Of a DNA stretch of 64,000 nt, positions 1 through 64,000 are shown piece after piece (the stretch's first letter is position 1; each line of letters begins with the position of its first letter). Where the stretch lies: NCBI RefSeq assembly GCF_012396015.1, contig NZ_JAAXOQ010000015.1, forward strand, positions 1-64,000. The letters are read 5' to 3'. The stretch comes from Tsukamurella spumae. Lineage in GTDB: Bacteria; Actinomycetota; Actinomycetes; Mycobacteriales; Mycobacteriaceae. The position numbers and the translations under genes were made by a program. The notes beneath the pieces are model-generated. The model was not told where the DNA came from and did no database searches. It saw only the letters and a list, made by a program, of their open reading frames with translations.

Positions 1-413
1 GGCCCCGGCGCGGCGAGCCCCGGCATCGCGAGGGCCGCGAGCTCCGGCACCGCGCCGACGCCCTCCTCGCTCTGGCCGGGGGACACCGTCGCCGTGGGCG
101 TCGCGACGCCGGGGATCGGGACGCGCACGAGGACCCGGCCGATCCGGTCGAGCGATCCGAGCCGGGTCCACAGGTCGTCGGCGGACCACGGGGCGGCCGG
201 CGAGACCAGCGCCCAGCGGCGCTCGCCCGCGGGGGCCGCGGCCAGCGACGCCCGGGCCTCCCCCAGGTACTCCGCGACCGCCTGGCCGGACTGCGGCCCG
301 AGGCGGTCACCGTCGGGCCGCACGGACGGGTTCGGCGTGGCGGAGCCGAGCCAGAACGCGAGGCCCAGCGCGACCGCCACCAGCGCGACCCAGCCGGTCA
401 GGGACCTGATCAC
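1..413 (-). CDS. Hypothetical membrane-anchored protein (3' part cut by window edge)
   Basis: An open minus-strand frame starts with GTG at 413 and runs off the left end of the window. The start shares bases with the rluD stop (GTGA overlap), so the two genes are translationally coupled. The visible 137 residues begin with a short basic stretch and one hydrophobic segment (about residues 7-22, [15 protein letters not shown]), followed by a soluble region rich in Ala, Pro and Arg with [12 protein letters not shown] do not recognise a family. The layout of one N-terminal membrane helix and an extracytoplasmic tail suggests a small envelope protein. Plus-strand frames over this stretch have poor composition and look like shadows. 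Confidence 0.6.
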
Positions 414-1336
414 GCGTCGCGCAGGACGTCCAGGGCGTGCTGCAGGTCGTCCGGGTAGGGCGAGGTGAACTCCACGTACTCCCCCTTGGTGGGGTGCGTG
501 AAGCCCAGCGTGCGGGCGTGCAGCCACTGCCGGTCGAGCCCCAGCTTCTTCGCGAGCACGGGATCGGAGCCGTAGGTCTGGTCGCCGCAGCAGGGGTGGT
601 GCAGCGCCGCGAAGTGCACCCGGATCTGGTGCGTGCGCCCCGTCTCGAGGTGCACGTCGAGCAGCGTCGCGGCCTGGAAGGCCTCGATCGTGTCGTAGTG
701 CGTGATCGAGGGCTTACCGTCCTTGGTGACCGCGAACTTCCAGTCCGAGCTGCGGTGCCGGCCGATCGGGGCGTCGATGGTGCCGGACATCGGGTCGGGA
801 TGGCCCTGCACCAGCGCGTGGTACCGCTTGTCGACGGTGCGCTGCTTGAACGCCCGCTTGAGCACGGTGTACGCGCGCTCGGACACGGCCACCACCATCA
901 CGCCGGAGGTGCCCACGTCGAGGCGGTGCACGATCCCCTGCCGCTCGGGCGCGCCCGAGGTGGAGATCCGGAAGCCGGCGGCGGCGAGGCCGCCGATCAC
1001 CGTCGGACCGGTCCAGCCGACGGAGGCGTGCGCGGCGACGCCCACGGGCTTGTCGACGACGACGATGTCCTCGTCCGAGTAGATGATGTTCATGCCGGGG
1101 ACGGGCTCGGCCACGATCTCCAGCGGCCGCGCGGGCTCGGGCAGGGTCACGTCGAGGAGCGCGCCCGCGCGGAGCTTGTCGGACTTGCCGACGACGGCTC
1201 CGTCGAGCGTGACGGAGCCCTCGGCCACCAGATCGGTGACGACGGTGCGCGAGAGGCCCAGCAGGCGGGCGACGCCCGCGTCCACCCGGAGCCCATCGAG
1301 GCCGTCGGGGACGGGCATGGTGCGGGACTCACGCAT
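410..1336 (-). CDS. rluD: RluD-family 23S rRNA/tRNA pseudouridine synthase
   Basis: This 308-residue protein should isomerise uridine to pseudouridine in RNA, most probably in the large-subunit rRNA. An S4 RNA-binding domain lies at about residues 12-70 and the RluA/RluD catalytic domain follows. The signature HRLDVGTSG places the catalytic aspartate at D140, and RTHQIRVH near the C-terminus is also typical. Length fits the family. Its start overlaps the end of lspA by 8 bp and its stop overlaps the next gene, so the three are probably one transcript. The lspA-rluD order is the same as Rv1539-Rv1540 of M. tuberculosis. The exact RNA target cannot be read from the sequence. Confidence 0.95.
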
Positions 1337-1919
1337 CGCGGGTCTCCTCGCTGTGCGCGACCGACTCGGCGGCGGGGTCGCGCTCGGGACGCTTCTGGCC
1401 GAAGCCCTCGTACGGGTCCTTGCCGAACAGGGTCAGCGCGATCAGCAGCACCGCGGCGCAGCTGATCGCCGAATCGGCGGTGTTGAACACCGGGAACCAG
1501 TCGCCGACGGAGAGGAAGTCGATGACGTGGCCGCGGAAGACGCCGGGCGCGCGGAAGATCCGGTCGGAGAGGTTGCCGAGCGCGCCGCCCAGCACCAGCC
1601 CGAGGCCGATGGCCCACGGGATCGAGGTGAGCTTGCCGCCCATCCGCACGATCCACGCCACCACGCACACGGCGATGATCGTCAGGATCCACGTGTAGCC
1701 GGTGGCCATCGAGAAGGCGGCTCCCGGGTTCTTGACGAAGATCAGGCTGAAGGGCCCCAGGACCTCGATCTTCTCGCCGAGGCTCATGTTCCGCACGACC
1801 CAGGTCTTGGCGCCGAGATCGATGAGCAGCACTGCGACCGCGACCACCGCCAACAGGATGCGCGGGTTCCGATACCAGCTCGGCCGTGCGGTTGCGGGAG
1901 AATCCATGCCCTCCATCAT
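1329..1919 (-). CDS. lspA: Lipoprotein signal peptidase (signal peptidase II)
   Basis: An integral membrane aspartyl protease that removes signal peptides from diacylated prolipoproteins. The 196 residues hold four hydrophobic segments. Family motifs are present in order: [10 protein letters not shown] (61-70), GNLSDR (115-120) and FNTADSAI (145-152). The catalytic pair is D119 and D149. The C-terminal 30 residues are charged and disordered, as in mycobacterial homologues. Three in-frame ATGs lie at the start (1919, 1916 and 1907). The last gives a protein beginning MDSPAT and cannot be excluded. It is coupled to rluD and diverges from a lipoprotein gene, a likely substrate. Confidence 0.96.
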
Positions 1920-1935
1920 CCACTACGGTGGCGGT

Positions 1936-2919
1936 GTGCATGGCAGACGGTTGCGGCTGGTCCCGGTGGTGTTGAGCTCGACGGTGGCGCTGGGCGCCGC
2001 GTTGGCGGGGTGCGGCGGCACCGATTCCGGGGGCGGCGCGGCGTCCTCGTCCGCCGCTGCCGCCCGGCAATCGATCGCCGCGCCGGCCACGACCGCCGGG
2101 TGCACGAACACCCCGCCGACGCTGCCGGGGACCGCAGTCACCGTCGACGTCCCGCAGGCGAGGGTCGTGCTCGGCGGGGCCGGTACGGGCGCACCGAGCG
2201 CGCTGACGGTGCGTCCCACGGCCGTCGCCCGGTACTCGCTGTTCACCAATTCGCTGCAGGTGTCGCAGGTGTCCGGCGAGCAGCCCTCGGGCGGCAACCG
2301 CGACGTGACGCTGCCGATGGTCGTGCAGCCCACGTGCGCCGACCCACTCGATGCCTATGTCTTCTTCGGGGCCCCGACCTCCACCGACCCCGCGACGACC
2401 AAGGCACTCGAGGTGGAGGCCGGCACCGTCGGACGGGTGCGGTTCGCGCCGAACGGCGAGGTGCGATCGTTCGTCATCGCGGCGCCGCCCGGGGTGTCCA
2501 ACGACGCGCAGTCCGCCTTCGAGCAGGCCCTGCTGCAGACCTTCCTGCGCCTCGTCCCGCTCCCCGCCGAACCCGTGGGGATCGGCGCCACCTGGACGGC
2601 GACGAGGACCATCCGCGCCGACAGCAACCTCACCCAGACCATGACCGTGACGCTGGGCGGCACGCTCGAGCGGCCGGAGCTCAAGGCGAAGGTCGACGAG
2701 TCCCCCGACGATTCGGTGTTCCGCGTGCCCGACAGCGGCACCACGCTGACCGTCGAGAGCTACACCTCCGAGGGCAACGGCACGATGGTGCTCGATCCGG
2801 CCCGGGCGTTCGGCGCGGGCGGCGTGCAGTTGGAGGGCGGCCGGACGCTGGTCGGCGACGATCCCGCGAAGAAGCTGGTCCAGAAGACGGGCAGCGTGTA
2901 CCGCTTCGACCCGAAGTAG
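1936..2919 (+). CDS. Predicted secreted lipoprotein of unknown function
   Basis: A lipoprotein of about 327 residues if translation begins at GTG 1936 (VHGRRLRLVP...); an ATG at 1906 in the same frame would overlap lspA. The N-terminus is basic, then hydrophobic, and ends in the lipobox LAGC, followed by a Gly/Ser/Ala-rich linker, so the mature protein is predicted to be anchored in the membrane facing outward. The rest is a mixed alpha/beta domain with repeated beta-like stretches (LTVRPTAVARYSL, RVRFAPNGEVRSFVIAAPPG), resembling the anonymous DUF-type lipoproteins of mycobacteria. No catalytic motif is visible. It is divergent to lspA and ends 3 bp before the convergent lipoprotein gene. 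Confidence 0.75.
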   Translation: MHGRRLRLVPVVLSSTVALGAALAGCGGTDSGGGAASSSAAAARQSIAAPATTAGCTNTPPTLPGTAVTVDVPQARVVLGGAGTGAPSALTVRPTAVARYSLFTNSLQVSQVSGEQPSGGNRDVTLPMVVQPTCADPLDAYVFFGAPTSTDPATTKALEVEAGTVGRVRFAPNGEVRSFVIAAPPGVSNDAQSAFEQALLQTFLRLVPLPAEPVGIGATWTATRTIRADSNLTQTMTVTLGGTLERPELKAKVDESPDDSVFRVPDSGTTLTVESYTSEGNGTMVLDPARAFGAGGVQLEGGRTLVGDDPAKKLVQKTGSVYRFDPK

Positions 2920-2922
2920 TCG

Positions 2923-3432
2923 TCAGTGGCAGGAGGGCGAGTCGCGCCCGACCTGCGTGATCATCTGGCAGGCGTAGGACTTCTGCAGCTTCCACCGGCC
3001 GTCGTCGAAGACGAGCGTGGCGTAGGCCAGCTGGTTGGTGCCACCCATGAGCACGGAGAACTGGGCCTTCGCGACCCCCGGCTGCTCCAGCACCGGCTTG
3101 CTGATGTGCCAGCTGACGGTGGGATTGTCGGCCCGGAGCTTGACCAGCTCGTCGAACAGCGGGGCGTCCGCGGGCGCGGCACCCTGGACCAGCAGGATCT
3201 TCTGATCCAGCGGCACCTTCGGGTCGATCGCGCGGGAGAGCATCTCCTCCAGCTGCTGGGTCGACGGTGCGCGGTCCGGCGTGCTCGACGGTGCCTCGGT
3301 CACCTCGACCGAGGCGACCGACGGTCCGCTCGACCGCGATTCGGTGTTCTGCCCTCCGCACGCACCGCAGGCCAGGCCCACGAGTACCGCGACGGGGGCC
3401 ATGAGGACCCGTTCGCGCATCGAGAAGTTCAC
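2923..3432 (-). CDS. MTB12/CFP2-like low-molecular-weight lipoprotein
   Basis: A 169-residue protein with a signal sequence ending in the lipobox CGAC, a Ser/Thr-rich linker, then one compact domain. The sequence DPKVPLDQKILLVQGA and the C-terminal FDDGRWKLQKSYACQMI follow the pattern of the low-molecular-weight antigen MTB12 family (Rv2376c), whose members are secreted or cell-wall-associated and functionally uncharacterised. Two cysteines in the C-terminal part could form a disulfide. The gene is convergent with the preceding lipoprotein and divergent from the asparaginase gene. The family call comes from recall of motif pattern, not a search. Confidence 0.7.
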   Translation of the reverse strand: MNFSMRERVLMAPVAVLVGLACGACGGQNTESRSSGPSVASVEVTEAPSSTPDRAPSTQQLEEMLSRAIDPKVPLDQKILLVQGAAPADAPLFDELVKLRADNPTVSWHISKPVLEQPGVAKAQFSVLMGGTNQLAYATLVFDDGRWKLQKSYACQMITQVGRDSPSCH

Positions 3433-3523
3433 CTCCGTTCGGCCGCTGCTTCGCCGCCTCCACTATGCCAAACGATGCGCGGTCCGGCGCCGCGCCCTGC
3501 GCGGAGCGTGCAATGCTGCAGGC

Positions 3524-4468
3524 ATGCCTGACGTGATCGTGCTCGCCACGGGCGGCACCATCGCCAGCCGCCACGACGACTCCGGCGCCGCGGTCGCCGC
3601 CGACTCCGGTGCGGACCTGCTCTCCTCCGTGGGGCGGATCGCGGGCGTCACGGTGACGGTGCGCGACGTGGTCCGCGCCGACTCCTCGGCGCTGACGCTG
3701 GAACAGCTCGACGCCATCCGCGCGGGCGTCGCGGACGCGCTGGCCTCGCCCGACGTGGCCGGGGTCGTGGTGACCCACGGCACCGACACCATGGAGGAGA
3801 CTTCCCTCCTGGTCGACCTCGCGCACGCGGACCCGCGGCCCGTGGTCTTCACGGGCGCACAGCACCCGGCGGACTCGCCGGACGCCGACGGTCCGTCGAA
3901 CCTCGCGGGCGCGATCGCCGTGGCCGCCGACCCCGCCTACCGCGGCCTCGGGGTGCTGCTGTCCTTCGCCGGTCAGGTGCAGACGGTGCGCGGTCTCGCC
4001 AAGGTCTCGACGACGGCGCCCCAGCCCTTCTCCGGCGGCCTGCCCGTCGCGGAGCTGGCCGGGTCCGCGCCGCACCGACTGCTGGCCCGGAGCGCGCCGA
4101 TCGCGGACGTGCGGGTCGACGTCGTCGCCTCCTATCCGGGCGCCGATGGTGCCCTGGTCGACGCGGCGGTCGACGCGGGCGCCCGGGGGATCGTGCTGGT
4201 GGGCACGGGCAGCGGCAACACGACGGTGGCACTCGCCGATGCCGTGCGTCGCGCGCTCGACGCCGGGGTCGTCGTGGTGGTGTCGACCAGGATCGTCGCC
4301 GGCCCCCTCGACGCGGCGTACGGCGGCGGTGGCGGCGCGGCGGACCTGGTGGCGGCCGGCGCGATCCTCTCCCGGCGGTTGCGACCGGGCCAGGCCCGGA
4401 TCGTGTTGCTCGCCCTGCTCGCGAGCGGCGTGGCGCCGCGGTGGATCGAGGCGTACCTGGGGCGGTAG
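3524..4468 (+). CDS. ansA: L-asparaginase (type I/II family)
   Basis: Hydrolyses L-asparagine to aspartate and ammonia. ATG 3524 gives 314 residues, the usual family length; upstream in-frame codons overlap the divergent lipoprotein promoter and have no homology. Both signature regions are present: ATGGTIAS (residues 8-15, nucleophilic T12) and THGTDTMEET (84-93, with the T87/D88 pair). No signal peptide is seen, so the enzyme should be cytoplasmic, supporting nitrogen supply. In M. tuberculosis ansA lies in the same lspA-ansA-dinX-ileS neighbourhood. Here the glutarate pair, ABC transporter and HNH gene sit between ansA and dinB. Confidence 0.95.
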   Translation: MPDVIVLATGGTIASRHDDSGAAVAADSGADLLSSVGRIAGVTVTVRDVVRADSSALTLEQLDAIRAGVADALASPDVAGVVVTHGTDTMEETSLLVDLAHADPRPVVFTGAQHPADSPDADGPSNLAGAIAVAADPAYRGLGVLLSFAGQVQTVRGLAKVSTTAPQPFSGGLPVAELAGSAPHRLLARSAPIADVRVDVVASYPGADGALVDAAVDAGARGIVLVGTGSGNTTVALADAVRRALDAGVVVVVSTRIVAGPLDAAYGGGGGAADLVAAGAILSRRLRPGQARIVLLALLASGVAPRWIEAYLGR

Positions 4469-4498
4469 CGGGCACCGTCCGCACCCGCCACCGTGCGA

Positions 4499-5671
4499 TC
4501 AGCGGAAGGCCGGGATCCCGGTCATCGTCTGGCCGATGACGAGGGTGTGCATCTCGACGGTGCCCTCGTAGGTGAGCACGGACTCCAGGTTGTTCATGTG
4601 CCGGATGACCGGGAACTCCAGGGAGATGCCGTTGGCGCCCAGGATCGTTCGCGCGGTGCGGCAGATCTCCAGGGCCTCGCGGACATTGTTCAGCTTGCCG
4701 AGGCTGACCTGCGACGGGTGCAGCGTGCCCGCGTCCTTGCGCCGGCCCAGGTGCAGCGCCAGGAGCAGCCCCTTCGTGTACTCGAGATTCATGTCCGCCA
4801 GCTTCTGCTGCGTCAGCTGGAATCCCGCGAGCGGGCGGCCGAACTGCTCCCGCTCGATCGAGTAGGTCAACGCGGCCTCCAGGCAGGAGCGCGCCGCGCC
4901 GAGCGCGCCCCAGATGATGCCGTAGCGCGCCTCGTTCAGGCAGCTGAGCGGCCCGCGCAGGCCGCGGACCTCCGGGAAGGCGAAGGCGTTCGGGACGCGG
5001 ACATCGTCGAGGACGAGCTCGCTGGTGACCGAGGCGCGCAGCGAGAGCTTGTGCTTGATCTCGGGCGCGGAGAAGCCCGGTGTGTCCGTCGGGACGACGA
5101 AGCCGCGGATCCCCTCGTCGGTCTGGGCCCAGACGACGGCGACATCGGCGATGGAACCGTTGGTGATCCACATCTTCCGGCCCGTGATCACCCAGTCGTC
5201 GCCGTCGCGGCGGGCCCGGGTGCGCATGTTCGCGGGGTCCGAGCCGTGGTCGGGTTCGGTGAGTCCGAAACAGCCGATCGCCTCGCCGGCCGCCATCCGC
5301 GGCAGCCACTCCTGCTTGATCTCCTCGCTCGCCCAGCGCCAGAGGGCGAACATGGCGAGCGATCCCTGCACCGACACCATGGAGCGCAGCCCGGAGTCCA
5401 CCGCCTCCAGTTCGAGGCAGGCGAGGCCGTAGTGGGTGGCGGACATGCCCGCGCAGCCGTAGCCCTCGAGGTGCATGCCGAGCACGCCCATCGAACCGAG
5501 ATCCCGCATCAGGGCCCGCGGGTCGTCGATCGCGCCCGCCTCGAACCACTCGGCCACGTGCGGCAGGACGCGCTCGGTGCAGGCCCGCCGCACGGACGCG
5601 CGCACGGCCCTCTCGTCGTCGGACAGGAGGTCGTCGATGCCGGCCAGGTCGAGGGGTGCGGGCGTGCTCAT
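4499..5671 (-). CDS. gcdH: Glutaryl-CoA dehydrogenase-like acyl-CoA dehydrogenase
   Basis: FAD-dependent dehydrogenase of 390 residues. Conserved stretches GLRSMVSVQGSLAMF, FGLTEPDHGSDP and TYEGTVEMH match the glutaryl-CoA dehydrogenase subgroup, which oxidises and decarboxylates glutaryl-CoA to crotonyl-CoA; the catalytic base would be E369. The start at 5671 shares one base with the stop of the CoA-transferase gene, so the two are translated as a pair. Pairing with a class III CoA-transferase is the known arrangement for glutarate catabolism (end of lysine/tryptophan degradation), which supports the substrate call. An in-frame extension upstream inside the CoA-transferase gene is a shadow. 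Other short dicarboxyl-CoA substrates remain possible. Confidence 0.88.
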   Translation of the reverse strand: MSTPAPLDLAGIDDLLSDDERAVRASVRRACTERVLPHVAEWFEAGAIDDPRALMRDLGSMGVLGMHLEGYGCAGMSATHYGLACLELEAVDSGLRSMVSVQGSLAMFALWRWASEEIKQEWLPRMAAGEAIGCFGLTEPDHGSDPANMRTRARRDGDDWVITGRKMWITNGSIADVAVVWAQTDEGIRGFVVPTDTPGFSAPEIKHKLSLRASVTSELVLDDVRVPNAFAFPEVRGLRGPLSCLNEARYGIIWGALGAARSCLEAALTYSIEREQFGRPLAGFQLTQQKLADMNLEYTKGLLLALHLGRRKDAGTLHPSQVSLGKLNNVREALEICRTARTILGANGISLEFPVIRHMNNLESVLTYEGTVEMHTLVIGQTMTGIPAFR

Positions 5672-6831
5672 CAGTGGTTCCTGCTCTCGTCGGGGTTCTG
5701 CAGTCGTGCGCGGACGGCGACGTTGTGCTCGCCGAGCGTCGGCGGCCGGCGGTAGTCGGTCACGGGCGTGCGCGAGAAGCCGATCGGGTTGCGCACCTGG
5801 TCTATCGCACCGTCGCCCATCGGGATCCGCGGGGCGAGTCCGAGCCCTTCGGCGAGCGCGAAACCGGACGCGATGTCGCCGACGGTGCCGGCGGGCACCC
5901 CCGCGGCGGTCAGCCGCCGGACCCACTCCTGCGCGTCCTCGGCCGCCAGGCGCTCCTCCAGGGCGCGGACCAGGTCCGCGCGGTACCGCACGCGCTCCGG
6001 GTTGGTCGCGAACCGGGGGTCCCGGGCCAGTCCGGCGGCTCCGACGGCGGCCGCGAGCCGACCGAACTGGCCGTCGTTCCCGCACGCCACGGCGAGCAGT
6101 CCGTCGCGGCAGCGCAGTGTCTCGTAGGGCGTGATCGACGGGTGCGTGTTGCCCAGCCGCGTCGGCGACTCTCCCGTCGCGAGGAAGTTCGCGCCCTGGT
6201 TCGCGAGCGAACCGAGCAGGGAGGACAGGAGATTGACCTCGACGTGTTGCCCGAGCCCCGACCGCTCACGCTCGTACAGGGCGGCGAGGATGCCCGCCAC
6301 GGCGTCCTTCGCGGTGAGCACGTCGACCAGGGCGACGCCGACCTTCATCGGGTCGCCGTCGGGGGCGCCGGTGATGCTCATCAGGCCGCCCACGGCCTGC
6401 ACCAGGAAGTCGTAGCCCGGCAGCGCCGCGCCACCGTCGGACCCGAAACCGGTCACCGAGCAGTAGACGAGGCGAGGGTTGAGCGCCGCGAGCTCGTCGT
6501 AGCCGAATCCCTTGGCGCCGAGGGCCCCGGTGCGGAAGTTCTCGACGAGGACATCGGCGCGGCGGACCAGTTCCCGGGCGGCGGCGCGGTCGTCCGGATC
6601 GTCCAGATCGAACTCGACGCTGCGCTTCGAGCGGTTCGCCGACTCGAAGTACGCGCTCGTCGACGCGGTCCACGGCGGGCCCCACCGGCGCGTGTCGTCC
6701 CCCGCGCCCGGTCGCTCGACCTTGATCACGTCCGCGCCGAGATCGGCCAGCATCACCGTGGCCAGCGGCCCCGCGAGCACACGGCTGAAGTCCGCTACCA
6801 CGATGCCGTCGAGTATCGGTGCCGCTGTCAT
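5671..6831 (-). CDS. CaiB/BaiF (class III) CoA-transferase, probably succinyl-CoA:glutarate type
   Basis: 386 residues of the family III CoA-transferase fold. Characteristic features are the N-terminal VVADFSRVLAGP, GADVIKVERPG, VENFRTG and the acyl-enzyme aspartate in PGYDFLVQA (D141). Enzymes of this family move CoA between carboxylates without free intermediates. Because the next gene, coupled through a one-base overlap, encodes a glutaryl-CoA dehydrogenase, the likely role is activation of glutarate with succinyl-CoA. This is inferred from context; the substrate cannot be read from the sequence. A 68-bp gap separates it from the sugar transporter genes on the same strand, so co-transcription with them is possible. 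Confidence 0.85.
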   Translation of the reverse strand: MTAAPILDGIVVADFSRVLAGPLATVMLADLGADVIKVERPGAGDDTRRWGPPWTASTSAYFESANRSKRSVEFDLDDPDDRAAARELVRRADVLVENFRTGALGAKGFGYDELAALNPRLVYCSVTGFGSDGGAALPGYDFLVQAVGGLMSITGAPDGDPMKVGVALVDVLTAKDAVAGILAALYERERSGLGQHVEVNLLSSLLGSLANQGANFLATGESPTRLGNTHPSITPYETLRCRDGLLAVACGNDGQFGRLAAAVGAAGLARDPRFATNPERVRYRADLVRALEERLAAEDAQEWVRRLTAAGVPAGTVGDIASGFALAEGLGLAPRIPMGDGAIDQVRNPIGFSRTPVTDYRRPPTLGEHNVAVRARLQNPDESRNH

Positions 6832-6899
6832 CGAGTCCCCATGCCTGCACGATATCCCCCGCGGTGTCCGGCTCGGGGCCGGACGTCAGCGGCCGGACG

Positions 6900-7886
6900 T
6901 CAGCGGGCGGCGGACCGTCGAGCGAGGATCGTCTGCAACACGACCACCACGGCGAGGAACCCACCCGACACGACCAACTGCACGGACGTGGTGAGCGAGC
7001 CGATCTGGTTGATCAGGTTCTGGATCACGCCGAGCAGCAGCACGCCCGCCAGGGTCCCGATCATGTTGCCGGCGCCGCCGGCGAGGAGGGTGCCGCCGAT
7101 GACGACCGCCGAGATCACCGTCAGCTCCATGCCCACGCCCACGGTGGGCACGCCCGACGACGAGTACCACGCGCTCAGCGCGCCCGCGAGCCCGGCGCAG
7201 GTTCCGCTGAGCAGGTACACGCCGGCCTGCACGCGAGCGACCGGCACGCCCATCAGCGCGGCGGCGCTCTCCGACCCGCCGACGGCCAGCACCGACTGGC
7301 CCGCGCCCGTCCGGGTGACCGCGATCGCCCCCAGGACGAGGATCAGGACCGCCACCGCGGTCGCGAGCCGGAAGCCGAGCACGGTCTCCTGGCCGAGGGC
7401 GATCGTCAGCCGATCGGTGATGATGGGCGTCTTCCCGCCACCGTCGGTGATGGCGAGGACGATGCCGCGGGCGCCGAGGAGGCCGGCGAGCGTGACGATG
7501 AACGCCGGCATCCGCCCGTAGGCGATGAGAAAGCCCTGGAACAGCCCTATTCCGGCGCACACGATCACCGGCAGCAGCAGCGCCCCGGCGACGCCCCAGC
7601 GAGAGCCGTAGGCGGCCAGGACGCCGCCGAGCGCGAAGACGGATCCGACGGACAGGTCGATGCCGCCGGTCATGATCACGAAGGTCATGCCCACCGCGAT
7701 GATGAGGAGGAAGGACGACTGGATCGCGATGTTCTGGAAGTTGCCGACCGAGGCGAAGGACGCGAACGCGAACGTGCCCACCACGACCACGACGAGCAGG
7801 ACGATGGCAGCGCCGTAGCTCTGCACCGCGGAGGCCAGTCGCGCGGCGCCGCCGCCGCCGGGCCGGACGGATGCCGGTGCGCTCAT
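6900..7886 (-). CDS. Sugar ABC transporter permease (YjfF-like)
   Basis: Second inner-membrane permease of a four-gene sugar importer, 328 residues with about eight to ten hydrophobic segments. The motif MTFVIMTGGIDLSVGSV (around residue 70) and the EAA-like loop SAVVIGGTLLAGGAGN are diagnostic of the RbsC/YtfT/YjfF family. ATG 7886 overlaps the previous permease stop by 4 bp, fixing the start. The open frame continues far upstream, but that part is a shadow of the first permease. As the last of ytfQ-ytfR-ytfT-yjfF-ordered genes it corresponds to E. coli YjfF, part of the galactofuranose importer. The 3' end carries a 14-bp tandem duplication that includes the stop codon. Confidence 0.88.
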   Translation of the reverse strand: MSAPASVRPGGGGAARLASAVQSYGAAIVLLVVVVVGTFAFASFASVGNFQNIAIQSSFLLIIAVGMTFVIMTGGIDLSVGSVFALGGVLAAYGSRWGVAGALLLPVIVCAGIGLFQGFLIAYGRMPAFIVTLAGLLGARGIVLAITDGGGKTPIITDRLTIALGQETVLGFRLATAVAVLILVLGAIAVTRTGAGQSVLAVGGSESAAALMGVPVARVQAGVYLLSGTCAGLAGALSAWYSSSGVPTVGVGMELTVISAVVIGGTLLAGGAGNMIGTLAGVLLLGVIQNLINQIGSLTTSVQLVVSGGFLAVVVVLQTILARRSAAR

Positions 7887-8841
7887 CGGGCCCTCCCCCG
7901 CTGCAGGAACACCGCGATCAGGATGATCGCCGCCTGGGTGAGTTGGGCGTAGGCGTCCGGGACGTCGTGCATGACCAGAGTGGCCGTGATCAGTTGCAGC
8001 AGCAGCGCTCCGGCGATCGTGCCGAGCACCCGCACCCGGCCGCCGGTCAGCGGCGTACCGCCGATGACCACCGCGGTGATCGCGGAGAGCTCGATGAGAT
8101 TGCCGAGCGTCGAGGGAACGGACGCCCCGAGCCGCGCGGTGCTGATCACTCCCGCCACGGCCGCCAGGACCGCCGACACCACGTAGACGGTGAACAACAC
8201 CCGTCGGACCGGGAGACCCGCCAGGCGCGCGGCGGTACGGTTGCCGCCGACCGCAGCGAGTTGCTTGCCGAAGGTCGTCGTGTTGACCAGGACGAACACC
8301 CCCACCGCCAGGACGGCCGCGATCAGGACCGGCACGGGGATCCCGGCGATCGAGCCCTGCCCCAGCCGCAACAGGCCCGGATCCTCGATGGACGTGAGCT
8401 TCTCCCCGGACACGAGCAGGGCGATGCCGCGCCCGGCGACCATGAGCGAGAGCGTCGCGACGATCGCCTGGACGCCGACGAGCGCGACCATGGCGCCGTT
8501 CGCCGCGCCGACGAGGAGGCCGGCGGCGAGTGCGAATCCCACTGCGACAACGGGTCCGTAGCCGATGTAGAGAGGGATCACGGCCGCGGCGAGCGCCATC
8601 ACCGCGCCCACGGACAGGTCGATGCCACCTGTGCCGATCACGATCGCCATGCCGAGCGCGACGAGAAGCACGGGCACCACCTGGATCAGCTGGGTCCGCA
8701 GGTTCCCCGTCGCGAAGAAGGCCGGCGTGAAGATCAGGTTGCCCAGGAGCAGTACGACGATCGCGAGGTACACGCCGTAGCTCTGCAGCCACGGCATGAC
8801 CTTCTCCGCCCCGCGCCGCCGGGAGATCGCGACCGCTGCCG

Positions 8842-8845
<4 letters not shown>
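7883..8845 (-). CDS. Sugar ABC transporter permease (YtfT-like)
   Basis: First of two paired permeases, 320 residues, hydrophobic throughout. It carries the family motif GMAIVIGTGGIDLSVGAVMAL (about residues 64-84) and ITAVVIGGTPLTGGRV. ATG 8845 overlaps the stop of the ATPase gene by 4 bp and its own stop overlaps yjfF by 4 bp, showing strict translational coupling. Two different permeases, rather than one homodimer, are characteristic of the YtfQRT-YjfF subgroup. It should form the membrane channel with the YjfF-like protein and be driven by the double-domain ATPase. Confidence 0.88.
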
Positions 8846-10365
<1,520 letters not shown>

Positions 10366-10382
10366 GCGAATCCGATCTCCGG

Positions 10383-11480
10383 TCAGTAGGATTCGCCGAG
10401 CCTGCTCTGCGCGTTCGACTGGTCGTACTCGCCGTCCTCGATGACGACGGTCTGGGCGACCGGCTTACCGTCGAGGAAGCTCGACAGCGTCGAGAAGGCG
10501 AGCGGCCCGAACCGCGGATTCGATTCGACCACACCGTTGTAGCGGTTCTGCGCCACCTGGCTGACGGCGTTGCGGGTGCCGTCGACTGAGTAGAGCTGGA
10601 TGTCCTTGCCGGGCTGCTTCCCCGACGCCACGATCGCGGCCTGCGCGCCGAGGCCCATCTCGTCGTTCTCGGCGTAGAAGGCCTTGAGGTCCGGATACTG
10701 CTGCAGCAACTGCTCGGCCACCGTCTGCCCCTTGCCCCGGGCGAACTCGCCGGTCTGCTGCGCCACGATCTGGATGCCGGGCGCCGATGCCTTGATCTCA
10801 TCGACGAAGCCCTTGGTGCGGTCGGTGGTGACCGTGTTGCCCGAGGTGCCGAGCAGGATCGCGACCTTGCCGGTGCCACCCGTGCCCTTGATCAGCTGCT
10901 GCGCGGCGCGCTTGCCCTGTTCGACGAAGTCGGAGCCGAGGAAGGAGACGTAGTCCTTGCACGCCGCGGCATTGAGCTTGCGGTCGACGGTGAGGACCGG
11001 GATGTTCTTCTCCCGCGCCTGGCGGAGCGCGGGCTCCAGGCCATCGCTGTTGAGGGGCGCCACGACGAGCACGTTGGCGCCCTGGCTGATCAGGTCCTGG
11101 ATGTCGCTGATCTGCTTGGAGAGCTGGCTCTGGGCGTTGGTCGCGATGAACCGCTTGACTCCGACCTTCTTCGCCTCCTCGGTGATCGACCGCGTCTCGG
11201 CGATACGGAAGGGGTTGTCCTCCTTCTCCGACTGGGAGAACCCGACGACCGCATCCTTGAGCGCGATCTTCTGGCCGCCGTACGCCGCGAGATCGCAGGT
11301 GGGTCCGTCCGATGCGCGGGCGCGCTGGGTGTTCTCGCTCGCCGACGACGCCGTATCCGTGGACCCGGTGTTCGTGCAGCCGGCGAGCGCGACCCCCACC
11401 GACATGACGGTCGCGGACAGGATGAGAACGGGCCGCGCGGGGACGGCTCCGGACCGTCGAATCGCCTGGTGAACGCGCAT
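10383..11480 (-). CDS. Periplasmic-type sugar-binding lipoprotein (YtfQ-like)
   Basis: Substrate-binding lipoprotein of 365 residues. ATG 11480 is preceded by AGGAGG at a 9-base spacing; upstream in-frame codons lack homology. A signal sequence ends in the lipobox ALAGC. The mature domain is the peripla_BP_4 fold and follows E. coli YtfQ closely in motif order: VGFSQSEKEDNPFRIAETRS, LTVDRKLNA, LGTSGNTVTTDRTKGF, GEFARGKG, AENDEMGLGA, GKDIQLYSVDG. YtfQ binds galactofuranose/galactopyranose, a sugar of interest because actinobacterial arabinogalactan contains galactofuranose. Substrate identity here is inferred from similarity only. It is the first gene of the importer operon. Confidence 0.88.
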   Translation of the reverse strand: MRVHQAIRRSGAVPARPVLILSATVMSVGVALAGCTNTGSTDTASSASENTQRARASDGPTCDLAAYGGQKIALKDAVVGFSQSEKEDNPFRIAETRSITEEAKKVGVKRFIATNAQSQLSKQISDIQDLISQGANVLVVAPLNSDGLEPALRQAREKNIPVLTVDRKLNAAACKDYVSFLGSDFVEQGKRAAQQLIKGTGGTGKVAILLGTSGNTVTTDRTKGFVDEIKASAPGIQIVAQQTGEFARGKGQTVAEQLLQQYPDLKAFYAENDEMGLGAQAAIVASGKQPGKDIQLYSVDGTRNAVSQVAQNRYNGVVESNPRFGPLAFSTLSSFLDGKPVAQTVVIEDGEYDQSNAQSRLGESY

Positions 11481-11719
11481 GATGATGAACCTCCTGGACG
11501 AGCTCGCGACCACCTCGGCCGCACGCTGAAACGAACAGTAACTCACATCTACGCACGCGATTGCACAGTTTGCGAAATCAGTGCTGTTCGAAAATGTGAA
11601 CCGCCGGGCGCGCGGTCGCGTCGGGCCGCCCCGGCGCGGGCGATATCGCACAATCAGTCGATACAGGTGATATCACTAGAACATTCGCGTAGGATGAGGG
11701 GAGACGGAGGGAGGGGCCG
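11481..11719. promoter_or_regulatory. Divergent intergenic region between sugar importer and HNH gene
   Basis: A 239-bp gap with lower GC than its flanks. On the minus strand it holds the importer ribosome-binding site AGGAGG (11490-11495) and AT-richer sequence around 11520-11600 suited to a promoter. On the plus strand TAGGAT near 11690 is a possible -10 for the HNH gene, and the octamer TGATATCA near 11670 is a perfect palindrome. No repressor site can be assigned with confidence. Confidence 0.4.
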
Positions 11720-13336
11720 ATGGGTATCACCACCTGCACGGCAGCGGAGTACACCGCCGCCCTCGAATCCTTCGAACAAGCCGTCGGGATCCTCGCGTCC
11801 GCGGATCCGGTGCTACTCGATTCCGCTGCAGTGCTGGACTCGCTCGGCAGGCTCGAGACCGCGGCCCGGCAGGTGCCGTACCTCCAGCACACGCTCACGC
11901 GGGTCGCCGATGAGCAGGGACTGCCCGCGCAACTCGGCTACACCGGCATGCGCGAACTGCTCGTCCAGCGGCTGCGTCTCGGCGGATCGGAGGCGCGGGA
12001 CCGGATCCACGGCGCCCGCGATCGCGCGCCCCGGCACGTACACGGGGAACCGCCCGAGCCGCGCTTCGCCCTGGTGGCCGAGGCACAACAAGAGGGCACG
12101 ATCTCGGACCGGCACGCCTGCGTCATCGAGCGCATCTTCCAGAGCTGCCGCAGGACCATCAAGCCCGACGAGGCCGCCATCCTCGAGGACGTCCTGGTTA
12201 CCGCCGCTGCAGACGTTCCGCCCGAGGATCTGCATGTGATCGGCAAACGCGCGCTCGCCCACCTCGATCCCGACGGTGCGGAGCCGAACAGCGAGGTCGT
12301 CTCCCGGGCCCGCGGGCTCACCGTGGGCAAGCAGGACGACGATCTGATGACGCCGCTCGACGGCGACCTCTCCCCCGAGTGCCGCGCGCTCCTGGACACG
12401 ATTCTTGAGAAGCTCGCGCGGCCCGGCGTGAACAACCCCGAGGACGCCGACGCGCCGGTCGATCCCGCCGATCAGGAGGCCGTGCGAGCCGCGGCGAGGC
12501 GCGACACCCGCACCACGGCCCAACGCAACCACGACGCACTCGTCACCGCGCTGACGATCGCGATCAACTCCGGTGCGCTCGGACAACACCGGGGTGTCGC
12601 GTGCGTGCCGATCATCACCCTCACGATCGACCAGGTCGAGTCCGAGACCGGGATCGCCACCACGGCCACCGGCGGGCGCATGCCCGTCGAGGACGCGCTG
12701 CGCATGATGGGCGCGAACCCGCGGTACGTGCTCGTCCTGGACCTGCAATCGCGCCCGCTGTTCCTCGGCCGGGAGAAGCGTCTCGCCTCCGCCGATCAGC
12801 GGATCGCGCTCTACGGATCGGAGAAGGGGTGCACCGCACCGGGTTGCGATGCACCCGCCACCCGCTGCCAGGTGCATCACATCACCGAATGGGCCGACGG
12901 CGGCCCCACCGACATCACGTGCCTGACACTCGCCTGCGACGCCCACCACGGCAAGGTGGTCCCCGGGACCGGCGAGTTCCCCCGCGGCTGGGACACGATC
13001 ACCGTCCGCGAGGGCGACTACGCCGGCCGTACCGGATGGCGCCGCACGGCGGACCCGTCCCACGAATACCGGGTCAATCACAAGCACCACGCGGACGAGC
13101 TGTACCGCCGGGCCCTGCAGCGCTGGCTGCGCCGCCGGGACGGGCTGATCAACCTCTGGCGCAGCGAGGAGCTCCGCGTGCAGTACCAGCGGTTCGTCGG
13201 CGCCATCGACCACGACATCGCCGACATCCTCGACGGTCCCCACGGCCCACACATCCTCGAATCACTTCTCTCGGAACACGACGCGGACGAGCCGTGGAAC
13301 CGGGACATGCCCGCCGACCTGCGCCCCGCAGCCTGA
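11720..13336 (+). CDS. DUF222 domain-containing HNH endonuclease (13E12-repeat type)
   Basis: 538 residues with an N-terminal DUF222 region and a C-terminal HNH nuclease domain. The HNH core CTAPGCDAPATRCQVHHITEWA...CDAHH shows the zinc-holding cysteines and the catalytic HH pair. The family includes the M. tuberculosis 13E12 repeat proteins and is often multi-copy in Mycobacteriales; its role is unsettled and a mobile, homing-like life style has been suggested. ATG 11720 follows a purine-rich stretch (GGAGGGAGGGG). The gene stands alone on the plus strand between minus-strand operons, which fits a mobile origin. No terminal repeats or target duplication were seen. Codon use is a little less GC-extreme than its neighbours. 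Confidence 0.9.
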   Translation: MGITTCTAAEYTAALESFEQAVGILASADPVLLDSAAVLDSLGRLETAARQVPYLQHTLTRVADEQGLPAQLGYTGMRELLVQRLRLGGSEARDRIHGARDRAPRHVHGEPPEPRFALVAEAQQEGTISDRHACVIERIFQSCRRTIKPDEAAILEDVLVTAAADVPPEDLHVIGKRALAHLDPDGAEPNSEVVSRARGLTVGKQDDDLMTPLDGDLSPECRALLDTILEKLARPGVNNPEDADAPVDPADQEAVRAAARRDTRTTAQRNHDALVTALTIAINSGALGQHRGVACVPIITLTIDQVESETGIATTATGGRMPVEDALRMMGANPRYVLVLDLQSRPLFLGREKRLASADQRIALYGSEKGCTAPGCDAPATRCQVHHITEWADGGPTDITCLTLACDAHHGKVVPGTGEFPRGWDTITVREGDYAGRTGWRRTADPSHEYRVNHKHHADELYRRALQRWLRRRDGLINLWRSEELRVQYQRFVGAIDHDIADILDGPHGPHILESLLSEHDADEPWNRDMPADLRPAA

Positions 13337-13357
13337 CGGCGCCGCTATCGAGGAAGC

Positions 13358-14731
13358 TCAGCCCTCCTCGTCGTCGTCGGTGCGCAGGTGCTCCGCGGGC
13401 CAGTCGAGGGAGTCGAGGGGGTCGGCCTCGCGGAGATCGGCATCGTCGACCTTGAAACTGCGCATGCGCCCCGGCCCGGAGGTACGGGTCTCGAACCGCA
13501 CGCTGAGCACGCCGTGCCCGGTGCCCTGCACCCAGCCGTGCCCGAACTCGGGGTGCCGGACGTCCATGCCGGGGCGCCAGCCGATCAGGGCGGGCGCGTC
13601 GTCGATCGCAGGTCCGGAATCGGCGGTCTCCGCCTCCGGCGGCGCATCGGGAGCCTCGTCCCCGAACAACGTGAACTGCTCGATACTGCTCAGCCCCGTG
13701 AAACCCACGCCCACGAGGCGCAGGCCGCCGATCTCCATGGGGTCGAGGGCGAGGCGCTGCGCGGTCGCCGTGAGCACCGCACCATCGGTGGTGGCGGACG
13801 GGAGGGTCGCGGACCGAGTGAGCAGGGACATGTCCGACCGCTTCAACTTGAGCACGACGGTGCGCGCCCCTCGCCCGTCCCGCCGCAGCCGGCGCAGCGC
13901 GTGCTCGGCGCTGCGATCGATCTCCCGGCGCAGGGCGTTCATGGTGGTCACGTCGGTCTCAAGGGTGTGCTCGGCGCTGATGGACTTCGCCTCGCCGTTG
14001 ACCGCCACCGGCCGGTCGTCCTCGCCCCGCGCGAGCCGGTGCAGCGCGGGCCCCAGCGTGACGCCGAGCACCGAGACCACCTCGACCTCGCTCATCGACG
14101 CGAATTGACCGATCGTGTCGACCCCCAAGCGGGACAGCCGCTCCCCCGCGACCGGGCCGATCCCCCAGAGCTTGCGGACGGGCAGCGGGTACAGCATCGA
14201 CTCCTGCGCGGCGGGCGGGATGATGGACACCCCGTCGGGCTTCGCGAGCCCGGACGCGATCTTCGCGGCCTGCTTGCCCGCCCCCGCGCCGACCGACGCG
14301 ACGAGGCCCGTCGCCTCCCGGATCCGGGACCGCAGCCGCTCGGCGAAGGCCACCACCTCGTCCGTCGACGCCCCGGCGAGCTCGACCGGCTCGCCGAAGG
14401 CCTCGTCGAAGGACAAGGTCTCGACGACGGGGATGAGCTCGCGCACCGCCCCGAAGACGCGCCGGCTGACCGTCCCGTACAGCGCCCCGCGCGGCGGCAG
14501 CACCACGGCGGACGCGCCGACGAGCCGACGCGCCTGGTGCATCGGCATCGCCGAGCGTGCGCCGAAGACCCGCGCCTCGTACGAGCAGCCGGCGACCACG
14601 CCGCGGCCGCCGAGCCCGCCCACCAGGACCGGGCGCCCGCGCAGGGTGGGCCGGGTCAGCTGCTCGCAGGACGCGAAGAAGGCGTCCATGTCGAAGTGCA
14701 GCACCCAGCGGCGGCTGCGATCGTCGGACAC
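13358..14731 (-). CDS. dinB: DNA polymerase IV (Y-family translesion polymerase, DinB1/DinX type)
   Basis: 457-residue error-prone polymerase that bypasses DNA lesions. Catalytic motifs are FDMDAFFA (residues 13-20) and SFDEAF, the form found in actinobacterial DinB1, giving the three metal-binding acidic residues. [14 protein letters not shown] is the fingers signature. Helix-hairpin-helix and little-finger domains follow, then a beta-clamp-binding motif QFTLF, then an extra C-terminal domain of about 60 residues ([22 protein letters not shown]) of the Tudor/KOW-like kind seen also on PcrA. The start is GTG 14731, only 3 bp after the vapC stop, so it could be co-transcribed with the toxin-antitoxin pair. 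Equivalent to Rv1537 beside ileS. Confidence 0.93.
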
Positions 14732-14734
14732 CGA

Positions 14735-15127
14735 CTACACCGTGACGACGCGCAGGAGATCCTCGAGTCCCGCGAAGTCGTCCGGGTTGCGCGTGTAGAC
14801 GTCCAGCCCGTGCGCGTGGGCGGTCGCGGCGATGAGCAGGTCGGCGAGGCGGCGACGGGGTGCTCTCCCGCGGCGGAACACCGCCGCGGCGACCAGGCCG
14901 TAGCTCGCGGCCGCGATGGCGTCGAACGGAATCGGCTCGAACACGGCGGTCACCTCCTGCAGCCGGAGCTGCCGGCGCGCCGCCTCCATCGGATCCGCGG
15001 TCAGGTGCGGTGCGGCGGCGAGCTCGGCCGCCGTGATCGCCGCGATCGCGGTGATCTCCGGTACCGCGTCGATCACCTCCGGCATCGCGATCAACACGGA
15101 CGTGTCGAGCAGACCGGGTGCGCTCAC
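14735..15127 (-). CDS. vapC: PIN-domain toxin (VapC family ribonuclease)
   Basis: About 130 residues of PIN-domain nuclease. The first acidic residue is in LLDTSVLI, a second in the ITAAELAAA region and a third in the LADLLIAATAHAHGLDVYTRNPDDF block, the usual Mg2+-binding set. VapC toxins cleave RNA, typically tRNA or rRNA. The GTG at 15127 overlaps the antitoxin TGA (GTGA); a second in-frame GTG lies three bases earlier. The small upstream gene encodes the antitoxin. The RNA target cannot be deduced. Confidence 0.88.
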   Translation of the reverse strand: MSAPGLLDTSVLIAMPEVIDAVPEITAIAAITAAELAAAPHLTADPMEAARRQLRLQEVTAVFEPIPFDAIAAASYGLVAAAVFRRGRAPRRRLADLLIAATAHAHGLDVYTRNPDDFAGLEDLLRVVTV

Positions 15128-15375
15128 CACGGCTCCTGCTCGGCCAGGGAATCCACGTCGGCGCGGAAGGCCTCGGCGTCGATGCGGACGCCCGCGCCGA
15201 GTGCGTTCCGCAGATCCGCCCGGCGCACGAACATCCGCCGCCCCGCGCCGACGGGGCGCAGCTCGGCGACCGGAGTTCCGTTACGGGTGACCACGAAGGT
15301 CTCCCCCGCCTCGACGGACTTCATCACCGCAGCGTTGTCGTTGCGGAGCTCGCGTTGCGCGATCACCCTGCCCAT
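15124..15375 (-). CDS. Phd/YefM-type antitoxin
   Basis: 83-residue antitoxin. The N-terminal MGRVIAQRELRNDNAAVMKSV...GETFVVTRNGTPVAEL pattern is the Phd/YefM DNA-binding fold, which dimerises on the operon promoter; the C-terminal half (FRADVDSLAEQEPW) is the flexible toxin-neutralising tail. The GTGA overlap with vapC gives antitoxin-first, coupled translation, as usual for type II systems. Just upstream, 15376-15420, the sequence TAGCGCAGATCGCTA holds an inverted repeat (TAGCG/CGCTA) that could be the autoregulatory operator. Confidence 0.87.
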   Translation of the reverse strand: MGRVIAQRELRNDNAAVMKSVEAGETFVVTRNGTPVAELRPVGAGRRMFVRRADLRNALGAGVRIDAEAFRADVDSLAEQEPW

Positions 15376-15380
15376 ACGCC

Positions 15381-15407
15381 CACTGTAGCGCAGATCGCTA
15401 CAGTGGG
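15381..15407. promoter_or_regulatory. Inverted-repeat candidate operator upstream of the antitoxin gene
   Basis: The sequence CACTGTAGCG / CAGAT / CGCTACAGTG around 15381-15405 is a near-perfect palindrome with 10-base arms, 6 bp upstream of the antitoxin start. Phd/YefM antitoxins repress their own promoter through palindromes placed exactly like this, so autoregulatory binding is the natural reading. It also overlaps the expected minus-strand promoter. Confidence 0.65.
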
Positions 15408-15426
15408 CTACGCACGTTCCCGCAGC

Positions 15427-18400
15427 TCAGGCCTTGGTGAGTCGGCCCCGGACGCCATCGCCCAGATCCACACTGTCGGGCGCCGCGGGGTCCAGAGCAG
15501 CGAACTCAAGCGACGTGGCCAGTACCTCACCCGCGATCAGGTCCCGGTGCTGTTCGGCAGCCGCCCGGTGCTCCTGCGGCACGTCGAGCACCAGCGCGAT
15601 CCGATCGCTGACGTCGAGCCCCGCGGACCGTCGGGCCTCCTGCAGCTCGCGGATGCGATCCTTGGCCCAGCCCTCGGCCTCGAGCTCGGCGTCGACCGTC
15701 AGGTCGAGCACCACGAGCCCGCCGCCGTCGGGCAACTCCGCGGTGGAATCGGGCGCGGCGGCGACCAGCTTGCGCGTGTACTCGCCGTCCTGGAGCGGGA
15801 TCCCGGCGGCGACCAGCGCACCGTCGACCACCTCGTAGTCCCCGGACTTCACGGCCTTGATCACCGTCTGCACGTCCTTGCCCAGGCGCGGGCCCGCCGC
15901 GCGGGCGTTGACCGCGATCTCGACCCGTCCGTACTGATCCGCGTCGGGCGAGACGGTGACCTCCCGGACGTTCACCTCGTCGGCGATGATCGAGGCGAAG
16001 GGCGCGAGCTTGTCCGCGTCGGGCCCGGCGACGGTCAGCGAGTGCAGCGGCAGCCGCACGCGCAGCTTGTTCGCCTTGCGCACCGACGACGCGACGGAGC
16101 ACACGTCCCGGACCTCGTCCATCGCGGCGACCAGCTCCGGATCCGCGGGCAGGTCCGTCTCCGACGGCCAGTCGGTCAGGTGCACCGACTCGCCGCCGGT
16201 GAGGCCGCGCCACATCGCCTCGGTGGCCATCGGCAGCAGCGGCGCCGCGAGCCGGCAGACGGTCTCCAGCACGGTGTACAGGGTGTCGAAGGCACCGTCG
16301 TCCGCGCCGTCCCAGAACCGTGCCCGCGAGCGGCGCACGTACCAGTTGGTCAGCGCGTCGACGAACAGCCGCAGCTCCTCGCAGGCGTCGGCGATGTTGC
16401 AGGTGTCCAGTGCCTCCGTCATGGCGTCGCGGGTCTGCGCCAGCTTCGCGAGGATGTACCGGTCCAGCACGTCCTGCGAGTCCGTGCGCCAGGTGGCCGG
16501 CTTCTCCGCGTACAGCTGCAGGAACGAGTAGGCGTTCCACAGCGGCAGCAGCGTCTGCCGGACGCCGTCGCGGATGCCCTGCTCGGTGACCACGAGGTTG
16601 CCGCCGCGCAGGATGGGCGAGGCCATGAGGAACCAGCGCATCGCGTCGGAGCCGTCGCGGTTGAAGACCTCGTTGACGTCCGGGTAGTTCCGCTTCGACT
16701 TCGACATCTTGAGGCCGTCGTGGCCGAGGACGATGCCGTGCGCCGCGACCGTGCGGAAGGCGGCGCTGTCGAACAGCGCCGTCGCCAGCACGTGCAGGTT
16801 GTAGAACCAGCCTTTGGTCTGGCCGTTGTACTCGACGATGAAGTCGCCCGGGAAGTGACTGTCGAACCACTCCTGGTTCTCGAACGGGTAGTGCACCTGC
16901 GCGAAGGGCATGGAGCCCGATTCGAACCAGCAGTCCAGCACCTCGGGAACGCGGTGCATCGTCGACTTCCCGGTCGGGTCATCGGGATTCGGCCGGGTCA
17001 GCTCGTCGATGTACGGGCGGTGCAGGTTGTCCGGACGCACGCCGAAGTCGCGCTCCAGCTCGTCCAGCGAGCCGTAGACGTCCACCCGCGGGTACGCGGG
17101 ATCGTCGGAGACCCACACCGGGATCGGTGCGCCCCAGTAGCGGTTGCGGCTGATGTTCCAGTCGCGCGCGCCCTCGACCCACTTGCCGAACTGGCCGTCG
17201 CGGATGTGCGCCGGGTTCCAGGTGATGTCCTGGTTCAGCTCCAGCATGCGCGGGATGATCTTGGTGACCTCGACGAACCACGACGGCACGGCCATGTAGA
17301 TCAGCGGCTGGCCCGAGCGCCACGAGTGCGGGTAGCTGTGCTCGATGGTCTCGTGCCGCAGCAGCCGGCCCTTGGCCTTGAGGTCCTTGGCGATGACGGG
17401 GTTGGCGTCGAACACCTGGAGGCCCTCGTAGGGCGGCACCGCCGAGGTGAACTTCCCGCCCGGGTCCAGCGGCTGCACGACCTCGATGCCGTACTTCCCG
17501 GTGGCGAGGTCCATGTCCTCCTCGCCGAAAGCGGGCGCGAGGTGCACCACGCCGGTACCGGAATCGGTCGTCACGTAGTCCGCGAGGAGCGTCACGTGCG
17601 CCTTCGGGTGGCCGACGAAGAAGTCGAAGGGCGGCTCGTAGGCGGCGAACTCGAGCTCGCGGCCCTTGTACGTTCCCTTGATCTCCGGCGACTCGCCGAG
17701 CTCGCGGGCGTACTGGCCCAACCGCGCCTCGGCCAGCAGGTACTCGCGTCCCTCGAAAGCGGAGCCGTCCTGCGCCTTCACGTGCACGTAGTCGAGGTCC
17801 GGGTGCACCGCGATCGCGAGGTTCGAGGGCAGCGTCCACGGCGTGGTGGTCCAGATCAGCGCCTCGACACCGTCGAGGGCCTCCAGCGCAGTGCCCTTGG
17901 TGCGCAAGGGCATCCCGACGGTGACCGCCGGGTCCTGCCGCATCTTGTAGGCGTCGTCGAGCTTGGACTCCTGATTCGACAGCGGCGTCTGCTCGTACCA
18001 GGAGTACGGCAGCACGCGGTAGCCCTGGTAGATCAGGCCCTTGTCGTGGAGGGTCTTGAACGCCCACATGACGGACTCCATGAAGTCCAGGTCGAGCGTC
18101 TTGTAGTCGTTGTCGAAGTCCACCCAGCGCGCCTGGCGAGTGACGTACTGCCGCCACTCCTCCGTGTACTGCAGCACCGACGTGCGGCAGTAGTCGTTGA
18201 ACTTCGCCACGCCCATGGTCTCGATCTCGGACTTGTCCTTGATCCCCAGCTGGCGCTCCGCCTCGAGCTCGGCGGGCAGGCCGTGGGTGTCCCAGCCGAA
18301 CCGGCGGTCCACCTTCTTCCCGCGCATCGTCTGGTAGCGCGGGACGAGGTCCTTGACGTAGCCGGTCAGCAGGTGGCCGTAGTGCGGCAGGCCGTTCGCG

Positions 18401-18594
18401 AAGGGCGGACCGTCGTAGAAGACGAACTCCTCGGCCTCCGAACGGTTCGCGATGGACTTCCGGAAGGTGTCGTTCGCGGACCAGTACGCGAGGACGCGTT
18501 CCTCGAGGTCCGGGAACGACGGGGTGCCCGCCTTCGCGGGGGCGTCGTCGTCGCGGGTCATGTCCACCAGCGGATAGGGGCGCTTCTCACTCAT
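15427..18594 (-). CDS. ileS: Isoleucyl-tRNA synthetase (eukaryote-like type)
   Basis: 1055-residue class Ia synthetase charging tRNA-Ile. The HIGH motif appears as HYGH (residues 71-74) and KMSKS is intact near residue 630. The HYGH form, the overall length and the C-terminal region without the zinc-finger cysteines of E. coli IleRS match the IleS2-like group found in mycobacteria and relatives, a group noted for low mupirocin sensitivity. The CP1 editing domain lies between the two motifs. ATG 18594 has GAGGAG 5 bases upstream; this Shine-Dalgarno is the regulated element of the T-box leader. The gene lies next to an Rv2144c-like gene and wag31, as in Corynebacterium. Confidence 0.97.
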
Positions 18595-18599
18595 CGTGA

Positions 18600-18815
18600 C
18601 TCCTCGTGCCGTCTACTACCAGCACGGGGACGATGCCCGGCCTGTGGCCGGGCTCCGCGGTACCACCCCGCTTGCGCCGCCCGGGAAATCCCAGGGCGAC
18701 ACCACTTTCAACGCGGACTGTGACGGGCCCACCCGTCCGGTTCTACTGGGGCCCGCGAGCGGGCCCGTTCTTCCGGATGCTCCCCGGTGATGGCCGGATC
18801 GACGCAGTGCTACCC
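18600..18815 (-). promoter_or_regulatory. T-box riboswitch (translational, ileS leader)
   Basis: The 5' leader of ileS contains the T-box core TGGTACCGCGG at 18655-18665 (minus strand), whose bulge pairs with the CCA end of uncharged tRNA. Upstream is an actinobacterial short Stem I: GGCCATCACCGGGGAG followed by CCGGAAGAACGG, with ATC at 18789-18791 as the isoleucine specifier codon. A perfect 8-bp hairpin (18635-18653) follows the T-box. A CGTGC/GCACG hairpin ends exactly at the ribosome-binding site GAGGAG (18600-18605). No terminator U-tract exists, so control should be at translation initiation, as described for ileS T-boxes of Actinobacteria. TATCCT at 18819-18824 is a possible -10 element. 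Confidence 0.93.
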
Positions 18816-18839
18816 ACAAGGATAGCGGTCAGTACAACA

Positions 18840-19436
18840 TCATTTCGGGTCGGGATCTTCCGACTCGGGTTCCCGGGGCGGCGTCCACTCGGTGCCCCAG
18901 GCCTGATCGACCCGGATCTGCGGGATCTGGTCGGTCATGTCCGGGTCGTACGTCCCGGGCGCGAACAGCCCGCGGGTGCTCTCGTCGTCGGTGTCGGCCG
19001 GCGACTCGTGCTCCCACCCGGTGGGTCCGTTGAGCGGCCCCGCCACGAACTGGGCGGTCGGGCGCGCATCGTCGTCCGGGCCGTCGTGCCGCCCGAACTC
19101 CTCATGCCCGACGGTGCCGGCTTCCCGCGCCGCATCGTCCGCGGCAGTTGCCGCCGCAGAGCCGTCCTCGGGCTCACCCGCGTCGTCGGCCCGGTCCCCC
19201 GGGCTCCAGGCACCCTCGGACCCCTCATCGCCGCCCCGGTCGGGCGACTCGTCCGAGGCCTTACCCGCCTTGTCGCGATCGCCGCGGCGGTAGGTGAGGA
19301 CGTCGCCGAGCAGGAGGACGACGCCGACCACCGAGACCACCACGCACGCGATGGCGAGCCAGAGATTGGCCGTGATCAGGGCGACGATCAGCAGAACGAA
19401 CCCGATGACCGTCGCCCCCAGAGCTGCTAGCAGCAT
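18840..19436 (-). CDS. Rv2144c-like membrane protein with acidic tail
   Basis: 198-residue protein with two adjacent transmembrane helices at residues 1-45 (MLLAALGATVIGFVLLIVAL and LWLAIACVVVSVVGVVLLLG), a short basic turn, then a long acidic, Ala/Gly/Asp-rich tail predicted to be disordered. It follows wag31 on the same strand after a 34-bp gap, matching the position of Rv2144c beside Rv2145c (wag31). Function is unknown; the cytoplasmic acidic tail and position suggest a partner of the polar growth machinery, which is inference only. Confidence 0.7.
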   Translation of the reverse strand: MLLAALGATVIGFVLLIVALITANLWLAIACVVVSVVGVVLLLGDVLTYRRGDRDKAGKASDESPDRGGDEGSEGAWSPGDRADDAGEPEDGSAAATAADDAAREAGTVGHEEFGRHDGPDDDARPTAQFVAGPLNGPTGWEHESPADTDDESTRGLFAPGTYDPDMTDQIPQIRVDQAWGTEWTPPREPESEDPDPK

Positions 19437-19470
19437 GAGAACTCCGCCTTAGTACCGGCCGGCTCCAGCC

Positions 19471-20295
19471 CTACTTGTACTGCTGGTTGCCGCCGGCATT
19501 GCCGGGATCGTTGAAGTCGCCGCCGCGTCCCTGGCCGTGGTCGACCGGGGCCGCGCTGCGCAGCGACTGCAGCTCCTCGAGCTGACCCTCGAGGTAGGTC
19601 TTGAGGCGGGTGCGGTACTCGCGCTCGTAGGTCTTGAGCTGCTCGATCCGACCCTCCAGCACGGTGCGCTGCTGGTTGATGGTGGTCATGATCTCGGTGT
19701 GCTTCTGCTCGGCCTCGGCCTGCAGGGAGTCGGACCGCTCCTGCGCCTGGCGCAGCTGGTTCTCCGACCGCGTCTGCGCATCGGCGAGCAGGGCGTCCGA
19801 TCGCTGGCGCGCGTCGGACACCATGGCGTCGGCCTTCTGGCGCGCATCGGCGACCATGGCCTCCGACTGGGCACGCGCATCCGAGACGAGCTTCTCGGCC
19901 TCGGAACGCGAGTTGCTCGTGAGCCGGTCGGCGGTCTCCTGCGCGAGGCCGAGCACCTTGGCCGCGCGCATGTGCGCCTCCTCGGTGGTGGTCGGCGCAG
20001 CTGCGGCGGCGGCGGGAGCGACGGGCTCCTGCACGGCCGGGGCGCTCACCGCGGGCGCGGCGAAGGCGACCGTGTTACCTGCCGAGGGCTGCTCGCCGCC
20101 GGCGCGGGCCTCGCCGAGCTCGCGCTCGAGCTCGGAGTTGCGCTGCTGCAGATCGTTGTTCTCGTCGATCAGCCGAGCGAGCTCGGTCTCGACCAGATCG
20201 AGGAACTGATCCACCTCGTCCTCGTTGTAGCCGCGCTTTCCGATCGGCGGCTTGCTGAACGCCACGTTCCGCACGTCGGCGGGTGTCAGCTTCAT
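19471..20295 (-). CDS. wag31: Cell-pole scaffold DivIVA / Wag31
   Basis: 274 residues. The N-terminal DivIVA domain ([33 protein letters not shown]) binds curved membrane; it is followed by a coiled coil, a Pro/Ala-rich linker of about 55 residues, then a long coiled coil built on an 11-residue period (for example [11 protein letters not shown] / [11 protein letters not shown] / [11 protein letters not shown]) over roughly residues 125-215, and the conserved end [16 protein letters not shown]. In Mycobacteriales this protein marks growing poles, recruits wall synthesis and is phosphorylated by PknA/PknB near the start of the linker. It has its own upstream region (20296-20458). Confidence 0.97.
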
Positions 20296-20458
20296 AGGTC
20301 GTTTCCCCTCAATTCGGCTGCTCGACAGATCTCAAGTCACTCGGACCAACACTGTAACTAGTGCACATCCTGTCACACCAGACCCGTTTGTTCCTCATCA
20401 CCTAACAATCATGCGATGAAATGTCCGATTCATCAGGCACTGATCACTCCGGCGGCAT

Positions 20459-20749
20459 CTATGCGGCCAGACTGCTGACCACGCTCTGCGCGATCGCCAC
20501 CAGGAGAAACAGCACGATGAAAGCGAGATCGAGCCGAACCGGACCGAGGGGCACCGTCGGAATGACTTTCCGGAGGCCCTTCAGCGGCGGATCCGTGACG
20601 GTGAACACCCCTTCGAGTGCGATCGCCACGATTCCCTTCGGATACCACTCCCGGGCGAAGGACTTCACCACTTCGATCACCAGGCGAACGATCAGGAGGG
20701 CCCAGAAGATCGAGAGGAGGATGAGGACGACGAGCCAGAATGCTTGCAC
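20459..20749 (-). CDS. YggT family membrane protein
   Basis: 96 residues with two transmembrane segments (about 3-27 and 70-95) separated by the conserved YggT loop (FAREWYPKGI...TDPPLKGLRKVIPTV). Equivalent to Rv2146c between wag31 and sepF. Molecular function is not established; the family is tied by position to cell division and envelope genes and has been linked to osmotic tolerance. 22 bp separate it from sepF, so it is probably co-transcribed. Confidence 0.92.
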   Translation of the reverse strand: MQAFWLVVLILLSIFWALLIVRLVIEVVKSFAREWYPKGIVAIALEGVFTVTDPPLKGLRKVIPTVPLGPVRLDLAFIVLFLLVAIAQSVVSSLAA

Positions 20750-20771
20750 CGGTACAGTCTGCCCGAATCCG

Positions 20772-21449
20772 TCAGCGGTTGTAGAAGCCGGTCTCCGCGA
20801 TCCGCGCCCGATCCTCGGCCGTCACATCCACATCGGCGGTGGCCAGCATGAACACCTTGGTGGTGATGCGGTCGAAGGAGCCGTGCAATGCGAAGGTCAG
20901 GCCGGCGGCGAAGTCGACCAGACGCTTGGCATCGGCATTGTCCATGGCCGTCAGGTCCATGATCACCGGGATGCCGTCGCGGAACCGCTCACCGATCGTG
21001 CGCGCCTCCTCGTACGAGGTGGGACGGAGGGTGGTGATGCGGGACATCGGGTTCTCCTGGCTCAGCACGTCGGCACGGGTGTCCATCGCCAGCGCGCCCC
21101 GGGTGGACGTCGAGATGGAGCGCGAGCCGTCCCGCAGGGGCTCCAGGCGCGGCAGCCGGGCCTCGGCACGAGCGGGCTCGCGGTAGCCGCGGTCGTAGTC
21201 GTCGTACGCGGCGCCCCGGCCGGCGTAGCCCTCGTCGTACGCGGACTGGTAGCCGTCGTAGTCCTCGGAGCGGCGGCCGTCGTACGCGTAGCCGCGCTCG
21301 CCGCGGTAATCCGAGCGGTAGTCGTCGAACTCGTCGTCGAGGCCGCGCCGGCCGCGCGGCTGCGGCGTGCCCTCATCGACGTATCCGTCGTCGTACGCAT
21401 CCAGCGGAACCATGCCGAAGTACGCCTTGACCTTGTGCAGAGTGCTCAT
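20772..21449 (-). CDS. sepF: Cell division protein SepF
   Basis: 225 residues. A short N-terminal membrane-binding helix (MSTLHKVKAYFGMV) is followed by a disordered linker of about 85 residues extremely rich in Tyr, Asp, Arg and Gly, then the SepF core (residues 130-215, SRITTLRPTSYEEARTIGERFRDGIPVIMDLTAMDNADAKRLVDFAAGL). SepF tethers FtsZ to the membrane in Actinobacteria, which lack FtsA, by binding the FtsZ C-terminal peptide. The gene has its own 156-bp upstream gap instead of the usual yggS neighbour. Confidence 0.96.
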   Translation of the reverse strand: MSTLHKVKAYFGMVPLDAYDDGYVDEGTPQPRGRRGLDDEFDDYRSDYRGERGYAYDGRRSEDYDGYQSAYDEGYAGRGAAYDDYDRGYREPARAEARLPRLEPLRDGSRSISTSTRGALAMDTRADVLSQENPMSRITTLRPTSYEEARTIGERFRDGIPVIMDLTAMDNADAKRLVDFAAGLTFALHGSFDRITTKVFMLATADVDVTAEDRARIAETGFYNR

Positions 21450-21605
21450 CTTTGCCCTTCCTCGGCGCCTGCATGGGCTGGTGTGACGATTGTGACTGTC
21501 GTTATGGAAGTGAGATTAGTGGGCTGCACGCGCGAATCGCGGTTCCGACACGCACACACACCGATCCGAATTCCATCGATGTGATTCGCCGCCGCATCGT
21601 CGGCC

Positions 21606-22355
21606 TCAGGACCGGGCGTTCTCGTCGATCCAGATGACCGACGCCAGCCGTCCCGTGGGGGCGCCGCGCCGGTGCGAGAACAACGTGGGATCGGAGATCG
21701 TGTCGCGCGGATCCTGCGCGACCGCGTTCACCCCCAGGCCCTGCAACTGGCGCCGGATCCCGGCGCGCAGGTCCAGCCCGGCGGTCCCCTTGTCGGTGCG
21801 GCACCGGCTGCCGGGCAGGTGCGCCTCGACATCGGCCGCCATCGCGGCGGGCACCTCGTACGTCGCGCCGCTCGCCGCCGGGCCGAGGAAGGCACCGATC
21901 CGCTCGGGCCGCGCGCCCAGATCGCGCATGGTCTCGACGACCCTCGGGACGATGCCGATCCGCGCGCCCACGCGACCCGCGTGCACGGCCGCCAGCACGC
22001 CCGCCTCGTCGTCGGACAGCAGGATCGGCACGCAGTCCGCGGTCAGCACCGCCAGGGCCAGCCCGGGCACCGTCGTCACGATCGCGTCCGTCGCCTCGAC
22101 CGGCTCGGCCCGCGGACCGTCGACGACGGTGACGGTCCGGCTGTGGATCTGCTCCATCCACACCACGTGCCCCGGCGCGACGCCGATCTCACGCTCGAGG
22201 CGGAGCCGGTTCGCAGCGACGGCCGCGGGATCGTCGCCGACGTGGTCGCCGAGGTTGAACGAGTCGTACGGGGCCTGCGAGACGCCGCCGGCACGGGTGG
22301 TGGTCACCCGCCGGACTCGGGCCGTGGTGACAGGAGCGGATCCGGGATCAGTCAT
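21606..22355 (-). CDS. pgeF: Peptidoglycan editing factor PgeF (YfiH / DUF152 laccase-like)
   Basis: 249 residues of the YfiH fold. The metal-site residues are seen in EQIHS, LTADCVPI and VHAGRVG. In most homologues the last motif is HAGWRG; here Trp-Arg is replaced by Arg-Val, as I recall for mycobacterial versions. E. coli PgeF removes L-Ser wrongly placed in the stem peptide, and some homologues act on purine nucleosides. It stands 69 bp downstream of ftsZ, matching Rv2149c. The yggS gene expected next is absent. Confidence 0.9.
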   Translation of the reverse strand: MTDPGSAPVTTARVRRVTTTRAGGVSQAPYDSFNLGDHVGDDPAAVAANRLRLEREIGVAPGHVVWMEQIHSRTVTVVDGPRAEPVEATDAIVTTVPGLALAVLTADCVPILLSDDEAGVLAAVHAGRVGARIGIVPRVVETMRDLGARPERIGAFLGPAASGATYEVPAAMAADVEAHLPGSRCRTDKGTAGLDLRAGIRRQLQGLGVNAVAQDPRDTISDPTLFSHRRGAPTGRLASVIWIDENARS

Positions 22356-22424
22356 GGCCCAAAGACTACTGACGGCGCCCCGAACGAATCGGGAGCGCCG
22401 TCAGTGGCGGTGAGGACGCGGCGG

Positions 22425-23588
22425 TCAGCGCCGGTTCTGCAGGAACGACGGGACGTCGAGGTCGAAGTCGTCGTCCGAGCGGGACTCACGGCCGCCGGGG
22501 GTCGCCGAGAACGGGTCGTTGGCGCGGGCCGGGCGGGCGCCGAACGGGTTGCCCCGACGTGCATCCTCAGGCTCCGCCACGGCCGACTGCTCGGGCGCCG
22601 TGTGCTGCCCGCCGATACGGGTCACGGGACGGCGCGCCGGAGCCCCGCCGTCGAAGCCCGCGGCGATCACGGTGATCCGCACCTCGTCGCCCAGGTTGTC
22701 GTCGATCACCGTGCCGAAGATGATGTTCGCGTCCTCGTGCGAGGCGCCCTGCACCAGCGAGGCGGCCTCGTTGATCTCGAACAGGCCGAGATCACTGCCG
22801 CCCGCGATGGACATGAGCACGCCGTGCGCGCCCTCCATCGAGGTCTCCAGCAAAGGCGAGTTCACGGCGGCCTCGGCCGCCTTGAGGGCGCGCCCCTCGC
22901 CGCGCGCCGAGCCGATGCCCATGAGGGCGCTGCCCGCACCGGACATGACGCTCTTGACGTCCGCGAAGTCGACGTTGATCAGGCCCGGCGTGGTGATCAG
23001 GTCGGTGATGCCCTGGACGCCGTTGAGGAGCACCTCGTCGGCGCTCCTGAAGGCGTCGAGCGCGGAGACGTTGACATCGCCCAGCTGCAGCAGCCGATCG
23101 TTCGGGATCACGATGAGCGTGTCGCACGACTCGCGCAGCGACGTGATGCCGGTCTCGGCCTGCTTGCCGCGGCGCGCCCCCTCGAAGGTGAAGGGCCGGG
23201 TCACGACGCCGACGGTGAGCGCGCCGAGCTTGCGCGCGATGCTCGCGACCACGGGCGCGCCGCCGGTACCGGTGCCGCCGCCCTCGCCCGCGGTGACGAA
23301 GACCATGTCGGCGCCCTTGAGGAGCTCCTCGATCTCGTCCTTCGCATCCTCGGCCGCCTTGCGACCCACCTCGGGATCGGCGCCGGCGCCGAGACCGCGG
23401 GTCGAGTCGCGACCCACGTCGAGCTTGACATCGGCGTCACTCATGATGAGCGCCTGGGCATCGGTGTTGATCGCGATGAACTCGACGCCCTTGAGCCCCT
23501 GCTCGATCATGCGGTTGACGGCATTGACGCCGCCGCCGCCGATGCCGACGACCTTGATGACGGCGAGGTAGTTGTGCGCGGCGGTCAT
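22425..23588 (-). CDS. ftsZ: Cell division GTPase FtsZ
   Basis: 387-residue tubulin homologue forming the division ring. The GTP-binding signature [12 protein letters not shown] and the N-terminal [15 protein letters not shown] are intact, as is the T7 loop NVDFADVK. After the core a linker of about 55 residues leads to the C-terminal [16 protein letters not shown], the peptide that binds SepF and, through its aspartates, probably FtsW. It is separated from ftsQ by a 179-bp regulatory gap and so can be expressed on its own. Confidence 0.98.
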
Positions 23589-23767
23589 GTTTCGCCTTCC
23601 CCTGGGTGTGAAGTCTGTGCTTCGAGACGAACCCTAAACCTCAACAAAAGGCTTAAAGTTATGTCAAGTAGTTGGTCTGAAACCAAGGTAGAGGGCGGTA
23701 CGGCACTTGACGGGTAACCGCGTGGGCGTGTCGGGGAAAAACGTTGGCGGTGAGCGGAGAACCGCAC
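23589..23767 (-). promoter_or_regulatory. ftsZ promoter region
   Basis: An unusually AT-rich gap between ftsQ and ftsZ. It contains a perfect TTGACA hexamer at 23662-23667 (minus strand) followed by TAACTTTAAGCCT, a 7-base spacer and AGGTTTAGGGTT, an imperfect inverted repeat just downstream. The fit to a separate housekeeping promoter for ftsZ, which must be made in large amounts, is good, though no ideal -10 at 17 bp spacing is seen. The inverted repeat could be a regulator site. Confidence 0.6.
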
Positions 23768-24472
23768 TCAGCGGGTGGTCGGCATGTCCGGATCGATCAC
23801 GGTGAACTCGCGCCCGGGACGGGTCAGCACGATGCGCAGCGCCGCGGCCTTGGCATCGGCGCGCTCGTCGTCGCCCCAGTACACGATCCGCTTGTCGCGC
23901 AACACGAACCGGACGTTCGCGGGCGAGTTCGCGCCGATCTCGACGACCTGCCCGTGCAGGTCCGGCGGCAGCGCCTTGAGCACGGCGATCGCCGCCGTGG
24001 TGGACGGGTCGTCGGAGCGCAGATCGTCGACGGTGAGCTTGGGCGTGAGGATGGGGGGCTCCCCCACCTTGATGAAGGGCACCCCCTTGGCGTCCACGAG
24101 CACCGTGCCGGAGGGCCGCTGGGCGTAGGCGACGACCTCGCGCTCCGTGACCTCGACGACCAGCGTCGACGGATACGACACCGTCACCGTGGCACGGTCG
24201 ATCCACGGGCTGACGCCGATCACCCGCGTGGCGTAGTCGTCGCGCTGGGCGGAGGTGATCTGCAGCAGCGGGCGACCCTTGAGCGGGTCCACCACCTTCG
24301 CGATCTCGTCGGCAGGCGCATGGGTGGCACCGGTGACCGAGACATCGCGGGCCGACAGGAGCGGCGAGAAGTACGCGGCGGCCACCAGGCCGCCCACGAC
24401 CACCAGCGCGAGCAGGATCAGCAGCAGCCGCCGCAATCCCGGTACGCGCCTGCGCGTCGCGACATCACTCAC
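23768..24472 (-). CDS. ftsQ: Cell division protein FtsQ (POTRA domain)
   Basis: 234 residues: short basic cytoplasmic N-terminus, one transmembrane helix (about 15-36, [20 protein letters not shown]), a POTRA domain (about 40-108, [20 protein letters not shown]...) and the FtsQ beta domain ([23 protein letters not shown]). It bridges cytoplasmic ring and periplasmic divisome, binding the FtsB/FtsL pair. Overlaps the end of murC by 4 bp and is the last gene of the tightly packed mur-fts block before the ftsZ promoter. Confidence 0.94.
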
Positions 24473-25956
24473 GCGCCCGCCTCAGCGCCGCGCTGCGCGA
24501 GCGCGGTCAGGATCGACGGTGCCTGCATCGTCACGTCACCGGCGCCCATGGTGATCACCACGTCGCCCGGGCGCGCGAGACCGGCGATCACGTCCGCGAC
24601 ATCGGCCTGCCGCGGCACGTACCGCACCGAGGCCGTGACCCGCTCGGCGATCCGAGCGCCCGTGACGCCGGGCAGCGGATCCTCGCGGGCACCGTAGACA
24701 TCGAGCACCACCACCTCGTCCGCCAGACTGAGCGCCTCCGCGAACTCGGCGGCGAACTGCTCGGTGCGCGAGTACAGGTGCGGCTGGAAGGCGACGATGA
24801 CGCGGCCCGGCTCGGCCTGCTTGGTCACCATCTCCGCCGCCGCCGTGAGGACGGCCCGCACCTCGGTCGGGTGGTGCGCGTAGTCGTCGAACACGCGGAC
24901 GCCGCCGCTCGTGCCACGCAATTGGAACCGGCGGTGCACGCCGCCGAAGGCCTCGATGCCCTCGATCACCGTGGCGGCGGGGTATCCCATGCTCACCACC
25001 GCGATGGTGGCGGCGATCGCGTTGAGCGCCATGTGCCGCCCGGGCACGGACAGCAGCAGCGCCCGCTCGACGATGCGGCGGTTCTCGTCCGAGAAGCGGA
25101 CCTTGAGCATCCCGCCCTCGGCGCGCGGCTTGTAGTCCAGCAGCTCCGCGATGAGCGTCACGTCCGGCGCCAGGTCTCGGTGGGTGCCCTCGCCGTATCC
25201 GAGCACGCGCACGCCGCGGGCGCGCAGGATCGCGTGCGTGCGCTGCGCGAGCGCCGCCGCGCCCGGGTCGTCCAGACAGACGACCAGCGTGCCGCCGGGA
25301 CGGATCCGCTCGGTGAAGGCGTCGAAGACCGCGACGTACTTCTCCTCGGAACCGAAGAAGTCCAGGTGGTCCGCCTCGACATTGGTGATCACCACGACAT
25401 CGGGCGCGTACTGCAGCAGCGAGCCGTCGGACTCGTCCGCCTCGGCGACGAACACGTCGCCGGTGCCGTGGAAGGCGTTCGTCCCGGACTCGTTGAGCTC
25501 TCCGCCGACGGCGAACGACGGATTGGCGCCGCAGTGCTGCAGCCCCACGACCGCCATCGAGGTCGTGGAGGTCTTGCCGTGCGTGCCGCTCACCAGCAGC
25601 GTGCGGTAGCCGTCCATGAGGTCGGCGAGGACCTCGGGCCGCAGGATCACGGGGATGCCGCGACGGGCCGCCTCGACGAGCTCGGGGTTGTCCTTGGGGA
25701 TCGCGGCGTGGGTGGTCACCACCACCGTCGGGCCGCCGGGCAGCAGGTCGAGCGCCTCGGGGCTGTGCCCCACCTGGACCTGCGCGCCGCGGGCGCGCAG
25801 CGCGATCACGCCCCGCGACTCCTTGGCGTCGGACCCCGACACCCGGCCGCCGCGCGAGAGCAGGATCCGCGCGACGCCGGACATGCCGGCCCCGCCGATG
25901 CCCACCATGTGGACGCGCTCCAGACGCGCGGGCAGTGCCCCGGTGGTCTCGCTCAC
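24469..25956 (-). CDS. murC: UDP-N-acetylmuramate--L-alanine ligase
   Basis: 495-residue Mur ligase adding L-Ala to UDP-MurNAc, the first amino acid of the stem peptide. The Rossmann-like [12 protein letters not shown] near the N-terminus, the P-loop SGTHGKTST (123-131) and [12 protein letters not shown] in the C-terminal domain are diagnostic. The start is GTG 25956, overlapping the murG stop (GTGA); the longer open frame upstream is a shadow of murG. Cytoplasmic; coupled to ftsQ downstream. Confidence 0.96.
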
Positions 25957-27053
25957 GACTTCCGCCTCTCCTGTGCAAGTGCGATCGCCGCGGCGGCGAC
26001 GGTGCCCGCGGCGTCCCGGTGACCGAGCCCGGCCGCCGCCGCGCCCATCGCGGCGATCCGCTCGCCGTCGACCGCGAGCGGGATCACCGTCTCGCGCACC
26101 AGTTCCGGGGTGAACGCGGCATCGTCGACGAGCAGTCCCCCGCCCGCCTCGACGACCGGCCTCGCATTGAGCGCCTGCTCGCCGTTGCCGTGCGCGAGCG
26201 GAACGTACACCGCGGGCAGGCCGACGGCGGCGACCTCGGCGACCGTCATCGCCCCGGACCGGCACACGGCCAGATCCGCCGCGGCGTACGCGAGGTCCAT
26301 GCGGGACAGGTAGGGCACGGCGACGTACCCGGGTACGCCGTCCGGCCCGAGGTCCAGGGAGTTCTTGGGGCCGTAGGCGTGCAGCACCCCGACGCCGGCG
26401 GCGGCCAGGTCCCGGGCCGCGCCGGAGACACCGTCGTTGAGCCGGACCGCGCCCTGGCTACCGCCGAAGACCAGGACGACGGGGCCGTCGGCCGGCAGCC
26501 CGAAGTGGGCCCGGGCCTGCGCCCGCAGGGCGGTGCGATCGAGGCCGGTGATGGACGCACGGACGGGCATGCCGACGACCTCGGCCTCGACGCCCGACCC
26601 GGGGACGGCGGCGAAGACGGTGGTCGCGAGCTTCGCTCCCACCTTGTTGGCGACGCCGGCGCTGGCATTGGCCTCGTGGATGACGATCGGCAGCCGCAGG
26701 GTGCGCGCGGCGAGGTAGGCGGGCAGCGCGACATAGCCGCCGAAGCCGACGACGACCTCGGCCCCGGTCGCGCGCAGCACCTTCCGCGTGCGACGGACGG
26801 CGCCGGCGAGCCGGAAGGGCAACTTGGCCAGGTCTGCGCCGGGCTTGCGCGGCAGCGGCACCGGCGGGATCATCTCGAGCGGGTAGCCGCGCTCGGGGAC
26901 GAGGCGGCCCTCGAGCCCCTTGGGCGTACCGAGGGCGGTCACGACGGCGTCGGGCTGCTGGGCGCGCACCGCATCGGCGACCGCCAGGGCGGGTTCGATG
27001 TGTCCTGCGGTGCCACCTCCGGCCACCACCACCGAGACCGCTCGAGTATTCAC
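25953..27053 (-). CDS. murG: UDP-GlcNAc:lipid I GlcNAc transferase
   Basis: 366-residue GT28 glycosyltransferase converting lipid I to lipid II on the inner membrane face. Glycine-rich loop [12 protein letters not shown] near the N-terminus, [19 protein letters not shown] and [10 protein letters not shown] are the family motifs. GTG 27053 overlaps the ftsW stop (GTGA); GTG 27056 is the alternative. Longer frames into ftsW lack homology. Confidence 0.96.
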
Positions 27054-28756
27054 CACGCCCGTCTGCCCTTTTCCTGTCCTCGGCGCCGCCGCTGCGGCGC
27101 GTTCCGATCCCGCCCGGCGCGATCGCCGCGCCACGGCTCCGTCGTCCGGCCCTGCGACCGGACCGGCGGAAGCTCCCGCCGCGGCCCCTGGCGCCGGCTC
27201 AGATTCTCATCACCGTACGGATGTCGATCGTACGGCGACGGTGCCGCCGGTTGCGAAGGCCCACGTCGGGTGGGCGCCGGACGCCCCTGACGGGGGGCCG
27301 GACCGCGTCCGGCGGGTCGCGCCGGGGCCGAGCGATCGGGGCGCGGCGGGAGGTACGGCAGCGGCCGGGGCAGGCGGAGCAGCCGGCCCGTCCGGCCCTC
27401 GCGGCCACCCGCGAGGGCGGCGATGGCCTCGGGCTCGTGCCGTGCCGCGTTGGCGAGCAGGCCCATCATGAACAGCACGAGGATCACCGAGTTGCCGCCC
27501 GCCGACAACAGCGGCAGCTGGATGCCGGTGACGGGGAGCAGGCCGACGACGTAGCCCATGTTGATGATCGCCTGCAGTGCGATCAGCGTGGTGATCGTGG
27601 CCGCCATCAGTCGCAGGAAGGGATCCGCCACGCGGCTCGCGATCCGCATGCCGACCCAAGTGAGCACGCCGAACATGAGGATGACCACGCCCGCGCCGAG
27701 GTAGCCCAGTTCTTCGCCGATGATGGCGAAGATGAAGTCGTTGTGCGCGTTCGGGAGGTAGCTCCACTTGGCGGTGGAGTTGCCCAGCCCCACCCCGAAC
27801 AGCCCACCGTCCGCGAGGGAGTAGCGGGCCTGATTGGACTGGTAGCTGGCGCCGAGCGCGTCGTCGGTGCGGCCGAGCCACGCCGCGACGCGGGCGGAGC
27901 GGTAGCCCTCGGCGAGGGCGAAGAACACGCCGAGCAGCGTGAACACGACGACGAGAGACGCGATCAGCTTCGACGACAGGCCGGCGTAGAACAGCAGCAT
28001 CGCGCCCACGGCGACGATGATCATGGCGGTCGACTGGTTGGGCTCGGCGACCACCAGCGCGGCCATGAGCACCACGACCGGCCCGAGCGGCAGCAGCAGT
28101 TCCTTGATGTTGCCCTTGCGCCCGCGGTCGGCGAGCAGGTGGGCGCCCCACAGGATCAGCGCGACCTTCGCGATCTCCGAGGGCTGCAACGTGAAGCCGC
28201 CCACGTCGATCCAGCGGCGCGCGCCGCCGACCTTCGAGCCGACGCCGGGCACGAGCACCGCGACGAGCAGTCCGATCGAGATGAGGACGCTACCGAGAGC
28301 CACGCGGCGCAGCAGCGCCGGACGCAGGTACAGCGCGAACAGGAAGGCGACGACGCCGAGGCCGACGTAGATGAGCTGGCTGGTGAACTTGCTGTACGGC
28401 GAGCCCGTGGCGCTGATGTCCTCCACCGAGGACGCCGAGAGCACCATCGTCAGGCCCATCACCGTGAGCACCGCCGTCAGGCCGAGCACCAGGTGGAAGG
28501 ACGCCAGCGGGCGGTGCAGCGCCGTCGCGAAGCCGATCGCCGCGTTCCGCAGGACCGACGCGCCGCCGCGTGCGACGTCCGCCCCGGTCCGCGCCGCGGC
28601 GGCCCCGCGGGCGCCGGCCGCCCCGAGCGTGCTCGTCGCCGCGGCGCTCTCCTGGGGCTGCGCGTCGAACTCGGTGCTCTCGGGGGCGTTGAGCGCGCCG
28701 GGCGCGAGGTCGGCGTCTGCATCGGAGCTGGTGGCGGCCTTACCGGCCCCGCTCAC
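27050..28756 (-). CDS. ftsW: Septal peptidoglycan polymerase FtsW (SEDS family)
   Basis: 568 residues. A disordered N-terminus of about 75 residues precedes the SEDS core of ten membrane helices (about 85-440), with [42 protein letters not shown] and [18 protein letters not shown] typical of the family. The last 125 residues form a Pro/Arg-rich, strongly basic tail (many RR, PRP repeats). FtsW works with the PBP encoded by pbpB to polymerise lipid II at the septum. The start GTG 28756 overlaps the murD stop. The tail is long for the family and is treated under findings. Confidence 0.95.
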
Positions 28757-30222
28757 GATGCCGTCCCGAGCGCCCGGGCAGAGGCGGCGAAGGCGTCGCC
28801 GCGGTGGCCGTAGGAGGTGAACATGTCGAGCGACGCCGCCGCCGGGGCGAGCAGCACGACGGGCGCGGCACCGTCGTGCGCTGCGGACTCGGCGATCCGG
28901 GCGGCCTCGGCGACGACCGCGGCCATCACCGCATCCGCATCGCCGGACACTCGCACATCGACTGCACCAGACGTCCCTACAGAACGACTTGCATCATTAG
29001 TCACAGGAGACACACGAACATCGTCGCCTGAAGACACCCGAACCACGGGGACATCCGGCGCGTGTCGCGCGAGTGAACCCGCGATTTCGTCACGGTCCAC
29101 GCCGAGCAGCACCACTCCCACGAGCCGCGGCGCCACCCGCGCCACGAGCGGCGCGATGTCCGCGCCCTTGAGCTGCCCGCCCGCGACCCACACGACCCGC
29201 TCGTGCGCCTCGATCGAATTGAGCGCGGCGTGCGGGTTAGTCGCCTTGGAGTCGTCGACGTAGGTCACGCCCCGCACCTGCGCCACGGGCTCCGCGCGGT
29301 GCGCGCCCACCCGGAACGCCGCGAGGGCCCGCCCGGCCTGCGCCGCCGTCACCCCGACGGCCTGCGCCAGCGCCGTCGCCGCGAGAGCGTCCGCGATGCC
29401 CGCGGGCCCGGGCGGCGAGAGCGCCGCGGCGGGCAGGATCGCGAGCCCGGCACCGTCGACCAGGCTCCCGGCGCGCACGCCGTACTGCCCGGGCCCCGGC
29501 TCACCGGTGGTGAAGCCGACGGCGCCGGCCCCGCCCAGGCCCGAGGCGACCGGGTCGTCGAGGCCGATCACGGCGAGCTCGCCGGACAGGGCGCGCGCCT
29601 TGTCCGCCGTGTACGCGGCCATCGAGCCGTGCCAGTCGAGGTGATCCTCCGCGACGTTGAGCACGACGCCCGCCCGCGGGCGCACCGACGGCGCCCAGTG
29701 CAACTGGAAGGACGAGAGCTCGACGGCGAGCACCCGCGGGTCCGCGGGATCGCCGATCGCATCGATCACGGGGCGCCCGATGTTGCCGCAGGCGACCGCC
29801 CGCAGCCCGGCGTGCAGCAGGATCGACTCGAGCATCTGGGTGGTGGTCGTCTTGCCGTTGGTGCCGGTGACGACGAGCCAGTCCCGCGGCGCCCCGAACA
29901 CGCCCGCGCGATCGATCCGCCAGGCCAGCTCGACATCGCCGATCACGGGAACCCCCGCGGCCTCCGCGGCCACGACCACGGGCGCGGTGGGCCGGAAGCC
30001 GGGCGCGACGACGACCAGGTCGTAGCCGGACGGGTCGTGGCCGTCGAGATCGGCGACGAGGATGCCCGGCACCTGCGCCGCGATCTTCTCCCGCGCGGCG
30101 GGCTTGCCGTCGGCGACGGTGACGGTGGCGCCGAGCCGGAGCAGGGCCCGGGCGACGGCCGGGCCGGTGACACCCCCGCCCGCGACGAGGACGTGCGCGC
30201 CGGGGCCGGGGATCTCCGCCAT
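28753..30222 (-). CDS. murD: UDP-N-acetylmuramoylalanine--D-glutamate ligase
   Basis: 489-residue Mur ligase adding D-Glu. The P-loop VTGTNGKTTTT lies at 118-128 and VLNVAEDHLDWHGSM and YVDDSKATNPHAA are characteristic. The C-terminal domain (LAPAAASLDMFTSYGHRGDAF) is intact. Between residues about 396 and 428 there is an insertion of some 30 residues with internal repeats of VRVS and with codons unlike the rest of the gene. It lies in a surface region away from catalytic motifs, so the enzyme is probably active. The start abuts the mraY stop with no gap. Confidence 0.94.
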   Translation of the reverse strand: MAEIPGPGAHVLVAGGGVTGPAVARALLRLGATVTVADGKPAAREKIAAQVPGILVADLDGHDPSGYDLVVVAPGFRPTAPVVVAAEAAGVPVIGDVELAWRIDRAGVFGAPRDWLVVTGTNGKTTTTQMLESILLHAGLRAVACGNIGRPVIDAIGDPADPRVLAVELSSFQLHWAPSVRPRAGVVLNVAEDHLDWHGSMAAYTADKARALSGELAVIGLDDPVASGLGGAGAVGFTTGEPGPGQYGVRAGSLVDGAGLAILPAAALSPPGPAGIADALAATALAQAVGVTAAQAGRALAAFRVGAHRAEPVAQVRGVTYVDDSKATNPHAALNSIEAHERVVWVAGGQLKGADIAPLVARVAPRLVGVVLLGVDRDEIAGSLARHAPDVPVVRVSSGDDVRVSPVTNDASRSVGTSGAVDVRVSGDADAVMAAVVAEAARIAESAAHDGAAPVVLLAPAAASLDMFTSYGHRGDAFAASARALGTAS

Positions 30223-31302
30223 CTAGCCGACCGCGCCGGAGCCGAGGAACTCGGCGTAGAACAGCACCAGCCCGAGGCCGCAGGCGATGGCGGTGAGCAG
30301 CCAGAACCGGATGATCACCGTGGTCTCGGCCCAGCCGGACAGTTCGAAGTGATGGTGGAAGGGCGCCATCCGGAACACGCGACGCCCCGTCGACCGGAAG
30401 ACCGCGATCTGGACGACCACCGACACCATCTCCGCGACGAAGAGCGCGCCGAGGACGACGGCCAGCAGCTCGGTGCGGGTGGTGATCGACAGGCCGGCGA
30501 GCAGTCCGCCCAGCATGAGCGAGCCGGTGTCGCCCATGAAGATCTTGGCGGGCGCCGCGTTCCACCAGAGGAAACCGAGGCACGCGCCGCCCGCGGCGAC
30601 CGCGATGAGCGCGAGGTCGAGCGGGTCGCGCACGTCGTAGCAGCCGGCGACCTGCTTCGTCTCGCACGCGTAGCGGTACTGCCAGAAGCTGATGAGCACG
30701 TAGCTGCCGAGCACCATCGCCATCGAGCCGGCGGCGAGGCCGTCCAGGCCGTCGGTGAAGTTCACCGCGTTCGACCACGCCGCCACGACGAACCAGCAGA
30801 AGACGACGAACACGATCGCGTACATCGAGATCGTGTTGATGTCGCGGGTGTAGCTGAGGAACTCACTGGCCGGGCGCACGCCGTTCGCGTTGGGGAACTG
30901 CAGCACCAGCACGCCGAAGATCACCGCGGCGATGGTCTGGCCGACGGTCTTCGCCGTCTTGTTCAGGCCCAGGTTGCGCTGCTTGCGGACCTTGATGAAG
31001 TCGTCCAGGAAGCCGACGATCGCCAGCGAGGTCGCCAGGCCGAGCACCAGCATGCCCGACGCGCTCGGGCCCGGGCCCGACCGCCACCCCAGCAGGTGCG
31101 CGCCGAGGTAGCCGGCCCACAGCGCGACGACGATCGCGACGCCGCCCATCGACGGCGTGCCGCGCTTCTTCTGGTGGCTCTGCGGCCCCTCGACACGGAT
31201 CTCCTGACCGAAGCCCTGCCGGGAGAAGACCCGGATCAGTACGGGTGTGAGCAGGATCGCCACGGCCAGCGAGATGCCGCCCGCGAACAGGATCTGGATC
31301 AC
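30223..31302 (-). CDS. mraY: Phospho-N-acetylmuramoyl-pentapeptide transferase
   Basis: 359-residue integral membrane enzyme making lipid I from UDP-MurNAc-pentapeptide and decaprenyl phosphate. About ten helices; motifs [23 protein letters not shown]-like [27 protein letters not shown] and [12 protein letters not shown] carry the conserved acidic residues. [13 protein letters not shown] near the C-terminus is the HHH motif. Start GTG 31302 overlaps the murF stop by 4 bp. Confidence 0.97.
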
Positions 31303-32888
31303 TTCGGTGACTCCCCGTTCTCGTGTTCTTCGACTCGGTGTTCATCGGTGCGCGGGCCGGCCGTGCCCAGCTGCTCGGCGACCTCCCACATCTTCTCGGA
31401 CTTCGACGCCTTCACCAAAACCAGGTCGCCCGGTTGCAGCTCGGCGCGCAGCAGCTCCACGGCCTCGTCGCGGGTGTCGACGCGGATCGCCTCGCTCCCC
31501 CACGAGCCCTCCATGATCGCGCCCTGCCACAGGGCGCGGACGGCGCGCGAGGCGCCGACACAGATCGTCCTGGTGATGTCCAGCCGCACCAGGAAGCGAC
31601 CGAGGCCGTCGTGCTCGACGATCGAGTCGTCGCCGAGCTCGCCCATCTCGCCGAGCACCGCGAAGGTGCGGCGCCGCTCGCGGCCGGGCAGCCGGGCGCC
31701 GGCCTCGTCGTGCTCGGACATCAGCACGAGGCTGCGCAGCGCGGCCCGCATCGCGTCCGGGTTGGCGTTGTAGGTGTCGTTGACCACGGTCACGCCCGAG
31801 GCGGTGGTGAAGACGTCCATGCGGCGCGGCGACGCGGCCTCGGCGCCGGAGAGCGCCGCGGCGACCTGCTCGACGCTCGCGCCGCACTCGAGGCCGACGG
31901 CGGCGGCGGCCAGCGCGTTGTGCACCTGGTGCTCGCCGTGCACCCGGAGCGCCACGGGCGCGGAGCCGCCGGGGGTGCGCAGGGTGAACGACGCCCGGGC
32001 GGCACCGTCGAGACAGACGCCCTCCGCGGCGACGTCGACATCCGCGGCGTGGGATTCGCCGCCCGCCGCGGTCCCGTACCGCACGACGCGCGCGCTCGTC
32101 CGGGAGGCCATCGCGGCCACCGCGGAATCGTCGGCGTTGAGGACGGCGACCCCGCCCTCCCCCGGGACCGCCGAACCCGCGGGCAGCGCCTCGACCAGCT
32201 CGCCCTTCGCCTGCGCGATGGCCTCGCGGCTGCCGAACTCGCCGAGATGCGCTGTGCCGACGTTGAGTTCGACGCCGATCCGCGGCGGCGCGACCCGCGC
32301 CAGCGCGGCGACGTGGCCGATCCCGCGGGCCGACATCTCCAGCACCAGGAACCGCGTCGACGCGGTCGCGCGCAGGGCGGTCCACGGATGACCGATCTCG
32401 TTGTTGAAGGAGCCGGGCGGCGCGACCGTCTCGCCGAGCGGGCGCAGCACGGCCGCGATGAGGTCCTTGGTGGAGGTCTTGCCGGCGGAGCCGGTGACCC
32501 CCACGACGGTGAGCCCGTCGGCCGCGAGAGTCCTCGTGCAGTGGGCGGCGAGGTCGCCGAGCGCCTTGAGCACCGCGGCACCGGCGCCGTCGACGTCGTT
32601 CTCCAGCGCCATCACCCGGTTGTCGGTCTCGCCCGAGACGGGGACGACGATCGCGGGGACGCCGACCGGGCGCGCGCCGAGCACGGCGACGGCGCCCTTC
32701 TCGACCGCCCGCGCGGCGAACTCGTGGCCGTCCACCCGGGCGCCGGGCAGCGCGAGGAACAGGCCGCCGGGCCCGATCTCGCGGGAATCGAATTCGACGG
32801 TGCCGGTGACCAGCACCTCCGGATCGGGTACGTCGTGCAGGGTGCCGCCGACGATGTCGGCGATCTGCCGCAGGGTCAGCTCGATCAT
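31299..32888 (-). CDS. murF: UDP-MurNAc-tripeptide:D-alanyl-D-alanine ligase
   Basis: 529-residue Mur ligase that adds D-Ala-D-Ala. Motifs are [28 protein letters not shown] (P-loop), [14 protein letters not shown] and [16 protein letters not shown] 32888 overlaps the murE stop by 4 bp; the ORF that continues upstream is a shadow of murE. Near the C-terminus [20 protein letters not shown] and [19 protein letters not shown] are typical. It is somewhat longer than the E. coli enzyme, mainly through loops in the C-terminal domain and a charged tail. Confidence 0.95.
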
Positions 32889-34438
32889 GCGCGCTCCCCC
32901 GCGGCCCGGGCCTCGAGCGCGGCCGCGACCTCGTCGCGGTCGTCGAACGGGTGCTTGACCCCGTTGATCTCCTGGCCCGCCTCGTGGCCCTTGCCCGCGA
33001 CCAGGACGACGTCTCCGGTGCGGGCCCGGTTCACGGCCAGGGCGATCGCGGCGCGACGGTCCCCCACCTCGAGCACCTCGCCGCCACCGGGCACGGCGCG
33101 CGCGCCCGCCAGCACTGCTGCACGGATCGCGGCCGGGTCCTCGGTGCGCGGGTTGTCGTCGGTGACGATCACCAGCTCGGCGGCGCGCGCGGCGGCCTCG
33201 CCCATGAGCGGGCGCTTGCCGCGGTCGCGGTCGCCACCGGCCCCGACGACCACCACGATGCGACCGGCGGTCTGCCCGCGCAGCGTCGCGATGACCGCAT
33301 CGAGCGCGGCGGGCTTGTGGGCGTAGTCGACCACCGCGAGGAAGTCCTGGCCGCGGTCGATGCGCTGCACCCGACCCGGGACGGCGACAGCGCCGATCCC
33401 GCGGATCGCGTCGGCGAGCGGCACGCCGGCCTCGTGGGCGATGACCAGCGCCAGCGCGGCGTTGGCGACGTTGTAGGCGCCGGGCAGCCCCACCACCGCG
33501 GAGTGGCTCCGCCCGTCCGGGCCGGTGAGGGTGAACCGCTGCGTGCCGTCCGGGTTCGCGGCGACCTCGCCGGCCGTCCAGTCTGCGGGACCGGTGGTGG
33601 CGACGGTGACCAGGGGCAGGCCCGCCGCGCGGCGCAGCTCGGCCATCCGTACGCCCCACTCGTCGTCCACGCAGATCACGGCGCGCTCGCACGCCTGCGG
33701 GCCGACGAACAGCAGCGACTTCGCCGCGAAGTAGTCCTCCATGGTGGGGTGGTAGTCGAGGTGGTCCTGGCTGAGGTTGGTGAACGCGCCCACCGCGAAC
33801 CGGCTCCCGCCGGCCCGGTTCTGCGCGAGCGCGTGCGAGCTGACCTCCATCACCGCCGCGGTCACGCCGCGCTCGACCATGGACGCGAACAGACCCTGCA
33901 GCGCGGTGCCCTCGGGCGTGGTCAGCGAGCTCGGGACGTCGACGCCGCCGATCCGCGTGCCGACGGTGCCGATCAGCCCCGTCGGGTTGCCGCCCGCGGC
34001 GAGCGCGGCCTCGACCAGGAAGCTCGTGGTCGTCTTCCCGGACGTGCCGGTGATACCGATGAGCGTCATCCGGCTCGACGGTGCGCCGTACACCACCGCG
34101 GCGACCGGCCCGAGGACGGTCCGCGGATCGTCGTGCAGCAGCACGGGCACGTCGATGCCCTCCTGCGCGAGGAGGACGGCACCGTCGGGATCGGTGAGGA
34201 CCGCGACCGCACCCGCCTCGATCGCCCCGGCGGCGAACCGCGCTCCGTGCGTGGCGGTGCCGGGCACCGCGCAGAACAGGTCACCCGGCCGGGCGTCCTG
34301 TGCGCGGACCGTCGCCCCGGTCAGGCGCACGCCGGCGGCGTCGCGCGCGCCGGAGCTGACGCCCGCGACCTGCTGGGCGACCTCCGCGGGCGTCGCTCCG
34401 CGCGGGTGGTCGGGACGCGTGAGACTCGATTCGGGCAC
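32885..34438 (-). CDS. murE: UDP-MurNAc-dipeptide:meso-2,6-diaminopimelate ligase
   Basis: 517-residue Mur ligase. P-loop GITGTSGKTTT, HLDYHPTMEDYFAAK and VVDYAHKPAALD are present. The DNPR sequence in VTDDNPRTEDP is the recognised mark of meso-diaminopimelate specificity, so this organism has DAP-type peptidoglycan, as expected for Mycobacteriales. It starts 24 bp after the end of pbpB, on the same strand, and overlaps murF. Confidence 0.96.
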   Translation of the reverse strand: MPESSLTRPDHPRGATPAEVAQQVAGVSSGARDAAGVRLTGATVRAQDARPGDLFCAVPGTATHGARFAAGAIEAGAVAVLTDPDGAVLLAQEGIDVPVLLHDDPRTVLGPVAAVVYGAPSSRMTLIGITGTSGKTTTSFLVEAALAAGGNPTGLIGTVGTRIGGVDVPSSLTTPEGTALQGLFASMVERGVTAAVMEVSSHALAQNRAGGSRFAVGAFTNLSQDHLDYHPTMEDYFAAKSLLFVGPQACERAVICVDDEWGVRMAELRRAAGLPLVTVATTGPADWTAGEVAANPDGTQRFTLTGPDGRSHSAVVGLPGAYNVANAALALVIAHEAGVPLADAIRGIGAVAVPGRVQRIDRGQDFLAVVDYAHKPAALDAVIATLRGQTAGRIVVVVGAGGDRDRGKRPLMGEAAARAAELVIVTDDNPRTEDPAAIRAAVLAGARAVPGGGEVLEVGDRRAAIALAVNRARTGDVVLVAGKGHEAGQEINGVKHPFDDRDEVAAALEARAAGERA

Positions 34439-34462
34439 CGGTAGATCCTACCCGCCGGTCGG

Positions 34463-36430
34463 CTACTGACCGGCCACCAGCGTCAGCGGCTTCGCCGCCG
34501 GCGAGAGCGGGATGCCGTACTTCTGCAACATGAAAGTCGCGATGTCGTGGAACAGCGGCGCCGCCGACTGACCACCCGAGCCGTCGGAACTGCGCGTCGG
34601 CGCGTCCATCATGATCCCGACGACGAACCGCGGGTCGTTGGTCGGGGCGACGCCCGCGAAGGTGATGTTGTACAGCGAGTTCGAGTAGGCGTGCGTGACC
34701 GGATCGACCTGCTGCGCCGTGCCGGTCTTACCGCTGATCTGGTAGCCGTCGACCGCGCCCGGCGCACCGGTGCCCTGCTGGTACCCCATCGGGTCGCGCT
34801 GGAGCGCGGCGCGGAACATGTCCAGCACCGTACGGGCCGTCTCGGGGGTCATGACCCGGACCGGCTCGCCGGCGGGTGCCGGGTCGGCGGCACCGTCGAC
34901 CTCCTTGATGATGCGCGGCGGGATTCGGACCCCGTCGTTGGCGAGCGCCTGGTACATGCCGGCCAACTGCAGCACCGTCATCGACAGGCCCTGGCCGATC
35001 GGCAGGTTGGCGAAGGTGCCGCCCGACCACTGATTGCGCGCGGGGACCTCGCCGCCGGACTCGCCGGGCAGTCCCACCCCGGTCGCGACGCCGAGGCCGA
35101 ACCGGTTCACGTAGTCGGCGAAGGCGTCCTCGCCGACCCGCTGCGCCAGCATCAGGGTGCCGACATTGGACGACTTACCGAACACGCCGGTCGTCGTATA
35201 GGGCTCCACGCCGTGCGCCCAGGCGTCCTTGACCGTGACGCCGGCCATCCGGATCTGACCGGGAACCTGCAGGACCTCGCCGGGCGTGGTCTTGCCGCCG
35301 TCGATCGCGGCCACCGCAGTGATCAACTTGTTCACCGAACCGGGCTCGAAGGGGGTGGTCACCGCGAGGTTGCCGGTGCGCGCCGACTTCGGGTTGTTGT
35401 TCACCCCCAGGGACGGATTGAAGGTGTTGTCCACGCCCATCGCCAGCACCTGGCCGGTCTTCGCGTCGAGCACCACGGCCTGCACGTTCTTCGCACCGGA
35501 CTTGGCCTTGGCCTGCGCCACCGCCTGCTGCACGAAGAACTGCACGTCGTTGTCGAGCGTCAACACGACGCGGGCGCCGTTCGCCGCGGGGTGGACATCG
35601 CGCGTGCTCCCGGGGATGACGGCGTTGTCCGAACCGCGGTCGTAGGTCCGCGATCCGTCGGTGCCCGCGAGGATCGAGTCCAGCGAGGACTCGAGGCCGA
35701 TGAGCCCCTGGCCCTCGAAACCGGTGGTGCCCACGATGTTCGCCGCGAGCGAGCCGCCGGGGTAGTTGCGGATCGACTGCCGCTCGGCGCCGACCTCGGC
35801 GTACTCGTCGGTGATCGCCGATGCCTTGGCGGGATCGACGCCGCGGGCGAGGTAGACGAAGGTGTCGTTGCTGCGCATCTGCTCGAGCAGCTTCTGCTCG
35901 TTCACCGAATCGCCCAGTACCGAGACGATCTTCTTGGCGATCTGCTGCAGCCGGTCGTCGACGGTGACGGGCTCGTCGCCCTTCGCGGCGTCGCCGCCCG
36001 CCTTCCTCGCCTCGACGGCCTTGTCGTACTTCTCCTGGATCTGCTTGCGGACGATCACCGGCTGGAAGGTGAGCGACTTCGCCTCCATGGTGAAGGCGAT
36101 CGGCTGCCCCTCACGGTCGGTGATGGACCCGCGGACCGCCGGCAGCACCTCCTTGACCTGGCGCTGGCTCGCGGCCTTCGCCGAGAGCGTCGGCGCCTGC
36201 ACGAACTGGACGACGCCCAGCCACACGGCGATCACGGCGAACACGGCCACGATCACCCAGCCGCCGATCCGGTTGCGGCTGAGGAAGGTCGTGGACACCT
36301 CGGGGGTGCGGCCGCCCTTGACGCGGGCGCGCGCCGACTGGTGTCCGGCCTTCGGGGCCGCCGCCGCGCGCGGCGTGCCGGTGCGGGCCGCGGGCCGCGT
36401 CTTCGTCGGCGGGCGCTGGGCGCGGGTCAC
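34463..36430 (-). CDS. pbpB: Septal class B penicillin-binding protein (FtsI/PbpB)
   Basis: 655-residue transpeptidase crosslinking septal peptidoglycan. A cytoplasmic basic region of about 50 residues precedes one membrane helix (WVIVAVFAVIAVWLGVVQF), then the PBP dimerisation domain and the transpeptidase domain. Active-site motifs are SVNK (nucleophile Ser near residue 361), SSN in FGKSSNVGT and KTG in SGKTGTAQ (near 567). It is the FtsW partner and target of beta-lactams. Overlaps the ftsL-like stop by 4 bp. Confidence 0.96.
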   Translation of the reverse strand: MTRAQRPPTKTRPAARTGTPRAAAAPKAGHQSARARVKGGRTPEVSTTFLSRNRIGGWVIVAVFAVIAVWLGVVQFVQAPTLSAKAASQRQVKEVLPAVRGSITDREGQPIAFTMEAKSLTFQPVIVRKQIQEKYDKAVEARKAGGDAAKGDEPVTVDDRLQQIAKKIVSVLGDSVNEQKLLEQMRSNDTFVYLARGVDPAKASAITDEYAEVGAERQSIRNYPGGSLAANIVGTTGFEGQGLIGLESSLDSILAGTDGSRTYDRGSDNAVIPGSTRDVHPAANGARVVLTLDNDVQFFVQQAVAQAKAKSGAKNVQAVVLDAKTGQVLAMGVDNTFNPSLGVNNNPKSARTGNLAVTTPFEPGSVNKLITAVAAIDGGKTTPGEVLQVPGQIRMAGVTVKDAWAHGVEPYTTTGVFGKSSNVGTLMLAQRVGEDAFADYVNRFGLGVATGVGLPGESGGEVPARNQWSGGTFANLPIGQGLSMTVLQLAGMYQALANDGVRIPPRIIKEVDGAADPAPAGEPVRVMTPETARTVLDMFRAALQRDPMGYQQGTGAPGAVDGYQISGKTGTAQQVDPVTHAYSNSLYNITFAGVAPTNDPRFVVGIMMDAPTRSSDGSGGQSAAPLFHDIATFMLQKYGIPLSPAAKPLTLVAGQ

Positions 36431-37218
36431 CGCGGCGTCCCCTGGGCCGGCGTCTGCGGAGCCGGCGACGGTGCGTTCGCGACGGTCGGGCTCCCGGAGT
36501 TCATGGTCACCAATTGTTCCCCGCCGGCGGGTGCGGGCCCGGGATTCCCGGCGACCGGCGTGCCGGATCCGTTGGACGTGGCGCCGCTCGGATCGCTCGT
36601 AGCCGGTGCCGGCGGGTTCAGCGCGGGCTTGGCCACGCCGGTGGCGGGCGCCGGCTTGCCGACCACGACGACCTTGCCGTCCGGCTGCCCGACGAGCACC
36701 GGCACGCTACCCGCCGGCACCATGCCGAGGGCGGTGGCCCGCTCCGCCAGGCCGGGCGCACTCTGCCCCGACTTCACGTCGCGCTCGAGCGCGGCCTTCT
36801 TCTCCGCGAGCGTGTTGTTGACGGCCTCGCGCTTGCTGAGGTCGTAGGAGTTCTCGGCGCTGCCGGTCGAGAGCCACAGCGTCAGAACGAGTCCCGCGCA
36901 GACGAGGGCGATCACCGCCAGCACGAAGGGCACGCGGCGCACGAGCACGCGCGGCGTGGGCAGCTTCGACCTCAGCCCCGCCGGGTCCGCGCCGTCGCGG
37001 TGCCGCCGCAGCGCCCGCTCGGCCGGGGTCTCCCGGAGAGTGCCCCCGGCGTCGAGGACCGCACGCTGCTGATCGAGCCGCTTCTGCCGCCGGTCGAGCG
37101 CCCGCTGCGCCGAGCTCGACCGCGGCCGCGAGGTGTCGCGGTCCTCCCTGCGCGCCGGGGCGCGGCGGGTCCGGGCGTCCGGGGTCGACGGTGCCTGGGT
37201 CGCGTTCGGTGCGGTCAT
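36427..37218 (-). CDS. FtsL-like division membrane protein
   Basis: 263 residues: a charged N-terminal cytoplasmic region of about 100 residues, one membrane helix ([21 protein letters not shown]), a short coiled coil ([21 protein letters not shown]) with [18 protein letters not shown], then about 90 residues of Pro/Ala/Gly-rich extracytoplasmic tail. Topology and position between rsmH and pbpB match Rv2164c, the FtsL-like protein of mycobacteria. FtsL links FtsQ and FtsB and activates FtsWI. The start ATG 37218 overlaps rsmH by 4 bp. Sequence conservation in this family is low, so the name rests on topology and locus. Confidence 0.8.
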
Positions 37219-38213
37219 CGCGCGCTCCTCGTACTGCGGTTCCGGTTCTCGGGCGTATCGAGGCGGCGCGCGGCGCGCAAGCGCACGGGTGCCGCCCGTT
37301 GGTTCTCGGCGATCTCGTCGTCGGTGGCACGCTCGGCGCCGCGCGTGAGCAACTCGAAGGTCGCGCCGGTGCCGGGCAGGTCCATCGGCAGCCCCGCCGG
37401 GGTCGTCGAGCGAATGCGGTCGGCCAGCGCCGATTTGACGATGCGGTCCTCGAGCGACTGGTAGCTCAGGAAGACGATGCGGCCCCCCGGGGCGAGCGCG
37501 TCGAGCGCCTGCGGCACCGCGGCCTCGAGGGAGGCGAGCTCGGCGTTCACCTCGATCCGCAGGGCCTGGAAGGTGCGCTTGGCGGGATGGCCGCCGGTGC
37601 GGCGCGCGGGCGCGGGAATCGTCGCGTAGAGCAGCTCGACGAGGCGCCCGCTGGTGGTGAAGGGCTCCTTCTCGCGCTCCTTGAGGACGGCGGAGGCGAT
37701 CTTGCCCGCGAACCGCTCGTCGCCGTAGCGCTGCAGGATCCGGGCGAGATCGCCGTGCGAGTAGGTGTTGAGCACGTCCGCCGCGGTGAGCGGATCCTCG
37801 GCGTTCATCCGCATGTCCAGCGGCGCATCGACCGAGTACGCGAAGCCGCGCTCCACCCGGTCGAGCTGCATGGAGGACACGCCCAGGTCGAACAGGATCG
37901 CCTGGACACCGGGGCGGCCCGGGCCGCTCATGCTGAGCTCGTCGAGCGCGTCGGCCATGCCGTCGTAGCGGGTGTGGACCGGGACGAACCGGTCGCCGAA
38001 CCGCGCGAGGCGATCGCCGGCGATGGTGTGCGCGTCGGTGTCCCGGTCGAGGCCGACGACGCGGACCTTCGGGAAGGACTCGAGCATGAGCTCGGAATGG
38101 CCGCCGGCGCCGAGCGTGGCGTCGACGTAGACGGCACCGTCGTGCTGCAGGGCCGGAGCGAGCAGCTCGCGCACCCGGGTCGCCAGGACCGGTACGTGAC
38201 CGAAATCGGGCAT
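37215..38213 (-). CDS. rsmH: 16S rRNA (cytosine-1402-N4)-methyltransferase
   Basis: 332-residue SAM-dependent methyltransferase (MraW). [17 protein letters not shown] and the SAM-binding [23 protein letters not shown] and [30 protein letters not shown] are the family fingerprints; [13 protein letters not shown] lies in the C-terminal half. It methylates C1402 in the ribosomal P site. ATG 38213 has GGAGGAG just upstream. 178 bp separate it from mraZ, with no obvious terminator, so readthrough from the mraZ promoter is expected. Confidence 0.96.
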
Positions 38214-38391
38214 GGCTCCTCCAGAGCACGACGGGGATTGGCGATGGGCGGTGCTGTGGCGACGACCTTCCGGCGGATGAAGCGGGGTCCCCGCCCGACC
38301 CGTACCTGGCGTTGGGGAAGTACGTCAGGGCCGATTCGGGCGCAGGCCTCGGTCCACCTCGTCGCGGACGTGCGCTGCGGTACTGCGCGGC

Positions 38392-38823
38392 TTAGAAGAT
38401 CGCCTTGAGCGATTCGGACTGCGGCTGCGCGTAGTCGTCTTCGTGCTGTGCCTGGTAGTGCTCCCACGCCTCCGCGTCCCAGATCTCCAGGAACCTCCGC
38501 GATCCGACGACGACGCATTCCTTGGTGAGGCCTGCGTAGCGGCGGTGATCGGCCGAGAGCGAGATCCGACCCTGGGAGTCGGGACGCTGATCGTCCGAGC
38601 TGGCGAAGAAGTTGCGGTAGAAGGCGCGTCCCGCGGGGTCGGTCCATTCGATGGCATCGGCTTTCTCGGCGATGCGCTCGAACTCCGCCTTCGGGTACAC
38701 CGTGAGGCTTCGATCCTGTCCTTTCGTGATCGTGAGCCCACCCGCCAGTTCCTCGCGGTACTTCGCGGGGAGGGTGAGCCGTCCCTTGTCGTCGAGCTTC
38801 GGCGTGTAGGTACCCGTGAACAT
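38392..38823 (-). CDS. mraZ: Transcriptional regulator MraZ
   Basis: 143 residues with two AbrB-like MraZ halves: [24 protein letters not shown] and [21 protein letters not shown] 38823 is preferred over GTG 38832 because GGGAGG (38832-38837) sits 8 bases before it and the family begins [13 protein letters not shown]. MraZ is the DNA-binding regulator of the dcw operon and binds tandem GTGGG boxes; such boxes are present 78 bp upstream. The acidic C-terminus ([17 protein letters not shown]) is unremarkable. Confidence 0.96.
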
Positions 38824-38874
38824 CACGGCCACCTCCCGCCTCCCCCGTCGGGGTTGTCACTGGATCGAGACTTC

Positions 38875-38936
38875 AGACTAGCGCGTCTTTCTCCAGTGCG
38901 CCCCACATTACCCCACCATCCGCCACTTTCAACCAC
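38875..38936 (-). promoter_or_regulatory. MraZ operator (four GTGG boxes) and mraZ promoter
   Basis: On the minus strand four boxes GTGGTT, GTGGCG, GTGGGG and GTGGGG start exactly every 10 bases (38936, 38926, 38916 and 38906 going down), each followed by 4 bases of spacer. This is the known architecture of MraZ operators (GTGGG repeats with one helical turn spacing). A TAGTCT hexamer at 38875-38880 could be the -10, placing the last box in the -35 region, suitable for autorepression. Confidence 0.85.
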
Positions 38937-39397
38937 CTCGCGCCGCGTTTCGCGGCGAATTCTCAGAGTTCACGCAGGTCATAGCCGTGGCGCGAAGTGG
39001 GGGAAGCGACGCGTCCGGGCGCGGCGGACTTCGTCACATCCGTCCACAGGCCGCAACCACAGCGATCGATGTGATTGCTGAGGCACGATTGATTTCGGTA
39101 GGACCGCCCGTGGGGAGAAGTGGGGAAACCGGGTGGGGAGAAGTGGGGAGGCTCGGTCCGACCAGCCTCAGGTCGGCACGGGACCGGCGGCAGGAGGCGG
39201 GCGCGGATGCCGTCCTCGGACGCGGTCGTCCCCCACGCGGCGGTTCATCCCCCACGCCGGGGTTCGTCCCCCACCCGACGCCGGTCGTTTCCTGGGGGAG
39301 GCGTCGTCCCCCACGCCACGCCGTCGTCCCCCACGCGGTGAATCCACGGCGGGGCCCGCTCCGGGCAGGCGACGCTCGTTTCGCTCAGGGCGCAACG

Positions 39398-39426
39398 AAA
39401 AAGCCGCCGACCATCAGGTCGGCGGC
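39398..39426 (-). terminator. Intrinsic terminator of the DUF3040 gene
   Basis: Minus-strand hairpin with a perfect 10-bp stem (GCCGCCGACC at 39403-39412 against GGTCGGCGGC at 39417-39426), a 4-base loop and, on the minus strand, a run of five T residues at 39398-39402. It lies 18 bp beyond the DUF3040 stop and insulates the mraZ region from upstream transcription. Confidence 0.9.
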
Positions 39427-39444
39427 TTGTTCAGCTCTGCGAAC

Positions 39445-39870
39445 TCAGGGGAAGCGGCGGCGGAAGCGCTCCTCCATGCGGGCGACGAAGGACTGCCCGG
39501 AGGCGCGCGCGCCTCCGGTGCCGCGTCCGCGGCCCGAGCGGGTGCGCACGGAACCGTCCTCACCGACGGTGCCGCGCGGCCCCTTGCTGGACGGCCCGGA
39601 CCACAGGGCGTAGATCACGGAGCCGAACATCAGCAGGAAGCCGATGAGGCCGACGATCACGCCGATCTGCAGATTGCCGACGCTCAGTGTCATACCTGCG
39701 ATGAGCAGCATCAGTCCGACCGCGAAGCCGATCGCGGCGAACACCCGACGCTTGCCCGTAGCGCCGCCGAACCGGCCGCCGCGTACGTTCGACGCGAACT
39801 TCGGGTCCTCGGCATAGAGCGCGCTCTCGATCTGGTCGAGCATGCGCTGTTCGTGCTCGGAGAGTGGCAC
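39445..39870 (-). CDS. DUF3040 family membrane protein
   Basis: 141 residues. The N-terminal VPLSEHEQRMLDQIESALYAEDPKFASNVRG is the DUF3040 hallmark; two membrane helices follow (about 49-70 and 74-96), then a basic Gly/Arg-rich tail. GTG 39870 is chosen because AAGGAGG lies 5 bases upstream; an earlier in-frame start at 39888 would overlap this site. Equivalent to Rv2169c, always near mraZ in Mycobacteriales. Function unknown. Terminated by the hairpin downstream. Confidence 0.88.
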   Translation of the reverse strand: MPLSEHEQRMLDQIESALYAEDPKFASNVRGGRFGGATGKRRVFAAIGFAVGLMLLIAGMTLSVGNLQIGVIVGLIGFLLMFGSVIYALWSGPSSKGPRGTVGEDGSVRTRSGRGRGTGGARASGQSFVARMEERFRRRFP

Positions 39871-39976
39871 GTTCCCCTCCTTCAGCACTCATGGGGTCCA
39901 ACTCCTGGCTTCCATGATACGAGGCTTGCGAGCACACGACCACCATCCACCGAACAATTAGCGCCCACTGTGAGAT

Positions 39977-40390
39977 TTATGCGGCGCGACTCAGGTCCGA
40001 CTCGACGGAATTCAGGAAGCTCTGCACGCGGCCGTGCAGCACGGCCACCTCCTCGGCACTGACGGTGCGCGCCGTGGTCTCCAGCGCGGCGACCACACCG
40101 GACACCGAGGTGAAGTAGGCGACCCACTCCGCGTACCCCGGAGCGGCCTTCGCGAGCCGCAGCCACGCGTTGCGCGTGGGGCGCCGCACGCCCGTCTCCC
40201 GCTCCGCCAGGAGCGCGGCCGCGCCGCGCAGCGCGGCGTGGTAGATCTCACGGTACTGATCGGCGGGTGCCGGCGAGCCGCCGGCGCGGGCGAGGAACTG
40301 GTCCGCGCGGTCCAGGATCCGGGCAGCGCCCGACTCCCCGACACGGCGGCGGGACCCGATGTGATCGATCCGCGCCTTCGATTCGACCAT
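39977..40390 (-). CDS. SAV_6107-like HEPN domain protein
   Basis: 137-residue, mostly helical protein. The stretch YREIYHAALRGAAALLAERETGVRRPTRNAWLRLAKAAPGYAEWVAYF resembles the SAV_6107 HEPN family of Actinobacteria. HEPN proteins are often RNases or nucleotidyltransferase partners, but a clear catalytic RxxxxH is not visible, so nuclease activity is doubtful. Start ATG 40390 is supported by AGGAGGAAGGTC. It is divergent from the GNAT gene and 106 bp upstream of the DUF3040 gene on the same strand. Confidence 0.7.
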   Translation of the reverse strand: MVESKARIDHIGSRRRVGESGAARILDRADQFLARAGGSPAPADQYREIYHAALRGAAALLAERETGVRRPTRNAWLRLAKAAPGYAEWVAYFTSVSGVVAALETTARTVSAEEVAVLHGRVQSFLNSVESDLSRAA

Positions 40391-40622
40391 GACCTTCCTC
40401 CTGCTCCGTGGAACTTCTCGCTCTTACCGCTGTGTTGTACCGGACGGGACTGACACGTAACGCTTCCCTCGTTCCGCGCCAGCCCCGCCGGAAGGACCGG
40501 GACCGACGTACCCGCCCCGGCGCCAGAACATGCGCGCCAATCCGATGGTCCGTGATCGAACAATCATTCGATCACTTCTAATATAGCGTGAGTGTCCGAC
40601 ACGTCAAGGGAAAGGTCGATCC

Positions 40623-41255
40623 GTGAGCGCAGTGATCCCGCAGGCCCCGCGGATCCACGCCCTCTCCCCCCACGACGCCACGTTGTGGCTGCCCGCGGCC
40701 CTGCAGATCTACGTGGCGGCCATGGACTACCCGGCGGGGACGGAGGCGCACCGTCTGCCGATGTGGCGCGAGCACCTGAACCGCCCCGGGTACGCCGCGT
40801 TCGGGGCCGTCCAGGCACTCCCGGCGGCGGACGGACGCCCCGTCGACCATCTGGTGGGCATCGCGTACGGCTACAGCGGCGCGGGCGATCAGTGGTGGAA
40901 CCGTCAGCTCCGCGTGGGGCTGCGCCAGCGCGGCCTGTCCCCCGCCGCGATCGACACCGTGGCCGGCGACTACTTCGAGCTGACCGAACTGCACGTGCAC
41001 CCCGCGGCTCAGGGCCACGGGGTGGGCAACGCGCTGCTCACCGCCCTCCTCGCGGACCGCCCCGAGCCTCGGGTCCTGCTCTCCACCCCGGAGGTCGCCG
41101 CCGAGCAGAACCGGGCGTGGAAGCTCTACCGCCGCACCGGCTTCTACGACGTGCTGCGCGACTTCCGGTTCTCCGGCGACCCCCGCCCGTTCGCGGTCCT
41201 CGGCCACGACCTGCCCTTCGTCGCTCCCCCGCCCTTCACCCCACCCGCACGATGA
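40623..41255 (+). CDS. GNAT family N-acetyltransferase (Rv2170-like)
   Basis: 210 residues. The acetyl-CoA-binding region is LTELHVHPAAQGHGVGNALLTALL (the QGxGxG/A motif) and the C-terminal RAWKLYRRTGFYDVLRDF is the usual GNAT end motif. Position beside an lppM-like gene matches Rv2170, reported to acetylate protein or drug lysine analogues; I cannot assign the substrate here. GTG 40623 is the start, with AAGGGAAAGG upstream, and ATGA overlap couples it to the oxidoreductase. An AT-rich TAATATAG near 40580 may be the -10. Confidence 0.88.
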   Translation: MSAVIPQAPRIHALSPHDATLWLPAALQIYVAAMDYPAGTEAHRLPMWREHLNRPGYAAFGAVQALPAADGRPVDHLVGIAYGYSGAGDQWWNRQLRVGLRQRGLSPAAIDTVAGDYFELTELHVHPAAQGHGVGNALLTALLADRPEPRVLLSTPEVAAEQNRAWKLYRRTGFYDVLRDFRFSGDPRPFAVLGHDLPFVAPPPFTPPAR

Positions 41256-42832
41256 CCGCTCAGGTCGACGTCGCCGTCGTCGGCTCCGGCCACAACGCGC
41301 TGGTCGGCGCCGCGTACCTGGCGGCGCAGGGCCGCTCCGTCGCGGTCTTCGAAGCCGACGCGGTGCCGGGCGGCGCGGTCAGCACCGTCGAGCGGTTCCC
41401 CGGCTACCGCGTGGATCGCGGCTCGTCGGCGCACCTGATGTTCCGGCACACCGGGATCGCCGAGGAACTCGACCTCGCGGCGCACGGCCTGCACTACCTC
41501 GACTGCGACCCCTGGGCGTTCGCGCCCACCCCGCCGGGGTCCGACGCGCCGCCGATCGTGTTCCGCACGGACCTGGACGCGACCGCGGCGTCGATCGCCG
41601 CGGCGTGCGGCGACCGGGAGGCGGCGGCGTACCGTCGGTTCGTCGCGGACTGGACGCCCCGCGCGCGAGCGACCATGGCGGCGTTCGGCGCATCCCCCAC
41701 CGCGCCCCGACTCGGCCGCGCGTTCTGGCCCACCAAGGGCCGCATGAGCATCACGCAGCTCTCCCGCACCTACCTCACCTCCGGCGACCAGCTGCTGGAC
41801 GAGTACTTCGACGACGAGCGGCTCAAGGCCGCGCTCGCCTGGTTCGGCGCGCAGTCCGGGCCGGCGATGAGCGAGCCCGGTACCGCCCCGATGGTCGGCT
41901 TCGCCGCCCTCCTGCACACGCTCCCGCCCGGCCGCGCCGTCGGCGGCAGCGGCGCGCTCACCCGGGCCCTGCTCGCCCGCCTGGCGTCCGACGGTGGCAC
42001 CGTCGCGCTGGGCACGCCCGTCACCGCCCTGCGCCGCACGGGCACGCAGTGGGAGGTCACCGTCGCCGGACCCGACGGTGCGCGCACCCTCCGGGCCCGC
42101 ACCGTGCTCGCCGGCTGCCACGTCCTGACCACGCTGGACCTGCTGGACCGCGGCGGCTACGACGCCGCCCGGATCGCGGCGTGGCGCAGGAGCATCCAGG
42201 TCGGGCCCGGCGTCGGGATGGTGCTGCGGCTCGGCACGACCGCGCCACCCGGGTTCGACGGGGTGCCGCTCGCCGATCAGGCCGGGCTCGGCCTGCTCAC
42301 CGCGGACCGCGGCCACCTGGCCCGCGCCCGCGGCGACATGCTGGCCGGGGACGCGCCCCGTCGGCCCGCGGTACTGGCGATGACCTTCTCGGGCCTGGAC
42401 CCGTCGATCGCGCCCCCGGGCCGGCACAACACCACGCTGTGGGCCCAGTGGTACCCCTACGCGCTGGGCGGTGGTGGCGACTGGGCCGCCGTCGCCGACG
42501 CGGAGGCCGACCGGATCGTCGCGGAGACGGAGCGCTGGGCGCCCGGGTTCGCGGCCACGATCGAGCACCGGCACGTGCAGACCCCGGCGAGCCTGGAGAG
42601 CGAGCTGGGGCTGCGCGGCGGGAACGTCATGCACGTGGAGATGGCGCTGCACAACATGCTGCTCTTCCGGCCGGTCCCGGAGCTCGCCGGCGGCCGGGTC
42701 CCCGGGGCGCCGGGCCTCGCGCTGGCCGGCGCGTCGATGCATCCCGGCGGCGGCGTGAACGGATCCAGCGGGCGGATCGCGGCGCGGCTTCTCGCCCGCG
42801 ACCTGGGGCACCTGGCACGATGGCGTCCGTGA
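41252..42832 (+). CDS. Phytoene desaturase-like FAD-dependent oxidoreductase
   Basis: 526 residues. The N-terminal dinucleotide-binding motif VAVVGSGHNALVGAAYLAAQGRSVAVFE and the C-terminal LALAGASMHPGGGVNGSSGRIAARLLARD, the second FAD contact, match the CrtI/amine-oxidase-like oxidoreductases. Related proteins include carotenoid desaturases and human PYROXD2-like enzymes; the NALVGAAYLA form is nearer the latter, so a carotenoid role should not be assumed. ATG 41252 overlaps the GNAT stop. It separates the Rv2170- and Rv2171-like genes, which are adjacent in M. tuberculosis. Confidence 0.85.
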   Translation: MTAQVDVAVVGSGHNALVGAAYLAAQGRSVAVFEADAVPGGAVSTVERFPGYRVDRGSSAHLMFRHTGIAEELDLAAHGLHYLDCDPWAFAPTPPGSDAPPIVFRTDLDATAASIAAACGDREAAAYRRFVADWTPRARATMAAFGASPTAPRLGRAFWPTKGRMSITQLSRTYLTSGDQLLDEYFDDERLKAALAWFGAQSGPAMSEPGTAPMVGFAALLHTLPPGRAVGGSGALTRALLARLASDGGTVALGTPVTALRRTGTQWEVTVAGPDGARTLRARTVLAGCHVLTTLDLLDRGGYDAARIAAWRRSIQVGPGVGMVLRLGTTAPPGFDGVPLADQAGLGLLTADRGHLARARGDMLAGDAPRRPAVLAMTFSGLDPSIAPPGRHNTTLWAQWYPYALGGGGDWAAVADAEADRIVAETERWAPGFAATIEHRHVQTPASLESELGLRGGNVMHVEMALHNMLLFRPVPELAGGRVPGAPGLALAGASMHPGGGVNGSSGRIAARLLARDLGHLARWRP

Positions 42833-43539
42833 CTCTCCGAAGGATGCTCGCGGCGCTGGCGGTACTGCTGCTCGTCGCCGCCCCAGCCGCGTGCTCGAGC
42901 CCGGGCCCCGGCGACCGGATGTCGGGCAAGATCGTCGCCGCGCAGACCCCGGCGTCGAGCGCCGAGGGGCCGCAGCTGGCCGCGCCGGGCGAGCTGCGCG
43001 GCCTCGCGGAGGTCAAGGCGTACGACTCGAACGGCAAAGTCGGCACCCAGATGATCTTCACGACCGTCACCTTCGGTCAGTTCAACCAGCTGGGCGAGGT
43101 GGTCTCGCAGGCCTTCGACACCTCGGCCGCCTCCATCAAGATGCGGGTGCAGCGCACGGGCGGCACCGTCGTCCTCTCCGGCACGGCGGACCTGTCGTCG
43201 CTGGCCCCGAACTCCGCGGTGATCGTGGTCCAGCTGCAGTTCCCGGGCCCCGTCACCGCCACGAACGGCCAGCAGGACGCCGACGACCTGGTGACCTGGA
43301 CCCTCAATGCCGGCACCTCCGCGTCCTTGACCGCCGAGGCCGAGTACGCGGATCCCTCGATCGCGTCGTTCACCACGTGGGCGTGGATCACCGCACTGGT
43401 CGCCTTCCTCGCGGCCGCGATCACGGCCGCGGCGGCCTACGTCCGCCGCGATCGCAGCCCCAAGCCGGGGCAGGAGTCGGCCGAGCCCGAGTCGCTCATC
43501 GAACTGCCGCAGTGGCTGCGGGAGAAGCTGAACCGCTAG
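42829..43539 (+). CDS. lppM: LppM-like lipoprotein (DUF3153)
   Basis: About 236 residues, starting at GTG 42829, which overlaps the oxidoreductase stop (GTGA); ATG 42820 is a 3-codon-longer alternative. The signal sequence ends in APAAC/SS, a lipobox. A beta-rich domain follows (residues about 20-170), then one C-terminal membrane helix (FTTWAWITALVAFLAAAITAAAAYV) and a short charged cytoplasmic tail ending in IELPQWLREKLNR. This matches Rv2171 LppM, whose domain binds phosphatidylinositol mannosides and which has been linked to host phagosome effects. Position before metF agrees. Confidence 0.85.
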   Translation: MTLRRMLAALAVLLLVAAPAACSSPGPGDRMSGKIVAAQTPASSAEGPQLAAPGELRGLAEVKAYDSNGKVGTQMIFTTVTFGQFNQLGEVVSQAFDTSAASIKMRVQRTGGTVVLSGTADLSSLAPNSAVIVVQLQFPGPVTATNGQQDADDLVTWTLNAGTSASLTAEAEYADPSIASFTTWAWITALVAFLAAAITAAAAYVRRDRSPKPGQESAEPESLIELPQWLREKLNR

Positions 43540-43574
43540 GCCGGATCGCATCCGACCCGAACCGGGACCGGGAG

Positions 43575-44507
43575 TTACACGCCGACCGGCAGCATCGAGA
43601 GGTTCTCCAGGACCTCCGAGGTGGCCTTGGCGAAGTTCAGGGTGCAGAAGTGCAGCGCCGGCGCGCCCTCGGCGATGAGCCGCTCCCCCATCCGGGTGGC
43701 GATCTCGATGCCGGCGGCACGCACCGCGGCGCGGTTCTCCTCCGGGCCGTCGCCGGCAGCCGCGCGCAGCTCGGCGCGCATGGCCTCCGGGATCTTCGCG
43801 TTGGACAGCTCCGCCATGCGTGAGACCGACTTCAGCGAGGTGATCGGCATGATGCCCGGGATCAACGGCTTGACACCCTGCTCCGGGTCGAAGTCCGTCA
43901 CCGCGTCCCGCAGCCGCAGGTAGTCGTCCACGTCGAAGAACATCTGGGTGATCGAGTAGTCCGCGCCGGCCCGCAGCTTGTTCGCGAAGTACCGCACGTC
44001 GCTGTCCTGGTCCGGCGACCGGTGGTGCCCCTCGGGGAACGCGGCCACGCCCACGTGGAAGTCGCCCAGCTCGCGCACCAGCTCGACGACCTCACTGGCG
44101 TACTTCAGGCCCTGCGGGTGCCGCACCCAGCGCCCCAGCGGGTCGCCGGGCGGGTCGCCGCGGAGCACGAGCACATTGCGCACGTCCCGATCCGCGTACG
44201 CACCCATGAGCGCGCGCAGCTCCGAGATGCTGTGGTTCACGGCGGTCAGGTGCGCCACGGGCAGCAGCGTCGTCGTCTCGGCGATCTCTCCGGTCACCCG
44301 CACCGTGCGATCACGCGTCGAGCCGCCCGCGCCGTAGGTCATGGACACGAACGCCGGGTCCATCCGCTCGAAGGTCCGGACCGCGCGCCACAGCCGGGCC
44401 TCGCCCTCGGCGTCCCGCGGCGGCATGAACTCGACCGAGAACGGCATTCGCCCGCTCGCGCGCACGGCGTCGAGGCGGTCGAGTACGGTCCGGCTTTGTT
44501 CGGTCAC
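43575..44507 (-). CDS. metF: Methylenetetrahydrofolate reductase
   Basis: 310-residue TIM-barrel flavoenzyme reducing 5,10-methylene-THF to 5-methyl-THF for methionine synthesis. FSVEFMPPRD holds the catalytic Glu (E26); FVSMTYGAGGSTRDRT, LVLRGDPPGD, YFANKLRAGADYSITQMFFDVDDYLRL and IPGIMPITSLK are standard MetF motifs. GTG 44507 is chosen because upstream codons run into the divergent prenyltransferase and lack homology. 24 bp separate it from that gene, so the promoters overlap. Convergent with lppM. Corresponds to Rv2172c. Confidence 0.93.
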   Translation of the reverse strand: MTEQSRTVLDRLDAVRASGRMPFSVEFMPPRDAEGEARLWRAVRTFERMDPAFVSMTYGAGGSTRDRTVRVTGEIAETTTLLPVAHLTAVNHSISELRALMGAYADRDVRNVLVLRGDPPGDPLGRWVRHPQGLKYASEVVELVRELGDFHVGVAAFPEGHHRSPDQDSDVRYFANKLRAGADYSITQMFFDVDDYLRLRDAVTDFDPEQGVKPLIPGIMPITSLKSVSRMAELSNAKIPEAMRAELRAAAGDGPEENRAAVRAAGIEIATRMGERLIAEGAPALHFCTLNFAKATSEVLENLSMLPVGV

Positions 44508-44531
44508 GCCTCTAAGAATAGGTTTGCGGGT

Positions 44532-45620
44532 ATGACGCTGCCCGTCGCCCCGCCCCGGACCGCTCTCGCCGATATTGCGGCGGCCGTGCAGCCGCAGCTC
44601 GAAAGCTTCCTCGAAGAGCGTCGTGACCTGGTCGAACCCGTCGGTCCGGTGTTCGCGGAGGCCACCGCCGGCCTGGCCCGCTTCGTTTTGCGCGGCGGTA
44701 AGCGTATTCGCCCCGCCTTCGCCTGGACGGGGTGGCTGGCGGGCGGCGGGCAGCCCGACGGAGCCGTGGCCGAGGCGGCCCTGCGGGCCTGCTCCTCCCT
44801 GGAGTTCGTGCAGGCGTGCGCACTCATCCACGACGACATCATCGACGCCTCGCTCACCCGCCGCGGCCACCCCACGACCCACCGCGAGTTCGCGCAGCTG
44901 CACGCCGCGCGCGGCTGGTCGGGATCGTCGGAGAAGTTCGGGGAGGCGACGGCGATCCTGCTCGGCGACCTGGCCTTGGCGTGGGCCGACGACATGTTCC
45001 TCGGGGCCGGCCTCGAGCCGGAGCGGTACCTGCGCGCCGCGCGCGCCTGGGCCGCGATGCGCACCGAGGTGCTCGGTGGCCAGCTGCTCGACATCGTGGG
45101 CGAGGCCGCCCGCGACGAGTCGGCCGACGCGGCGGAGCGCGTGGTGCGGTTCAAGACCGCGGGCTACACCGTCGAGCGGCCGTTGCACGTGGGTGCGGCG
45201 CTCGCGGGCGCGTCCGACGAGGCGATCTCCGCACTGCGCGCGATCGGCGTCGACCTCGGCGTGGCCTTCCAGCTGCGCGACGATCTGCTGGGCGCCTTCG
45301 GCGACCCCGCGGTCACCGGCAAGCCCTCGGGCGACGACCTGCGGTCCGGCAAGCACACGCCGATGCTCGCGCACGCCCTGGCCTGCGGGGGCGACGCGGC
45401 CACCGAGCTGCGCGCGCTGGTCGGTACCGACCTCGACGACGCGGGCGTCGAACGCGCCCGCGCCGCGCTCCGGGCGACGGGGGCACCGTCGGCCATGCAG
45501 GCGCGGGTCGAGGAGCTGACGGCCCGGGCCACCTCCGCCCTCGCGCAGGCTCCCATCGCCGACGATGCGCGGCCGGTCCTGGCCCGCCTCGCCGCGGTGC
45601 TGGTGGACCGGTCGGCCTGA
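44532..45620 (+). CDS. idsA2: Polyprenyl (geranylgeranyl-type) diphosphate synthase
   Basis: 362-residue trans-prenyltransferase. The first Asp-rich motif is DDIID (101-105) in ACALIHDDIIDAS and the second is QLRDDLLGAFGD, in which DDxxD is replaced by DDxxG as common in bacterial short-chain enzymes. GGKRIRP (55-61) and FKTAGYTVERPLHVG are further conserved parts. It condenses IPP with allylic diphosphates in isoprenoid supply; chain length is probably C15-C20 but cannot be fixed by eye. Homologue of Rv2173. In M. tuberculosis mptA follows directly; here 7 kb of iron and redox genes intervene. Confidence 0.9.
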   Translation: MTLPVAPPRTALADIAAAVQPQLESFLEERRDLVEPVGPVFAEATAGLARFVLRGGKRIRPAFAWTGWLAGGGQPDGAVAEAALRACSSLEFVQACALIHDDIIDASLTRRGHPTTHREFAQLHAARGWSGSSEKFGEATAILLGDLALAWADDMFLGAGLEPERYLRAARAWAAMRTEVLGGQLLDIVGEAARDESADAAERVVRFKTAGYTVERPLHVGAALAGASDEAISALRAIGVDLGVAFQLRDDLLGAFGDPAVTGKPSGDDLRSGKHTPMLAHALACGGDAATELRALVGTDLDDAGVERARAALRATGAPSAMQARVEELTARATSALAQAPIADDARPVLARLAAVLVDRSA

Positions 45621-45640
45621 CCGCGACGCGCACCACGATC

Positions 45641-45659
45641 TTTGCTTAGGCAATCCTAG
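45641..45659 (+). promoter_or_regulatory. IdeR/DtxR iron box
   Basis: TTTGCTTAGGCAATCCTAG matches the consensus TTAGGTTAGGCTAACCTAA at 14 of 19 positions, with the core TTAGGC and CCTA halves intact. It sits 72 bp before the start of the siderophore-binding lipoprotein, within the probable promoter. Repression by iron-loaded IdeR/DtxR would restrict the operon to iron starvation. Count made by eye. Confidence 0.75.
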
Positions 45660-45731
45660 GTACATGCAGTAGAGTTGCTTCGCGATGTGATTGTCCATCG
45701 TTTAACAGTTCTTTGCCGAAGGAGTCTTTGC

Positions 45732-46727
45732 ATGTTCACCCGCTCCCGCAAGGCCGCGCCCGTCGCGGCCGCGCTGATGGCCGCGAGCCTCGTGTTCGCC
45801 GGCTGCTCCACCACCGGCGCCGACGATGACAAGCCCGCCGCATCCGGCGAGAAGATCACCGTCAGCACCAACAAGGGTGACGTCCAGGTCCCGAAGAACC
45901 CCAAGCGCGTGGTCGTCCTCGACAACACCAGCGCGGAGACCGTCAAGGCCTTCGGCATCACCCCCGTCGCGATCCCCAAGGGCCTGTTCGCCAAGAGCGT
46001 TCTGGGCGAATGGATCTCGAACCAGGAGATCAAGGACACCGGAACCCACGCGGAGCCGAAGTTCGACGTGATCGAGGACGTCAAGCCCGACCTGATCATC
46101 GGAGGCTACCGATTCGCCAAGTCCGAGGGCGATATCAAGAAGATCGCCGAGAAGACCGGTGCCGCCTTCATCGACATCGCCGCGGAGGACGGCGCGCCGA
46201 AGGGCCGCGTCGAGACCATGCGGGATTCGACCATCACCTTGGGCAAGATCTTCGGCAAGGACGAGCAGGCCAAGCAGATCGTCGCCGATTTCGACAAGCA
46301 CCTCGAGGCGGCGAAGGCGCAGGCCACCGGCCAGAGTGTGTTCCTCTCGGTCGTCAGCGGCGGCAAGATCGACAACGGCGCCAAGCGGATGCAGCCCTTC
46401 GTCGCGCCGCTGAACCTCAAGGACGTCTTCGCCGGCCAGGGCGGCGATACGCACACCAACTCCGGCCTGTCGCCCGAGGCGATCGCCCAGGCGAACCCGC
46501 AGTGGGTCATCGTGATGGACCGGGACGCGGCGGTGCCGCCCAAGGACGGCGGCAAGCCCCGGACGGCCGCCGAGGTCTTCCGCGCGCAGGACGCCTTCGC
46601 CGGAGTCGAGTTCGCGCAGAAGGACCGCATCTTCTACCTGGACAACGACTTCTACCTGCGCGAGGGCATCCAGGACTACGGCGAGAACTACGCCAAGCTG
46701 GCCGAGGCCGTCGCCGCGAAGAAGTGA
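45732..46727 (+). CDS. Ferric-siderophore ABC transporter substrate-binding lipoprotein
   Basis: 331-residue class III binding protein. Signal sequence ends in the lipobox VFAGC/S. The mature part has the FatB/CeuE/YclQ pattern: RVVVLDNTSAETVKAFGITPVAIP, KPDLIIGGYRF, SGLSPEAIAQANPQWVIVMDRD and the long linking helix. This subgroup binds ferric catecholate or petrobactin-like siderophores. ATG 45732 has AAGGAG eight bases upstream. First gene of an iron-regulated operon and coupled to the permease by GTGA. The substrate is inferred at class level only. Confidence 0.9.
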   Translation: MFTRSRKAAPVAAALMAASLVFAGCSTTGADDDKPAASGEKITVSTNKGDVQVPKNPKRVVVLDNTSAETVKAFGITPVAIPKGLFAKSVLGEWISNQEIKDTGTHAEPKFDVIEDVKPDLIIGGYRFAKSEGDIKKIAEKTGAAFIDIAAEDGAPKGRVETMRDSTITLGKIFGKDEQAKQIVADFDKHLEAAKAQATGQSVFLSVVSGGKIDNGAKRMQPFVAPLNLKDVFAGQGGDTHTNSGLSPEAIAQANPQWVIVMDRDAAVPPKDGGKPRTAAEVFRAQDAFAGVEFAQKDRIFYLDNDFYLREGIQDYGENYAKLAEAVAAKK

Positions 46728-47746
46728 CGACGACCGCGACCTCCGCACCACCCCAGGCGGGCCCCCACGAGGGGGCCCGCCTGGGGCGTGTCGCACTCCC
46801 CCTTCTCGCGCTCGCCTGCGTGGCACTGCTCTTCGCCTCCCTGATGACGGGCGAGTACCACATCACCCTCGCCGGCCTCCTGGCCGGCGACGAGCAGATG
46901 TGGCGCATGTTCTTCATCTCCCGCGTGCCCCGCACCGCCGCGCTGGTCTTCGCGGGCCTGGCCATGAGCTTCTCCGGCGTGATCATGCAGCGGCTCACGC
47001 AGAACCGGTTCGTCGAGCCCACCACCGCCGGCACCGCCGAATGGGCGGGGCTGGGCGTGCTGCTCTGCATGCTCTACCTCCCGGGCGCGACGCCCTTGGT
47101 CCGGATGGTCGTCGCGACCGCGACCGCCTTCCTCGGCACGATGATCTTCCTCGGCTTCATCTCCCGGATCCGCGCCCGGCGCTCGGCCATCGTGCCGCTG
47201 GTGGGCCTCATGCTGGGCGCCGTGGTCAGCGCCATCACCACCTATCTGGCGATCGGCGCCAATCTGCTGCAGGCCGTGGTGAGTTGGCGCTCCGGGGGTT
47301 TCGCGCACATCGTGCGCGGTTTCTACGAGCCGCTGTGGGCGGTCGCGATCATCGCCGTGGCGACCTTCCTGATGGCGAACTACTTCACCATCGCCGGGCT
47401 GGGTAAGGACGTCGCGACCTCGCTCGGCCTGCGCTACGGGCTGACGATGGGCATCGGCATCACCATGGTCGCACTGGCCTCCGGCGTGACCAGCGTGGTC
47501 GTCGGCTTCATCCCGTTCCTGGGCCTGGTGGTCCCGAACATCATCAGCGCGTTGCGCGGCGACGACGTGCGCAGCGGGCTCCCCTGGGTCGCCGTACTCG
47601 CGACCGTCCTCATCGTGGGCTGCGACCTGATCGGCCGGGTCGTGGTGCGCCCCATGGAGATCCCCGTGTCCGTGATCATGGGCGTGATCGGCGCCGTCAC
47701 CTTCCTGGCGATCGTGCTCTCGAGGAGGAACCGTGTCGCTCTCTGA
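46724..47746 (+). CDS. Ferric-siderophore ABC transporter permease (FecCD family, FatD/CeuB-like)
   Basis: 340 residues, about nine helices. RVPRTAALVFAGLAMSFSGVIMQRLTQNRFVEPTTAGTAEWAGLG is the FecCD signature region and SVVVGFIPFLGLVVPNIISAL the ATPase-coupling loop. The start at GTG 46724 overlaps the binding-protein stop. Codons about 10-21 contain one half of a perfect hairpin (see 46751-46786), so the N-terminal 20 residues are not conserved and initiation efficiency may be controlled there. No other in-frame start precedes the first helix. Confidence 0.9.
   Translation: MTTTATSAPPQAGPHEGARLGRVALPLLALACVALLFASLMTGEYHITLAGLLAGDEQMWRMFFISRVPRTAALVFAGLAMSFSGVIMQRLTQNRFVEPTTAGTAEWAGLGVLLCMLYLPGATPLVRMVVATATAFLGTMIFLGFISRIRARRSAIVPLVGLMLGAVVSAITTYLAIGANLLQAVVSWRSGGFAHIVRGFYEPLWAVAIIAVATFLMANYFTIAGLGKDVATSLGLRYGLTMGIGITMVALASGVTSVVVGFIPFLGLVVPNIISALRGDDVRSGLPWVAVLATVLIVGCDLIGRVVVRPMEIPVSVIMGVIGAVTFLAIVLSRRNRVAL
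46751..46786 (+). terminator. Perfect 16-bp hairpin inside the 5' end of the permease gene
   Basis: CCCCAGGCGGGCCCCC pairs without mismatch with GGGGGCCCGCCTGGGG around the loop ACGA. It begins 24 bp after the binding-protein stop. Such an element would stop or slow a fraction of transcripts or protect the 3' end of the upstream message, giving more binding protein than permease. There is no T-run, so a classical factor-independent terminator is not certain. Confidence 0.75.
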
Positions 47747-48761
47747 AGCAGCGGCGGCGCCGTCCCTCGACGGGCGCGCGAGCCGCATCGGGTGGCGCGC
47801 CCGGATCGCGATCGCCGCGACCCTGGCGACGACCTGCCTGGCCGGGTACCTCCTGATGCGCACGGGCGCGGACGACGTGCTGCGCTGGGACTTCCAGTTC
47901 GGTCTGTCCTTCGAGCGGCGCCTGCGCACCGCCACCGCGATCCTCATCGCCGCCTTCTGCGCGGCGGTGTCGACGGTCCTCTTCCACACCGTGACCCACA
48001 ACCGGATCCTGACACCGTCCATCATCGGACTGGACTCGCTGTACGTGCTGATCCAGACCGTGGGGGTCTATCTCGTGGGCGGCAGGTTCGTCGACAACGG
48101 GGACTCGGTGCCGCAGTTCGTCGCCCAGACCGCGGCCATGGTGATGTTCGCCGCCGTGCTCTACGGCTGGCTGTTCTCGGGCCGCTTCGCGAGCCTGTTC
48201 CTCCTGCTGCTCGCGGGCGTCGTGCTGGGCCTGTCCTTCCGCGCGTTCGCCGAGTTCCTGCAGCGCCTGCTCGCCCCCACCGAATTCGACGCGCTCTCGA
48301 TCAAGCTCTACGGCCGGCTCACCGCGGTGAACGCCGATCTACTGCCCATCGCGGGCATCGCCTGCGTCGTGGTGGGCGTCATCGTGTGGCGACGACACCG
48401 CGTGCTCGACGTGCTGCTGCTCGGCCGCGACCCCGCGACCGGACTCGGCGTGAACCACCAGCGCGAGCTCACCGTCGCACTGGTCATGATCGCCGTGCTC
48501 GTCTCGATCAGCACCGCGCTCGTCGGCCCGATGATGTTCTACGGCTTCATCATCGCCACGCTCGCCTACCAGCTCGCCGGCGACTGGCGACACCGCGCGA
48601 CGCTGCCGATGGCCTTCCTGATCGGCGTGGTCACGCTGGCTGGCGGGCAGTTCATCCTGAACAACATCTTCTACGCCAACGGGATGCTCACCGTGATCAT
48701 CGAGTTCGTCGGCGGAATCCTGTTCCTCGCCATGCTGTTCCGCCGAAGGGGGACGATGTGA
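47733..48761 (+). CDS. Ferric-siderophore ABC transporter permease (FecCD family, second subunit)
   Basis: 342 residues with about nine helices. RLRTATAILIAAFCAAVSTVLFHTVTHNRILTPSIIGLDSLYVLIQT and STALVGPMMFYGFIIATLAYQLAGDWRHRATLPM mark a CeuC/FatC-like subunit that pairs with the preceding permease. GTG 47733 lies 14 bp inside the first permease gene after an AGGAGG. Its stop overlaps the ATPase start. Confidence 0.9.
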   Translation: MSLSEAAAAPSLDGRASRIGWRARIAIAATLATTCLAGYLLMRTGADDVLRWDFQFGLSFERRLRTATAILIAAFCAAVSTVLFHTVTHNRILTPSIIGLDSLYVLIQTVGVYLVGGRFVDNGDSVPQFVAQTAAMVMFAAVLYGWLFSGRFASLFLLLLAGVVLGLSFRAFAEFLQRLLAPTEFDALSIKLYGRLTAVNADLLPIAGIACVVVGVIVWRRHRVLDVLLLGRDPATGLGVNHQRELTVALVMIAVLVSISTALVGPMMFYGFIIATLAYQLAGDWRHRATLPMAFLIGVVTLAGGQFILNNIFYANGMLTVIIEFVGGILFLAMLFRRRGTM

Positions 48762-49567
48762 CCACCGAAGACACGCGAACCGCCGAGCCGACCACCGGCA
48801 CCGCGATCGCCTTCACCGACCTCACCAAGTCGTACGCCGAGACCGTGGTACTCGGCCCCGTGTCCGGGGAGTTCGCCCGTGGCGGGGTCACTGCGCTCGT
48901 CGGGCCGAACGGCGCGGGCAAGTCGACGCTGCTGACCATCCTCGGGCGGCTCCTGACCCAGGACTCGGGTACGGCGCTGCTCGAGGGCGTCGACATCCGC
49001 ACGATGAAGCCGACGCAGGTCGCGCGCCGACTCGCGATCCTCCGGCAGGAGAACGGCGTCAACGCCCGTCTGACGGTGCGCGACCTGGTCTCGTTCGGCC
49101 GCTTCCCGCACAGCCGCGGGCGGCTGACCGCCGAAGACGTCCGGCACGTCGACGAGGCCCTGGGCTTCCTCGGCCTGACGGAACTCTCCGACCGGTTCCT
49201 CGACGAGCTCTCGGGCGGCCAGCGCCAGCGGGCCTACGTCGCCATGACCGTGGCGCAGGACACCGACGTGATCCTGCTCGACGAGCCGCTCAACAACCTC
49301 GACATGCGGCACCAGGTCAGCATGATGCGGCGGCTGCGGCGCGCGGCGGACGAGCTGGGCAAGACGATCATCCTGGTGGTGCACGACCTGAACTTCGCCG
49401 CCGCCTACTCGGACCGCATCGTCGCCCTGAAGAACGGCACGATCGCGGCGGCGGGCGCACCGTCGGACATCATGACCGCGGAGCTGCTCACCGCGATCTT
49501 CGAGACCCCCGTCGCCGTGCACGTCCTGGAGTGCGGCCCGGTCGCCGTCTATGCGGGCCTGGCCTGA
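48758..49567 (+). CDS. Ferric-siderophore ABC transporter ATP-binding protein
   Basis: 269-residue FepC/CeuD-type ATPase. Walker A is GPNGAGKST, the signature is LSGGQRQRAYVAM, Walker B is VILLDEPLNNLD, followed by the switch His in VVHDLN. GTG 48758 overlaps the permease stop (GTGA). With the two permeases and lipoprotein it completes a full importer. 83 bp separate it from the next gene. Confidence 0.93.
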   Translation: MTTEDTRTAEPTTGTAIAFTDLTKSYAETVVLGPVSGEFARGGVTALVGPNGAGKSTLLTILGRLLTQDSGTALLEGVDIRTMKPTQVARRLAILRQENGVNARLTVRDLVSFGRFPHSRGRLTAEDVRHVDEALGFLGLTELSDRFLDELSGGQRQRAYVAMTVAQDTDVILLDEPLNNLDMRHQVSMMRRLRRAADELGKTIILVVHDLNFAAAYSDRIVALKNGTIAAAGAPSDIMTAELLTAIFETPVAVHVLECGPVAVYAGLA

Positions 49568-49650
49568 GGGGCGCGCCGCAACAGGCCTGCTCACCTGCGA
49601 ATTCGACCAGGTTTCCTTACGTGCACGGCGCGGGCCGTACATTGAGTTCC

Positions 49651-51351
49651 ATGACTGAAGCCGACTCGACGCACCGCGCGACACCGCCGGCCATCGTCGT
49701 CGTCGACGACGGGTTCGGTACGCCGCTCGCCGCCGAGATGGACGGCCGCTACGGTCACGACTACGACGTGCGGATCATCGACCGTGATGCGCTGCGCGGG
49801 GCCGTGGACCGGTGGACGAGCGCCGACCGCATCGCCCTGGCGATCATCGCGGCGAGGCCCGACGGCGACATCACGGAGGATCTCGCGGCGTTCGATCACC
49901 TGCACGCCGCGACGCCCACCACGCGGCGCGTCCTGGCCGTCCCCATGGCGGCGCTCGAGATCTCCTCGTCACAGGCGCAGCAGGCCGTCCTGCAGAGCTC
50001 GATCGACACCTTCCTCACGATCCCCGAAGGGGAACGCGACGAGGAGTTCCACACGGCGATCGTCGAGTACCTCTCCGACTGGGGCTGGTCCGTGGCGCGG
50101 CCGGACGTGCACGCGGTGACCGTGGTGACCGACGACATCCCCGCCACCGCGCCGATCCTCGACTACCTCGACCGGATGGGCATGCCCTTCGGCCTGTACG
50201 CGCCGGACGCTCCGGAGGCGGCCCGGATCCGGGCCGAGCTGCCCCCCGACGCCGGGCTGCCGATCGTGGTGTGGCGCGGGCGACCCGCGCTCGTCGCGCC
50301 GACGATGCAGGAGGTCGCGCGCGGATGGTGGGGCTCGGCCGGCGAGGTACCGGAACTCGAGATCGCCGATGTCGCCATCATCGGGGCCGGCCCGGCGGGC
50401 CTGGCGGCATCCGTGTACGCCGCCTCGGAGGGCCTCAAGACCGTGGTGATCGAGGCCGAGGCCGTCGGCGGCCAGGCCGGTACCAGCTCGATGATCCGCA
50501 ACTACCTCGGCTTCCCGCGCGGCATCTCCGGCATGCGCCTGACCCAGCGGGCGCTCGCCCAGGCCCAGCGCTTCGGTGTCGTCTTCCACACCGGGTACAC
50601 GGTCACGGGCCTCGAACAGGGCGACGTGCACCACCACGTCCTCGTCGACGACCGCCGCCTGTGCGCACGCGCGATCATCGTGGCATCCGGGGTGTCCTAC
50701 CGACGGCTCGCGGTCCAGTCGGTGGAGGACCGCATCGGGGCCGGTGTCTACTACGGCGCCGCGACGGGCGTGGCCAGGGAACTGACCGACAGGAACGCGG
50801 TCGTCGTCGGTGGCGGGAACTCCGCCGGTCAGGCCGCCGTGCATCTGTCCAAGTTCGCGCGCGAGGTCTCGATCGTCATTCGGCGCTCATCGCTCGCGGC
50901 CACCATGTCCGACTACCTGATCCGGGAGATCGACACCATCCCCAACATCACGGTGATCGGCGGCACCGAGGTCGTCGGTGCCCACGGCGCACCGCACCTC
51001 GAGCAGCTGGATCTGCGGGACAACGCGACGGGCACGGTGCGCACCGTCGACGCGGCCGGCCTGTTCCTGCTCCTCGGCGCCGATCCGAACACCTCCTGGG
51101 CACCGTCGTCGGTGGTGCGCGACGATCACGGCTTCCTTCTCACCGGGCGCGACGTGCCGCCCGAGGCGTGGGGCTCGCCGGTGCCGCCCGCGGCGCTGGA
51201 GACGTCGATCCGCGGCGTCTTCGCCACCGGCGACATCCGCGCCAACTCGATGAAGCGCGTCGCGTCGGCGACCGGTGAGGGCGCCTCGGTGGTCCCGCTC
51301 GTGCACGCGTGGCTCGAGGAACTCGACGAGCGCACCGCCGGGTCGACGTAG
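49651..51351 (+). CDS. Thioredoxin-reductase-like protein with N-terminal receiver-like region
   Basis: 566 residues. Residues about 12-135 resemble a response-regulator receiver (IVVVDDGFGTPL start) and 150-225 look like a thioredoxin-like or second alpha/beta module. Residues 245-555 form a TrxB-like FAD/NAD(P)H oxidoreductase with IIGAGPAGLAASVYAASEGL, GGGNSAGQAA and GVFATGDI. The redox CxxC of thioredoxin reductase is replaced: no cysteine pair lies between the two nucleotide-binding motifs, so it is not a standard TrxB. Proteins of this layout are often annotated as fused response regulator/thioredoxin-disulfide reductase. ATG 49651 lies only 8 bp after a TACATT -10-like hexamer, so the mRNA may be nearly leaderless. 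Confidence 0.8.
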   Translation: MTEADSTHRATPPAIVVVDDGFGTPLAAEMDGRYGHDYDVRIIDRDALRGAVDRWTSADRIALAIIAARPDGDITEDLAAFDHLHAATPTTRRVLAVPMAALEISSSQAQQAVLQSSIDTFLTIPEGERDEEFHTAIVEYLSDWGWSVARPDVHAVTVVTDDIPATAPILDYLDRMGMPFGLYAPDAPEAARIRAELPPDAGLPIVVWRGRPALVAPTMQEVARGWWGSAGEVPELEIADVAIIGAGPAGLAASVYAASEGLKTVVIEAEAVGGQAGTSSMIRNYLGFPRGISGMRLTQRALAQAQRFGVVFHTGYTVTGLEQGDVHHHVLVDDRRLCARAIIVASGVSYRRLAVQSVEDRIGAGVYYGAATGVARELTDRNAVVVGGGNSAGQAAVHLSKFAREVSIVIRRSSLAATMSDYLIREIDTIPNITVIGGTEVVGAHGAPHLEQLDLRDNATGTVRTVDAAGLFLLLGADPNTSWAPSSVVRDDHGFLLTGRDVPPEAWGSPVPPAALETSIRGVFATGDIRANSMKRVASATGEGASVVPLVHAWLEELDERTAGST

Positions 51352-51398
51352 CGTCCCGGCACGAGTACAGCCCCATCACCAGTGAAAGGATCCACACC

Positions 51399-51851
51399 AT
51401 GGCAGATCTACGCAGCCTCCCGCGTGAGCAGGAACTGCACTTCAACAATCGCAACATCGCGGAGTTCCGGGACAACGGAGGCCGCGTGGGCGGCGCCTTC
51501 GACGGGTTCCCGCTCCTGCTGCTGACCTCGGTGGGCGCCAAGTCGGGGGTGGAACGCACCTCACCGATGGCCGCGTTCACGGTCGACGGACACACCTACG
51601 TGGTGGGGTCCGCCGCCGGACGGGACGCGGATCCCGCCTGGGTGCACAACATCCGCAAGACTCCCGCCGTCACCGTCGAGCTCGGCAGCACGAGCTACCG
51701 CGCGACCGCGGTCGAACTGGAGCGCGCCGAGCGCGACCGGATCTTCGCGGTGGTCAGCGCCCAGGCGCCCGGATTCGCCGAGTACCAGCGACTCACCGAG
51801 CGGGTCATCCCGGTCTTCGAGATCGTGCCGTCCACGACTGAGGGGAACTGA
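51399..51851 (+). CDS. Deazaflavin-dependent nitroreductase family protein (Ddn-like)
   Basis: 150 residues of the Ddn/F420H2-dependent reductase split-barrel fold. LLLLTSVGAKSGVERTSPM and TYVVGSAAGRDADPAWVHNIRKTPAVTVEL are the family core that holds the F420 phosphate and the substrate pocket. ATG 51399 follows GTGAAAGGATCC. The natural substrate is unknown; quinones are candidates in mycobacterial relatives. It starts 47 bp after the TrxB-like gene and ends 1 bp before the amidohydrolase, so the three are probably one operon. Confidence 0.88.
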   Translation: MADLRSLPREQELHFNNRNIAEFRDNGGRVGGAFDGFPLLLLTSVGAKSGVERTSPMAAFTVDGHTYVVGSAAGRDADPAWVHNIRKTPAVTVELGSTSYRATAVELERAERDRIFAVVSAQAPGFAEYQRLTERVIPVFEIVPSTTEGN

Positions 51852-51852
51852 C

Positions 51853-52887
51853 ATGAAGGTGATCTGCATCGAGGAGCACGTCTCCGACGAGGCCGTCGAG
51901 ACCGCGGCGCGCGCGGACTTCGGAAAGGTCGCGTCGTTCCTGAGCTCGATCAGCGACGAGGTGACCGCCGGGGACGGCACGCGACCCCAGATCCTCTCCC
52001 TCACCAGTGCGGCGCAGGGCGCCGCCGATATCGGCGACGCGCGCCTGCAGCAGATGGACGACCACGGGATCGACGTGCAGGTCCTCGCGCTGGGCAACAC
52101 CGGCGCGACCCAGTTCCTCCCCGCCGACTCGGCCGCTCAGACATGCACCGACTCCAACAACCGACTCGCCGACCTGATCGCCGTGCACCCGAATCGCTTC
52201 CGCGCATTCGCGGCGCTGCCGTGGTCCGATCCCGAGGCTGCGGCGAGCGAGCTCCGGCGGACCGTCAGCGACCTCGGATTCGTCGGCGCCATGCTGTGCG
52301 GAAACGTGGGCAACGCCTTCCTCGACGATTCCCGGTTCGACGTCCTCCTGGCGGCCTTCGCCGAGACCCGGGTTCCGCTGTACCTGCATCCCAATGCTCC
52401 CATCCCCGCCGTCCGGGAGAAGTACTACGACGGGCTGGGCGACGAGGTCAGCGCTCGCCTCTCGGCGTTCGGATGGGGCTGGCACAACGAAGCGGGCATC
52501 CACGCCATCCGGCTGATCCTCTCCGGCGCATTCGACCGTCACCCGGACCTGCAGGTGATCAGTGGCCACTGGGGCGAGATGGTCCCGTTCTTCCTCCAGC
52601 GCATCGACGATGCCATCCCGCTGTCGGTGTCCGGCCTCAGCCGCACCGTCACCCAGACCTACCGCGAGCACTTCTACGTCACCCCCAGCGGCATGGTCGG
52701 CGACCCCTATCAGCCCCACTTCCGGTTCATCTACGACATGCTCGGCCCCGAGCGGATCATGTACTCGGTCGACTACCCGTACGTCTCGATGTCCGGTGCG
52801 AGCGAGTTCCTCCTCGGCCTCGACATCCCGGACCGCGATCGCGACCTGATCGCGCACGGCAACGCGGAACGACTGCTCAGGCTGTGA
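51853..52887 (+). CDS. Amidohydrolase-2 family decarboxylase (gamma-resorcylate / dihydroxybenzoate type)
   Basis: 344-residue TIM-barrel metalloenzyme. Metal ligands match the ACMSD/resorcylate-decarboxylase family: IEEH at residues 6-9, the histidine in YLHPNAPIP, the histidine in VISGHWGE and the Asp in YSVDYPY. AFGWGWHNEAGIHAIRLILSG and QVISGHWGEMVPFFLQRIDD are strongly typical. Members decarboxylate 2,6-, 2,3- or related hydroxybenzoates reversibly. Starts 1 bp after the nitroreductase with GGGGAACTGAC upstream. The closeness to a siderophore importer raises a link to catechol acids, which is inference. Confidence 0.85.
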   Translation: MKVICIEEHVSDEAVETAARADFGKVASFLSSISDEVTAGDGTRPQILSLTSAAQGAADIGDARLQQMDDHGIDVQVLALGNTGATQFLPADSAAQTCTDSNNRLADLIAVHPNRFRAFAALPWSDPEAAASELRRTVSDLGFVGAMLCGNVGNAFLDDSRFDVLLAAFAETRVPLYLHPNAPIPAVREKYYDGLGDEVSARLSAFGWGWHNEAGIHAIRLILSGAFDRHPDLQVISGHWGEMVPFFLQRIDDAIPLSVSGLSRTVTQTYREHFYVTPSGMVGDPYQPHFRFIYDMLGPERIMYSVDYPYVSMSGASEFLLGLDIPDRDRDLIAHGNAERLLRL

Positions 52888-52941
52888 GCGGGACAGGCGC
52901 GGCGCGAGGTCGCCCGCACGCTTGCGCCTAAGCTGGCGGAG

Positions 52942-54450
52942 ATGTCCGGATCACTTCAGGCCGCCCTGCGCGGCTACAGCGAGTTCCTGCGCTCGGCTGA
53001 CGGCCGGCCCGCCCTGCTCGGGCTGGCCGGTGCCGTCGTGACCACGCTCGGCAGCTTCGGCGCGGGCGCGATCCGCGTGCACGACACGACGCTCGAGGCG
53101 ACCCACCTGTCGTGGTTGCGATTCGGGCACGGGCTGGTGCTCAGCTCGGTGCTGTTCTGGACGGGCATCGCGCTGCTCGTGATCGCCTGGATCCGGCTGG
53201 GGCGCGCCGCGATCGCCGGGCGGCTCGAGGCCCGGGACGTGGCGGGCACCGTCGCCCTGTGGATCGTGCCGCTCCTGGTGGCCGTGCCCCTGTACTCGCG
53301 GGACGCGTACTCCTATCTCGCGCAGGGCGCGCTGCTGCGCGACGGCTTCGACCCGTACGTCGACGGTCCCGTGGTCAACCCGAACGGCCTCCTCGACGAC
53401 GTGAGCGGCATCTGGACCACCACGACCGCGCCCTACGGTCCCCTGTTCATTCTCATCGCGCGCGCGATCACGACGGTGCTCGGCGACAACGTGCCCGGCG
53501 GCGTGATCGCGCTGCGGGTGGTCATGCTGCCGGGGATCGCGCTGTCGGTGTGGGGCGTGGCGAAGCTGGCGCGGCATTTCGGGGCGCGGCCCGCGATGTC
53601 GCTGTGGCTGGGGGTGCTCAACCCACTGGTCATCGTGCACCTGGTGGGCGGCGTGCACAACGAGGCGCTCATGGTCGGGCTGATGGTCGCCGGGATCGCG
53701 CTGGTACTCGACGGGCGGCACTGGTTCGGCGTCGCGGTGATCGTGACGGGGGTGGCGGTCAAGGGCACCGCCGCGATCGCGCTGCCCTTCGTGGTGTGGA
53801 TCTGGTTCCACCACCGGCGCGCGGCGAACCCGCAGGAGTCGGCGCCGCGGGCCTTCGGCGCGGTGCTGGCCGCATCCGTCGGGATCTTCGTCGCACTGTT
53901 CGCGGCGCTCTCGCTCATCGCGGGGGTGGGCCTCGGCTGGACCACCGCGCTGGCGGGATCGATCAAGATCATCAACTACATCACGCTGCCGACGGCGATC
54001 GCGCAGATCACGGCCTTCGTGGCCGCCCCCTTCACCGATCTGCACCTCGCGCCGATCCTCATCGTCACGCGCGCGCTGGGCATCGCGGCGCTCGCGATCT
54101 CCCTGGTCGTGCTGTGGTGGCGGTTCCGGCAGGACGAGCGGCGCAACGTGATGGGCATCCTGCTCGGGCTGCTGGCGGTGTGCGTGCTCTCCCCCGCATC
54201 GCTGCCCTGGTACTACACCTGGCCGCTCGCGGTGGCCGGGGCGTTCACCTGGTCGCGGCGCACACTGGCGATCATCGCGGGCCTGTCGGTGTGGTTGATG
54301 GTCGTGTTCATGCCCACCGGCTCGATCGGCCTGTACTCGCTGTGGAACGTGGCGCTCGCGGTGGCGTTGGGCGCCCTGGCCGGATGGTCACTGCTGCGGC
54401 CGGACCCCCTGGGAGTGCGACCACGGCTGGGCCTGGCGCCCGCGGTCTAG
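52942..54450 (+). CDS. mptA: Polyprenol-phosphomannose-dependent alpha-1,6-mannosyltransferase (MptA-like)
   Basis: 502-residue GT-C membrane glycosyltransferase with about a dozen helices. SRDAYSYLAQGALLRDGFDPYVDGPV in the first large loop carries the catalytic acidic residues; APYGPLFILIARAI, HNEALMVGLMVAGIAL and SLPWYYTWPLAVAGAF are conserved in MptA/MptB. It elongates the mannan backbone of lipomannan and lipoarabinomannan on the outer membrane face. Matches Rv2174 by position before the Rv2175c- and pknL-like genes. The stop overlaps the convergent gene by 4 bp. MptB is the alternative. Confidence 0.88.
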   Translation: MSGSLQAALRGYSEFLRSADGRPALLGLAGAVVTTLGSFGAGAIRVHDTTLEATHLSWLRFGHGLVLSSVLFWTGIALLVIAWIRLGRAAIAGRLEARDVAGTVALWIVPLLVAVPLYSRDAYSYLAQGALLRDGFDPYVDGPVVNPNGLLDDVSGIWTTTTAPYGPLFILIARAITTVLGDNVPGGVIALRVVMLPGIALSVWGVAKLARHFGARPAMSLWLGVLNPLVIVHLVGGVHNEALMVGLMVAGIALVLDGRHWFGVAVIVTGVAVKGTAAIALPFVVWIWFHHRRAANPQESAPRAFGAVLAASVGIFVALFAALSLIAGVGLGWTTALAGSIKIINYITLPTAIAQITAFVAAPFTDLHLAPILIVTRALGIAALAISLVVLWWRFRQDERRNVMGILLGLLAVCVLSPASLPWYYTWPLAVAGAFTWSRRTLAIIAGLSVWLMVVFMPTGSIGLYSLWNVALAVALGALAGWSLLRPDPLGVRPRLGLAPAV

Positions 54451-54851
54451 AACGCCATCGACTGGGCGCGCCGGATCATCTCGCGCGCCGAGTCGGTGTG
54501 CAACAGCTCCGCGGGCGCACCGTCGAGATCCTCCTGCGGCTCGAACAGCCAGCGCATGATCTCGTCGTCGCGGAAGCCACCGTCGTGCAGAACGCTCAGC
54601 AGGCCGGTGAAGTGCTTGGCGATGGAGAACCGTCCGTCGACCTCGCCGAAGAACAGCCGCGGAATGTGGATGTCGCCACCGCGCCGCACGGCGATCAGCT
54701 GGTGATCGCGCAGCAGCTGCAGCACCTTGGACTGCGACACGCCGAGCCCCTTGGCGACCGTGGCGGTGTTGTAGGTTGCGGTGCCCTCGGGCAGCAGATC
54801 GTCGCTGACGAACGGGATGGAGCTCACCGACACAGGGTACCGAGCGGGCAT
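54447..54851 (-). CDS. Rv2175c-like DNA-binding regulator
   Basis: 134 residues. A winged helix-turn-helix (TYNTATVAKGLGVSQSKVLQLLRDHQLIAVRRGGDIHIP, about 25-66) is followed by the family-specific C-terminal half ending in SAREMIRRAQSMAF. In M. tuberculosis this DNA-binding protein is phosphorylated by PknL on an N-terminal Thr; the short N-terminus here (MPARYPVSV) has no Thr before the fold, so that site is not conserved. Starts at GTG 54833 or 54827 are also possible. Divergent from the kinase gene, sharing a 107-bp promoter region. Confidence 0.9.
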   Translation of the reverse strand: MPARYPVSVSSIPFVSDDLLPEGTATYNTATVAKGLGVSQSKVLQLLRDHQLIAVRRGGDIHIPRLFFGEVDGRFSIAKHFTGLLSVLHDGGFRDDEIMRWLFEPQEDLDGAPAELLHTDSAREMIRRAQSMAF

Positions 54852-54958
54852 CGGCTCCCGACCGGCAGGCGTGCCACGCGGACGATTCGGAGCTTTCCAT
54901 CCCGGGGTCGCTAGGCTGAACTGTCGGCACCGCCCGAGATCGAGAGGACACGAAGACG

Positions 54959-57142
54959 GTGAACACTCCGCGCGACCGCCTGATCGGCGCCCGCATCGAG
55001 GGGCGCTACCGCATCGATGCGGTGATCGCGCGTGGCGGCATGTCCACCGTCTACATGGGCCTCGACCTGCGGCTCGACCGTCCGATCGCCATCAAGGTGA
55101 TGGACCCGAAGTACGCCGCCGACGCCCAGTTCGTCTCCCGCTTCGAGTTCGAGGCCCGCGCCGTCGCCAAGCTCAAGGACCCGGGCCTGGTGGCCGTGTA
55201 CGACCAGGGCGTCGACGGCGAGCTGGCCTTCCTCGTGATGGAGCTCGTCACCGGCGGCACGCTGCGCGAGCTGCTCGGCGAGCGCGGCCCCATGCCCCCG
55301 CACGCCGTGGCGGCGGTCATGGGCCCGGTCCTCACGGCACTGGGCACCGCGCACCGCGCCGGCCTCGTGCACCGCGACGTGAAGCCGGAGAACGTGCTCA
55401 TCTCGGACGGCGGCGAGGTCAAGGTCGCCGATTTCGGTCTGGTCCGGGCCATCGCCGCCGCGTCGGTGACCAGTTCGTCGGTGATCCTCGGCACAGCGGC
55501 GTACCTGTCCCCCGAGCAGGTGGAGTCGGGCAACGCCGACGCCCGCTCCGACGTGTACTCGAGCGGCATCCTGGCCTACGAGCTGCTCACCGGGCAGGTG
55601 CCCTTCACCGGCGACACGGCGATCTCGCTCGCCTACCAGCGCCTGCACAACGACGTCCCGCCGCCCAGCGCCGCGATCGCCGGTGTGCCGCCGGAGTTCG
55701 ACGAGTTCGTGGCCCGGGCCACCGACCGCGATCCGTCGCGTCGGTACGCGGACGGTTTCGCGATGGCCGACGCGCTGAGCGCGATCGCCGAGGATCTCGA
55801 CCTGCCGCCGTTCACCGTGCCTGCGCCGCAGTCCAGCGCGGAGCAGCGCGCCGCCGCCGCGATGTACGACGCGCAGCGCGGCCAGCCGCTCATCCCCGCC
55901 GCCGCGGAACCGACCGGCGCGTTGATGCCGGGAGCCCCGCTGCCCGGGCCCGTGCCGCCCGTCGCGCCGCCGCGCACCGTCGCCCAGCCCCTGCCGCAGG
56001 GCCCCCACCCCACGCGCGCCGAGACGATGCACGAGCCGCTGCCGTCCGAGTCCGCGCCGCCCGAGCGGGTCGGCCCGCCGAGGAAGGGCCGCGCGAAATC
56101 CTGGGTGATCGTCGCGATCATCGCGGTGGTCTCGCTGCTGCTCGCGGTCGGCGGCTGGTGGCTGGCCTCGGGGCAGTACACCTCGGTCCCGAACGTGACC
56201 GGCATGGACCGCCCCGCCGCCGAGAAGGCGATCAAGGACGCGGGGCTCGACGTGGCCCTGGACGGCTCCTTCAGCAACGACGTCACCGAGAACACCGTCA
56301 CCGGCGTCGATCCCTCCGCGGGCAGCCGGATCAGCCGGTTCGGCACCGTCACCGTCAAGTACTCGCGCGGCCGGCCCGTGGTCCCGCAGTTCCGCGCCGG
56401 TGACAGTCCGGAGAACGTCGAGAAGCTGTTGCGCGACAACGGCCTCGTCGCCAAGAGCGGCCCCGCGCAGTTCAGCCGCGACATCCCGCAGGGCGGCGTC
56501 ATCGGCCTCTCGCCCACGCCGGGCACGCGCGTGTCCGTCGGTTCGACGGTGACCGTGGTCGCCTCCGCCGGCAACCAGCCCGTCCCCATCCCGGACGTGC
56601 GCGGCCGCTCGCCCGACGAGGCGACGTCGATCCTGCGCTCGGCGGGCCTGACCGTCAAGGAGACCAAGCAACAGTTCGACTCCTCGACCGAGGCGGGCAA
56701 GGTGTTCGGCACCGATCCGTCCGGCCAGGTGAACAAGGGCGGCAGCGTCACACTGCTGGTGTCGAACGCGTTGACGGTGCCGGACGTGACGGGCAAGACG
56801 GGCGCTGAGGCGACGCAGCTGCTGCAGCGCGCGGGCCTGGTCGCGGACCTCGCCGGCGAGACCGGTTCCGGCTCCGTCGTGGTCTCCACCAGCCCGGCCG
56901 CGGGCGGCCGGGTGGACCCGTCGAACAATCGCGTGACGGTGACGATGGCCTCGCGCATCACCGTGCCGTCCGTGACCGGGATGAGCGTGAGTCAGGCCCG
57001 TTCCGCGCTGCGCGACGCCGGGCTGCAGGTGAAGGTCAACGGCATCTTCGCCTCCGACAAGTCGCAGGTCATCTGGCAGGATCCGGGCGGCGGCTCGCGC
57101 GTGTCCGCCGGGTCGACGGTGACCATCACCGCCATCCCGTAG
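54959..57142 (+). CDS. pknL: Transmembrane Ser/Thr protein kinase with five PASTA repeats (PknL locus)
   Basis: 727 residues. The kinase domain (about 15-285) is complete: glycine loop, Lys K46, HRDVKPEN with catalytic D140, DFG at 158-160 and an activation loop rich in Ser/Thr (SVTSSSVILGTAAYLSPEQ). A Pro-rich juxtamembrane region leads to one helix (about 381-401), then five PASTA repeats beginning YTSVPNVTG, PVVPQF, VPIPDVRG, LTVPDVTG and ITVPSVTG. PASTA repeats sense muropeptides or lipid II. Start GTG 54959. The locus, beside Rv2175c- and mptA-like genes, is that of pknL, although M. tuberculosis PknL has no PASTA part. Confidence 0.94.
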   Translation: MNTPRDRLIGARIEGRYRIDAVIARGGMSTVYMGLDLRLDRPIAIKVMDPKYAADAQFVSRFEFEARAVAKLKDPGLVAVYDQGVDGELAFLVMELVTGGTLRELLGERGPMPPHAVAAVMGPVLTALGTAHRAGLVHRDVKPENVLISDGGEVKVADFGLVRAIAAASVTSSSVILGTAAYLSPEQVESGNADARSDVYSSGILAYELLTGQVPFTGDTAISLAYQRLHNDVPPPSAAIAGVPPEFDEFVARATDRDPSRRYADGFAMADALSAIAEDLDLPPFTVPAPQSSAEQRAAAAMYDAQRGQPLIPAAAEPTGALMPGAPLPGPVPPVAPPRTVAQPLPQGPHPTRAETMHEPLPSESAPPERVGPPRKGRAKSWVIVAIIAVVSLLLAVGGWWLASGQYTSVPNVTGMDRPAAEKAIKDAGLDVALDGSFSNDVTENTVTGVDPSAGSRISRFGTVTVKYSRGRPVVPQFRAGDSPENVEKLLRDNGLVAKSGPAQFSRDIPQGGVIGLSPTPGTRVSVGSTVTVVASAGNQPVPIPDVRGRSPDEATSILRSAGLTVKETKQQFDSSTEAGKVFGTDPSGQVNKGGSVTLLVSNALTVPDVTGKTGAEATQLLQRAGLVADLAGETGSGSVVVSTSPAAGGRVDPSNNRVTVTMASRITVPSVTGMSVSQARSALRDAGLQVKVNGIFASDKSQVIWQDPGGGSRVSAGSTVTITAIP

Positions 57143-57196
57143 CACCGCGGACCGATCCGGCGCGGCCGTGGGGTTCCGCGGACTACCGTGTGCGCC

Positions 57197-58312
57197 ATGG
57201 ACCGCACCTCCGCCCTGGCCCGCGCCGTCGCCCTCGCCGCCGTCGGCTCGATCGTGCTCGCCGGCTGCACGGCGCCCCCCGCCGCGGACGGTGGCCGATC
57301 GTCCGCGGCCGCGGCATCCTCCTCCGCCGTCGCCCGTGGCGTCGCCGGCCAGGTCGCGGCGCTGCTCGCGGAGGCCAAGGCGGCGTTCGACGCCCCGACT
57401 CGCACGTCGACGGCGGGCAACACCGACAAGACCGTCGACAACATGGCCGTCGTCGAGCAGAAACTGCTGGAGGCGTCCGCGCTCGCGCCGTACCGGGCCG
57501 ACCTGTTGTTCAGCGCTGCGTCGGCGCGGATCGCGCAGAAGAACGTGCCGGGCGCGCTGGAGCTGTACCGCAGGGTCCTGGGCTTCGCCCCGGACGACGA
57601 CGATGCCCACACCTACCTCGCCGTCTGGAACCGCTTCCTCGGCGACGCGGCGGGCTCGGCCGCCGAGATCGAGCAACTGCGCCGGGTCGCGCCCGATCGG
57701 GTCCCCGAGGTCGAGGCGCTGTTCGCCGCGATCGATCGGGCCGTCGCGTCGCCCCTGACCGACTCGTCACCGCGGATCGTCCCGCCGGCCACCGGCATCG
57801 TCGTGCTCGGTTACGCGCTGAAGAAGGACGGCACGATGGATGCGCCGCTCGTGCAGCGACTCGAGAAGACACTGGAGGTGGCCCGCGCGCTGCCCGCCGC
57901 GCCGATCGTGGTGACCGGCGGCGTCGAGCAGGCGGGGAACACCGAGGGTGCGGTGATGAAGGCCTGGCTCGTCGAGCACGGGGTCGACGGCGCCCGAATC
58001 ACCGACGAGAACTTCGCGCGCACCACCGTCGAGAACGCGCTCTACAGCTCGTACGCCCTCGCGACGAAACGCGTCGACCACGCGGTCCTGGTGAGCTCGG
58101 CGAGCCACGTGCGGCGCGGCACCGTCGACCTGGTCCTGGCGGCACGGGAGAACCTGCCCGCGACCTTCACCGTGAGTTCCGTAGCGGCCGTGGACAAGCC
58201 ACTCGCCGATCTGGCGAACCCGTCGGCCGACGAGCTGCGCAGCATCTACCGCGACGCGCTGAGCACCATCGGGCTGTGGAGCTACCGCAGCGCACCGCTG
58301 CTGCAGCGCTGA
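57197..58312 (+). CDS. DUF218 (YdcF-like) lipoprotein
   Basis: About 371 residues from ATG 57197 (a GTG lies three codons earlier). The lipobox is IVLAGC/T; an Ala/Ser-rich linker and a TPR-like helical region (ASALAPYRADLLFSAASARIAQKN...) precede the DUF218 domain: GIVVLGYALKKDG, PIVVTGGVEQAGNTEGAVMKAWLVEHGV, TTVENALYSSYALA, VLVSSASHVRRGTVDLVLA. DUF218 proteins are envelope proteins of largely unknown activity. The mature protein should face outwards. The acyl-CoA synthetase gene converges on it. Confidence 0.85.
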   Translation: MDRTSALARAVALAAVGSIVLAGCTAPPAADGGRSSAAAASSSAVARGVAGQVAALLAEAKAAFDAPTRTSTAGNTDKTVDNMAVVEQKLLEASALAPYRADLLFSAASARIAQKNVPGALELYRRVLGFAPDDDDAHTYLAVWNRFLGDAAGSAAEIEQLRRVAPDRVPEVEALFAAIDRAVASPLTDSSPRIVPPATGIVVLGYALKKDGTMDAPLVQRLEKTLEVARALPAAPIVVTGGVEQAGNTEGAVMKAWLVEHGVDGARITDENFARTTVENALYSSYALATKRVDHAVLVSSASHVRRGTVDLVLAARENLPATFTVSSVAAVDKPLADLANPSADELRSIYRDALSTIGLWSYRSAPLLQR

Positions 58313-58321
58313 CCGCTTCCG

Positions 58322-60196
<1,875 letters not shown>

Positions 60197-60255
60197 GCGG
60201 CAACTCCTCTGGTCGAAAGACGATGTCCCCCCAGTGTCCCCCGCGTCCTCGTGCC

Positions 60256-60286
60256 GCACGCCGGATCCCCCGATCCGGACTCGTGC
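60256..60286 (-). terminator. Hairpin downstream of aroG
   Basis: CCGGATC (60261-60267) pairs with GATCCGG (60272-60278) around CCCC, flanked by GCACG and CGTGC which extend the stem with a 3-base bulge. It lies 8-38 bp past the aroG stop on the minus strand. A T-run is missing, as often in high-GC Actinobacteria, so terminator function is probable rather than certain. Confidence 0.55.
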
Positions 60287-60293
60287 GCGGGGC

Positions 60294-61721
<1,428 letters not shown>

Positions 61722-62195
61722 TCAGCCGACGATCGCCCGGTACTTGGCCAGGTTGTGCCGGGCGTCGGCGAGCGCGTCGTGCGCGTCCGACGGTGCCGCC
61801 GGCAGGTACGGCCGGCCCCGCTCGTCCCACAGCTGCTTGAGCTCACGGGTGAACCGCGGCATGGACCGCGGCAGGGCCGTCATCGGTCCCCAGAGCTGGC
61901 ACAGCGCGACGTGGTCGTACGCCGCGACCCACGCCCACAGCTCGATGTCGCCCGGGCCCGCGGTGAGGAACTCCAGCACGCCGTCGCGGATCGCGGCCCG
62001 CGACTGCCACGACTTGCTCGCGGGCGGCGGCAGTTTGGGCAGCACGTTCGCGCGGACCCACGGCCCGGCACGCTCGGGATCGAACTCCGTCGACACGGCG
62101 TAGAACTCGCGCCCGTCCTCGCCGACGATGCCGATCGAGACCAGATCTATGGCCTTTCCGTCCTCAATGAATTCCAGGTCGTAGAAGTAGCGCAT
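61722..62195 (-). CDS. 3'-5' exoribonuclease (AS type, Rv2179c-like)
   Basis: 157-residue DEDD-family exonuclease. YDLEFIEDGKAIDLVSIGIV gives the first D-x-E pair (D6, E8); WAWVAAYDHVALCQLWGPM has the middle Asp and DAHDALADARHNL the final motif with D144 and H147. Rv2179c, its counterpart, degrades RNA with a preference for adenylate tails. ATG 62195 is used; the longer frame is a shadow of plsC. 11 bp after plsC on the same strand. Confidence 0.9.
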   Translation of the reverse strand: MRYFYDLEFIEDGKAIDLVSIGIVGEDGREFYAVSTEFDPERAGPWVRANVLPKLPPPASKSWQSRAAIRDGVLEFLTAGPGDIELWAWVAAYDHVALCQLWGPMTALPRSMPRFTRELKQLWDERGRPYLPAAPSDAHDALADARHNLAKYRAIVG

Positions 62196-62206
62196 GGGCA
62201 GACAGG

Positions 62207-62917
62207 TTACGCGGCGCCGGCCTCGCGCTCCCCGCTCGGGACGACCACGCCGTCCTTGACGTCCTGGGCGTAGACGTCCACGTAGGCCTGGCCGGACAGC
62301 TTCATCAGCTCGTACATCACCTCGTCGGTGATGGCGCGCTCGATGAACCGGTTGCCCGACATGCCCTCGAACCGGGAGAAGTCGAGCGGCTCGCCGATGC
62401 GGATCTGCACCTTCGTGGGGCGCGGGAGGGTGGAACCGGGCGGGTTGAACTTCTCCGTGTCCACCATCGCGACGGGGATGATCGGCGCGCCGGTCTCGAG
62501 CGCCATCCGGGCCATGCCCGTCTTGCCCTTGTACAGGCGGCCGTCGGGGCTGCGGGTGCCCTCCGGGTACAGGCCGAGGAGCTGGCCGTCCTCGAGCGCG
62601 CCGACGCCGGCGTTGAGCGCGTCCTGCGCGGCGCTCGCGCTGCCGCGCACGATCGGGATGCAGCCCACGGACGAGAAGAACCACTTGTTGAACGCGCCCT
62701 TGAGGCCCTTGCCCGTGAAGTACTCGCTCTTCGCCAGGAACTTGATGGGACGCGGCACCATGAGCGGCAGGAAGAACGAATCCATCACCGCCAGATGGTT
62801 ACTCGCCAGGATCGCCGCGCCGTCCTTGGGCAGGTTCTCGACGCCGATCACCCGCGGCCGGCCCAGCAGCCGCAGCACCGGTCCGATCAGGATCCACTTG
62901 AAGACCATCCACCACAT
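62207..62917 (-). CDS. plsC: 1-acyl-sn-glycerol-3-phosphate acyltransferase-like enzyme
   Basis: 236 residues of the PlsC family. The catalytic HxxxxD motif is HLAVMD (41-46) in ILASNHLAVMDSF and the substrate-binding motif is YPEGTRSPDGR (EGTR at 119-122). A hydrophobic N-terminus (MWWMVFKWILIGPVLRLLG) anchors it at the membrane. ATG 62917 is preferred over GTG 62938 because GAGGAG stands 9 bases upstream and relatives such as Rv2182c begin MWYYLFK. It places the second acyl chain in phospholipid synthesis, though acylation of mannosylated lipids is also conceivable. Confidence 0.92.
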   Translation of the reverse strand: MWWMVFKWILIGPVLRLLGRPRVIGVENLPKDGAAILASNHLAVMDSFFLPLMVPRPIKFLAKSEYFTGKGLKGAFNKWFFSSVGCIPIVRGSASAAQDALNAGVGALEDGQLLGLYPEGTRSPDGRLYKGKTGMARMALETGAPIIPVAMVDTEKFNPPGSTLPRPTKVQIRIGEPLDFSRFEGMSGNRFIERAITDEVMYELMKLSGQAYVDVYAQDVKDGVVVPSGEREAGAA

Positions 62918-62988
62918 GTCGCCCAGCTCCTCGTCCACGCCCTGACGTGCTGCGCCTCACTCTACCGAGGATCCTCGCTCTGCGGGGG

Positions 62989-63774
62989 TCAGAGCACCTG
63001 GGAGAGGAAGCTCCGCAGGCGCTCGCTCTCGGCGTCCTCGAACAGCTTCTCCGGCTTCCCGGCTTCCACGACCTTGCCGGCGTCCATGAAGACGACATTG
63101 TCGGAGACGGTGCGGGCGTAGCCCATCTCGTGGGTCACCACCACCATCGTCATGCCCTCGGCCGAGCACTCGGTCATCAGCGCGAGGATGCCCTTGACCA
63201 ACTCGGGATCCAGCGCCGAGGTGGCCTCGTCGAAGAACATCACCTGCGGCCGCATCGCCAGCGCCCGCGCGATGGCGACGCGCTGCTGCTGGCCGCCCGA
63301 CAGGCTCGACGGCCGCGCATCGGCCTTCTCCCGCAGCCCCACGACCTCGAGCTCGGCGAGCGCGAGCTCGCGCGCCTCCTCCGCGCTCAGGCCGCGCAGC
63401 TTCCGCGGACCGAGGGCCACGTTGTCCGCAACGGACTTGTGCGGGAACAGGTTGAACTGCTGGAACACCATGCCGATGCGGCGGCGCAGCTCGTCCGGGT
63501 CGTCCCCCAGCACCGAGCGACCGTCGAGCAGGATGTCGCCCGACTGGGGCTCGTGCAGCCGGTTCAGCACGCGCAGCAGCGTCGACTTGCCGGACCCGGA
63601 CGGGCCGATCACCGTCGTCGTGGTGCCGGCGGGCACGTCGATGTCCACGCCCCGCAGCACATGGTTCGAGCCGAAGGCGAGGTGCAGGCCCTTGCCCTCG
63701 AGCGAGACGGGAACAATCGGCGTTTTACCGGGCACGGAGGGAGTCTGATTGTCAGTCGCAGTGTTCTCGGTCAC
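62989..63774 (-). CDS. Polar amino-acid ABC transporter ATP-binding protein (GlnQ/GluA-like)
   Basis: 261-residue importer ATPase. A 25-residue flexible N-terminus precedes Walker A GPSGSGKST, the Q-loop VFQQFNLFPHKSV, the signature LSGGQQQRVAIARAL, Walker B VMFFDEATSALDPEL and the switch VVTHEMGYA. The FQxFNLFPH pattern is typical of polar amino-acid uptake systems. GTG 63774 begins 5 bp after the permease stop. The substrate is not evident; glutamine, glutamate or a related compound is likely. Confidence 0.9.
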   Translation of the reverse strand: MTENTATDNQTPSVPGKTPIVPVSLEGKGLHLAFGSNHVLRGVDIDVPAGTTTTVIGPSGSGKSTLLRVLNRLHEPQSGDILLDGRSVLGDDPDELRRRIGMVFQQFNLFPHKSVADNVALGPRKLRGLSAEEARELALAELEVVGLREKADARPSSLSGGQQQRVAIARALAMRPQVMFFDEATSALDPELVKGILALMTECSAEGMTMVVVTHEMGYARTVSDNVVFMDAGKVVEAGKPEKLFEDAESERLRSFLSQVL

Positions 63775-63779
63775 GGCGG

Positions 63780-64000
63780 TCAGCCCTTCTCCGCGGCGAG
63801 GTCGAGATCCGCGGGAGCCTGCTCCCGCTTGCCCGACCGCAGCCGCGTGTCGATGTAGTTCACCAGGTGGGTCAGCGGCACCGTCAGGACCAGGTAGAAC
63901 AGGCCCGCGGCCACCAGCGGCGAGAGGTTTCCGGTGTTGGCGTTGAGGTCACGGCCCACGGCGAACAGCTCACGCTGGGAGGCCAACAGACCGAGGAAGT
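63780..64000 (-). CDS. Amino-acid ABC transporter permease (C-terminal part, cut by window edge)
   Basis: The frame is open to the right end of the window. The visible 73 residues include the last hydrophobic segment (LSPLVAAGLFYLVLTVPLTHLVNYIDTRL) and the preceding REL...GRDLNANTGN stretch, the standard C-terminus of HisM/GlnP-type permeases. It is 5 bp upstream of the ATPase gene, confirming the pair. The gene start lies outside the window. Confidence 0.85.
   Translation of the reverse strand, partial: FLGLLASQRELFAVGRDLNANTGNLSPLVAAGLFYLVLTVPLTHLVNYIDTRLRSGKREQAPADLDLAAEKG

Follow-up and report, generated by a model that had tools for sequence, protein, structure and literature searches.

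Inverted, apparently helically phased GTGGGG boxes upstream of mraZ as candidate auxiliary MraZ operators in Tsukamurella and related genera

Upstream of mraZ in Tsukamurella spumae, a field of GTGGGG boxes contains plus-strand arrays that run opposite to the promoter operator and, judging from their retention across genomes, almost certainly have a conserved function. These boxes are probably auxiliary operators of MraZ, that is, inverted and helically phased sites that would bridge the promoter into a loop; MraZ is likely to be the protein that binds them, and looping between the promoter and the arrays appears, on balance, to take place. The boxes, their conservation, their orientation bias, their 10-13-10 grammar, the mid site at 86 bp and the period of 11.2–11.3 bp were read from sequence, namely a stretch of 64,000 nucleotides (contig NZ_JAAXOQ010000015.1, here called the window) and the corresponding loci of related genomes. 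An extended MraZ landing pad looping the promoter, one of the possibilities raised by the first-pass annotation, is, for the plus-strand boxes, the reading with the best support, given their 10-bp grammar, their occurrence at a single locus, their conservation in the family, their opposite orientation and their phasing, but five minus-strand boxes that had been counted with them do not belong to it. The features of the locus are as follows.

38392..38832, minus strand: mraZ (Pfam PF02381)
38901..38932, minus strand: proximal MraZ-type operator, with strict boxes at 38901 and 38911 and further degenerate boxes, overlapping the putative promoter
38905-38910, minus strand: putative -10 element TAATGT, inside the proximal operator
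38927-38932, minus strand: putative -35 element TTGAAA, inside the proximal operator
38974..38981, minus strand: companion motif TGACCTGC, beginning 65 bp upstream of the anchor box of the proximal operator, at a distance of 21 bp from the mid box
38987..39002, plus strand: mid auxiliary site GTGGCG(N4)GTGGGG, on the strand opposite to that of the operator, at a distance of 86 bp from the proximal anchor
39110..39148, plus strand: distal auxiliary array (quartet) of four GTGGGG boxes, opposite to the operator, spacing 10-13-10
39229..39334, minus strand: five GTGGGGGA words, a 19–20 bp repeat with one gap of 40
39397..39432, minus strand: terminator-like hairpin behind the DUF3040 gene (inverted repeat I3; presumed function)
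39445..39888, minus strand: DUF3040 gene (PF11239), in the same direction as mraZ

The box coordinates given previously were accurate to within 1–2 bp. Strict GTGGGG boxes start at 38997, 39110, 39120, 39133 and 39143 on the plus strand and at 38901 and 38911 (proximal operator), 39231, 39250, 39269, 39309 and 39329 on the minus strand, while the box at 38987 reads GTGGCG and is degenerate. This amounts to 12 strict boxes in 434 bp (38901–39334; two minus-strand boxes in the operator, five on the plus strand and five on the minus strand farther upstream), and the earlier figure of about fifteen boxes in 440 bp is reached only if degenerate boxes are counted. The placing of the boxes on one helix face is likewise only approximate, because the quartet boxes follow one another at 10, 13 and 10 bp. 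Across the 64-kb window, GTGGGG is no more frequent than expected (54 found vs 56.9 expected); a window-wide enrichment was thus rejected, and the unusual thing is the clustering of the boxes rather than the word itself. The tandem pattern GTGGGGN4GTGGGG occurs three times in the 4.46-Mb assembly, each time in the mraZ upstream field. Among 16 Tsukamurella genomes, 44 of its 51 matches lie immediately upstream of mraZ and 7 elsewhere, and the backward control pattern gave 36 matches in the same genomes.

The box field is housed in a gap of roughly 600 bp between mraZ, which is followed downstream by mraW, and the DUF3040 gene on its upstream side, and is thus located upstream of mraZ, where the dcw cluster begins. 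The true start of mraZ is likely the ATG at 38823, which is preceded by GGAGG, and the MraZ proteins of the Tsukamurella genus members are 100% identical to that of the window. The DUF3040 gene is codirectional with mraZ in 85 of 88 loci, the other three having no DUF3040 match, and the array lies downstream of its stop codon in 84 of 85 loci; the exception (L038) is probably a misread frame. No sign of conserved translation was seen, in agreement with the earlier description of the field as non-coding DNA. An RNA within the box field was rejected, as a search against Rfam returned no RNA there at E values up to 5; the only Rfam match above its gathering score was the mraW RNA downstream of mraZ. 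In the presumed 5' leader of mraZ, an inverted repeat (CACTGGA...TCCAGTG, 38858–38898) is largely conserved in the 14 aligned Tsukamurella and possibly forms an RNA hairpin.

Conservation within the genus was followed in an alignment of 14 of the 16 Tsukamurella upstream regions, the other two (L018 and L019) joining the later counts. The footprint comprises the promoter operator, the mid site and the quartet, all three of which are kept in the 14 aligned regions; upstream of the quartet, the regions do not align. In the proximal operator, GTGGGGTAATGTGGGG is identical in 14 of the 16 loci, GTGGGGTAA.GTGGGG is present in all 16 and TTGAAA in 15. The family consensus of this promoter operator is TTGAAAGTGGGGGAAAGTGGGGTAATGTGG, with boxes overlying the putative -35 and -10 elements. 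As far as can be told from the DNA, the proximal set overlaps the core promoter and the mid and distal arrays do not, which is why the latter are termed auxiliary sites and not promoter operator. All four quartet boxes are strict in 11 of the aligned Tsukamurella and three are in two, and in one a contig end falls inside the quartet. Two of its boxes, at 39110 and 39133, scored 7.87 and 9.95 against a matrix that had been trained with antisense pairs from 26 other genera, values that lie within the background of the other GTGGGG words of the window. The spacer between the mid site and the quartet measures 107–109 bp in all 16 genomes, even though spacers of equal length share a mean of only 48% of their bases (55 pairs, 20–81%). 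Within this spacer, TGTGACGAAGT (39028–39038, minus strand) was found in 9 of the 16 loci and TGTGAC in 12; the complement of TGTGACGAAGT contains GTCACA (39033–39038). Between the quartet and the DUF3040 stop, Tsukamurella genomes have from about 120 to about 500 bp; in the window, the part between the quartet and the DUF3040 terminator (39149–39396) is a variable GC-rich stretch, the counterpart of which contains, by eye, short repeats of other units in some Tsukamurella (e.g. L009 and L015).

The family sample comprised 145 (94 + 51) of 157 genomes, the 157 spanning 30 genera; the 12 outside the sample include L117 and L118, for which loci were available. In the first set 93 of 94 loci were usable (no start was found in L109, genus g28), and in the second 47 of 51 (four of genus g6 were dropped for the same reason). 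Distances were measured from an anchor, the TA-containing box pair of the promoter operator, which was found in 92 of the 93 loci (L081, genus g12, was not anchored). Outside Tsukamurella, the first set (77 loci, 28 genera) contained 227 antisense GTGGGG boxes in 76 loci between -450 and -130, and 29 sense boxes in 21 loci. In a control stretch from -1400 to -700 of the same loci the counts were 12 antisense vs 31 sense; this stretch was incomplete in five family loci because these had fewer than 1400 upstream bases. The bias was replicated in the second set, with 135 antisense boxes in 47 of 47 loci vs 26 sense boxes in 15. In the family, the distances from one antisense box to another show peaks at 10, 13, 23 and 33 bp, which is the 10-13-10 grammar of the quartet, and the dinucleotide ahead of antisense GGGG is GT in 364 cases, with 96 for the next commonest (a count that includes GTGGGGG overlaps). 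All five loci titled Mycobacterium or Mycolicibacterium (L030–L034) have antisense boxes 10 bp apart.

Nearer to the promoter, a strict antisense mid box lies 82–90 bp upstream of the anchor in 81 of 139 genomes, which represent 21 of 28 genera, with a mode of 86 bp (41 genomes), a distance that is in phase with the family period described below. The companion motif recurs, near -65, as T.A.CTG[CT] in the stretch from -80 to -40 relative to the anchor; it was found in 63 of 138 genomes, from 17 genera, and the reverse-complement control gave 5 in the same stretch. Such a TGACCTGC-type motif beside the mid site suggests that a second regulator acts on the division-gene cluster.

Beyond the family, the array was rejected as a feature of all Actinomycetes, given that the 51 usable loci (of 55) from other families of the class displayed no orientation bias (28 antisense vs 27 sense). 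Boxes beyond -130 were also counted in 20 loci from 11 other families of the order. The five loci of the sister family f42 had 36 antisense boxes and no sense box, with the sites kept in all five, and the other 15 loci together had 9 antisense and 6 sense boxes. The mid box of f42 lies at 87 bp in three of the five loci, at 89 bp in one and at 97 bp in one.

The distance from the anchor to the nearest distal pair ranges from 141 to 350 bp in the family and clusters at a period of 11.2–11.3 bp. A distal pair, by the definition used, was absent in 40 of the 139 anchored genomes. In the first set, the distal pairs of 25 genera gave R = 0.57 at 11.2 bp (genus-shift p-value = 0.00025, from a null that accounts only partly for the shared ancestry of genera). 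A period of 11.3 bp and a phase of about 5.1 bp were noted before the new loci were added, and the V-tests used a phase of 5.6 bp taken from the first set. The replication was significant (p-value = 1.3e-4, n = 24 genus-unique values), also with only those genus-distance pairs that were new to the second set (p-value = 0.021, n = 15). For the combined sets, the distal pairs gave R = 0.517 (genus-shift p-value = 0.0008), the nearest strict box a p-value of 0.0018 and all strict distal boxes R = 0.294 (p-value = 0.0255). Leaving out one genus at a time kept the period at 11.1–11.3 bp, and 49 of 62 values fell on the favoured half-turn, the phase being fitted to these same values. Distances to the ATG of mraZ had no such period (pair to ATG, p-value = 0.21; anchor to ATG, p-value = 0.098). 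Phasing between operator and auxiliary sites was seen within the family; complete quartets alone, an underpowered set of 10 genera, gave R = 0.547 with a p-value of 0.099, and the nearest distal pairs of f42, at 201, 203, 269 and 201 bp with no pair in the fifth locus, do not share the phase of the family. Steps within the 10-13 ladder average about 11.5 bp, so that the retention of different rungs could feed the period of 11.2–11.3 bp. The period is not ascribed to a 23-bp ladder, as no 23-bp peak was present in the distance periodicity of the first set, although the quartet-only test is underpowered. By analogy, the observed period is in agreement with the helical repeats reported for lac loops in vivo, fitted as 10.95–11.6 bp (PMC1762422) and given as about 11 bp (PMC8501960).

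MraZ is reported to be an octameric toroid (PMC7761207), and its solved structures comprise 1n0e and newer entries. We propose that an MraZ ring binds the operator of its own operon, where the boxes overlap the putative -35 and -10 elements, and that MraZ would also bind the mid site about 86 bp and the distal array mostly about 190–280 bp upstream. Since the auxiliary sites are inverted and, within the family, located at preferred helical phases, one ring, or two touching each other, could bridge the sites, so that promoter and upstream DNA would lie next to each other in an antiparallel loop or wrap. With such a loop, the local MraZ concentration at the promoter would rise, and autorepression of the dcw cluster would be sharpened by it. 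Both opposite orientation and helical phase are required for an antiparallel loop or wrap formed by an oligomeric binder, and the fit of the two suggests this arrangement; MraZ as the binder, the formation of a loop and repression are what we infer from it. Tentatively, and with odds that we place somewhat below even, the family of Tsukamurella and Mycobacterium together with f42 may have a looped MraZ-ring switch with a rigid 86-bp mid module and a second-regulator site at TGACCTGC.

The distal boxes could instead be MraZ sites for titration or cooperative loading only, with no loop, which is unlikely yet deserves to be taken seriously: their grammar matches that of the operator, they occur at a single locus in the genome, most genomes have several boxes per locus, and f42 is out of phase. 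A titration sink, however, requires neither a single orientation (227 vs 29 boxes) nor a phase relative to the promoter. The match of the 10-bp GTGGGG repeats to the promoter operator, their resemblance to the Mycoplasma MraZ unit (AAAGTGKN3)3, as quoted in PMC5282649, and the occurrence of GTGGGGN4GTGGGG at no second place in the genome all argue against another protein with a GTGGGG-like site occupying the upstream arrays and possibly also the TGACCTGC motif. We consider such an occupant improbable, even though the companion motif lies at a fixed distance from the mid site, MtrA has been reported at the mraZ promoter of Dietzia (PMC9602371) and the GTCACA at 39033–39038 is the core of a published MtrA motif (PMC2945938). 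MtrA may have a site of its own in the mraZ upstream field.

Boxes that point the opposite way would also be expected if a non-coding antisense RNA were transcribed from a divergent promoter and the boxes served as its operators. This reading is very improbable, as the DUF3040 gene is codirectional wherever it was matched (85 of 88 loci) and no TANNNT or TTG[AC] was found at a fixed place outward of the distal or mid boxes (top frequency 0.08). At the operator, TTG[AC] occurs at -16 in 43% (genus-weighted), TANNNT being part of the anchor definition there. Pair spacers beginning with TA were found in none of 142 distal and none of 32 mid pairs, a conserved outward -10/-35 together with a gene in that direction was not seen, and a divergent promoter requires no phase relative to the operator. 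Hardly credible, finally, is the action of the G-tracts as G-quadruplexes. The quartet has four G-tracts, and G-rich tracts lie at the mraZ promoter as in S. aureus, for which a G-quadruplex has been reported at that promoter (PMC11796246), but a G-quadruplex requires neither the constant GT (364 vs 96) nor the 10-bp spacing. Unlike in S. aureus, conservation in the family of Tsukamurella concerns GTG boxes at fixed spacing and not G-tracts, and no conservation of G-tracts irrespective of GT and spacing was found.

The reading of the plus-strand boxes as auxiliary MraZ operators places them beside two kinds of known systems. MraZ heads a cluster of division and cell-wall genes, and its E. coli operator at the dcw promoter consists of GTG-core direct repeats. 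The same applies to the MraZ operators of dcw promoters in Mycoplasma and Burkholderia, described in the available portions of that literature as three to four copies of GTG-core direct repeats at the mraZ promoter, with a unit of about 10 bp in Mycoplasma that is like the box period in Tsukamurella, where the plus-strand boxes are tandem GTG-core boxes with a 10-bp period. Unlike these operators, the Tsukamurella locus adds apparently phased opposite-strand arrays 86 to about 300 bp upstream, and the same portions of the Mycoplasma and Burkholderia literature describe no such arrays. Repression loops with auxiliary operators are formed at ara and gal. Likewise, the lac repression loop, with a reported in vivo period near 11 bp, has sites of the same type distant from the operator, as are the mid and distal arrays. 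What sets the mraZ locus apart from lac, ara and gal are multi-box arrays in inverted orientation, a regulator that is ring-shaped and of another fold, and a single family-wide locus, with a loop that is putative. Judged by titles and abstract openings, no open-access paper found for MraZ and looping is about an MraZ loop, in a collection that lacks most MraZ papers. To our knowledge, the purpose of the ring shape of MraZ is not settled; conserved, phase-locked upstream operators would suggest DNA bridging.

The five minus-strand boxes farther upstream, which the first-pass annotation had pooled with the plus-strand boxes, are of a different kind. The GTGGGGGA words span 39229–39236, 39248–39255, 39267–39274, 39307–39314 and 39327–39334, and TRF reports their 19–20 bp repeat with 2.9 copies. 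When relatives were searched for the box field, the plus-strand mid site and quartet were kept and these five boxes were not: as a set they were absent from all 14 of the other Tsukamurella genomes that could be read there, and among 15 other Tsukamurella loci the sense strand between -650 and -350 had no GTGGGG in 12 and a single one in 2, one locus being too short. Absence from close relatives, the outcome that the first-pass annotation had set against its proposal, thus applies to the five minus-strand boxes only. Their mean matrix score of 8.24 is like that of the 42 other GTGGGG words of the window (8.38) and compares with 11.29 for the quartet, and their 19–20 bp spacing departs from the 10-bp tandem GTG-core grammar of the MraZ operator. 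The five boxes were rejected as an operator on these grounds (no conserved set, 19–20 bp period, background-like score), and pooling them with the plus-strand boxes was wrong; we judge them to be a local, strain-specific repeat with no conserved part in the operator. Of the box field as a whole, what stands as real and conserved are the plus-strand boxes, the minus-strand five being a repeat of one strain.

At the junction of mraZ and mraW, the mraW RNA motif (RF01746) was matched at 38265–38365 on the minus strand with 56 bits (gathering score, 50). Across the class, this motif was found in 52 of 78 genomes at E ≤ 0.001 under stricter filters; in genus g45 it was found in none of 6 genomes, and an MraZ match in none of 10. 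A contig titled Acidobacteriaceae bacterium (L029) encodes an MraZ that is 87% identical to that of the window and is probably a mislabelled metagenome bin.
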